DNA from: an uncultured Desulfotomaculum sp.
GTDB taxonomy: Bacteria > Bacillota > Desulfotomaculia > Desulfotomaculales > Desulfotomaculaceae
Direction: 5' to 3'
DNA: 34,236 nt
Assembly: GCA_946411205.1 (NCBI GenBank)
Contig: CAMKDG010000027.1
Span: 1-34,236 of the forward strand
Translations under genes and position numbers: made by a program
The notes under the pieces: model-generated
Seen by the model: the letters and a program-made list of their open reading frames with translations, nothing else
What the model was told of the DNA's origin: nothing
Database searches by the model: none
Part shown: piece by piece, positions 1 through 34,236 of the stretch
Numbering within the stretch: the stretch's first letter is position 1
Layout of the letters: each line of letters begins with the position of its first letter

Positions 1-45
1 CCTTGTGGTAGTCAGTTTTTTTATTTCAACTGTCTACCACAAGGG
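1..45. repeat. Inverted repeat / hairpin at window edge
   Basis: CCTTGTGGTAG at the very start is matched by CTACCACAAGG about 20 bases later. The arms extend to 16 bp with one mismatch around a T-rich loop. It lies about 65 bp past the cysK stop and could be a terminator for cysK or for a gene left of the window, but there is no clear U-tract behind the stem on either strand. A related CTACCAC/GTGGTAG hairpin occurs at the other end of the window. Confidence 0.5.
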
Positions 46-110
46 GAGCATATCAATGACGGAACATGCCTTCGGGTTTTTCATCCTCACTGATTACCTG
101 GCAAACTCTC

Positions 111-1043
111 TTAGGATGGTTCATCTTTGAACAGGGGTGTGGATAGATAGCGTTCACCGGTATCTGGTAGCAGTGCCACTACGGTCTTACCCGTATTTTC
201 AGGTCTGCGAGCAATTTCCAACGCTGCATACAGGGCGGCCCCGGAGGAAATACCGACCAAAATACCCTCTTCTCTGGTTAAGCGGCGAGCCGTTTCCATA
301 GCCTTCGCTCCTGGAACTGGAAAAATCTCATCCACCAGTGATAAGTCTAATATCTCTGGAATAAAACCCGCACCAATCCCCTGAATAGGATGTGCTCCTG
401 CTTGGCCCCCAGAAAGTACAGGCGATTCAGCAGGCTCTACGGCCACTGCCTGTACGTCAGGCTTCCGTGATTTGAGATAGCGGGCTGTTCCGGTAATGGT
501 ACCACCAGTCCCCACGCCAGCCACAAAAATATCCACCTTCCCCTCGGTATCCTGCCAAATCTCTATGCCTGTATTTTCCAAGTGAGCCTTGGGATTAGCC
601 GGGTTAGCAAACTGCTGCAACATGATGGCGTTTTCTCGGCTGGCCACCAACTCTTCAGCCTTAGCAATGGCCCCACTCATGCCCTCACTACCGGGGGTAA
701 GCACAAGTTCCACGCCATAGGCCTTTAATAAACTCCGCCGCTCCTGGCTCATGGTCTCCGGCATGGTTAGCATTAGGCGCAGGCCCATGGATGCACAAAT
801 CATAGCCAATCCTACGCCCGTGTTGCCACTGGTAGGCTCAACCAATAGACTGCTCTGGTTAACGGTACCTTGCTTCATTGCCTCCTTAATCATGGTATAG
901 GCAATGCGATCCTTCACACTACCACCAGGGTTAAAGGATTCAACTTTTACCAAGACCTCTGCCGGCAGCCCTGCCGCTAATTTTGGTACGCGCACCAAAG
1001 GTGTTCTGCCGATGGTTTCCAAAATACTATTGTAAATTGGCAT
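111..1043 (-). CDS. cysK: Cysteine synthase (O-acetylserine sulfhydrylase)
   Basis: PLP enzyme that forms L-cysteine from O-acetylserine and sulfide in the cytoplasm. The 310-aa product has the family hallmarks in order: NPGGSVKDR around residues 38-46 with the PLP lysine K44, the TSGNTG substrate loop at 71-76, the glycine-rich phosphate-binding GTGGT at 178-182, and GISSGAA near the C-terminus. Length is normal for CysK. I chose the ATG at 1043: GGGAGG lies 7 nt before it, whereas the in-frame TTG at 1049 is only 1 nt from the ribosome site. A small spo0E-like gene ends 36 bp upstream on the same strand and may be cotranscribed. CysM or cystathionine beta-synthase-like enzymes are close relatives, but the motifs fit CysK best. 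Confidence 0.95.
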
Positions 1044-1079
1044 ACACAAACCTCCCTGCTTACTTGCACTAACCTTTGC

Positions 1080-1256
1080 TTACTTTGTCTCTTCCTTTTG
1101 TTTGAGCAACCGGTAGTATTCATTTAATACTTCATTTAGTTTTTGGCTAGCTGCAACAACTTCGGGATCCGTTAAGACCTTTCCTGCTCCACTACTATGC
1201 AATTTTTGTCGTAATATTTCTATTGTGTTTAGAATCTCCTTTAGGTCCTGTGGCAA
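1080..1256 (-). CDS. Spo0E-like aspartyl-phosphate phosphatase family protein
   Basis: A 58-aa small protein not covered by longer ORFs. It has the two-helix layout of the Spo0E family: a first helix (IEILRQKL, residues 12-19), a GK-LTDPEVV turn (about 25-34), and the family signature SQKLNEVLNEYYRL (37-50), which matches the usual SQxLDxLLNxY apart from N instead of D. Members dephosphorylate Spo0A~P and restrain sporulation. Start is TTG with GGGGAG about 7 nt upstream; an ATG inside the ribosome-site region is out of frame. It is followed by cysK after 36 bp. Because the LD of the signature is LN here, phosphatase activity is less certain than family membership. Confidence 0.8.
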   Translation of the reverse strand: MPQDLKEILNTIEILRQKLHSSGAGKVLTDPEVVAASQKLNEVLNEYYRLLKQKEETK

Positions 1257-1366
1257 ATTGTCATCTCCCCATATTTGAATACAACTAGTTTACCCAGGAA
1301 GTAGGAAAACCCCCGCTCATGTCCTTAAATTAAGACAAACAGAACACCCTCAAGCGAGAGCGTTAA

Positions 1367-1375
1367 TGGTATAAT
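1367..1375 (+). promoter_or_regulatory. Extended -10 promoter for the holin-like toxin
   Basis: TGGTATAAT is a perfect -10 (TATAAT at 1370-1375) with the TG extension. No good -35 is visible, as is common for extended -10 promoters. It would start RNA near 1382, about 64 bases before the toxin ATG. Confidence 0.55.
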
Positions 1376-1445
1376 ATTCCTTGTACAACAGAAAAGGCTC
1401 CTCTAGGGTGGTCTGGCTCATCCCCGGTAGAAAGGGGGTGGGGCT

Positions 1446-1529
1446 ATGACAGCATTTGAAGCTTTGATGTTGATGCTTACCTTTGGCATCTTAATCGTGG
1501 CTATGTTGTCGCATAATAGAAAGAAGTAG
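1446..1529 (+). CDS. Putative holin-like toxin, type I toxin-antitoxin
   Basis: A 27-aa hydrophobic peptide with one membrane helix (about residues 5-21) and a basic tail HNRKK. The pattern of EALM-ML-FGILIV followed by lysines is typical of the Firmicute putative holin-like toxin family, which is thought to damage the membrane when its antisense RNA fails to repress it. A strong ribosome site, AAAGGGGGTG, lies just upstream. The stop codon runs straight into a 10-bp perfect hairpin, and a probable convergent antisense promoter lies about 150 bp downstream. Toxicity and antitoxin are inferred from family and layout only. Confidence 0.8.
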   Translation: MTAFEALMLMLTFGILIVAMLSHNRKK

Positions 1530-1557
1530 ACCTCCCTTGAGCCTGCAAGCGAATGGG
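1527..1557. terminator. Bidirectional hairpin behind toxin gene
   Basis: TAGACCTCCC and GGGAGGTCTA form a perfect 10-bp stem, the left arm starting with the toxin stop codon. On the plus strand it is followed by a short T-rich run, and on the minus strand by CTTCTTTCT. It could end both the toxin mRNA and a convergent antisense RNA. Confidence 0.6.
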
Positions 1558-1674
1558 AGGTCTACTCTTTTATAGTAACCTTGAGCCGGCCCCTGAGAGG
1601 GCAACTGTTGTGCTTTGACTGTGGGTGTTACAGCACCTGCAGTCTTTTATTTTATAGTTTACGTCTTTTTATCT
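1530..1674 (-). ncRNA. Predicted antisense antitoxin RNA
   Basis: On the minus strand an extended -10 (TGATATGAT, plus-strand 1681-1689) would start an RNA near 1674 running back to the bidirectional hairpin at 1527-1557. It would overlap the 3' part of the toxin transcript. This convergent layout is known for par-, TxpA- and BsrG-type loci. The promoter and both ends are predictions; no -35 is evident. Confidence 0.4.
1617..1660 (+). terminator. Rho-independent terminator (toxin mRNA)
   Basis: GACTG..GGTG and CACC..CAGTC pair into an interrupted stem around TTACAG, followed by TTTTATTTTA. It is the better plus-strand terminator for a toxin mRNA with a long 3' untranslated region. Confidence 0.55.
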
Positions 1675-1764
1675 AGATTTATCATATCACATTCTAGATT
1701 GAGTTTCCAGTTCCTGTAGAAACTATGACGGCCCATTAAGCAAGTCTGCACGTTTACCAAAACA

Positions 1765-1812
1765 ATGAGAAAAGGCTTCCCAAAAGTTCACTGAACTAAT
1801 GAGAAGCCTCTA
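1765..1812 (-). terminator. groESL operon terminator
   Basis: On the minus strand AGGCTTC and GAAGCCT form the outer stem, and an inner AGTTCA/TGAACT palindrome sits in the loop, followed by TTCTCATTGTTTT. It lies about 75 bp behind the groEL stop. Confidence 0.6.
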
Positions 1813-1885
1813 AAGAATACCTATGTGATCAAAGACCGGATGTTAAGAACTCAACCCTTGATAATAAAGGATTCCTGAGTGCTTC

Positions 1886-3526
<1,641 letters not shown>

Positions 3527-3598
3527 TCATGACCTCCTTAAAATTCACAATCTAATTTGAAAAAGAGTTACTTAGGTGTAAGTATTTAGAGTAAGAAA

Positions 3599-3883
3599 TT
3601 ACTCAATTACAGCCAGGATATCCATTTCACGCAGGATAAGGTATTCCTGATCTTCAATTTTTACTTCGTTACCTGCATATTTGGAGAAAAATACTTTGTC
3701 ACCGGCTTTTACATCAATGGTGGCGCGCTGGCCATTTTCTAGCAAACGACCGGGTCCCACAGCAACAACTTCACCCTGCTGGGGCTTCTCCTTGGCGGTA
3801 TCCGGCAATACAATGCCACTCTTAGTTTTTTCTTCCTGGGGCAGCGCCTTAACAACTACCCTGTCACCTAATGGTTTAATCAC
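3599..3883 (-). CDS. groS: Co-chaperonin GroES (Hsp10)
   Basis: A 94-aa lid protein of the GroEL chamber. It begins [11 protein letters not shown] and carries the mobile-loop region ([17 protein letters not shown], about 17-33) and the [14 protein letters not shown] segment, all as in the family. The start is GTG at 3883 with AAAGGAGGG 6 nt upstream. First gene of the operon, transcribed from the promoter at 3976-4004 through the CIRCE operator. Confidence 0.97.
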
Positions 3884-3936
3884 AAAAAACCCTCCTTTAA
3901 AATTTTAAGGTTTTTTTATAAACTACCTTTGGGTTG

Positions 3937-3963
3937 TTAGCACTCAGTGTCATCGAGTGCTAA
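3937..3963. promoter_or_regulatory. CIRCE operator (HrcA binding site)
   Basis: Perfect TTAGCACTC-N9-GAGTGCTAA, the canonical HrcA heat-shock operator. It lies just downstream of the predicted transcription start and upstream of groES, so HrcA should repress groESL at normal temperature. Confidence 0.97.
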
Positions 3964-3975
3964 CACCCAGTAACT

Positions 3976-4004
3976 ATAATATAGAACTGAGAAATTTAAA
4001 GCAA
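3976..4004 (-). promoter_or_regulatory. SigA-type promoter of groESL
   Basis: On the minus strand TTGCTT, exactly 17 bases, then TATTAT. RNA would start near 3969, just before the CIRCE repeat, which is the standard geometry for this operon. Confidence 0.75.
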
Positions 4005-4210
4005 ATACCCTGGAGAGAAATAAACCATAATTATCGCATGTAAATCCAGAATACGGGTATTTATCTTCTATTTTCTCCTTCTACATTATATTTACTGGGT
4101 ACGTTATTAATTTCTTCACCCACAAATTATTCTTACCAAATACCTAGGTATTTTATGCAATATTTATCCTATATTTTTCACCTTTTGTTAAAAATTTCTA
4201 TAATAATAGC

Positions 4211-4699
4211 CTAAGGGTGGCCGCATTCGCCGCCTTGGCCGCTGAGAATTTCCAAACCGTGGTTTAATACGGGCAAAACCACGGCCAAACATTCTCGCAC
4301 GCCTTTTACACTACCTGGCAGATTAATGATCAAGGTTTTTCCTCTGGTTCCACTGACTGCTCTGGATAACATGGCTTTCGGTGTTTTTTTAAGGCTTTCA
4401 ACTCGAATAGCTTCCGCTATCCCCGGTACCAAACGATCGATGACAGATAAGGTTGCTTCAGGAGTATTGTCTCTGGGACTTAGACCGGTACCACCGGTGG
4501 TAAGAATTAAATCTAACTTATGTTCATCAGCAAACTCAATTAAGGTTGAACGAATGATCTCCAAATCGTCCGAAATGACGCGATACTGCTCCACTTGCCC
4601 TAAATTAGCAACCATTTCCCCAATAGTTGCCCCACTGAGATCCTCCCGTTGTCCCTGGGAACCTTTGTCACTCATGGTAACAATACCTATTTTGTACAT
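4211..4699 (-). CDS. mog: Molybdopterin adenylyltransferase / MoaB-type protein
   Basis: A 162-aa single-domain MoCF_biosynth protein that activates molybdopterin by adenylation before metal insertion by MoeA. Seen: VTMSDKGSQGQREDLSG at the N-terminus, the family loop TTGGTGLSPRDNTPEAT (about residues 69-85), and a GSVKGVRECL region near the end. A ribosome site GGGGAG precedes the ATG. MogA and MoaB are hard to separate by sequence, so the symbol is tentative. It stands next to fdhD and two moeA genes, supporting a role in cofactor supply to formate dehydrogenase or other molybdo/tungsto-enzymes. Confidence 0.9.
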   Translation of the reverse strand: MYKIGIVTMSDKGSQGQREDLSGATIGEMVANLGQVEQYRVISDDLEIIRSTLIEFADEHKLDLILTTGGTGLSPRDNTPEATLSVIDRLVPGIAEAIRVESLKKTPKAMLSRAVSGTRGKTLIINLPGSVKGVRECLAVVLPVLNHGLEILSGQGGECGHP

Positions 4700-4780
4700 T
4701 TGTTTCTCCCCTCATTGTTTGATCTTACCTTCACAACACCCGACAGTTGGGTTACAATAAAACTAATTGTTAAAAAATTT

Positions 4781-4837
4781 GGCTTAGTTTGCCCTTAGTC
4801 ATATCGGAAAGTTTTATACTTTCTGGATAGGCTAAGC
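4781..4837. repeat. Dispersed hairpin repeat, copy 1 (fdhD leader)
   Basis: Positions 4785-4820 match 22082-22117 at 32 of 36 bases in the same orientation. The second arms differ but keep pairing (GGAAAG with CTTTCT here). An outer GCTTAG/CTAAGC pair encloses the unit. It lies directly upstream of fdhD. Its nature (small palindromic repeat or structured RNA) is unknown. Confidence 0.5.
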
Positions 4838-4860
4838 AACCTGACAGGGGGTTGGTAATA

Positions 4861-5649
4861 GTGGTTTGGGAAGTGAATAAAACATCAACTAAAATTATTA
4901 AAATTAAAGGCGACAAAATCATATCGACGGACGACACCATCGTGCGAGAGGTCCCCATTACCCTTTTCCTAAACGGTAAAGAATTTGTAACTATGGTTTG
5001 TTCTCCCCAAGGTTTGGAAGAACTGACAGTGGGCTTCCTTTGTTCCGAAGGCCTTTTACAGACACTGGAAGACCTAAAAGATGTTAAAGTTGATCTGGAA
5101 AATGGTCTTGTCCACATTGAAGCTGTGGAAGGTGAATCTGAAACAAAGTTTCTAAAGAGAAACATCACCTCTTGTTGTGGCAGAGGCAGGCCTGTTTTTT
5201 ATTTTGTGAATGATGCCAAAAGTATGAATAAAATCACTGCAAACCTACTGGTTACACCTGGTCAAGTCTGGGATTTATCAGACCGCTTAGAACAAATGTC
5301 GGTTCTCTTTCAGCAAACCGGTGGGGTTCACAATGCCGCCCTTTGTGCCGCCACTGAAGTGATTTTCTTTTATGAAGATGTCGGGCGTCACAATGCAGTA
5401 GACAAAATCTTTGGCCGGGCCTTTCTTAGACAGCTTCCCCTGGATGACAAAATTCTCGTCTTCAGCGGCAGGGTTTCTTCTGAAATCGTCATTAAGGTCG
5501 GCAAAATGGGGGTGCCTATCATTATCTCCCGCTCCGCCCCCACCGATTTAGCCCTGGAGATGGCGGAAAAGCTGGGTATCACTGTGGTTGGCTTTGCTAA
5601 GGGTGAACAAATGAATGTGTATACCCATCCAGAACGGATACTTGGATGA
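4861..5649 (+). CDS. fdhD: Formate dehydrogenase accessory sulfurtransferase FdhD
   Basis: Transfers sulfur from a cysteine desulfurase to the molybdenum/tungsten cofactor so that formate dehydrogenase becomes active. The 262-aa product shows EVPITLFLNGKEFVTMVCSP near the N-terminus, the cysteine-bearing loop TSCCGRGR (about 97-104), QQTGGVHNAAL and the family signature EDVGRHNAVDK. I chose GTG at 4861, 9 nt behind GGGGG; the TTG at 4852 is only 1 nt from that site. It runs opposite to the mog and moeA genes on either side and ends in its own hairpin terminator. Confidence 0.95.
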   Translation: MVWEVNKTSTKIIKIKGDKIISTDDTIVREVPITLFLNGKEFVTMVCSPQGLEELTVGFLCSEGLLQTLEDLKDVKVDLENGLVHIEAVEGESETKFLKRNITSCCGRGRPVFYFVNDAKSMNKITANLLVTPGQVWDLSDRLEQMSVLFQQTGGVHNAALCAATEVIFFYEDVGRHNAVDKIFGRAFLRQLPLDDKILVFSGRVSSEIVIKVGKMGVPIIISRSAPTDLALEMAEKLGITVVGFAKGEQMNVYTHPERILG

Positions 5650-5654
5650 GGTTT

Positions 5655-5692
5655 GGGGGTAGGGTTACGAATAACCTACCCCTCTTAATTTT
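5655..5692 (+). terminator. Terminator of fdhD
   Basis: GGGGTAGGGTTA and TAACCTACCCC form a stem with one bulged G and a CGAA loop, followed by TCTTAATTTT. It lies between the convergent fdhD and ModE-like genes. Confidence 0.7.
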
Positions 5693-5726
5693 CCCCAGGC
5701 GATTTTCCACCAAGCCGACAGATAAT

Positions 5727-6080
5727 TCATTCACCGGCCAAGGTCTCCTGAAAGATCTCCGTCACCGCCTGTTCCACCTTTTCCCGAAACTCCCTAAACC
5801 CCTGCAATAGTCTGCTGCCCTGGGGTGTGAGGCAGGCACCACCGCCAGCCTCACCGCCTACCTGGGTCTCCACCAGCTTAAACCCTAAATTCTTTTCGGC
5901 ATTTTTGATTTTACCCCAGGCTGCCCGGTAAGACATACCCATAACTTTGGCTGCCTTAGAGATAGAACCGTGCTGCTGGACGTGGTATAGCAGGTGATAG
6001 AGACCGTCACCAAAGTTCGTCCCACCGCAAACTAACCATATTTTACACCCTGGTTGAAACAACTCCCCAAAGGGCTTCAT
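5727..6080 (-). CDS. ModE-like winged-helix regulator (DNA-binding domain only)
   Basis: A 117-aa protein resembling the N-terminal DNA-binding half of ModE. Seen: GDGLYHLLYHVQQHGSISKAAKVMGMSYRAAWGKIKNAEKNLG, the LysR-like winged helix typical of ModE, then the QVGGEAGGGACLTPQG wing and a C-terminal helix. The molybdate-binding MOP/TOBE domains of full ModE are absent. Start: tandem ATGs at 6083 and 6080; AGGGG overlaps the upstream moeA stop and is 5 nt from the second. The ORF can be extended to 6218 but that part lies inside moeA. It follows the moeA-PBP fusion immediately, so is probably coupled to it and may control these genes. Confidence 0.8.
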   Translation of the reverse strand: MKPFGELFQPGCKIWLVCGGTNFGDGLYHLLYHVQQHGSISKAAKVMGMSYRAAWGKIKNAEKNLGFKLVETQVGGEAGGGACLTPQGSRLLQGFREFREKVEQAVTEIFQETLAGE

Positions 6081-6088
6081 CATATCCC

Positions 6089-8023
6089 CTAAACTCCCTG
6101 CCGATACATGATACCCCCACAATCTCTCAAATCGTAGCCTCCCAGAGCCTCCACCTGTTGACGAAATTCTGCTGTAGCAATAACCTCCAGCATCCGCTCT
6201 ATATAAGGGGTGTTCCAATATTCGCCGGGAATACAGAGATCGTACCGTTCTTCTACCACAGGTACAAAATCCAGTTCCAGGGCATTGGCCGCTGCCAATA
6301 TGCCTAAACCTGCATCAGCAGCACCACTGGCCACAGCTGCCGCCACTGACATATGGGTATATTCCTCCCGGTTGTAGCCATAAATGCGATCCGGGTCTAT
6401 GCCCAGTTGTTTAAGACGATAATCCAACAAGATGCGGGTACCCGCCCCCCGCTGGCGGTTAATAAACCGCATGCCTTCCCGGGCTAAATCCTCTAACCCT
6501 TTGATCTTGAGGGGGTTCCCCTTGGCCACCATTAACCCCTGCTGACGGTAGACTAAGTTCAACAATACCACCGGGCGATCCCCTAATAATCTCTGGATAT
6601 AGCTAACGTTGTAATCCCCGGTGTCCTCATCCAGCAAATGGGTACCACCACAATGGCATTCGCCTCTTTTAATGGCAGACAGACCGCCTAAACTCCCCAC
6701 ATTGGCACTGGAAAGGCTCGCCTCGGGAAACTTCCTGCGCAGGTGGTTGGCTAAAATATCCAAGGCCATATCATGGCTGCCAATCACCACCGTGGTTTGT
6801 CGAACTTCTTCTAAGGGACGCATTAGCTCCACCTTAACGCTCTCCCCGGCCCGAAAGCCTTCGGAAAGGCGTGGTACCCGTAACATACCATCTGCCCGAA
6901 CCAGCGACATGATTACCCCGGCCCCACGGGATATGGGTGTGGCAATAATCTTCTCCCCGACCTGTCCCATTTTAACCCGGATAAACTCCTCCACGCCCAT
7001 AGGGGAGGGCATCTTCCGTGAGATAATAGCTTCGGTGGTTTGTGGCAGCGGTGCAATAGAACCCAGTTTTTGATAAACCACCGGTCTGACAAATAATTCC
7101 ATGGTGAGGAAGGCGGAAACCGGATACCCCGGTACACCAATCACTGGCTTTCCCTTCACTTCCCCTAAAATTACCGGTTTGCCGGGTTTTATGGCCGCCC
7201 CATGGGTCAGCACCGTCCCTAATTCCCGGATAAGTTCAGCGGTGAAATCCTCCCTGCCGGCGGAAGAACCAGCGTTAATGACCACCACATCGGCCTGCAG
7301 AACGGCTTGCAGTACCGAATCCTTTAGCTTATCCCAATTATCCACGGTGATGGGCCAACGCAGTGCTTCGCCGCCCCAGGATTCTACCATGGCACCAAAT
7401 ACCCGGGTATTGTATTCTACAATATCTCCCGGTTTTAATTCTCCACCTGGCTGTACCAATTCTGTACCCGTTGGCAATAAAGCTACCTTCGGTTTCGGGT
7501 GCACCTTGACCCGCACGACACCACCCGCTAAGATCCCCCCTATATCCATGGGCCTAATGCGGTGATTGCCCGGCAGGATCATTTCCGTGGCCACCACATC
7601 TTCCCCAATGGCCCTGACATGCTGCCAAGGAGCCGCAGCAGAAGTGATTTCAAATACGTCATCCTCCACAAAATGAACATCCTCAATCATAATCACCGCA
7701 TCACAGCCGACGGGAATGGGATCTCCTGTATCTACCACTTGAGCCTTCTCACCCAACTGGATCTGTTTGGGGGAGGTATCCGAGGCCCCAAAGGTAAGAG
7801 CAGAATCCACAGCAATACCATCCATGGCCGAGGCATGATAATGGGGGGAGGAGTTTATGGCAAAAATTGGCTCCGCTGTAACTCGCCCCAAGGCCTGCTC
7901 CACCGAAATATCCTCCGGCGCACCAGGCGAGAGCGACCCCAGCGACGCCAAATGAGCTAAAAGTTCCGCCAAGGCTTCTTCCCACGGGCGATCATCCAGA
8001 TAAACATCGCGCTTATTTCTCAT
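6089..8023 (-). CDS. MoeA molybdotransferase fused to PBP-like domain
   Basis: A 644-aa two-part protein. Residues about 15-405 are MoeA: SALDGIAV-type AMDGIAVDS (67-75), TGDPIPVGCDAVIMIED, LPTGTEL, NAGSSAGREDF, KPGKPVILGEV and GVPGYPVSAF. These catalyse molybdate insertion into adenylylated molybdopterin. Residues about 415-644 resemble a periplasmic-binding-protein-like domain (IGSHDMALDILANHLRR, HLLDEDTG-YN, GAGTRILLDYRL, YTHMSVAAAVASGAADAGLGI), without signal peptide, so cytoplasmic. Such fusions are known in Firmicutes and archaea and are thought to sense molybdate/tungstate or a cofactor. ATG start with AGGAG 7 nt upstream. It lies 99 bp behind a second moeA and 5 nt before the ModE-like gene. 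Confidence 0.9.
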   Translation of the reverse strand: MRNKRDVYLDDRPWEEALAELLAHLASLGSLSPGAPEDISVEQALGRVTAEPIFAINSSPHYHASAMDGIAVDSALTFGASDTSPKQIQLGEKAQVVDTGDPIPVGCDAVIMIEDVHFVEDDVFEITSAAAPWQHVRAIGEDVVATEMILPGNHRIRPMDIGGILAGGVVRVKVHPKPKVALLPTGTELVQPGGELKPGDIVEYNTRVFGAMVESWGGEALRWPITVDNWDKLKDSVLQAVLQADVVVINAGSSAGREDFTAELIRELGTVLTHGAAIKPGKPVILGEVKGKPVIGVPGYPVSAFLTMELFVRPVVYQKLGSIAPLPQTTEAIISRKMPSPMGVEEFIRVKMGQVGEKIIATPISRGAGVIMSLVRADGMLRVPRLSEGFRAGESVKVELMRPLEEVRQTTVVIGSHDMALDILANHLRRKFPEASLSSANVGSLGGLSAIKRGECHCGGTHLLDEDTGDYNVSYIQRLLGDRPVVLLNLVYRQQGLMVAKGNPLKIKGLEDLAREGMRFINRQRGAGTRILLDYRLKQLGIDPDRIYGYNREEYTHMSVAAAVASGAADAGLGILAAANALELDFVPVVEERYDLCIPGEYWNTPYIERMLEVIATAEFRQQVEALGGYDLRDCGGIMYRQGV

Positions 8024-8122
8024 AGATTTTCTCCTAATCCTTTACTTTATTTACCATAAATTAATACGAGTAAATTTCCATGAGTCATTGTTCCTTACCC
8101 CTATGGCCAACGGCTGGGATTT

Positions 8123-9352
8123 TTAGAACAACCACACATCCACCAATTCACCGGCCTCAATCCCTTCTTTGTTTAAAGGGATATGGGCTACCCCAACAGC
8201 TTTGACCATCGTGCTGATCAGGCCGGATTTGCCAAGTACCGGATCGGCCACAATGGTGCCGTCTTCCTGCCGTCGTAGTGTTACCCGCAAGTAATCGTCT
8301 CTCCCGGTGGCTGAATGGATATTCCGGGTAATCGCCGCCCGGAGAGGAAAAGAACCAACGTTCTGGTATAACCCGCCAGAGGCAATCATGGGCCGGGCCA
8401 GTAAATCAAAAACCACCATAGCAGAGACAGGATGTCCCGGTAACCCCAAAACAACCTTTCCTTCCACCACCGCTCCAATGGTGGGTTTACCGGGCTTGAT
8501 GGCCATGCCATGAAACAATACACCGGGACTACCCATCGTTTCAATGACTTTAGCGGTAATATCCCGAGCCCCCACCGAACTGCCGCCGGAAATAAGCACT
8601 AGATCATTCTCAGACAATGCTTTGGCCATGGTTTGTTGCAGGGTTTCAAAGTGATCTTCAATGATACCGTAAAGAATCGGCAAGCCACCGGCTTCCAATA
8701 CTTGACCATAAAGGGTATAAGAATTGATATCTCGCACTTTACCCGGTGCTGCCGGTTGATCTGGCGCCATTAATTCATTGCCCGTAGAGAGAATACCGAC
8801 CTGGAAAGGCTTCATTACCGCTACCTGTGTTACACCCACAGCAGCCAGTAGGCCCAGCTCCTGTGGTCTTAGACGATGTCCCGCAGGGAGTACCACAGTC
8901 CCTCGAGCCACATCTTCACCACAGCGCACCAGGTTTTCACCAGGTGCCACCGGTCTGGTCACACCAATGGTTTGGCTATCCAATTCTTCGGTGTATTCCA
9001 CCATCACCACAGCATCAGCCCCCGATGGCAGCATACCCCCAGTGGGAATTAACCGAGCTTGTCCGGCGGTTAGTGCTTCACCGGCTTCTTCACCCATCAG
9101 AACTTCTCCGGCAACATCAACATAGGCGGGTAAAGATTCCGTCGCTCCAAAGGTGTCTCTGGCCCGCAGGGCATAACCATCCATAGTAGAGCGATCAAAA
9201 CCCGGTACATCCTCCAAGGCTATAATATCTTGGGCTAGAATGCGGTTAAGCCCCTGCAGGAGAGGCACCACTTCTGTTTTCGTACGGGTCGGCAAATGAC
9301 TTCGCAAAGTATCACGGGCCTGTTGTACGGTAAGTACATTAAATAGTTCCAC
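8123..9352 (-). CDS. moeA: Molybdopterin molybdenumtransferase MoeA
   Basis: A 409-aa stand-alone MoeA that inserts molybdate (or tungstate) into MPT-AMP. Motifs seen: STMDGYALRARD, IPTGGMLPSGADAVVMVEYTE, ILSTGNEL, ISGGSSVGARD, KPGKPTIGAV and LPGHPVSAM, with the C-terminal domain ending at ELVDVWLF. Normal family length. Start is GTG at 9352 with GGAG 7 nt upstream. It is paralogous to the MoeA half of the next gene; two MoeA copies in one cluster often suggest division between molybdenum and tungsten, but the sequence does not settle that. Confidence 0.95.
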   Translation of the reverse strand: MELFNVLTVQQARDTLRSHLPTRTKTEVVPLLQGLNRILAQDIIALEDVPGFDRSTMDGYALRARDTFGATESLPAYVDVAGEVLMGEEAGEALTAGQARLIPTGGMLPSGADAVVMVEYTEELDSQTIGVTRPVAPGENLVRCGEDVARGTVVLPAGHRLRPQELGLLAAVGVTQVAVMKPFQVGILSTGNELMAPDQPAAPGKVRDINSYTLYGQVLEAGGLPILYGIIEDHFETLQQTMAKALSENDLVLISGGSSVGARDITAKVIETMGSPGVLFHGMAIKPGKPTIGAVVEGKVVLGLPGHPVSAMVVFDLLARPMIASGGLYQNVGSFPLRAAITRNIHSATGRDDYLRVTLRRQEDGTIVADPVLGKSGLISTMVKAVGVAHIPLNKEGIEAGELVDVWLF

Positions 9353-9464
9353 AAGGACACTCCTTTTTCAAAAGGCCGGGCTTATTGTAAGACCAAGCCT
9401 TTGGCAAAGGCGACAGCCTTCGCTTTGATCATACTTTAGGCATAGACTGTAATGGATAAGCTAG
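9353..9464 (-). other. Hairpin-rich leader before moeA
   Basis: On the minus strand GCGAAGG/CCTTTGC and GGCTT/AAGCC form two consecutive stems in the 112 bases before moeA. I could not match this to the molybdenum-cofactor riboswitch or any other class from memory. Confidence 0.3.
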
Positions 9465-9644
9465 TTAGAAACATCCCAATTCACAGGCTTTAATTTTAAT
9501 TTTCAGTTCATCACAGACTTCTCCCACTACTTTAGGGGGCACCTTACATTCAGCGGCAATTTTACGAGCCGCCGTACAGGAAAGTTTCCCTTCTTGGGCC
9601 AACTCTTTGACAGCCATAATCAATTTCTCTTTCTGTTCACTCAT
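9465..9644 (-). CDS. Small conserved protein ending in CELGCF
   Basis: A 59-aa protein of unknown function. It looks like a compact helical domain (MAVKELAQEGKLSCTAARKIAAECKVPPKVVGEVCDELKIKI) with a conserved-looking tail ACELGCF. There are four other cysteine-containing positions and no membrane segment. The middle resembles a helix-turn-helix (AARKIAAECKVPPKVVGEVCDEL). Start is the ATG at 9644 with GAGGGGAG about 9 nt upstream; the ORF extends to 9755 but without a ribosome site. It leads into the two moeA genes on the same strand and is divergent from hemZ. A metal or cofactor-related role is a guess. Confidence 0.7.
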   Translation of the reverse strand: MSEQKEKLIMAVKELAQEGKLSCTAARKIAAECKVPPKVVGEVCDELKIKIKACELGCF

Positions 9645-9795
9645 GGCGATTTCTCCCCTCTTAGAAAAAATAACTGTATTTGTGTTATTATTACAATACC
9701 ATCTTAAAATATCCTCCTGACCAAAACCACTGTTATCCCTTTTTCTACATAACAAGACAATTCATTTATACATATGCTTAAAGGAGAGAACTACT

Positions 9796-11274
9796 TTGAT
9801 CATTGGTCTTGCAAACCTGGCCGAGGAATATCGGGGTACCATTCAAGATATCATTTGGTTGTTTTATCCCGGGGCCCAATTGGTAACTGATAGCGAAGCC
9901 ACGCTAGTCCTGAGTCTGACTCTTGGCGAGCAAGGAAAATCCTTGTGGGCAGAGGCTGAGCTATATGGTGAGGGAAGTGCCCTGGCACACCGGGAGACGG
10001 GAGAACCGATCCTGCCCGGGGAGGCAGCAAACGAACAAAAAAGATTGGCTCGGCTGGCTGTTTATCAAGTCTTAGCTTCCTTTTGCGGGGAAAACCCCAG
10101 TCCCTGGGGCATCATGACCGGCATTCGCCCCACCAAGGTGATCCATCGCCTATTGGACCTAGGCTGGGGGAGTGAACAGGTGGAAGGTTTTTTAAAGTCG
10201 AAATACGCCCTTGCCCCGGAGAAAGCATCCTTGATTACTGATATTGCCCGTAGCCAGCGTCCTTTTTTACTTTCTCCGGAGCAAGCAGCGAAAATGGTGG
10301 CTGTATACATCGGGATTCCCTTCTGTCCTACCCGCTGCCTGTATTGTTCTTTCCCCTCCTATCCCATTGATAAACATCGCGCTATGGTAGCTCCCTTTCT
10401 CCAGGCGTTGCTGGAGGAAATACGCGTGGTAGGAGAGACTCTGCAAAGTAGCGGTCTGACAGTCCAATCTATTTATCTTGGAGGCGGTACCCCCACCAGC
10501 TTGCATTGCGAGCAACTAAAGCCGCTGTTGCAGGTAATCAACCAACACTTAAGAAATGAAGAAACTCTGGAATATACGGTGGAAGGAGGGCGCCCGGACA
10601 CACTAACGGAAGAAATTCTCGGAGTATTGAATGAACACCGGGTAACCCGACTCAGCATCAATCCCCAAAGCATGAATCAAAAAACGTTGGAGGCCATTGG
10701 CCGTTCCCATTCGGTGGAGGACATCTATCAAGCTGTAGAAGCAGCTCGTCGGTTTCATTTTGACAACATCAACATGGATGTCATTATCGGCTTGCCGGGT
10801 GAAACGCTCCAAGAGGTAGCCCATACCATGCAGTGCCTGGCCACGATGCAGCCGGAAAACCTGACAGTCCATGCTTTGGCCCTCAAAAGAGCCTCGCATC
10901 TAAAACAACGGCTGGCAGAATTTCCCCTGCCCGGTGCCAGCGAAGCCACAGCTATGTGGCAGGAAACCGCTCGGGTGGCCGGTGAGATGGGGCTGGAACC
11001 CTACTATATGTATCGTCAAAAGCAAATGGTTGGTAATCTAGAAAACATTGGTTATGCCCTGCCTGGCCACCAATGTGTCTATAACATTCAAATGATCGAG
11101 GAGCGGCAAACCATTATTGGCCTCGGGGTCGGGGCAGGTTCCAAGTGGGTTGATCCCCGCACCTGGACCCTCGTCAATGAATACAACGCTAAAGAAACCC
11201 GCCAGTATGTGGACCGGCTGGATGAATACCTCGAACGAAAGATTAAACATATTCAAGGTCTGGCGGTAAATTAA
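9796..11274 (+). CDS. hemZ: HemZ-type radical SAM coproporphyrinogen dehydrogenase-like
   Basis: A 492-aa radical SAM enzyme of the HemN/HemZ family, presumed to oxidatively decarboxylate coproporphyrinogen III without oxygen or to act on a related tetrapyrrole. Seen: an N-terminal region peculiar to HemZ (NPSPWGIMTGIRPTKV), then the [4Fe-4S] motif CPTRCLYCSF (CxxxCxxC, about residues 177-184), YLGGGTPTSL, NPQSMNQKTLEAIGR, MDVIIGLPGET and a C-terminal YYMYRQKQMVGNLENIGYALPG. Length is close to the roughly 500 aa of B. subtilis HemZ. TTG start with AGGAGAG 7 nt upstream. Alone on the plus strand, with a long hairpin behind it. Confidence 0.88.
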   Translation: MIIGLANLAEEYRGTIQDIIWLFYPGAQLVTDSEATLVLSLTLGEQGKSLWAEAELYGEGSALAHRETGEPILPGEAANEQKRLARLAVYQVLASFCGENPSPWGIMTGIRPTKVIHRLLDLGWGSEQVEGFLKSKYALAPEKASLITDIARSQRPFLLSPEQAAKMVAVYIGIPFCPTRCLYCSFPSYPIDKHRAMVAPFLQALLEEIRVVGETLQSSGLTVQSIYLGGGTPTSLHCEQLKPLLQVINQHLRNEETLEYTVEGGRPDTLTEEILGVLNEHRVTRLSINPQSMNQKTLEAIGRSHSVEDIYQAVEAARRFHFDNINMDVIIGLPGETLQEVAHTMQCLATMQPENLTVHALALKRASHLKQRLAEFPLPGASEATAMWQETARVAGEMGLEPYYMYRQKQMVGNLENIGYALPGHQCVYNIQMIEERQTIIGLGVGAGSKWVDPRTWTLVNEYNAKETRQYVDRLDEYLERKIKHIQGLAVN

Positions 11275-11282
11275 AATAGATC

Positions 11283-11325
11283 AAAGGGTGCTAACCAATG
11301 ATGCGAATTGGCTTTGGCCCCCTTT
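11283..11325. terminator. Long hairpin between hemZ and methyltransferase
   Basis: AAAGGG/CCCTTT outer arms enclose CCAAT/ATTGG inner arms between two convergent genes. Probably a shared terminator, though U-tracts are weak. Confidence 0.45.
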
Positions 11326-11911
11326 ATAACCCTTGTTTCTTACCGATAAAAATATATTGCCAATTGCCAAGCTCCTGAATGTCACCGATAATACCTACTT
11401 CTCTCATCTGTAGCATAAGTTGTTCCGGCGTCACAAAGGTTCCCGGTTCCCCAAAGACCCTTTCTACCGCTTTAATGACTTTCCCCTGCCAACAAGCCGG
11501 GTTAAATTCCAGCATGACCACCCGGCCACCGGAGCGTAATACTCTGGCCAATTCCCGGGCTATTCTTGGCTGTTCCGGCATATGGTGCCAGGCATCGGAA
11601 CACAAAACACCATCGAAATAATCCTGGGGAAAAGGCATCTGCCGGGCATCCCCCAACACCAACTCCGCCGAGATATGGTTTTTTCTGGCCTGATGTAACA
11701 TCGCTGCCGAGGCATCCAATAGTACCACTTTAGCCCCGCGGGCGATTAGTACCGGTACATTCCGACCGGTACCTCCCCCCAGGTCCAACAGCCTCTCCCC
11801 AGGCCTGGGAGCAACCCACTCCAGCAATTGTTTGCGAAAATCCATGCCTGTTTTATTGATAAGATGATCGTAAAAGGGTGCTATTGTCTTAAAAAACAAG
11901 GATAACCACAC
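11324..11911 (-). CDS. Class I SAM-dependent methyltransferase
   Basis: A 195-aa UbiE-like methyltransferase. The SAM-binding motif I LLDLGGGTGRNVPVL (about residues 41-55), the acidic residue at the end of strand 2 (LLDAS), GDARQMPFPQDYFDGVLCSDAWHHM (motifs II/III) and RVLRSGGRVVMLEFN are clear. The substrate is unknown. The start is uncertain: GTG at 11911 is only 1 nt behind GGAGG, while TTG at 11899 is 13 nt away. It is convergent with hemZ and separated from the folate gene upstream by a strong hairpin. Confidence 0.85.
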   Translation of the reverse strand: MWLSLFFKTIAPFYDHLINKTGMDFRKQLLEWVAPRPGERLLDLGGGTGRNVPVLIARGAKVVLLDASAAMLHQARKNHISAELVLGDARQMPFPQDYFDGVLCSDAWHHMPEQPRIARELARVLRSGGRVVMLEFNPACWQGKVIKAVERVFGEPGTFVTPEQLMLQMREVGIIGDIQELGNWQYIFIGKKQGL

Positions 11912-12028
11912 CTCCTACCAGGCTTGGTACGTGGTTTTAACCATTAAAAGAAAAATATACCATTTACTAAGAGTTTGCAAGCCACGTTTACCTACGCGCT
12001 ATAACCCATCAGCTGTAGCTTTTCCTTT

Positions 12029-12076
12029 ATCAAATGACATAAGACCAGGATTACGCCCGGTCTTATGTCATTTGAT
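12029..12076. terminator. 18-bp perfect hairpin at end of paaK operon
   Basis: Arms 12029-12046 and 12059-12076 are perfectly complementary over 18 bp with a 12-nt loop, overlapping the last codons of the cyclo-ligase gene. On the minus strand it would terminate the paaK operon, although the following sequence (AAAGGAAAAG) is not U-rich. Confidence 0.6.
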
Positions 12077-12656
12077 TCGTTTTAATTGTCCTATCTTCCG
12101 TAATAACCACTGACACAGGCTGATCATGATCTGCCATCAGGGAGGTTAAATCCGGCCATATTTGCAACTCATAAGCCAAGGCCACAGTAACAGCATCTGG
12201 TCGTAGCTGGGGTAAAAAGCGGTCGTAAAAACCCCCGCCATAGCCCAGACGGTGCCCCTGTTCATCAAAGACAACCCCCGGCACCAGCACCAAATCCACG
12301 GTTTCCACCGGCAGCGGTCTTATTTTATCTGGAGCCGGTTCCAGAATGCCATAGGCACCCGGAACCAACTCCTCGGGATAATTTACTAATTGGCAAGGTG
12401 TCATCCGCTTTTCGGTTTTGTTTACCAGCGGCACCGCTATAATCTTACCTGCATCAAGAGCTTGGCTGATGAAAGAACCGGTATATACTTCGCCCCGAAA
12501 ATCCAGATAGGTTAAGATGGTTCTCGCCTTACCATATTGCGGCAGTTCTAACAGGCGCTGGGTAATACGGCTGCTTTTCTCCAGTGCCTCTGTCGGTGCC
12601 AAACTGCGGCGGGCTGCCAGTACCTGTTGGCGAATCCTTTGTTTTGCTTCCTGCAT
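12063..12656 (-). CDS. 5-formyltetrahydrofolate cyclo-ligase
   Basis: ATP-dependent enzyme converting 5-formyl-THF to 5,10-methenyl-THF (YgfA/MTHFS family). The 197-aa product begins QRIRQQVLAARRSL, and has the C-terminal motif LVLVPGVVFDEQGHRLGYGGGFYDRFL (about 131-157) that forms the active site. Its ATG overlaps the stop of the ACT-domain gene (TGATG), so translation is coupled. It is third in the T-box-controlled paaK operon; why a folate gene sits there is not obvious. Confidence 0.93.
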   Translation of the reverse strand: MQEAKQRIRQQVLAARRSLAPTEALEKSSRITQRLLELPQYGKARTILTYLDFRGEVYTGSFISQALDAGKIIAVPLVNKTEKRMTPCQLVNYPEELVPGAYGILEPAPDKIRPLPVETVDLVLVPGVVFDEQGHRLGYGGGFYDRFLPQLRPDAVTVALAYELQIWPDLTSLMADHDQPVSVVITEDRTIKTNQMT

Positions 12657-13087
12657 CAGATTTGGTATACTTCATCCCCGGGCACGATGCGGATGCCATT
12701 TCCCTGGAGAACCTTAATGGCTTCATCCACTTGCTCAACCCGGAAAACAATCAAGGCCGCAGAAGTGGTTTGGGTAACAAAGGCATATAAGTACTCAATA
12801 TTGATGCCTACTTTATCTAGATGACGCAGAATGTTGCTCAAACCTCCCGGCTGATCGGTTACTTCCACAGCAATCACATCGGTGGTACTAACCGTAAAGC
12901 CAGCTTCCTTTAATACCTGATAGGCCAACTGCGGCTTGTTAACAATTAACCGTAGGATACCAAAATCCGTGGTATCGGCAATGGAAAGGGCACGTATGTT
13001 GATCTGATTTTCCCCCAGCACTTCGGTTACTTTGGCCAGACGGCCCTTCTTGTTCTCCAAAAAAATGGAGATTTGTTGTACGCGCAC
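12656..13087 (-). CDS. Tandem ACT-domain amino-acid-binding protein
   Basis: A 143-aa protein made of two ACT domains (about residues 3-65 and 70-140): QISIFLENKKGRLAKVTEVLGENQINIRALS and AVEVTDQPGGLSNILRHLDKVGINIEYLYAF, the typical strand-loop-helix with a conserved glycine. ACT repeats bind amino acids and regulate enzymes. GTG start at 13087, 18 bp behind paaK. Stand-alone double-ACT proteins are often encoded next to paaK in anaerobes; a role as sensor of an aromatic amino acid would fit the phenylalanine-type T-box but is inference. Confidence 0.9.
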   Translation of the reverse strand: MRVQQISIFLENKKGRLAKVTEVLGENQINIRALSIADTTDFGILRLIVNKPQLAYQVLKEAGFTVSTTDVIAVEVTDQPGGLSNILRHLDKVGINIEYLYAFVTQTTSAALIVFRVEQVDEAIKVLQGNGIRIVPGDEVYQI

Positions 13088-13105
13088 TTACAATACCTCC
13101 CTTAT

Positions 13106-14410
13106 TTATAATTCTCGCCTATCGATTACTCTTTTGGCTTTCCCTTCACTGCGGGGCAGAGATTTCGGTTCCACCAATTTTATTTTAGCAGAAATGCCCA
13201 ACACACTTAAGATGCGTTCGCGTAATCTTCGCTCTAATACTTCCAAACCAGCTATTTTATCGGAGAACATGTTAGCGGATAATTCCACCTGAATTTCTAA
13301 ATCGTCCAGGGAGGCCTTGCGATCAACTACCAGCAGGTAGTGCGGTTCGGTCTCACCAAACTCCAGTAACACACTTTCGATCTGGGAAGGGAAAACGTTG
13401 ACCCCCCGGATAATGAGCATATCATCGGTACGGCCGGTAATTCTCTCCATCCGCAGATGAGTTCGTCCACATTCACATACTTCCGGGTAGAGGGTAGAGA
13501 TGTCTTTGGTGCGATAACGGATCACCGGGAAGCCTTCCTTGGTCAGGGTGGTGAAGACCAGTTCACCCTTTTCACCATAGGGCAGCGGCTGTTCAGTCAC
13601 CGGGTCGATAATTTCCGGAATAAAATGATCCTCAAAAACATGCAAACCATTCTGACAAGGACACTCCATAGCCACACCAGGCCCTAACACTTCACTGAGA
13701 CCATAGATATCATGGGCTCTAATTCCCAGCTTTTCCTCCAACTGCCGCCGCATATTGTTCGACCAGGGCTCAGCACCAAAAATTCCTACTTTTAAGTGCA
13801 AGGTTCCGAGGTCTACCCCAGCAGCATGAATCTCATCTGCCAAATACAAGGCATACGAAGGGGTACATGTTAAGATAGAGGTTTGAAAATCTTGCATTAA
13901 CATAATTTGACGAGCCGTGTTGCCCCCTGAGATGGGAACAATGGTCGCCCCCAACCGTTCAGCACCATAATGGATGCCTAACCCACCGGTAAATAAACCA
14001 TAGCCATAGGCATTCTGTACCACATCTTCTTTGGTGCCGCCAGCCATCGAAAAGCAGCGGGCTACTAAATCGGACCAAGTATCCAAATCCTTCTTAGTAT
14101 AGCCTACCACAATTGGCTTGCCAGTGGTACCCGAAGAAGCGTGCATCCGCACAATTTCGCTGCGGGGAACGGCAAATAAACCAAAGGGATAGGTATCCCG
14201 CAAGTCTTTTTTGGTAGTAAAGGGTAAGCTTTTTAAATCCTCCAGCGACTTAATATCCCCGGGCGTAATCCCCTTTTCCTGAAAGGCCTGGCGATAAAAA
14301 GGTACCGACGTATACACCCGTTCTACCAATGCTTTTAATCTTTTTGTTTGGATCTCAGCTAACTGATCCCGAGACATGGTTTCATGATGTGCATCCCAAT
14401 AAGAAGTCAT
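13106..14410 (-). CDS. paaK: Phenylacetate-CoA ligase
   Basis: AMP-forming adenylating enzyme that makes arylacetyl-CoA from phenylacetate (or indoleacetate), ATP and CoA. The 434-aa product has the family length and motifs: [14 protein letters not shown], the P-loop [16 protein letters not shown] (about residues 88-103), [47 protein letters not shown] and a C-terminal [20 protein letters not shown]. The ATG at 14410 follows GGGGGTGGAG. The same frame stays open to 14764 but that stretch is the T-box leader. In anaerobes PaaK with indolepyruvate:ferredoxin oxidoreductase can run towards aromatic amino acids, which fits a T-box that turns on when charged tRNA is low. Confidence 0.93.
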
Positions 14411-14456
14411 ATACTCCACCCCCATAATAGTATGTACAGATACTTTGAACAAAAAA

Positions 14457-14504
14457 TCCCCATCCCTATGCAGGGACGGAGATACAATTCCGCGGTACCA
14501 CCCT
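14457..14504 (-). promoter_or_regulatory. T-box module 2: antiterminator and terminator
   Basis: On the minus strand the T-box sequence AGGGTGGTACCGCGG (14490-14504) is followed by a terminator stem (14457-14467 with 14472-14482) and TTTTTT. It lies only about 58 bases behind the first terminator and has no stem I or specifier of its own. The sequence strongly resembles module 1, so it arose by partial duplication. Confidence 0.85.
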
Positions 14505-14561
14505 AATTGGCCCCTTGGGCCCAACTCAAAACAGGTACGGGAAAAGGACGTAACGGTAAAT

Positions 14562-14820
14562 AAAAAAACCTCCATCCACCAAGGGACGGAGAGTATTTTC
14601 CGTGGTACCACCCTAATTGCAAGAGCCACTTTACCGGTACAGGACAAAATCCGATACCTCTCCCTTGTAACGGCGGGACATCCGGCTGCACCTACTGACC
14701 GCTTCAGCACAGCAACTCCGGAGGGAACTTCAATCAGCCATACCTTAAAGAAGCTTCCAGTCACGGCTTCTTTTCCCTGAAAGGCTGGGGAGATTTACTT
14801 TTCTCCATCATCGCATTGAC
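14562..14820 (-). promoter_or_regulatory. T-box riboswitch, module 1 with stem I
   Basis: On the minus strand the leader has a stem I region (GATGGAGAAAAGTAA near 14795-14815, the AG-bulge-like CAGGGA, and a specifier segment GAA-G-TTC-CC at 14721-14731), the T-box sequence AGGGTGGTACCACGG (14600-14614), and a terminator stem (14570-14577 with 14584-14591) followed by seven Ts. In T-boxes the specifier follows GAA plus one base; that makes it UUC (14725-14727), phenylalanine. A shift by one base would read GUU (valine). Uncharged tRNA would pair here and with the T-box bulge to allow transcription of paaK-ACT-cyclo-ligase. Confidence 0.9.
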
Positions 14821-14837
14821 CATTTCAACTTACAAAT

Positions 14838-14866
14838 ACGTTATCACAATGAGCCAACGTCGTCAA
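14838..14866 (-). promoter_or_regulatory. Promoter of the T-box/paaK transcript
   Basis: On the minus strand TTGACG, 17 bases, TAACGT. The -35 is good, the -10 mediocre. RNA would start near 14831, at the right distance before T-box stem I. Confidence 0.5.
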
Positions 14867-15024
14867 CCTGTTTTTTTACAATTCAAATTAGTGTAACCAC
14901 CAGATATGTCGGATTTTGGACAGGGTAATAACAAGTCCTTAGCAAAACGCAACTATGTTTTGTTCGGTAGGCTCGGCTTTACTATTCACAGTAAAAAGCC
15001 TTAATTCGTAAGTTATTAACAGAC

Positions 15025-15069
15025 TTATCCACATTATCCACAGTTAAGTACCCACAGAACAGTGGATAA
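15025..15069. promoter_or_regulatory. Cluster of DnaA boxes
   Basis: Two perfect DnaA boxes TTATCCACA abut head to tail at 15025-15033 and 15034-15042. A third, TTATCCACT, lies on the minus strand at 15061-15069. The cluster is in the 260-bp gap between the tsaD stop and the paaK promoter. No oriC genes are nearby, so it is probably a DnaA-titrating or regulatory cluster. Confidence 0.7.
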
Positions 15070-15093
15070 GTGGCTAAAAAGGGAGTATTTATG

Positions 15094-16116
15094 TTAATAC
15101 TTCTCTTCTCCCAAAGACAAGGCCGGAACTGCATTCAGGGTTAACGGGGCAAAATCTCCCCGTAAATATTTATAATAACCGGCACAGGCAATCATGGCTG
15201 CATTGTCTGTGCATAAATGAAGGGGTGGATAAACCACGGTACAGCCTGCTGCCAATGCTCTGGTTTGTAATAAACTCCTTAGCCCCCCATTGGCAGCCAC
15301 TCCGCCCGCCAACATAATGGTTTTTACAGCGGTGCGTCGGGCGGCTAACAGTGTCTTTTCCACCAATACCTCTACGGTGGCCTGCTGAAAGCTGGCAGCT
15401 AAATCGGCCTTGTTCACTTCTTCCTGGCGCATCTCCGCTCGGTTTAAATAATTTAGCACCGCTGACTTTAAACCACTAAAGCTAAAGTCCAAGCTGCCCT
15501 CTTCCAAAAAGGCTCTGGGTAACTTCAGCGCACCGGCATCTCCCTCCCGGGCCAGTTGATCAATCAGCGGTCCCCCGGGATAGCCCAAGCCCATGGCCCG
15601 AGCCACTTTGTCAAAGGCTTCACCCGCCGCATCATCTCTGGTGCGGCCAAGCAGTTGATAGCCTCCCCGATGTGGCATAAAGACTAAGTCTGAATGCCCA
15701 CCGGAAACGACCAGACACAGCAGGGGAAATTCCAAGTCGGGCCGGGCCAGAAAATTGGCAGCTATATGTCCCTCTAAGTGATTGACCCCGATCAATGGAA
15801 TGTCCAGGGCATAAGCCATGGCCTTGGCCGCGGCTACCCCTACCAAAAGTGCCCCCACTAAACCAGGCCCATAGGTAACGGCTATGGCATTAATATCTTT
15901 CAGGGTTACCTTGGCTTGTTCCAACGCTTCCATAATCACCGGGTGAACATTTTCTAAATGTTTGCGGGAGGCCACCTCCGGCACCACACCACCAAATTTT
16001 TTATGGACATCCACCTGAGAGGAAACAATGTTAGAACGTAAAGTTATCCCATCCTCCAGCACCGCTGCTGATGTTTCATCACAGGATGTTTCAATCCCTA
16101 GTATTGTAATTCCCAT
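15094..16116 (-). CDS. tsaD: tRNA t6A37 threonylcarbamoyltransferase TsaD
   Basis: Catalytic subunit that transfers threonylcarbamoyl from TC-AMP to A37 of ANN-decoding tRNAs, acting with TsaB and TsaE. The 340-aa product begins GITILGIETSCDETSAA, has the metal-binding HLEGH motif (near residue 110), VSGGHSDL, FDKVARAMGLGYPGG, and LAGGVAANGGLR. I chose ATG 16116, 4 nt behind GGAGGG; the frame extends to 16161 without support. Last gene of the tsaE-tsaB-rimI-tsaD operon. Confidence 0.97.
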   Translation of the reverse strand: MGITILGIETSCDETSAAVLEDGITLRSNIVSSQVDVHKKFGGVVPEVASRKHLENVHPVIMEALEQAKVTLKDINAIAVTYGPGLVGALLVGVAAAKAMAYALDIPLIGVNHLEGHIAANFLARPDLEFPLLCLVVSGGHSDLVFMPHRGGYQLLGRTRDDAAGEAFDKVARAMGLGYPGGPLIDQLAREGDAGALKLPRAFLEEGSLDFSFSGLKSAVLNYLNRAEMRQEEVNKADLAASFQQATVEVLVEKTLLAARRTAVKTIMLAGGVAANGGLRSLLQTRALAAGCTVVYPPLHLCTDNAAMIACAGYYKYLRGDFAPLTLNAVPALSLGEEKY

Positions 16117-16145
16117 AAAACCCTCCAAAATTCTCTGTGAGGCAG

Positions 16146-16589
16146 CTATAGATCCACCCACATAATGATGGCATCCTCATTGGTATCTGTATAATAACGT
16201 TTGCGCAAACCCTTTTCTTTAAAGCCCAGCTTTTTATATAATTCTCTGGCTACCGCATTGGAGGGCCTGACCTCTAAGGTCATGCGAAGGGCACCACGCA
16301 GGACGGCTAGTCGCATAACTTCAATCATAAGAGCCAAGCCCAATTTTTTACCGCGATGGCTAGGGTGAACTGCCACATTGGTAATGTGGGCTTCATCTAA
16401 AACCATCCACATACCCACATAGCCAATCACTTTTTCATCTTCCAGTGCCACTATATAATGGGCAAAATTATTTTGCGTTATTTCGTAGGTAAATGCCTGA
16501 CTGGACCAGGGTGTGGAAAAGGAAACCTGTTCAATTTCCAGTACCCCTGGGATATGATCAAGCTTCATTTCAATCAGCCGATAATCCAC
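16146..16589 (-). CDS. rimI: Ribosomal-protein-alanine N-acetyltransferase RimI
   Basis: GNAT enzyme expected to acetylate the N-terminus of ribosomal protein S18. The 147-aa product shows VAVHPSHRGKKLGLALM (acetyl-CoA binding motif A), LEVRPSNAVARELYKKLGFKEKGLRKRYY, the RimI signature, and a final MWVDL. The start is uncertain. GTG at 16589 has AGGTG 5 nt upstream and lies 8 nt past the tsaB stop. ATG at 16610 would overlap tsaB by 13 nt but lacks a ribosome site. Placed between tsaB and tsaD, as in many Firmicutes. Confidence 0.92.
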   Translation of the reverse strand: MDYRLIEMKLDHIPGVLEIEQVSFSTPWSSQAFTYEITQNNFAHYIVALEDEKVIGYVGMWMVLDEAHITNVAVHPSHRGKKLGLALMIEVMRLAVLRGALRMTLEVRPSNAVARELYKKLGFKEKGLRKRYYTDTNEDAIIMWVDL

Positions 16590-16597
16590 TGCGTCAC

Positions 16598-17302
16598 CTA
16601 CTTCCCACATTTGGCTGCCAGTTTTACTTCTGCCTCCGACAGCCTAATATATTGGGCTGCCAGTTCCAAATGGGATCGTCCTTGGCCCGCGACCAACTGC
16701 CAATAACCTAACTCTGCCACCGCCGCTCCCCGGGGTAACAAGGCCGTTTGTGGGGTAAACAAAGCCCGCGCCCCGAGTAAATCAGCTAGTTCTTGTTGAT
16801 AAACAGGCACCCCATCTCCTAAAAAGGTAACCTGGCCCTCCCACTCCGCCAAAACCTCTGCCAACTGCCGGGGACTTACTGCCAGTGGTCCTTTTAGTAG
16901 TTCCGGTTGACCCGCTCTGCCTCTAAAGATACTGGCATATACTTCATTCTTTCTGGCGTTGAGAATAGGACAAATTAGCTGACCCTGGGGAGCCAGCGGT
17001 AGCGCCAATGCCTCCAAGGTAGATACTCCCACCACCGGCACCTGCCACAACCAGGCTAGGGTCTTGGCTGTAGTAAGTCCTATGCGAAGGCCGGTAAAAG
17101 ACCCTGGACCGGAGGAAACAGCAATCCCCTGGATTTGTGGCGGGGTAAGACCCGCATCCTCAATCACTGCTTTGATCATCGGCAGCAGGTTGATGGAGTG
17201 GGTCCGGCGGTTATTCACCAGCCGCTCCGCTAAGACACGGCCGTCCTCAACTACGGCTACTGCCGCCACCGGCGTAGCTGCTTCAATTCCCAGGACAAAC
17301 AA
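16598..17302 (-). CDS. tsaB: t6A biosynthesis protein TsaB
   Basis: A 234-aa ASKHA-fold partner of TsaD required for t6A formation. Seen: VLGIEAATPVAAVAVVEDG, the SSGPGSFTGLRIGLTTAKTLAW stretch (about residues 63-84) diagnostic of TsaB, and CPILNARKNEVYA. The TTG start at 17302 lies inside the end of tsaE (20-bp overlap), with GAGGAG about 10 nt upstream, implying translational coupling. Confidence 0.95.
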   Translation of the reverse strand: MFVLGIEAATPVAAVAVVEDGRVLAERLVNNRRTHSINLLPMIKAVIEDAGLTPPQIQGIAVSSGPGSFTGLRIGLTTAKTLAWLWQVPVVGVSTLEALALPLAPQGQLICPILNARKNEVYASIFRGRAGQPELLKGPLAVSPRQLAEVLAEWEGQVTFLGDGVPVYQQELADLLGARALFTPQTALLPRGAAVAELGYWQLVAGQGRSHLELAAQYIRLSEAEVKLAAKCGK

Positions 17303-17768
17303 GTTGGTTCATCTCCTCTACCAGTTGTTTATAGCGCTGACCCCTTGGTGTAAACTTGATCAGCCGGACTTCCTCCGCCTCTTCATCCTTTAGCAAAGTG
17401 ATATCCAAACGCTCCTCTGGCAGCACATCTTCTACCAGTTCAGCCCATTCCACAAGACAAACGCCTGAACCGAAAAAGTATTCCTCATAGCCCAAATCTG
17501 CCATTGCTTCGGAGTTTCCCAAACGATAGACATCGAAATGGTACAGCGGCAAACGCCCTTCATATTCATTAATTAAGGTAAAGGTCGGACTAGTAACATG
17601 CGTGGTTACACCCAATCCCCGGGCAATTCCCTGGGAAAAGGCCGTTTTACCTGCGCCTAAATCTCCGTTCAGGCAGATGATATCACCCGCTTGTAATAAC
17701 AAGGCCATTTTTTCACCAAATTGCCTAGTTTCTTCGGACAAAAAACTTTTTAACATCTCCGTTTCCAT
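17283..17768 (-). CDS. tsaE: t6A biosynthesis ATPase TsaE
   Basis: A 161-aa P-loop protein that drives turnover of the TsaBD complex. Seen: Walker A GDLGAGKTAFSQGIARGLG (about 35-53), VTSPTFTLINEY, HFDVYRLG and LVEWAELVEDVLP. The ATG at 17768 has a weak AGGTGG far upstream (13 nt); a second in-frame ATG at 17756 is another possible start. First gene of the tsa operon. Confidence 0.95.
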   Translation of the reverse strand: METEMLKSFLSEETRQFGEKMALLLQAGDIICLNGDLGAGKTAFSQGIARGLGVTTHVTSPTFTLINEYEGRLPLYHFDVYRLGNSEAMADLGYEEYFFGSGVCLVEWAELVEDVLPEERLDITLLKDEEAEEVRLIKFTPRGQRYKQLVEEMNQLVCPGN

Positions 17769-17868
17769 TACTTACAGCTAACCACCTTTTTACGTTTAAG
17801 AAGACACACGCTCTAACGTATTGCTTCATTGTTTAATCAGCACATTTTAACCAAACTATGGTTATTAT

Positions 17869-17913
17869 ATAGCAAAGACCCCTATCTGTAAAAGAGATAG
17901 GGGTCTTTGCTAT
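17869..17913. terminator. 19-bp perfect hairpin
   Basis: Arms 17869-17887 and 17895-17913 are perfectly complementary with a 7-nt loop. It overlaps the stop codon of the small membrane protein gene and probably terminates it before tsaE. The minus-strand tail (ATATAATAACC) is not U-rich. Confidence 0.65.
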
Positions 17914-18131
17914 TAGGAGGGAAGAAAGAAATGAAACAGTTCATAGGTTAAGGCAAACAACGGCCATAGTGCCATTACTGCAACAATGAGTCCCGGTGCT
18001 TCGCCTAGTCCTAGCTTGCTGGTAATTACAGGTATCTGGTGCATTATTTTTAGGGCAAGCCACATCCAAATAACAAAGCTTGCCGCCGCTACAACAATGG
18101 TAGGAATTTGTTGCACAACCACTGTAAACAT
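17913..18131 (-). CDS. Small membrane protein, unknown function
   Basis: A 72-aa hydrophobic protein with two predicted membrane helices (about residues 8-28 and 44-68) joined by a short basic/polar loop (KIMHQIPVITSKLGLGEAPG). I do not recognise a family. The ATG has GGAGGG about 7 nt upstream, so it is very likely translated. It is flanked by a strong hairpin downstream and by a palindrome (18154-18173) in its promoter region, and seems to be a single-gene unit. Confidence 0.7.
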   Translation of the reverse strand: MFTVVVQQIPTIVVAAASFVIWMWLALKIMHQIPVITSKLGLGEAPGLIVAVMALWPLFALTYELFHFFLPS

Positions 18132-18153
18132 GGTAATCCCTCCAAGGCCTTAC

Positions 18154-18173
18154 TATTGGTATTATTACCAATA
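18154..18173. promoter_or_regulatory. Palindrome before small membrane protein gene
   Basis: TATTGGTA-TTAT-TACCAATA, an 8-bp perfect inverted repeat 23 bp before the start codon. It overlaps a plausible minus-strand -10 region, so a repressor operator is possible. Confidence 0.35.
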
Positions 18174-18250
18174 TCTACAACTGTAAAACACAAAAATGTA
18201 GTTTAATTGGAAAAATTAGCTTACCTGCCGGCCTTTAGATTATGCCTCAA

Positions 18251-18290
18251 AGTAAAATAAAAAATGTTCCCGTTATGACGAGAACATTTT
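18251..18290 (-). terminator. Terminator of the Spo0F-like gene
   Basis: On the minus strand AAAATGTTC and GAACATTTT form a 9-bp stem followed by TTTATTTTA, just behind the receiver gene. Confidence 0.75.
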
Positions 18291-18294
18291 GTTG

Positions 18295-18702
18295 TTATGC
18301 ATAATTTTCTAAGCAAGCCTGTTCATAAACAGGCGTTGTTGAGGCCATTCTTTCCAACAGATGTTTCACTTCTTCCACATCAAAGGGCTTGCTCATACAC
18401 AGCATAGCCCCTTTTTGCATAGCAATGGTAGCTGTGTCTTCGGCACTGTAGGCAGTCATCATAACAACCTCAGCTGTGGGAACAATTTTCTTTATTTTGC
18501 CTAATGCCTCCAAGCCCCCCATGATCGGCATACGAACATCCATAAAGATGAGATCGGGCTTTAGCATACGTACCTTTTCCACCGCCTCCACACCATTTTG
18601 AGCGGTATAAACCTGATGACCCGATTCCTTAACTAAAATTTCCAGTAGATATCGAACTCCTGCCTGATCATCCACAATCAGAACATCGAGTGGATTTTTC
18701 AT
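18295..18702 (-). CDS. Single-domain response regulator, Spo0F-like
   Basis: A 135-aa stand-alone receiver domain without output domain. The acidic pair D11-D12, phospho-acceptor D55 (FMDVRMP), T83 (MMTAYS) and K105 (MSKPFD) are all in place. Such proteins relay phosphate, and in sporulating Firmicutes Spo0F passes it to Spo0B. Assignment to Spo0F rather than another lone receiver is likely but not certain. I chose ATG 18702 with GGAGG 9 nt upstream; the frame runs to 18759 without support. It follows the amidohydrolase gene and has its own terminator. Confidence 0.85.
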   Translation of the reverse strand: MKNPLDVLIVDDQAGVRYLLEILVKESGHQVYTAQNGVEAVEKVRMLKPDLIFMDVRMPIMGGLEALGKIKKIVPTAEVVMMTAYSAEDTATIAMQKGAMLCMSKPFDVEEVKHLLERMASTTPVYEQACLENYA

Positions 18703-18831
18703 TTTTCTACGCCTCCCGACAATTTGTGACAAGATTCCATAAAAGGTATCATTTACCATTTTCTTGTTTAATCATTTCGACGGGAGATTTTAAAATCCTG
18801 CTAAAAATTATTGTTTTATTGCTATTTTTAA

Positions 18832-19986
18832 TTAATTTCCAATAACCTGTCGCCCACCAACAAAAACTCGTTCAACCCGATGATTCGGGTCGAATATTGG
18901 TCGGTCCACGATAATAATATCAGCATCTTTACCCGGTTCCAGGGAACCCACCCGGTTATCGATACCAAGAAGTTTGGCTGCATTAATCGTAATTGCTTTC
19001 AGAGCCTCCTCTTCGGGCAGCCCCCCTTTGACAGCTAAGCCAGCGGAAAGACTTAGATATTGGATAGGGACCACTGGGTGATCGGTCATCAGCGCAAAGG
19101 GTACCCCTGATTGATATAAAGCCATTGCGGTTTCCAAGCTTCTGTTCATCAGTTCCACCTTGGCCCGGTTGGTAATAATCGGTCCCACCACCGCCTTGAC
19201 TCCGGCAGCAGCCAACACGGGGGCAATTAAGTGTCCCTCGGTGCAGTGCTCCACAATCAGTTCAACATTAAACTCCCGGGCGATGCGTACCGCCGTCATA
19301 ATGTCATCTGCTCGGTGGGCGTGAACACGCAGGGGTACTTCTCTGTTGAGCACCCTGCAGAGCGCCTCCATTGGCAAACTGCGTTCCGGAACTGCCTTCT
19401 CTGCTCTGTCTTTTTCCTGTTTAGCCAGGTAATTCTGAGCCTCCACCAGTGTTTCCCGCAGCAATGCAGCGGTTGCCATACGGGTGGCCGGCATTTTATT
19501 ATGACTGCCGTAAACTCGTTTAGGATTTTCCCCCAGCGCACATTTTAGTCCGGCTGGGAAGCGGATAATCATGTCATCTATTACCGCACCGTAGGTCTTC
19601 ATGGTGACCATCTCGCCAGCTATAACGTTAGCACTACCAGGTCCGGTTACCACTGTGGTAACTCCACCGGCCAAGGCATCTTGAAAACCTAGGTCCGCAG
19701 GGTTTACCGCATCAATGGCCCGGAGGTGAGCTGTCACCGGGGCAGTGGTTTCGTTGGTGTCATCCCCCTCAATTTGGTATACTTCTTCCGCAATACCCAC
19801 GTGGCTGTGGGCATCAATTAAACCGGGAAGGACTAATTTCCCTGCTGCATCGATTACCTCTACTCGCCCCGCCAGAGGAAGATTTTGCCCCACCTGTGTG
19901 ATTTTACCTTGTTCCACTAAAACTGTACCCTGAAAAATAGGCGGACCCGCCATGGTTAACAGAGTTCCATTGATAATCGCCAGCAT
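18832..19986 (-). CDS. Amidohydrolase family protein
   Basis: A 384-aa metal-dependent hydrolase related to imidazolonepropionase and dihydroorotase-like enzymes. Seen: the first metal ligands DAHSHVG (H60, H62), a conserved lysine region FPAGLKCALGENPKRVYG, later histidines VHAHRAD and VEHCTEGH, aspartate in MTDHPV, and the C-terminal GSLEPGKDADIIIVD typical of the superfamily. The substrate is unknown. ATG 19986 follows GGGAGGG at 7 nt. It is 22 bp behind a class I glutamine-amidotransferase-like hydrolase and probably cotranscribed, suggesting a joint amide or peptide degradation step. Confidence 0.88.
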   Translation of the reverse strand: MLAIINGTLLTMAGPPIFQGTVLVEQGKITQVGQNLPLAGRVEVIDAAGKLVLPGLIDAHSHVGIAEEVYQIEGDDTNETTAPVTAHLRAIDAVNPADLGFQDALAGGVTTVVTGPGSANVIAGEMVTMKTYGAVIDDMIIRFPAGLKCALGENPKRVYGSHNKMPATRMATAALLRETLVEAQNYLAKQEKDRAEKAVPERSLPMEALCRVLNREVPLRVHAHRADDIMTAVRIAREFNVELIVEHCTEGHLIAPVLAAAGVKAVVGPIITNRAKVELMNRSLETAMALYQSGVPFALMTDHPVVPIQYLSLSAGLAVKGGLPEEEALKAITINAAKLLGIDNRVGSLEPGKDADIIIVDRPIFDPNHRVERVFVGGRQVIGN

Positions 19987-20008
19987 AAAGGTCCCTCCCA
20001 TTAGTTAA

Positions 20009-20713
20009 CTACTTAGTTACCGACGCTGCTACAAATTCTTTAAATAATTGGAACATCTTTGGGTCATGTTCCCACATACATTCGGGATGACACTGTATTC
20101 CTACAATAAAGGAAGAAGAGCTGCTTTCCATAGCCTCCACCACACCGTCTGAGGACCAAGCGGTGGCTAAAAAACCTGCCGCTATTCGGGCCACCGCTTG
20201 ATGATGAAAGGAATTGACAATGGTCTTCTCGCCAAAGATCGCTGCTAGGCGGCTGCCGGGCAATACCTCGATAGAATGGGTCCCATACCAAAGGGGTGCC
20301 TGTTGATCATGTTTTAAGGGTTTTGCTATGTGTGATCCAATATCCTGCAGCACATTCCCCCCGGCAGCAATATTTAATACCTGCAAGCCTCGGCAAACAG
20401 CCAATATGGGAAGCCTTAAGGTTAAGGCTCGACGAGTTAAAGCCAATTCAAAAGCATCCCTTTCCGGGCAAATGGACCCCAGGGCAGGCAGCGGTTCTTC
20501 TCCGAATAAAAGGGGATCCACATCCACCCCCCCGGACAGCAACAATCCATCAATCTTGTCTAAAACTCTATCAACGGTTTTTTCTCCTAAAATGCAGGGT
20601 AGTATCAAAGGTAACCCGCCAGCGGCTTCTATCGCCTGACAGTAAAATCTGCTGATAAAGGTTCGGTTACTCTCCCTGTCGTAGGAACTGGTAATGCCAA
20701 TCAGCGGTGTCAT
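20009..20713 (-). CDS. Gamma-glutamyl-GABA hydrolase-like (peptidase C26)
   Basis: A 234-aa class I amidotransferase-fold hydrolase of the PuuD family. The catalytic cysteine C107 lies in AVCRGLQVLN, and the histidine/glutamate pair H209/E211 in QCHPE. LLLSGGVDVDP (about 58-68) is also typical. These enzymes cleave gamma-glutamyl amide bonds; the exact substrate is not readable. ATG start with GAGGAGGG upstream, preceded by the mazF terminator. Confidence 0.88.
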   Translation of the reverse strand: MTPLIGITSSYDRESNRTFISRFYCQAIEAAGGLPLILPCILGEKTVDRVLDKIDGLLLSGGVDVDPLLFGEEPLPALGSICPERDAFELALTRRALTLRLPILAVCRGLQVLNIAAGGNVLQDIGSHIAKPLKHDQQAPLWYGTHSIEVLPGSRLAAIFGEKTIVNSFHHQAVARIAAGFLATAWSSDGVVEAMESSSSSFIVGIQCHPECMWEHDPKMFQLFKEFVAASVTK

Positions 20714-20730
20714 AGTATCTATCCCTCCTC

Positions 20731-20762
20731 AAAGCAAAATACACCCCTCTTTGGAGTGTATT
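20731..20762 (-). terminator. Terminator of ilvH-mazEF
   Basis: On the minus strand AATACACTCC and GGGGTGTATT pair (one G-U) around AAAGA, followed by TTGCTTTG. It lies 11 bp behind the mazF stop. Confidence 0.7.
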
Positions 20763-20772
20763 CATAACCTGG

Positions 20773-21123
20773 TTAGATTTCCACCAATCCCAAGCTAATT
20801 TCAACGGCCCGGTTCACTCGATTCATGTATTCAATGTTTAGGGAGGAAACCTTTTCGAATAAGCGGCTTTTATCAATGGTTCTGATCTGTTCCAGCAGAA
20901 CCACTGAGTCCTTGTCCAAACCACTCATTTTGGCCTGAATCTCAATATGGGTCGGCAGCTTCGCTTTCGCAATTTGGGAGGTGATAGCCGCTATAATAGT
21001 AGTAGGGCTGTATTGGTTGCCGATATCGTTCTGCAAGATTAATACTGGCCGAATACCTCCTTGTTCTGAGCCAACCACTGGGCTTAGGTCGGCATAAAAA
21101 ACATCTCCCCGCTGAACTTGCAT
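20773..21123 (-). CDS. mazF: MazF/NdoA-type mRNA endoribonuclease toxin
   Basis: A 116-aa toxin of the EndoA family, which cleaves mRNA at short ACA/UAC-like sites. Seen: [31 protein letters not shown], the conserved RGDV-N-terminus and the active-site R in GGIRPV, then [11 protein letters not shown] and [13 protein letters not shown]. Length and order match B. subtilis NdoA. It starts 6 bp behind the antitoxin gene. In B. subtilis the pair follows alr; here ilvH lies upstream instead. Confidence 0.95.
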
Positions 21124-21129
21124 GAAGTT

Positions 21130-21405
21130 TTATCCCTCCGCTTTGGCCAGCTCATAACCAGGGGAACAACTATCAATATGCTGGTATTCAATGGCCAGAG
21201 CCAGATTCAGTTTTGCCATTTCCAAATAACCTTTTTTCATTTGTTCCCTTAGAATGCGCCGATTGCGTTCGGAGATATATAACCTCATAGCCTCCCGGAT
21301 AAACTCGCTACGGTTCACCCGTTCTTCCTCGACAATGTTGTCTACTTCCGCTAGCAAACTGTCGGGTAGGCTAATCATGATACGTTTAATTTGCGCCTGC
21401 GACAC
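21130..21405 (-). CDS. mazE: Ribbon-helix-helix antitoxin of MazF (EndoAI-like)
   Basis: A 91-aa antitoxin. The N-terminal ribbon-helix-helix (KRIMISLPDSLLAEVDNIVEEERVNRSEFIREAMRLYI, residues 7-45) binds DNA and dimerises; the remaining helical tail should wrap the toxin. GTG start at 21405 with AGGGGGG 8 nt upstream. As usual for such pairs it precedes the toxin and probably autoregulates the operon. Confidence 0.92.
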   Translation of the reverse strand: MSQAQIKRIMISLPDSLLAEVDNIVEEERVNRSEFIREAMRLYISERNRRILREQMKKGYLEMAKLNLALAIEYQHIDSCSPGYELAKAEG

Positions 21406-21468
21406 CTACCGGACCCCCCTGTCAATACAATTTTTATATACCATAATATATACCCAAAAACGGGTAAA

Positions 21469-21987
21469 TTATGTCAGATCATTGTCTGGAGCATCTTTTG
21501 CCGCTCCTGGTCCACGGTCCAGGCAAATCTTACCGGTTCGAACCATTTCCACAATGCCATGTTCCCGAAGAATACTGCAAAGGGCATCAATTTTCTCTTC
21601 GGTACCCGGTAATTCAATAACCATCGTCTCGCTATTTACATCTACCACATTAGCCCGGAAAATATCTACAATATTAACGATGTCTGCCCGGCGGTTGGCA
21701 TCGTTAGCCCTTACTTTAATTAAGGCCAACTCACGATTAATGGAATCTGAAGCAGCTAATTCGTGAATTTTAATAACATCCACCAGTTTACTCAGTTGTT
21801 TGACCACCTGATAGAGAATATTCTCATCACCCTGCACCACCAAAGTAATGCGGGTAATATTCGGATCCTCGGTATAACCGGCTGCAATACTCTCAATGTT
21901 AAACATCCGCCGACTAATTAAGCCCGATATTCTAGCCAGTACCCCGGGCTTGTTCAGCACCAGCACGGCTAAGCTACGTCTCATCAT
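21469..21987 (-). CDS. ilvH: Acetolactate synthase small (regulatory) subunit
   Basis: A 172-aa regulatory subunit for valine feedback control of acetolactate synthase. The N-terminal ACT domain (LAVLVLNKPGVLARISGLISRRMFNIESIAAGYTED) and the RELALIKV and VDVNSETMVIELPG segments of the C-terminal domain are clear. I chose ATG 21987, 7 nt behind AGGGG; a second ATG follows at once. No ilvB or other branched-chain gene is in the window, so the subunit is encoded apart from its catalytic partner. A repeat hairpin lies in its leader. Confidence 0.92.
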   Translation of the reverse strand: MMRRSLAVLVLNKPGVLARISGLISRRMFNIESIAAGYTEDPNITRITLVVQGDENILYQVVKQLSKLVDVIKIHELAASDSINRELALIKVRANDANRRADIVNIVDIFRANVVDVNSETMVIELPGTEEKIDALCSILREHGIVEMVRTGKICLDRGPGAAKDAPDNDLT

Positions 21988-22081
21988 GCCACGACCCCTT
22001 TTAACCACATTCAAGTAGTATGTTTAGAAAACCTTCGCTTGCTTGTCCCCGGAAGAGCATCAACTAGGCAACAGACAAGCC

Positions 22082-22130
22082 TAGTTTTCCCTTAGGCATA
22101 TCGGAAGGTTTTATACATCCCGATATGCCC
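22082..22130. repeat. Dispersed hairpin repeat, copy 2
   Basis: Same 36-base unit as at 4785-4820 with four differences. Here GGCATATCGG and CCGATATGCC make a perfect 10-bp stem. It lies in the 211-bp gap between the zinc-ribbon gene and ilvH; a neighbouring CTAGGC/GCCTAG hairpin precedes it. Confidence 0.55.
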
Positions 22131-22198
22131 ATAAAAATAAAGTTTTCTACATACATGTTGTCGATTCCTGTATATATAACCATGTAATAAATGGTATC

Positions 22199-22576
22199 TT
22201 ACTGCTCTTCTATTTTAGTTCCGCAATTATGACAAAACTTGGCCTCTTCGGTAAGTGTTGTTTGGCACTTCGGACAGAGCGGTGCCTTCGGCATAAGTTT
22301 CTCAATTTGTGTCCGGAGGTTCGCTATATCTTGTTCCACCCCTTGGGTGCTTTGGCAGAGTCGTTCAATTTCTTCTGCCAGTTCTTCCTCCCCTTTAAAC
22401 TTACGGAAATAGAGTTCTCCAATGGCCTCAACATTATTAACCATGATTCTTTCCAGCTTACTGATTTCGTACCGCATTTTAGTGACTTCTAAAAGTTCCC
22501 CGGAGCGTTTGGTAATTTCTTTGGCTTTTTCACCAAAATCCTTGGCTTTTTCACTAATGTTTTTAATAAATTCCAT
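22199..22576 (-). CDS. Coiled-coil zinc-ribbon protein
   Basis: A 125-aa protein: an N-terminal charged helical/coiled-coil part (residues 1-92, FIKNISEKAKDFGEKAKEITKR) and a C-terminal zinc ribbon with CPKC and CHNC (about 99-117). Proteins of this build occur widely in Firmicutes; no function is established that I can name. ATG with GGAGG 7-8 nt upstream. The GNAT gene ends 12 bp upstream on the same strand, so the two form an operon. Confidence 0.8.
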   Translation of the reverse strand: MEFIKNISEKAKDFGEKAKEITKRSGELLEVTKMRYEISKLERIMVNNVEAIGELYFRKFKGEEELAEEIERLCQSTQGVEQDIANLRTQIEKLMPKAPLCPKCQTTLTEEAKFCHNCGTKIEEQ

Positions 22577-22588
22577 ACCAATTCCTCC

Positions 22589-23044
22589 TTAGTCCAGATC
22601 TATAATGACCGCAGTTTCCTCACAGTTGGGAAACTGGGGACAGTTCACACATTCTTTCCAGACCTTTTGAGGCAATTCATCTTTGTCAATTACCCGAAAA
22701 CCGCACCTCATAAAAAATTCCGGCTTATACGTAAGAGCAAACACCCGGGGAAGCTCCAAACCCTTGGCTTCTTGCAAAAAGGTTTGCACTAGGGTTTTGC
22801 CTAAGCCTTGTTTAATATAATCCGGTGCCACAGCCAAAGCTCGGACTTCTGCTAAGTCACACCATACCACATGCAGAGAACCCGCTGCCACCACTTGTCC
22901 CTGATCCTCCACCACGGAAAACTCCCTTATTCCTTCGTAAAGGGTTGTCCTAGCCCGGGCCAACATTTGGCCTTCGGTGGCATAATGGTTAATTAGTCTA
23001 TGTATATCTTCCACATCTGAAATCTTCGCTTTTCGGATGAGCAC
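22589..23044 (-). CDS. GNAT acetyltransferase, short ArgA-like
   Basis: A 151-aa N-acetyltransferase. VRALAVAPDYIKQGLGKTLVQTFLQEA (about 70-96) is the acetyl-CoA site. The end KVWKECVNCPQFPNCEETAV, with three cysteines, is typical of short stand-alone N-acetylglutamate synthases in clostridia-like Firmicutes, which begin arginine synthesis from glutamate. That assignment is from family resemblance; no arginine genes are nearby. GTG start at 23044 with GGGG 8 nt upstream. Confidence 0.8.
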   Translation of the reverse strand: MLIRKAKISDVEDIHRLINHYATEGQMLARARTTLYEGIREFSVVEDQGQVVAAGSLHVVWCDLAEVRALAVAPDYIKQGLGKTLVQTFLQEAKGLELPRVFALTYKPEFFMRCGFRVIDKDELPQKVWKECVNCPQFPNCEETAVIIDLD

Positions 23045-23247
23045 TCTTGCAACCCCTTACTAGTTTAAGATATATAACAACCGTATAGCTACCTATATTC
23101 TTCAATCAACAGCTAATAACCTGCTTTATTTCAACAAAATTCATCTTACTTTGCTAAATTGCCTAAAAGTCCTTATTTTGGATCTTACCCGGTACACGGA
23201 GCGAGAGAGCTACATATCATATGGTAAGAAGGAGGTATCAATATTTC

Positions 23248-23583
23248 ATGAATTTGGTTCTATCTGCATTATCTCATGAACATTACTTCATTGGAGCCAC
23301 TGAGGATGCCTCCGGACACCGTCACAGCTTTTCTGGCGTGACCGGTTCGGAGATACCTCTGCCAGAACGCTCTGGACTGGGTCATATACATGAAATATAT
23401 ATCACCCATTGTTCTTTCCTTTATCTGCACAGTCATGAGATAAAGGGCATTACCGGTCCACCCGTTTGGATTTCCGACACGGAACACCTTCACTTGATCG
23501 ATGGCTTAACGATCGCCTGTCCCGCCGATAGGCACAGCCATGACTTTTCCGGTTTTACTCGAGCCAGCAGTATGCAGCCTTAA
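23248..23583 (+). CDS. YmaF-family histidine-rich protein
   Basis: A 111-aa protein with repeated histidine pairs: SHEHYF, GHRHSFSG-TG, GHIHEIYI, HSHEIKGITGPP, EHLHLI and RHSHDFSG. This is the YmaF pattern, probably a metal-binding beta repeat; its function is unknown. I chose ATG 23248, 12 nt behind GGAGG. The upstream ATG at 23221 lies before that ribosome site. It stands alone on the plus strand between divergent/convergent minus genes. Confidence 0.75.
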   Translation: MNLVLSALSHEHYFIGATEDASGHRHSFSGVTGSEIPLPERSGLGHIHEIYITHCSFLYLHSHEIKGITGPPVWISDTEHLHLIDGLTIACPADRHSHDFSGFTRASSMQP

Positions 23584-23600
23584 GGTCATACCCCTAACAC

Positions 23601-24248
23601 TTAGTATCGGTATTTCTGAAATAATTTAACCAGCAACGCACCGGCCACAAAGCCTCCAATATGGGCTAAAAAGGCTACAGATTGCACTCCTTGCATACTG
23701 AATGTCTGGCTAAGAATTTGCAGTAAGAACCAAAGCCCCAGGAAGTAGAGGGCCGGAATATGAATGATTTGAATAAAAATAAAAATTGGTATCAACGTTA
23801 ATACCCGGGCATGGGGAAAAAGAATCAAATAACCGCCCAATACGCCGGCTATGGCTCCACTGGCTCCAATAAGAGGGGAGGTTGATGCAGGATCCGACAG
23901 AACATGGGCTAAAGTAGCAATATATCCTGTTATTAAGTAAAAGAGGAGGAACCTTGGCTTTCCCAAACGATCTTCCACGTTATCCCCAAATATCCAAAGA
24001 TATAGCATATTGCCCAAGAAATGCAGCCAACTGCCGTGTAAAAACATAGCCGTAGTCAGTAAAATTAGCTGCCCTCCGAGGCTGTAGTGATTTAGGTCTG
24101 CGGGAGTTACTCCCAGAGCAAAGATTAAATTATCCATGTAGGGCCCCAGGGATTTTTCATAGAGCCAAACAGTGGTGTTAAGTAGAATAATCAGGACGGT
24201 AATAATGGGAAATCTTCGTGAGGGTATGTCATCTTTGAGTGGTATCAA
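23601..24248 (-). CDS. Rhomboid family intramembrane serine protease
   Basis: A 215-aa multi-pass membrane protein with about six helices. The catalytic serine S130 is in GASG, and the catalytic histidine H196 in AHIGGF; HGSWLHFLGNMLYLWIFGDNVED is the conserved rhomboid helix-2 region. The TTG at 24248 gives the family-typical start MIPLKDDIPS and has GGAGG 8 nt upstream, so it is preferred over the ATG at 24281. Substrate unknown. Confidence 0.92.
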   Translation of the reverse strand: MIPLKDDIPSRRFPIITVLIILLNTTVWLYEKSLGPYMDNLIFALGVTPADLNHYSLGGQLILLTTAMFLHGSWLHFLGNMLYLWIFGDNVEDRLGKPRFLLFYLITGYIATLAHVLSDPASTSPLIGASGAIAGVLGGYLILFPHARVLTLIPIFIFIQIIHIPALYFLGLWFLLQILSQTFSMQGVQSVAFLAHIGGFVAGALLVKLFQKYRY

Positions 24249-24404
24249 TGCCTTCACCTCCCATTTTTCGTTATTATACATTATATTACGAATAAAAAAC
24301 TTACGGGGTTATTAAGAATTTATTACCCGTTTGCACTTTGGGTCTTGACTGAGCTCAAGGATTTCTAATACGTCCGGTCTGGGCTTGTGAGTATTCTTGG
24401 GGGT

Positions 24405-24456
24405 CCAGAAAAACGAAGCCTCCGCCAGTCTTTAGACGCTGACGGAGGCTTCGTTT
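24405..24456 (-). terminator. Terminator of the 112-aa gene
   Basis: AAACGAAGCCTCCG and CGGAGGCTTCGTTT form a 14-bp perfect stem with further CAG/CTG pairing in the loop. On the minus strand it is followed by TTTC. It ends the gene at 24522-24860; the rest of 24282-24521 shows only a minor CTTGA/TCAAG repeat. Confidence 0.75.
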
Positions 24457-24521
24457 ACCCTTATGCAAATCACAAATTTTTATAAGATGCTTCCATTCGT
24501 TATAGAAGCACCCGGAGTTTT

Positions 24522-24860
24522 CTATTCGTATTTAGGGCAAAGGTGTTCGGGGTCAAAAACTTTCATAATCTTGGGCTGTATTTCACGCCAGGTTTCTCCA
24601 ATGGGTTCTAGATATTGCTGGCCCAACCGGGTTACTTCCTTTTCAAATTCTGCCGGAGAACCAGTTCCTTCAGCCAAGACCTCTGTCTGCTTGTTAGCAT
24701 CTTCGGCAATAATTTTGTACGTAATCATCTGTTCGTTGGTGAGGTCTACCTTGGAAAAGGCTTTTAGTCTTTTTTGGTCTAAATCTCCCACCAATATTTT
24801 ATGCACTTCTTCGCCGGGTGTTTTGTAGACATAGATATCTTGCTCGGGTAAACGCTGCAT
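24522..24860 (-). CDS. Hypothetical protein, 112 aa
   Basis: I do not recognise a family. It is a soluble, mixed-charge protein (IYVYKTPGEEVHKILVGDLDQKRLKAFSKVDL) with a single cysteine near the end (HLCPKYE). An AAAGGAGG ribosome site stands 6 nt before the ATG. A plausible promoter (ATGACA-16-TACTAT on the minus strand) lies about 60 bp upstream, and a strong terminator follows, so it seems to be a monocistronic real gene. Confidence 0.7.
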   Translation of the reverse strand: MQRLPEQDIYVYKTPGEEVHKILVGDLDQKRLKAFSKVDLTNEQMITYKIIAEDANKQTEVLAEGTGSPAEFEKEVTRLGQQYLEPIGETWREIQPKIMKVFDPEHLCPKYE

Positions 24861-25008
24861 ATGGAGCCTCCTTTGCTTATGGGTACTGCTTTGGGTTTGC
24901 CTTTATGATGATAGTATTTCGTTGTTAGCTATTGTCATTCGCTATTTGGCATAACTTTGTGAGAAAAACCTTGTTCATTTGGCTGTTGACCTTTGGTTCT
25001 CAGGGCTG

Positions 25009-26439
25009 CTATAGGATATACTCCGGTTTCTTCAGCGGGCGCGCTTCAAGCTCCTGCTTTTTAGACTCGTAGCCAGGTCTGCCTAATAAAGCATAGGTCG
25101 CGTTTTTGCCCTCCTCTACACCAGGCTGATCAAAGGCATTAATATCAAGTAATTCGCCAACAAAGGCAGTTTGAATTTCTAGCAGTTGAATGAGTTGCCC
25201 CACCGTAAAGGCATTAATTTCGGGCAGAGTAACGGTAAAGTTTAATCGCTGTGCCTTCATCAGTGCATATTCCGTGGCCAACTGTTCAGCTTTGATCAGT
25301 TGACTCAGTGTGTGACCGCCTAAAAAGGCAATACCCGCCAACTCTTCGAACACCTTAGGAATATTGATCTCTCGACGATAACATCCCACCCCCAGGAAGG
25401 TAACTACTTTGTCAAAGGGTCCCTCCACGTAAAGCTGCACCTGGGAGTGTTGATCGGTAGTGCCCAGGGCCTTCACCGGAGTTTGACCGGCAAAAATATC
25501 TTCCCCGCTGTTATCGCTCCGTTTACCCAAACTTTCTGCCCACAACTGGGCATACCAATCCGCAAAATATTTAAGGGCATCTGTATAAGGCATCATCACG
25601 GAAATATTTTTACCACGCCGCATGGCTAGGTACTGCAAAACCCCCAGCATATAGGCAGGATTACGGAAAACATCCTCCTGCTGACAAAGCTGCTCCATGT
25701 AGGCGGCCCCGGCCAAAAGTTCTCTAATATCAATACCACATACAGCGGCCGGCAGCAAGCCCACAGGGGAAAGCTCTGAAAAACGACCGCCCACCCCGGC
25801 GGGAATGGTGAAGGTGGTATAGCCTTCCTCCTTGGCCAGCTTTACAAGGTTGCCTTTTTCTGCATCGGTAGTAACAATAATATTTTTAGCATAGCTACTG
25901 CCAAGTTTCTCTCGCAATAAATCAAAGACGATCATAAATTGGGCCATAGTTTCAGCCGTGCTGCCCGATTTACTAACCACATTAAATATCGTGTTGGCTG
26001 GATCAATAATATCAAGTAGGGCTGCCACCCGTTCGGGATCCACGTTATCTAATACATAAAAGCGGGGGCCCCCTCGTCTTTCCGTAGGTAATTCATTGTA
26101 ATGCAGGTGATTAAGGGCTGTTTGCACAGCTAGCGGTCCCAATGCAGAGCCACCAATACCTAACACCACAAAAGCCTCAGCCCGGCTGCGAATTTCCCCA
26201 GCAGTTGTTAAAATTTTCGTTACGACTGCTTCCTGATTACTAGGTAGATTTCTCCACTCCATCCACCCGGAGCCACTTTTCTTCAGCATTCTTTGGTGGG
26301 AGTCTTTGATTTTCCCTGCCAGTGCCTCGATATGCTCCCTGGTAAAACCCTCTTCCTCGCCAATGAACTCCGTCATCATATGGTTAAAATCCACCTGTAT
26401 TTTCATTTGCTCTTGCCATTGAAGTTGTTCGTAGCGCAT
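25009..26439 (-). CDS. pgi: Glucose-6-phosphate isomerase
   Basis: Interconverts glucose-6-phosphate and fructose-6-phosphate in glycolysis/gluconeogenesis. The 476-aa product has VLGIGGSALGPLAVQ (about 92-106), NVVSKSGSTAETMAQF, TTDAEKGNLVKLA, GVGGRFSELSPVGLLP and GTTDQHSQVQLYVEGP, all family signatures of the sugar-phosphate and active-site loops. ATG with GGAGG 6 nt upstream. Divergent from cotJA across a 280-bp A+T-rich gap. Confidence 0.97.
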   Translation of the reverse strand: MRYEQLQWQEQMKIQVDFNHMMTEFIGEEEGFTREHIEALAGKIKDSHQRMLKKSGSGWMEWRNLPSNQEAVVTKILTTAGEIRSRAEAFVVLGIGGSALGPLAVQTALNHLHYNELPTERRGGPRFYVLDNVDPERVAALLDIIDPANTIFNVVSKSGSTAETMAQFMIVFDLLREKLGSSYAKNIIVTTDAEKGNLVKLAKEEGYTTFTIPAGVGGRFSELSPVGLLPAAVCGIDIRELLAGAAYMEQLCQQEDVFRNPAYMLGVLQYLAMRRGKNISVMMPYTDALKYFADWYAQLWAESLGKRSDNSGEDIFAGQTPVKALGTTDQHSQVQLYVEGPFDKVVTFLGVGCYRREINIPKVFEELAGIAFLGGHTLSQLIKAEQLATEYALMKAQRLNFTVTLPEINAFTVGQLIQLLEIQTAFVGELLDINAFDQPGVEEGKNATYALLGRPGYESKKQELEARPLKKPEYIL

Positions 26440-26719
26440 TAGCTTACCTCCTTTTTCCAGCTAATAAAAGTTTCCATATTATTCCCCAAATTACCTGCCT
26501 CCACGGATACAGGTTTATCCTGAAATAATGACCCAAAAAACGACAAATTATGTTAACACACATAAATATTATAAAACGTAAAACATAAACCATACCAAAC
26601 CACTGGATTATGCACCTGCGGTTTTTATTTTTATTAAACAGCTGTAACCGAATTACCAAATATATCATAATATGGAAAATATAAATAAACCTATTAAATA
26701 TTGTTTGGAGGTATGCTCC

Positions 26720-27001
26720 ATGTTCAGAGATGACAAAAAAATTGAACAGGCCCAAGCCCAAGCTGCTCCTATGATGGGTCCCATGGGCGGCCCTTTCTAC
26801 GGCAAGCCTGGGATGCCCACTTCTCCCTTCCAACCGATGCCAGGTATGCAGCCTGACAATTGCCCCGGAACGTCCTGCCCAGGGATGGAACTAGCTCGGG
26901 CGTATTTCTGCATCCAACGTTTTGGCCCGGTCTTTGATTGCGCCAAGGCCCTAGAGGTTGGAACTCTATTTCCCGAATTATATCGCCCCTATCATAAATA
27001 A
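26720..27001 (+). CDS. cotJA: Spore coat associated protein CotJA
   Basis: A 93-aa protein with a proline/methionine/glycine-rich first half (PMMGPMGGPFYGKPGMP) and the conserved CotJA end ELARAYFCIQRFGPVFDCAKALEVGTLFPELYRPY. CotJA is needed with CotJC for the inner spore coat. ATG 26720 follows GGAGG at 8 nt; the frame is open from 26672 but without a ribosome site. First of the cotJABC operon, normally a mother-cell SigE unit; I could not identify a convincing SigE promoter in the 280 bp upstream. Confidence 0.9.
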   Translation: MFRDDKKIEQAQAQAAPMMGPMGGPFYGKPGMPTSPFQPMPGMQPDNCPGTSCPGMELARAYFCIQRFGPVFDCAKALEVGTLFPELYRPYHK

Positions 27002-27018
27002 TTCTGGAGGTGAACACG

Positions 27019-27297
27019 GTGGAAGCTACCGGTATGGATAATCGTCGCATAGCACAAATGCTTTTACAAATTCAACAATTAGAATTTACTGCCCTTGAAT
27101 TAAATCTTTTTTTAGATACCCACCCGGATGATCAGCAAGCACTCGCTATGTTTAACAAAGTACACCAGGATTTAATGCAGTGTATTCGAAATTATGAGCA
27201 GTTTTGTGGACCTCTGCTTAACTTCGGTTTTTCACCAGCATTACAAAACACCTGGAAATGGGCAGAACTTCCCTGGCCCTGGGAACTTAAATACTAA
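27019..27297 (+). CDS. cotJB: Spore coat protein CotJB
   Basis: A 92-aa protein of the CotJB family: LLQIQQLEFTALELNLFLDTHPDDQQAL, a helical segment, LMQCIRNYEQFCGPLLNFG and the C-terminal WKWAELPWPWE. GTG 27019 is 8 nt behind GGAGG; the upstream GTG at 27010 overlaps that site. It lies 17 bp after cotJA and 20 bp before the remnant of cotJC. Confidence 0.9.
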   Translation: MEATGMDNRRIAQMLLQIQQLEFTALELNLFLDTHPDDQQALAMFNKVHQDLMQCIRNYEQFCGPLLNFGFSPALQNTWKWAELPWPWELKY

Positions 27298-27317
27298 AGG
27301 AAAGGATTTGTGCATCT

Positions 27318-27452
27318 ATGTGGATCTATGAAAAGAAATTACAAATCCCGGTTCGAGTTTCTGGACCCAATCCTCGCTTGGCAAAAGAAGTTCTTACACA
27401 ATACGGCGGGCCGGACTTAAACTTTTATAGTCGGGATATGGGGATATTGTGA
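27318..27452 (+). pseudogene. cotJC: 5' fragment of cotJC, interrupted by mobile element
   Basis: The ORF codes for 44 aa. Its first 33 residues (MWIYEKKLQIPVRVSGPNP...LAKEVLTQYGGPD) are the conserved start of CotJC, a manganese-catalase-like coat protein normally near 190 aa. After GGPD the match stops: the expected GEL..RYLNQRY is replaced by 11 unrelated residues and a stop. The next gene is a serine recombinase. The rest of cotJC must lie beyond the right edge of the window if the element is intact. It may be restored by excision, as with sigK and the skin element; that is inference. Confidence 0.85.
27398..27450. other. Candidate attachment site (left junction of element)
   Basis: Weak concentric symmetry marks the cotJC/element boundary: ACAATA (27398-27403) with TATTGT (27445-27450), and CCGGACT with AGTCGG nearer the middle, both centred at about 27423. 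A site of some 50 bp with imperfect dyad symmetry is what large serine recombinases use. The crossover bases cannot be fixed without the right junction. Confidence 0.4.
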
Positions 27453-27516
27453 GGTTAGCTGTTGGACAAGATTGGGAATATTATAGCTATAACCAGAGTT
27501 AAAAGCAATTCCGGTT

Positions 27517-29115
27517 CTAAACAAAGTCTACATCAACTATTTCTCCGTCCCGATCTATGTAAATAGCGTTAAAGTTACTCACTAAATTCACCTTATCTTC
27601 ATGGGGTAAGTCATCTAGCCTGTCTAGTACTACGCTTACTTCTTGAAAGATCTTCATGCACTTCTCCTCGACCATATCTACTTGCCCCAGTTTATTATTC
27701 AAATCATCGATCTGCTTTTGAAGAAAGCTTTTTCCACTTCTTAATTCTTTCATCCGATCCTTATATTCTTCAATGGTGATAATTTCTTCCTCATAAGCTA
27801 CTTGCTGCTTCTTCATAGCCCCAGTATTTTTTTCTAATTTCCCCTTTAATTCCTCTCTCTTTATTACTAACTCATCAAAGTTTCTTGTATAAAGATCCAC
27901 GTTCCTTTTGATGAAAGTGAATAGCCTGTCTTTATCAGAAAATATCGTACCAATGAAAAACAGGAGATTGTGATCTACCTTGTCCATATGCCAATACTTA
28001 ATACCCTCATCACATTTTCCATTATTCCCTGCACAGCGATATCTATATAAATACTCTTTTTTCTTTGGCTTAATTTTATTGTTTCTCTTTTTCTCAATCC
28101 GAGTACCATATATTTTCCCTTTACATACAACACAACGAAGTATACCTGATCCAAGATATTTCTTGTCACAACTCCACTCATGCTTATGTTTCTCAGCTCT
28201 CATTTTCATAAGGGCTTGTATTTTCGCAAACGTTTCTATATTGATTAAGGGTTCATGGGTATTCTCTCGGATGATCCAGTCTTCTTGGGGTCTTATTACC
28301 CTTTTTTGTTTACCCTGGTGATCTCTAACTAAGGCTGTAGCATTATAGATGGTTATTCCTAAATACACGGGATTACTCAATATGGATCTTATCCCATTTG
28401 TGGACCATTTACCTCCACGCCTGGTTGGAATATTGTTATTATTTAACCATTTGGAGATCTTTAATTGACCCCATCCAGCCAAAAATTTATCTATAATCTC
28501 CTGATAAATAGGGGCCGTCCCAGGATTCTTAATTAAATGTTGCCGATCCTCCGACAACATGTACCCAAAGGCGGGCAGAGGTACATTAGTCTTCCCTTCT
28601 TTGGCCTTTAGAACCTGGGTTATTTTCACCCGTGAACTAGTAGTTTTTCGTTCCTTCTGGGCTAGACCCCCGTGGATAATAAGAAGAAATTCATCATCAT
28701 CAATACGGCTATCATAATTTTCTTTAATAGAAAGAAAAAAACCACCATATGCCCCCATAGTTCGTTTTAACTCAAGAATATCCATGATATCTCTAGAGGT
28801 TCTTGAAATCTCCTTTGATACTACCCCTTTAATTACTCCTGTTTTAATATCATTAAACATATCCATCAATTCATTACGTAAGTACATATACTCGCCCGAT
28901 TTAACATCCGTATAAAAACGAACTATGTTATAGCCGTTGATTTCAGCCCACTGTTGGATATATTTCTTTTGATTTTCAATGCTCGTTTTTTGGCTATCCT
29001 TCTTAGTTGATATCCTTAGATAACCACCAATAGGCAGGTTTTTTTCATCTAGTGTTTTCTTAACATCTTTAAAAGTTTCAAACCGCCTATTTGAAATATG
29101 CGGTGGTAAAAACAA
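27517..29115 (-). CDS. Large serine recombinase (integrase/excisionase)
   Basis: A 532-aa site-specific recombinase of the SpoIVCA/phage-integrase type. Residues about 28-165 are the resolvase domain with catalytic S36 in GGYLRIST and SKEISRTSRD. About 178-310 is the Recombinase domain (PLPAFGYML, IPTRRGGKWSTNGIRSILSNPVYLG). A zinc ribbon follows with C328/C331 and C361/C368, then a coiled coil (about 410-490). TTG start at 29115 with GGGGG about 9 nt upstream. Its 3' end faces the broken cotJC 65 bp away, the usual position of an integrase next to its attachment site. It probably both inserted and can excise the element. Confidence 0.93.
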   Translation of the reverse strand: MFLPPHISNRRFETFKDVKKTLDEKNLPIGGYLRISTKKDSQKTSIENQKKYIQQWAEINGYNIVRFYTDVKSGEYMYLRNELMDMFNDIKTGVIKGVVSKEISRTSRDIMDILELKRTMGAYGGFFLSIKENYDSRIDDDEFLLIIHGGLAQKERKTTSSRVKITQVLKAKEGKTNVPLPAFGYMLSEDRQHLIKNPGTAPIYQEIIDKFLAGWGQLKISKWLNNNNIPTRRGGKWSTNGIRSILSNPVYLGITIYNATALVRDHQGKQKRVIRPQEDWIIRENTHEPLINIETFAKIQALMKMRAEKHKHEWSCDKKYLGSGILRCVVCKGKIYGTRIEKKRNNKIKPKKKEYLYRYRCAGNNGKCDEGIKYWHMDKVDHNLLFFIGTIFSDKDRLFTFIKRNVDLYTRNFDELVIKREELKGKLEKNTGAMKKQQVAYEEEIITIEEYKDRMKELRSGKSFLQKQIDDLNNKLGQVDMVEEKCMKIFQEVSVVLDRLDDLPHEDKVNLVSNFNAIYIDRDGEIVDVDFV

Positions 29116-29150
29116 AGAATATCACCCCCTTGTATCCACTTACAATCATA

Positions 29151-29174
29151 AAAAATAGTGGGCCTTAACCCACT
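29151..29174 (-). terminator. Terminator between small ORF and recombinase
   Basis: On the minus strand AGTGGG-TTAAGG-CCCACT is followed by ATTTTTT. Since it stands only about 36 bp before the recombinase start, recombinase transcription must either read through or begin immediately behind it. Confidence 0.7.
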
Positions 29175-29176
29175 TG

Positions 29177-29305
29177 TTATTGAGAATTTGATAGTTTTTG
29201 TAGTGCTGGTAATGGCTTCTGCTTATTTTGAACCGATTTTATTAAGGAACGTACAATTTTTTCATAAACAGCGTCGGGTATCTCTACTTTTACCTTCTTT
29301 TCCAC
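29177..29305 (-). CDS. Small basic protein upstream of recombinase
   Basis: A 42-aa ORF (KKVKVEIPDAVYEKIVRSL, then a lysine/glutamine-rich tail). The beginning looks like a beta strand plus helix as in small DNA-binding proteins, but I recognise no family. GTG at 29305 has GGGGGTG about 7 nt upstream. It lies directly before the recombinase gene and is followed by a terminator. A recombination directionality factor would be encoded in such a place; this is only a suggestion. Confidence 0.5.
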   Translation of the reverse strand: MEKKVKVEIPDAVYEKIVRSLIKSVQNKQKPLPALQKLSNSQ

Positions 29306-29369
29306 AAAAACACCCCCATTTTTCTAGAAAGGCTCTTTTCCATAACATATGTTTCATGAGTTTGTACAC

Positions 29370-29398
29370 TTGACGGGAAAGGTTAATTTCCTTATAAA
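29370..29398 (+). promoter_or_regulatory. SigA-like promoter on the plus strand
   Basis: TTGACG, exactly 17 bases, TATAAA. It would start RNA near 29405 running antisense to the broken zinc-finger ORF. No plus-strand gene follows. Confidence 0.45.
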
Positions 29399-29425
29399 AA
29401 ATAAAAATCGCCGACTTAGTCGACG
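29395..29425 (-). terminator. Terminator with stop codon in its loop
   Basis: On the minus strand CGTCGAC-TAA-GTCGGCG (one G-U pair) followed by TTTTTATTTTTT. The loop TAA is the stop codon of the small broken ORF. Confidence 0.7.
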
Positions 29426-29710
29426 AGCCGCATTTCATAAATTTGCAAAACATTTAATTTCGTTCCTCGGTATAAGTTAACACGATCAGCGATGCCGAGT
29501 ACCCATCCTGGGCATTGTTTCCCCTTTAGCTCCATATTTTCTACAGTATCTCTATGCGTAAGTTCATAGTTTTGGCATATCTTTTTATCAATATTTTGAG
29601 ACCAACTTGATATGCCTTCTCTTTAGGACCATACTGCTTGGTTATATCTTTTTATCAATATTTTGAGACCAACCAAAGAACTTGCACGATTGACAGCTTT
29701 TTCTTTTCAT
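29416..29710 (-). pseudogene. Small zinc-finger ORF broken by a 67-bp duplication
   Basis: An ATG at 29710 behind GGAAGGG opens a frame (MKRKSCQSCKFFGWSQNIDKKI) that stops at 29642. A second copy of the WSQNIDKKI sequence at about 29577-29606 continues in another register as CQNYELTHRDTVENM...QCPGWVLG and ends at 29416. Removing one 67-bp unit (a 30-bp direct repeat plus 37 bp) joins the two parts into one 75-aa protein with CxxC, a further C, and CPGW, a likely zinc site. So the gene is either dead or switched by repeat recombination. Function unknown. Confidence 0.65.
29577..29673. repeat. 30-bp perfect direct repeat, 67 bp apart
   Basis: Bases 29577-29606 are identical to 29644-29673 (starting ATATCTTTTTATC, ending GAGACCAAC), with 37 unrelated bases between. 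The two copies split the small zinc-finger ORF. Only two copies exist and nothing else suggests CRISPR. Confidence 0.9.
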
Positions 29711-29756
29711 TAGAATCCCTTCCTTTTCTAAGTCGCTCCTCCCGGAGCCCGACTTA

Positions 29757-30674
29757 TTAACTTAACTGCATTATCCCTACGCGTCTTCTGCCGGCGGCTG
29801 TTCCTGATGCCTTTGACGGTATTAAATAGGAAGGATCTGGTGCATTGATTTGTACCGCCATTTCTTTCTTTGGTATGCTTCTTGGAAAACCTATTGGTAA
29901 TCCGGGTTTAATTTCATTTGGGCTGTCTTTTTTATAATTCCTAAAAATATAGTCATAATCAACTCTTCCGGTTTCGGGGTTATAACTCATCATATTCCAT
30001 TCTGCCATCCCCATCGCGCTAATCGTATAACACTTACTTCTCTTTTTAGTTGCTGAGGCAGCTCGATTTTTACGTTCTTCCCGGAACGCTTTAGCCATTT
30101 CTTTCTCTTTTTCTCTTTGCTCTTTTTCCAGAGCTGCTTCAGCCGCACGTTGCTGTAATTTGCTCTTTAGATGTGTATATTCTTCAACTGTTAATCCAGC
30201 AATTATTTCTTCTTTACTAATTCTATTTCTAATTTTATCAATTGCCCTACTAACGTTCATGGTAGATTCTTCTAATCTGTCCGCTATACGACTACCCGCC
30301 AGACGAGGATACTCAATAATTACTCTGGCCACCCGTCTAATAAAAGCATCTTTTTCGTGGCTTATATGTCTTAGTCGCAAGTCCAAATTATCTTTTAATT
30401 TTTTATTCTCAGCTTCATTTAGGCCGATTATAATATGCTCTTCACTTAGAGTTTCCGTAATCTTCTTATAGGTAGCTTGAACTTTTTTGGGGTCAATGCC
30501 ACAAAATCCAGCCATTTCGCTTATTGATACAGTAAAGTCATCCATGATCAAACGAGCTACCATTACAACAGTTTCGTTTTTCTTCCTTTTATTTACAAAT
30601 TTGCGTTCCGTTTTGTTATCACTATTCGATTTTTGGGCATACGGGGGACATATGGACTGCTGTTCTGCTTTCAA
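29757..30674 (-). CDS. Unknown 305-aa element protein, HTH-like repeats
   Basis: No family recognised. Two similar helical units, VARLIMDDFTVSISEMAGFCGIDPKKVQATYKKI (about 40-73) and VARVIIEYPRLAGSRIADRLEESTMNVSRAIDKI (about 116-149), look like helix-turn-helix modules. A charged coiled coil (EKEQREKEKEMAKAFREERKNR) and a basic, proline-containing tail follow. This would suit a DNA-binding, replication or partition accessory protein. TTG at 30674 has GGGG 8 nt upstream; GTG at 30683 overlaps that site. It lies behind parB and a hammerhead ribozyme on the same strand. Confidence 0.6.
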   Translation of the reverse strand: MKAEQQSICPPYAQKSNSDNKTERKFVNKRKKNETVVMVARLIMDDFTVSISEMAGFCGIDPKKVQATYKKITETLSEEHIIIGLNEAENKKLKDNLDLRLRHISHEKDAFIRRVARVIIEYPRLAGSRIADRLEESTMNVSRAIDKIRNRISKEEIIAGLTVEEYTHLKSKLQQRAAEAALEKEQREKEKEMAKAFREERKNRAASATKKRSKCYTISAMGMAEWNMMSYNPETGRVDYDYIFRNYKKDSPNEIKPGLPIGFPRSIPKKEMAVQINAPDPSYLIPSKASGTAAGRRRVGIMQLS

Positions 30675-30706
30675 AAAAAGCACCCCATTTCAATAAATTA
30701 TTAGCT

Positions 30707-30776
30707 TCCTACGACCGGCTGGATTAGGTTACAAGCCGGTTTCGCCTGGGCACTACCCAGGACTCATCAGGCAGGA
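30707..30776 (-). ncRNA. Hammerhead ribozyme 2 (parB / 305-aa gene gap)
   Basis: Read on the minus strand: stem I arm UCCUGC (30776-30771), CUGAUGA (30770-30764), stem II G-U-CCUGGG/CCCAGG-C with loop UAGUG and one bulged U, GAAA (30743-30740), stem III CCGGCU/AGCCGG, U and C, predicted cleavage after C30713, then GUAGGA closing stem I. All invariant core bases are present. The stem I-open form is type I. The element begins 2 nt behind the parB stop codon. The bulged U in stem II is the only departure from an ideal fold. Confidence 0.8.
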
Positions 30777-30778
30777 TT

Positions 30779-31627
30779 TTATGAATTTGCTATTAAAATA
30801 TCAATTTGTGCCCGTAGATCCATTAGCTCTTTAACACATTCTTCTCTCTCTTGGACCGGTAGTTTACTCCAATTTTTTTGTAGTTTGGAGAGCTTCTTTA
30901 TGGAACTTCCTATATCGCTGGCCGGGCTTTTTGTGGGTAGTTCCTTAAGGTAGTTTTCGGCCCAGGCCAACGCCTGTTTTCCGGTTAATCCCTCTAGGAG
31001 AATCTCTTGAAAAAGTACTTGTTGAGTATTAGGAACTTTTTTGAGCATTAATAGTGCCCTGGCGTGATTCTCGTTAAGGTCAGCTTTACAAAATGAATTC
31101 AGCATATCCTCTGGTAAATTTAATATGTTGAGTAACTGGTGAACTCTTGTTTTACTAAATCCTAGCTTATTTCCGGCAGCCTCCATACTGAGGCCTTCCC
31201 CCACCATAATCTCCTTAATGGCCATCGCCGTTTCAAAGGCTTTGAGATTACTTCGGTGAAGATTCTCAATTAAGGCAATGGCCCTCTGATCTGCATTACT
31301 GAGAATAACAATACATGGAATCGTTTCCAACCCTGCTTCCGCAGCCGCCCTCCACCTACGCTCTCCAAAGCCGATGATATATTGGAGGGGTATCTCTTGG
31401 TGTTTTCTAACACCGATAGGTTGTATAACACCATATTTTGCAATTGATTGGGCAAGCTCTGTTATCTTTTCAGGGTCAAAATACTTCCTTGGCTGTTTGG
31501 GATCAGGATGTATTGAGTTTAATGGAACTTCTAGGATTCTGGACTGTCTTCTCTCCTGAGTGACACCGGTAGATCCTGGACCACTAACAAACAAACCAAC
31601 TACATTCTCCGTCCCTCGCCCTGTCAT
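30779..31627 (-). CDS. parB: ParB/Spo0J-family partition protein
   Basis: A 282-aa centromere-binding, CTP-dependent clamp protein. Seen: VPLNSIHPDPKQPRKYFDPEKITELAQSIAKYGVIQPI (about 35-72), GFGERRWRAAAEAG (box II, about 86-99), ALIENLHRSNLKAFETA, then a helix-turn-helix GLSMEAAGNKLGFSKTRVHQLLNI and a C-terminal dimerisation part. ATG at 31627, 3 nt behind the parA stop, with AAGGGG upstream. The partner of parA in segregating the element, which suggests a plasmid-like (excised circular) state. Confidence 0.93.
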   Translation of the reverse strand: MTGRGTENVVGLFVSGPGSTGVTQERRQSRILEVPLNSIHPDPKQPRKYFDPEKITELAQSIAKYGVIQPIGVRKHQEIPLQYIIGFGERRWRAAAEAGLETIPCIVILSNADQRAIALIENLHRSNLKAFETAMAIKEIMVGEGLSMEAAGNKLGFSKTRVHQLLNILNLPEDMLNSFCKADLNENHARALLMLKKVPNTQQVLFQEILLEGLTGKQALAWAENYLKELPTKSPASDIGSSIKKLSKLQKNWSKLPVQEREECVKELMDLRAQIDILIANS

Positions 31628-31630
31628 GTA

Positions 31631-32404
31631 TTAAGCCACCCCTTCGTAAATTTTCAGCAGTTCCTCAGCACAACTGCAGTACTCCTTTGCTCCAGTGGAA
31701 TTCCGGTCATATTGAGTTATTACTTGTCCCATACGGACTGCTTCTAAAAGCTTGGCATTTACCCTAATGGCGATTGGCAGCACCTTCTCTCCATACTCTT
31801 TTGTAATGTCCTGCAGCACCCTTTTATCTTCATTCCGCCTATAATCCACCATGGTCGGAAGCACTACCCAACCTGATAGGGAAGGATTAATTTTGGTACG
31901 GACCGTTTTAATCGTTTTTAAGAGTTGATTTAGGCCATTCACCGCAAATGTTTGTGTTTGAACCGGGATAATAACCTGGTTGGCTGCACTTAAGGCGTTA
32001 ATCATCAGTAGTCCCAAGCTCGGTGGTGTGTCAATAAATATGTAATCAAAGTGATCCTGGATATCTCCAAGGCTGGCTCTTAATAATTGCTCCCGTCCAA
32101 TCTCACCAAATAATTCAGCCTCGGCAGCTGCCAGATCGATATGAGAAGGAACAACAAACAAATTAGGGATAGCCGTGGGTTTAATTGCTTCATGTGGCTG
32201 GCACCGATCGGTAATGAAATCGTAGGAGCCCTTTTCCCCTTCACCGAGTACAATATTTACTCCCCGGCTCATGTTGGCCTGGGGGTCCAGATCCACCAGT
32301 AGAACCTTCTTGCCTCGCTCTGCTAAACAAGCTCCCAGGTTGATGGTAGTTGTTGTTTTGCCGGTTCCACCTTTCTGGTTTGCTACGGCTATAATTTGAG
32401 TCAT
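31631..32404 (-). CDS. parA: ParA/Soj-family partition ATPase
   Basis: A 257-aa ATPase that moves ParB-bound DNA. Deviant Walker A KGGTGKTTT (residues 11-19), DLDPQANMSRG (switch), FIDTPPSLGLLMINAL (Walker B region) and PVQTQTFAVNGLNQLL are clear. No N-terminal DNA-binding extension, so it is the short Soj type. I chose ATG 32404, 8 nt behind GGAGG; the ATG at 32419 contains that site. A hammerhead ribozyme lies 28 bp upstream, so the mature 5' end of the parA mRNA would be at 32436. Confidence 0.95.
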   Translation of the reverse strand: MTQIIAVANQKGGTGKTTTTINLGACLAERGKKVLLVDLDPQANMSRGVNIVLGEGEKGSYDFITDRCQPHEAIKPTAIPNLFVVPSHIDLAAAEAELFGEIGREQLLRASLGDIQDHFDYIFIDTPPSLGLLMINALSAANQVIIPVQTQTFAVNGLNQLLKTIKTVRTKINPSLSGWVVLPTMVDYRRNEDKRVLQDITKEYGEKVLPIAIRVNAKLLEAVRMGQVITQYDRNSTGAKEYCSCAEELLKIYEGVA

Positions 32405-32431
32405 CTTTGACACCTCCATAAAAACTTTTAA

Positions 32432-32486
32432 TCCCAGACGGTGGCTGCTTGGCCACCGTTTCGTCCTTCGGGACTCATCAGTGGAA
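32432..32486 (-). ncRNA. Hammerhead ribozyme 1 (upstream of parA)
   Basis: Read on the minus strand: stem I arm UUCCA (32486-32482), CUGAUGA (32481-32475), stem II GUCC-CGAA-GGAC (32474-32463), GAAA (32462-32459), stem III CGGUGGC/GCCACCG (32458-32439), U and C, cleavage after C32437, then UGGGA (32436-32432) closing stem I with one G-U. Every invariant hammerhead base is present and stem II is canonical. Stem I is the open stem (type I topology). It begins 2 nt behind the stop of the zinc-ribbon gene and precedes parA. Confidence 0.9.
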
Positions 32487-32488
32487 GA

Positions 32489-32647
32489 TTATTTAATCCG
32501 AGCATTCTTACAATCCAAGCACATTCCGTTGACCTTGTAATATTCGTAAATTTTGGGTTCAAGCCAGATCCTTTTGTAGCACTTTGAGCAAGTAAAAGCT
32601 ATAAGACCGGGTTTATATTCATTCACAAATCCCGTGTTGGCATCCAT
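32489..32647 (-). CDS. 52-aa zinc-ribbon protein
   Basis: A small protein with two cysteine knuckles, CSKC (residues 20-23) and CLDC (43-46), separated by a 19-residue segment KRIWLEPKIYEYYKVNG: a compact zinc ribbon. No family name. ATG 32647 has GGGAGGGG 9 nt upstream. It is the first gene of the zinc-ribbon/parA/parB/305-aa series and is separated from parA by hammerhead ribozyme 1, so it would be released as its own message. Confidence 0.75.
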   Translation of the reverse strand: MDANTGFVNEYKPGLIAFTCSKCYKRIWLEPKIYEYYKVNGMCLDCKNARIK

Positions 32648-32666
32648 CCTATTTCCCCTCCCTGAC

Positions 32667-32682
32667 GTTCACCCGAGTGAAC
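32667..32682. promoter_or_regulatory. Palindrome GTTCAC-CCGA-GTGAAC
   Basis: A perfect 6-bp dyad with a 4-bp centre, about 20 bp before the zinc-ribbon start and at the head of the par operon. It could be an operator for the element's regulators or a ParB site; its GTTCAC..GTGAAC arms recall the chromosomal parS TGTTTCACGTGAAACA but with a different centre. Confidence 0.45.
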
Positions 32683-32947
32683 AAATAAGATTAATTAACC
32701 CTTCCGACAGCTTTTTACAGAAATTTTTGTATTTTTGTGATAGAATTTGTTGTTAAGATTAAGTGAATATGGACTTGTGCGTTTAGTTTAAATTTGGGAT
32801 CTAAACGTTTGGTTTGTTATTGCCTTTATGCTGCTGGGTAATCATTTGTTCTCGTAATGCTGTGTAAATTAGCTAAGGAGTAAAGATTAAGGGTTATTCT
32901 TACAGAGATAATAAGAATTACTCTCGAGGGATTTAAAACTCCAAACA
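32683..32947. other. A+T-rich non-coding region
   Basis: No convincing gene. It holds a CGTTTAG/CTAAACG inverted repeat (32780-32786 with 32801-32807) and an ATTCTTA/TAAGAAT repeat near 32895-32920. It could be an origin or regulatory region of the element, but I see no iterons. Confidence 0.3.
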
Positions 32948-32976
32948 TTGTCAAATTCTGAAACTATTTGTATAAT
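32948..32976 (+). promoter_or_regulatory. Strong SigA promoter
   Basis: TTGTCA, exactly 17 bases, TATAAT. RNA would begin near 32983 on the plus strand, although the next gene is on the minus strand. Confidence 0.7.
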
Positions 32977-32982
32977 AAATTA

Positions 32983-33070
32983 GCAGTATTATCTTAATAA
33001 CACTTTTGTGGTTTAACTTGTGCAAATCTCTCGGTTTTACAAGCTATTAGTCTAAAAAAGTGTTAGTTTG
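32983..33070 (+). ncRNA. Candidate structured small RNA of the element
   Basis: Behind the strong promoter, TAACACTTTT (32998-33007) pairs perfectly with AAAAGTGTTA (33056-33065), enclosing an inner CTTGT/ACAAG stem. No ORF with a ribosome site is present. The RNA would run towards the 3' end of the opposing small HTH gene. Function unknown; copy-number or immunity control is possible. Confidence 0.4.
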
Positions 33071-33076
33071 TTAATA

Positions 33077-33292
33077 CTAGTCCGGCCAGACCTCTTCAAC
33101 CTTTTTTCCAATGGCTGCAGCAATAATTGGTCTGATACGGTGTCCTTTGTATTTGGCCTTGTCACTTATAGCCATGCTTACCGCTTCACTGGTAACACCT
33201 GCCACTTTGGCAATGTCTTTAATTTGGACACCACGTTTTATTAATTCTGCTCTAATTTCATTAGGGGTCATGCCTTTTTTCTCTTTTTTCAA
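33077..33292 (-). CDS. Small HTH regulator, Ner/Nlp-like
   Basis: A 71-aa DNA-binding protein. TPNEIRAELIKRGVQIKDIAKVAGVTSEAVSMAISDKAK is a lambda-repressor-like helix-turn-helix, followed by RIRPIIAAAIGKKVEEVWPD, the typical end of phage Ner/Nlp regulators. TTG at 33292 lies 7 nt behind GGGGGG; GTG at 33298 is too close to it. Divergent from an XRE-type gene, the layout of a phage-style control switch. Confidence 0.8.
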   Translation of the reverse strand: MKKEKKGMTPNEIRAELIKRGVQIKDIAKVAGVTSEAVSMAISDKAKYKGHRIRPIIAAAIGKKVEEVWPD

Positions 33293-33441
33293 TTGCACAC
33301 CCCCCTACCTAAATACTAAGGCAATAAATATTTTTAAAGCATATTTTTATTGGTTGTTATTTAGATAATATTTTATAGAAATATATTATTATTTCTCAGA
33401 CATGATGTCAATGAAAATTTTATTTTCTTGGGAGTTCTATT

Positions 33442-33954
33442 ATGGTTTCATTAGGAGAAAGAATCAAAAGCATAAGAATTAATAATAAATTAACCCAATC
33501 AGAATTTGGGGATTTACTAGGTGTTGGACAGAGTCATATCGCTAATATTGAGAAGGATCAAAAGACACCTTCCGACATATTTATTAAAGTCCTTAGCCTT
33601 CAATTTGGCATTCGTGAAGAATGGCTTTGCAGTGGTGAAGAACCAATGTACCGGCCTGTAGAAGAAGTTGTAGAAGAAACCCTGGGGCGATACGGGATAG
33701 ATTTTGTTCGTGTTGCTATAGAAAAAGCAAAGGCCAGAGGCCTCTATGGAGACCTCCAGCCGAAGGCTATAATTCCTGTGGAAGATATTGAATTAGGCCA
33801 AATGGTAAGCTACCTAACTGATACCTGGAAGAACGGAGACCAGCGAATCAAAATCTGGCTCAGTATACAGTTTGAGAAATCATTCCCCGAATTTAATGAA
33901 TACCTACAAAAAAACAGGAAACAAATTACAGGAAGCACTGGCAATGGGGCTTAG
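33442..33954 (+). CDS. XRE-family repressor-like regulator
   Basis: A 170-aa protein. Residues 1-65 are an XRE helix-turn-helix (LGERIKSIRINNKLTQSEFGDLLGVGQSHIANIEKDQKTPS) with the REEWLCSGEEPMY motif common to phage repressors. The remainder has no recognised protease or peptidase site. ATG with GGGAG 7 nt upstream. Divergent from the Ner-like gene across an A+T-rich 149-bp gap that should hold their promoters. Confidence 0.85.
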   Translation: MVSLGERIKSIRINNKLTQSEFGDLLGVGQSHIANIEKDQKTPSDIFIKVLSLQFGIREEWLCSGEEPMYRPVEEVVEETLGRYGIDFVRVAIEKAKARGLYGDLQPKAIIPVEDIELGQMVSYLTDTWKNGDQRIKIWLSIQFEKSFPEFNEYLQKNRKQITGSTGNGA

Positions 33955-34054
33955 GGTAATAGATAGTCGCTCTTGCCAAAAGTAATCCTGTTTACTTCTT
34001 ATATTATACTAACATTAATTATCTTGTTACCATGATTTTAAGGATGATTTGTAT

Positions 34055-34147
34055 ATGAATGAGCAGAACAACAGAAAAATAAGAAACGCAAGAAATAAAG
34101 AAACTACTATACCCGTGTGCGGGGATAGTAGTTTCTGTGGTTATTAG
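34055..34147 (+). CDS. Possible 30-aa peptide overlapping a hairpin
   Basis: An ORF of 30 codons with AAGGA about 10 nt before the ATG. Its end, PVCGDSSFCGY, has two cysteines and no resemblance I can name. The coding sequence contains the strong inverted repeat at 34102-34137, so it may be only a terminator read by chance. Low confidence. Confidence 0.2.
   Translation: MNEQNNRKIRNARNKETTIPVCGDSSFCGY
34102..34137 (-). terminator. Hairpin, probable minus-strand terminator
   Basis: GAAACTACTAT and ATAGTAGTTTC form an 11-bp perfect stem with extra C-G pairs above it. On the minus strand it is followed by TTTATTTCTT, so it may end a minus-strand gene that starts right of the window. Confidence 0.5.
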
Positions 34148-34179
34148 GACTTTCGACACAACTAGATATTTTTCGATCT

Positions 34180-34208
34180 CTACCACTGTCTGTGGTAGTT
34201 TTCTAGTT
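34180..34208 (+). terminator. Rho-independent terminator
   Basis: CTACCAC-TGTCT-GTGGTAG followed by TTTTCTAGTTTT. It could end transcription from the XRE-type gene. Confidence 0.6.
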
Positions 34209-34236
34209 TTATAAGCTTTTTAAATTAAATTACATC

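Follow-up and report, generated by a model that had tools for sequence, protein, structure and literature searches.

Hammerhead ribozymes that lie in close proximity in prophages flank single genes or short blocks of genes, and operon- or gene-length mRNAs have been proposed as their products (PMC3088659). Clustered hammerheads cut native RNAs of about 2 kb in vitro, a triple set from A. tumefaciens is active in E. coli, and 4 of 18 consensus hammerheads tested in vitro were inactive (PMC3088659). The segmenting of prophage operons by hammerheads is already published; a word search of the main text of that paper, in which "stop codon" and "partition" occur zero times, gave no discussion of placement against stop codons (PMC3088659). 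The role of bacterial hammerheads is described as an open question (PMC6155905). Among the literature matches listed, nothing joined the hammerhead ribozyme to ParB, subscription papers falling mostly outside the scope of that search. In the current study, we analyzed a 34,236-nt stretch of DNA from an uncultured Desulfotomaculum sp. (hereafter the window), in which two hammerheads stand on either side of a parAB pair. New here is a hammerhead class that was detected in 16 of 113 genomes of the order with a model termed R1 and is mostly missed by RF00163, the Rfam type I model.

Results

ORF calls and domain searches place four genes in series on the minus strand, in the order zinc-ribbon-like ORF, parA, parB and 305-aa ORF (Table 1), as a sequence-only reading of this DNA had described. 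Taking a ParA ATPase together with a ParB that carries ParB_N and HTH domains as the mark of a ParABS system, both are present, separated by 3 nt. A scan of the window for the Spo0J-type parS palindrome, with up to three mismatches allowed, gave zero matches; the element extends beyond the window, and its ParB may read another site. A Shine-Dalgarno (SD) sequence, GGAGGTG, precedes parA, whose leader after the first predicted cut is 32 nt long, and the 305-aa ORF has a 38-nt leader after the second. The zinc-ribbon label reflects the CxxC...CxxC pattern; this ORF had zero matches in Pfam and NCBIfam and one PHROGs family of unknown function (E 0.025). The ORF and hammerhead 1 overlap, the stop codon of the former lying within the 5′ strand of stem I of the latter. 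Pfam, NCBIfam and PHROGs gave no match to the 305-aa protein at the E limits used. By eye, it contains two repeated helix-turn-helix-like units, with GRRRxG near the C-terminus. A structure prediction from two sequences reached pLDDT 50.5 and pTM 0.22, and a PDB profile search with a limit of E 1 returned seven matches, led by an entry named CAP repeat (E 7e-6).

Table 1. Positions of genes, ribozymes and other features in the window.
Feature	Position	Strand	Basis or remark
5′ fragment of Mn-catalase gene interrupted by the element	27318..27416	+	
Large serine recombinase of the element	27517..29115	-	Resolvase 6.7e-28, Recombinase 3.4e-25
Strong terminator-like hairpin, first one downstream of the four genes	29408..29426	-	consensus match
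305-aa protein ORF	29757..30674	-	TTG start at 30674; unnamed family
Hammerhead 2, type I	30705..30783	-	predicted cut between 30713 and 30712
parB, 282 aa	30779..31627	-	ParB_N 1.9e-26, HTH_ParB 1.3e-14
parA, 257 aa	31631..32404	-	AAA_31, E 6e-63
Hammerhead 1, type I	32430..32490	-	predicted cut between 32437 and 32436
52-aa zinc-ribbon-like ORF	32489..32647	-	CxxC...CxxC pattern
HTH_35 regulator upstream of the series	33077..33298	-	domain search
HTH_3/HTH_19 repressor-like gene, divergent	33442..33954	+	domain search

The parAB genes and the hammerheads sit on an integrated mobile element, which has a serine recombinase and splits a cotJC-like Mn-catalase gene; an 11-bp string, GGCGGGCCGGA, at 27405-27415 recurs at the other Mn-catalase fragment. 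A repeat search of the non-coding stretch upstream of the zinc-ribbon-like ORF found no iteron-like array. When ParB was compared with plasmids, all 1457 records were below 60% identity, and the 3-kb segment gave two short parA matches in plasmids. Relatives of the 305-aa protein were absent from the plasmid and phage collections searched, and scans of viral contigs with ParB and the 305-aa protein confirmed no relative of either. Consensus matching listed no promoter-like site between 32437 and 32841, and on the minus strand inside 32647-29757 it found a single weak terminator hit, in parA, and no strong one. Promoter-like sites numbered 27, only somewhat above the chance level (18.5 in shuffles, sd 4.3); from one of them, at 30804-30776, transcription could begin within hammerhead 2.

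A descriptor scan of the window for types I, II and III gave exactly two hammerheads, both of type I and on the minus strand, where about 0.02 per window would be expected by chance (one type I match in 60 dinucleotide shuffles, 2.05 Mb). One occupies each gap outside the parA-parB pair and none lies between parA and parB, and the predicted cuts (3′ of 32437 and 3′ of 30713) coincide with the sites named in the sequence-only reading. Both motifs retain the intact core CUGANGA ... GAAA ... NUH with closing pairs beside it, and each folds at minimum energy into three stems, of which stem I is open (z -2.5 and -2.9). Hammerhead 1 is built of stem I AATC(TT)CCA/TGGGATT, CTGATGA, stem II GTCC-CGAA-GGAC, GAAA, an 8-bp stem III and GTC, and hammerhead 2 of stem I TCCTGC/GTAGGA, CTGATGA, a stem II with a bulged U, GAAA, stem III and GTC. 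Both fall below the Rfam gathering scores, which are a curation threshold and not a structural feature: RF00163 gave hammerhead 1 31.8 bits (cut-off 34, E 6.4e-5) and left hammerhead 2 unreported, while RF03152 (RAGATH-1) matched hammerheads 1 and 2 with 32.7 and 32.0 bits (E 0.016 and 0.023, cut-off 56.3). Hammerhead 1 is thinly supported. Stem I is absent from its centroid structure, and one relative was seen (L011, 3813-3892; 55 of 75 window bases identical), which is not beside parA; in its minimum fold, with an unexceptional z of -1.5, base pairing runs across the cleavage site. By eye, this relative adjoins an apparent decayed zinc-ribbon tail.

Model R1 matched the class in 16 of the 113 genomes of the order, with the strict core in 12 of them, whereas RF00163 matched in one, the window's own; a search at the level of the taxonomic class gave the same 113 genomes. 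Thus RF00163, considered as that model only, probably undercounts such junctions, since it misses 15 of the 16 R1-positive genomes in this order. Three R1 matches occur in L049 and two each in L052 and L013; those in L059 (G063) were rejected because the core is absent. The strict core, CTGANGA...GAAA, is present in 29 of the 40 matches and missing from 11. The hammerhead 2 class is conserved, and its alignments indicate that it covaries strongly. In a plain MAFFT alignment of hammerhead 2 with six relatives, 91% of the cells were paired, compared with 26-39% when the 3′ partners were slid, and 12 cells were double-changed, compared with 4.3 in shuffles. Of 500 shuffles of the same alignment, 61 reached the observed number of double-changed pairs (5) and 296 reached that of further pair types (9). 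Among 34 model-fitted matches, whose alignment leans towards the model's structure, 91% were paired, 15 of 19 pairs changed on both sides, and the covariation score was 0.469 vs. at most 0.106 when slid. Conserved bases are also visible 3′ of stem I in an alignment.

The 305-aa gene family is the recurrent partner of hammerhead 2. Ten members of the family were found, six of which built the search profile, and an upstream hammerhead is present in nine, with the strict core in eight. The match of member L051 is without the strict core, and no hammerhead was found at member L014. In L013 a transposase stands between the hammerhead and the gene; in the others the predicted cut precedes the start codon by roughly 27-46 nt. 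Partial matches in G025, G028 (contig C21), G038 and G470 (E 3e-5 to 3e-4) were too weak to count as members and are excluded from the linkage count; hammerhead scans of their loci were empty. Outside the 305-aa family, the gene neighbors of the hammerheads vary.

Placement against an upstream stop codon is frequent. The two window hammerheads have upstream stops at -10 and -11, the parB stop beginning 11 nt before the core of hammerhead 2. Among 34 matches with a recognizable core, 17 had a stop at -16 to +2 that closed an ORF of at least 40 aa (vs. 2.0 at random positions), and 12 had one that closed an ORF of at least 80 aa (vs. 0.7). The core rule for these rows tolerated extra bases and, at one position, C in place of U; 4 of 38 matches were dropped (L047, L051, L077, and L086), and the two L059 matches are not in the list. 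An SD-led ORF ended at the hammerhead in 19 of 34 rows taken by a similar core rule (vs. 2.7), three of the 19 ORFs being of at most 24 codons. In L082, L083, and L081 the UGA of the core is itself the stop of ORFs of 83, 98, and 109 aa, respectively, the L081 core having an extra base. A stricter test, restricted to the strict core and compared with positions up to 150 nt downstream of stops, gave 13 observed vs. 8.7 expected at 40 aa, 11 vs. 5.0 at 60 aa and 9 vs. 3.1 at 80 aa; for SD-led ORFs of 60 aa it gave 10 of 29 vs. 2.9 expected. In all of these tests some rows are related and the ORFs are mechanical calls.

Discussion

Since the two hammerheads are co-directional with intact cores, and since the series contains no strong internal terminator and consensus matching gave no promoter-like site from 32437 to 32841, the cutting of a cotranscript into three RNAs is plausible. 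We consider it rather probable that the two motifs are type I hammerheads at gene junctions of the element and serve to separate the cistrons into three mRNAs. An RNA that began upstream of the zinc-ribbon-like ORF and extended through the 305-aa gene would cleave itself at two sites. The 3′ ends of the resulting zinc-ribbon and parAB RNAs would each consist of hammerhead hairpins and a 2′,3′-cyclic phosphate, and the 5′ ends of the parAB and 305-aa RNAs would carry a 5′-OH and a 32- or 38-nt leader containing a ribosome site. We infer here that the genes are cotranscribed and that the RNA is cut in the cell, and likewise any influence on mRNA levels. Against this reading stand the scores below the Rfam gathering levels, the thin support for hammerhead 1, the counts of pair changes that shuffles also reach, family member L014, the consensus hammerheads that proved inactive in vitro (PMC3088659) and the promoter-like site at hammerhead 2. 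The ribozymes would go with the adjoining genes, hammerhead 2 with the 305-aa family and perhaps hammerhead 1 with the zinc-ribbon tail, and parAB would be isolated because it lies between them.

The sequence-only reading had seen in this arrangement a partition operon bracketed by ribozymes. Its geometry stands, in that two co-directional hammerheads with intact cores surround parAB; its reading as partition-system design is not supported. Selection of the hammerheads for separate mRNA ends and a separate dose of parAB would fit the geometry of the window and one locus (L012) that shares its parB-hammerhead-305-aa gene order. However, among 30 parA loci inspected, a hammerhead of any kind was adjacent in two and both hammerheads were present only in the window. 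In L013, L016, and L023 the hammerhead precedes the 305-aa gene and is not beside parAB, parAB lies 6-7 kb away at two hammerhead-bearing loci of the 305-aa family, and the relative of hammerhead 1 is elsewhere than beside parA. On this survey and the layouts of the relatives we reject the hammerheads as a conserved parAB device; selection for a bracketed partition system is very unlikely, and the partition angle is a one-off among the loci inspected. Two regular-expression matches near parA, in L120 and L126, were dismissed as chance: they resemble each other in sequence, both lie upstream of a parA, their stems are short and their loops long, and R1 was silent there. Taken together, the comparisons suggest that the hammerheads belong with neighboring genes and are not part of a conserved partition system bracketed by ribozymes. 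It is also conceivable that cleavage is sensitive to translation. A ribosome terminating at a stop that abuts or overlaps stem I would sit over part of CUGANGA and over the 5′ strand of that stem, and cleavage would be delayed for as long as the upstream gene is translated. The stops before both window hammerheads, the excesses over random positions in the 34-row counts and the core UGA that ends three ORFs agree with such a switch, but the excess shrinks with the strict core and the near-stop null, which lowers its odds, and compact gene packing could produce the same placement; we therefore hold it improbable. Slimmer still is the chance of its fullest form, in which a hammerhead class of mobile elements would be built into the end of the upstream ORF, its core UGA sometimes serving as the stop, and the ribosome would hold the ribozyme unfolded, giving a ligand-free, translation-gated switch that here would act at both ends of the parAB message. 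If true, cleavage would report that the upstream gene is no longer translated.

Negative control of the kind known for glmS would depend on the very cleavage that underlies processing into three mRNAs, the 5′-OH RNA being removed by RNase J and downstream expression of parA or the 305-aa gene being lowered. RNase J1 is reported to break down the 5′-hydroxylated glmS product of B. subtilis (earlier work cited in PMC11780869). In the genome of the window, a single gene of the RNase J family scored above the cut-off (678 bits), and relatives retain hammerhead 2 together with the 305-aa gene downstream of it. However, the locus has no known effector or control of cleavage, and it is hard to see why a partition message should be destroyed constitutively; we regard this explanation as possible but doubtful. 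Lastly, the hammerheads might be relics or selfish parts of the element with no role in expression. The varied gene neighbors outside the 305-aa family, the apparent decayed zinc-ribbon tail (by eye) beside the relative of hammerhead 1, and the 11 of 40 matches without a strict core, including that of L051, would fit such passengers, but the strong constraint on pairing over divergent copies and the recurrent partnership with the 305-aa family speak against them, and we think the idea unlikely to be correct. Processing into three mRNAs at the junctions of the element is the reading we find most probable.

The recurrent 305-aa partner and the frequent upstream-stop position offer a testable handle on the role of bacterial hammerheads, and the locus may be set beside four known systems. 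Like the glmS ribozyme, a self-cleaving RNA in a B. subtilis mRNA leader that leaves a 5′-OH downstream RNA, the window hammerheads would cut ahead of a gene, but no cofactor is known for them. The glmS ribozyme and the hammerhead differ in fold and in cofactor dependence. With Hammerhead_1 (RF00163) the motifs share the type I topology, although hammerhead 1 falls short of the cut-off, hammerhead 2 goes unreported, and the Rfam model recovers 1 genome of 113 where R1 recovers 16. The name RAGATH refers to RNAs near genes that also neighbor twister and hammerhead ribozymes; both window motifs match RF03152 over the whole model, but remain below its gathering score. Alike in arrangement are the clusters described by Perreault et al. 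in 2011 (PMC3088659), which the window resembles in having two co-directional hammerheads that flank genes on an integrated element, and from which it differs in gene content, here parAB and the 305-aa family.

Results

The sequence-only reading had placed two minus-strand hammerheads in the window, and a scan for complete hammerheads agrees, returning exactly two, both type I and on the coding strand, with the same predicted cut sites; 2.05 Mb of dinucleotide-shuffled window gave one type I match. The hammerhead junction is the minimum-energy fold of both motifs, the centroid fold of hammerhead 1 lacks stem I, and Rfam matches both only below gathering scores.

Features of the window
Feature	Position	Strand	Remark
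Repressor-like HTH gene	33442-33954	+	divergent from HTH_35 gene
HTH_35 regulator	33298-33077	-	upstream end of series
Zinc-ribbon-like ORF	32647-32489	-	52 aa
Hammerhead 1	32430-32490	-	predicted cut 32437/32436
parA	32404-31631	-	
parB	31627-30779	-	
Hammerhead 2	30705-30783	-	predicted cut 30713/30712
305-aa ORF	30674-29757	-	
Large serine recombinase	29115-27517	-	
Mn-catalase fragment	27318-27416		first 33 codons
T-box leader (Rfam)	14579-14820	-	113.8 bits; overlaps start of 552-aa ORF
552-aa ORF	13106-14764		presumably resembles AMP-forming ligase
BsrG match (Rfam)	1383-1641	+	143 bits; upstream of GroEL-like ORF region

The divergent HTH pair heading the gene series looks like a lysogeny-type switch, and the 430-nt stretch between the HTH_35 gene and the zinc-ribbon-like ORF is without a listed gene of at least 70 aa. 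ParA and ParB are ordinary sequences; the 305-aa protein matched no family in Pfam, NCBIfam or PHROGs at the limits used. Outside the series, the strong BsrG match may be ill-named for its setting, far from the element.

The 305-aa protein was searched in 113 genomes of the order, 398 of the phylum and genome_contigs. Clear members (E 1.6e-52 or better to a profile built from six of them) occur at ten loci, namely the window, L011, L012, L013, L014, L016, L023, L051, L053 and L054, with L023 and L051 in one genome and L053 and L054 in another. A hammerhead lies upstream of the gene in nine of the ten, none being found there in L014, and eight of the nine carry the strict core (CTGANGA...GAAA), one core base being altered in L051. 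Among hammerhead 2 and six relatives, 91% of cells are paired, vs. 26-39% when slid, and the cells changed on both sides (12) outnumber those of every one of 500 shuffles; the observed count of doubly changed pairs (5) is reached in 61 of 500 shuffles and that of further pair types in 296 of 500. The RNA model built from these seven (R1) has matches in 16/113 genomes of the order and 16/398 of the phylum, 12 and 13 of them with the strict core by our own assignment of match rows to genomes, and Rfam's type I model recovered 1/113 in the order, the window's own. When 34 R1 matches (a different set from the 34 of the stop-codon counts below) were fitted to their model, 15 of 19 pairs showed double changes.

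Association with parAB was less regular. Hammerheads on both sides of parAB, as in the sequence-only reading, did not recur: among 30 parA loci inspected, the window alone has both, and a hammerhead adjoins parA in two (window and genome G058). These 30 were the loci returned, with 1.5-kb flanks, from the 96 of 113 genomes of the order with a parA match; since the flanks reach little past parB, a more distant hammerhead in G057 was missed. The order parB, hammerhead, 305-aa gene recurs only in L012 among the loci compared. In L016 and L023 the hammerhead precedes the 305-aa gene and parA starts 6-7 kb beyond that gene; in L011 other ORFs intervene between parB and the hammerhead; and in L013 the order is hammerhead, transposase-bearing insert, 305-aa gene, parA, parB, the insert separating ribozyme from gene. 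Separately, L049 carries three R1 matches within 2.7 kb (5911-8638, minus strand), with parAB on the same contig at 37.7 kb.

One relative of hammerhead 1 was found, in L011, with 55 of 75 window bases in common; by eye it adjoins an apparent decayed zinc-ribbon tail, and it precedes a hydrophobic 114-aa ORF, no hammerhead being found upstream of parA there. Further copies of this class may exist. Of 13 zinc-ribbon matches in the order, only the window's has a descriptor hammerhead within 1.5 kb (1/13); in G056 an R1 match with an altered core base lies ~500 nt downstream of one.

Both window hammerheads start at the stop codon of the preceding gene. Among 34 matches with a recognizable core, 17 have an ORF of 40 aa or more whose stop codon falls at -16 to +2 of the core (2.0 at random positions), and a Shine-Dalgarno (SD)-led ORF ends there in 19 (mean 2.7, maximum 6, in 100 draws). 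A stricter test kept the 29 of 40 matches with the strict core and took as null positions up to 150 nt downstream of stops; observed vs. expected counts were 13 vs. 8.7 (ORFs of 40 aa), 11 vs. 5.0 (60 aa), 10 vs. 2.9 (SD-led, 60 aa) and 9 vs. 3.1 (80 aa). The excess is therefore two- to three-fold rather than eight-fold, related rows included. Three upstream ORFs, in L082, L083 and L081 (near 1501), are terminated by the hammerhead core's own UGA, their products ending ...TPA, ...NPA and ...LPA, respectively; the L081 core carries an extra base. L013 has two near-identical minus-strand hammerheads, at 11719 and 11204, 515 nt apart with similar downstream leaders, one before a 54-aa ORF and the other, across the insert, before the 305-aa gene; by eye, the second coincides with the end of a four-codon ORF that has a ribosome site.

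The recombinase adjoins the start of an Mn-catalase gene, which we take to be cotJC-like, and the remainder is carried by a different contig of the window's genome (G000:C62:3313-3777), both fragment ends having GGCGGGCCGGA in common. In two other genomes this gene is interrupted at roughly the same position, by ~68 kb including a type IV coupling protein in G058 and by ~65 kb in G034; a single internal TGA is reported for the parA of the latter element (G034:C1:2601465-2602208). A search of the window's own assembly yielded no coupling protein, so describing its element as conjugative would be an extrapolation from G058. The split in three genomes resembles the sporulation-gene intervening elements that the available part of PMC5595907 describes in Bacillus.

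Discussion

The simplest reading is a cotranscript through the zinc-ribbon ORF, parAB and the 305-aa gene that would cut itself at the two hammerheads. By consensus matches, the closest promoter-like sites upstream of parA precede the zinc-ribbon ORF, and no strong minus-strand terminator-like hairpin occurs from that ORF to the end of the 305-aa gene, with one weak hairpin inside parA. As a minority reading, the stop-codon excess would be compatible with a link between translation termination and ribozyme folding. Besides separating the downstream message, twofold cutting of the cotranscript may also lower it, since RNase J1 removes the 5'-OH product of glmS in B. subtilis (PMC11780869, in part) and an RNase J family protein is encoded in the window's genome.

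Perreault et al. (PMC3088659) proposed such processing in general for prophage hammerheads; in the portion available, 14 of 18 consensus hammerheads assayed were active, and three tandem sets on ~2-kb fragments cleaved in vitro, one also in E. coli. A partition gene pair between hammerheads was not found in the literature searched. Segmentation of mobile-element transcripts by hammerheads is already known; the window differs in gene content, with its partition pair, and placement of hammerheads at stop codons is a possible new property.
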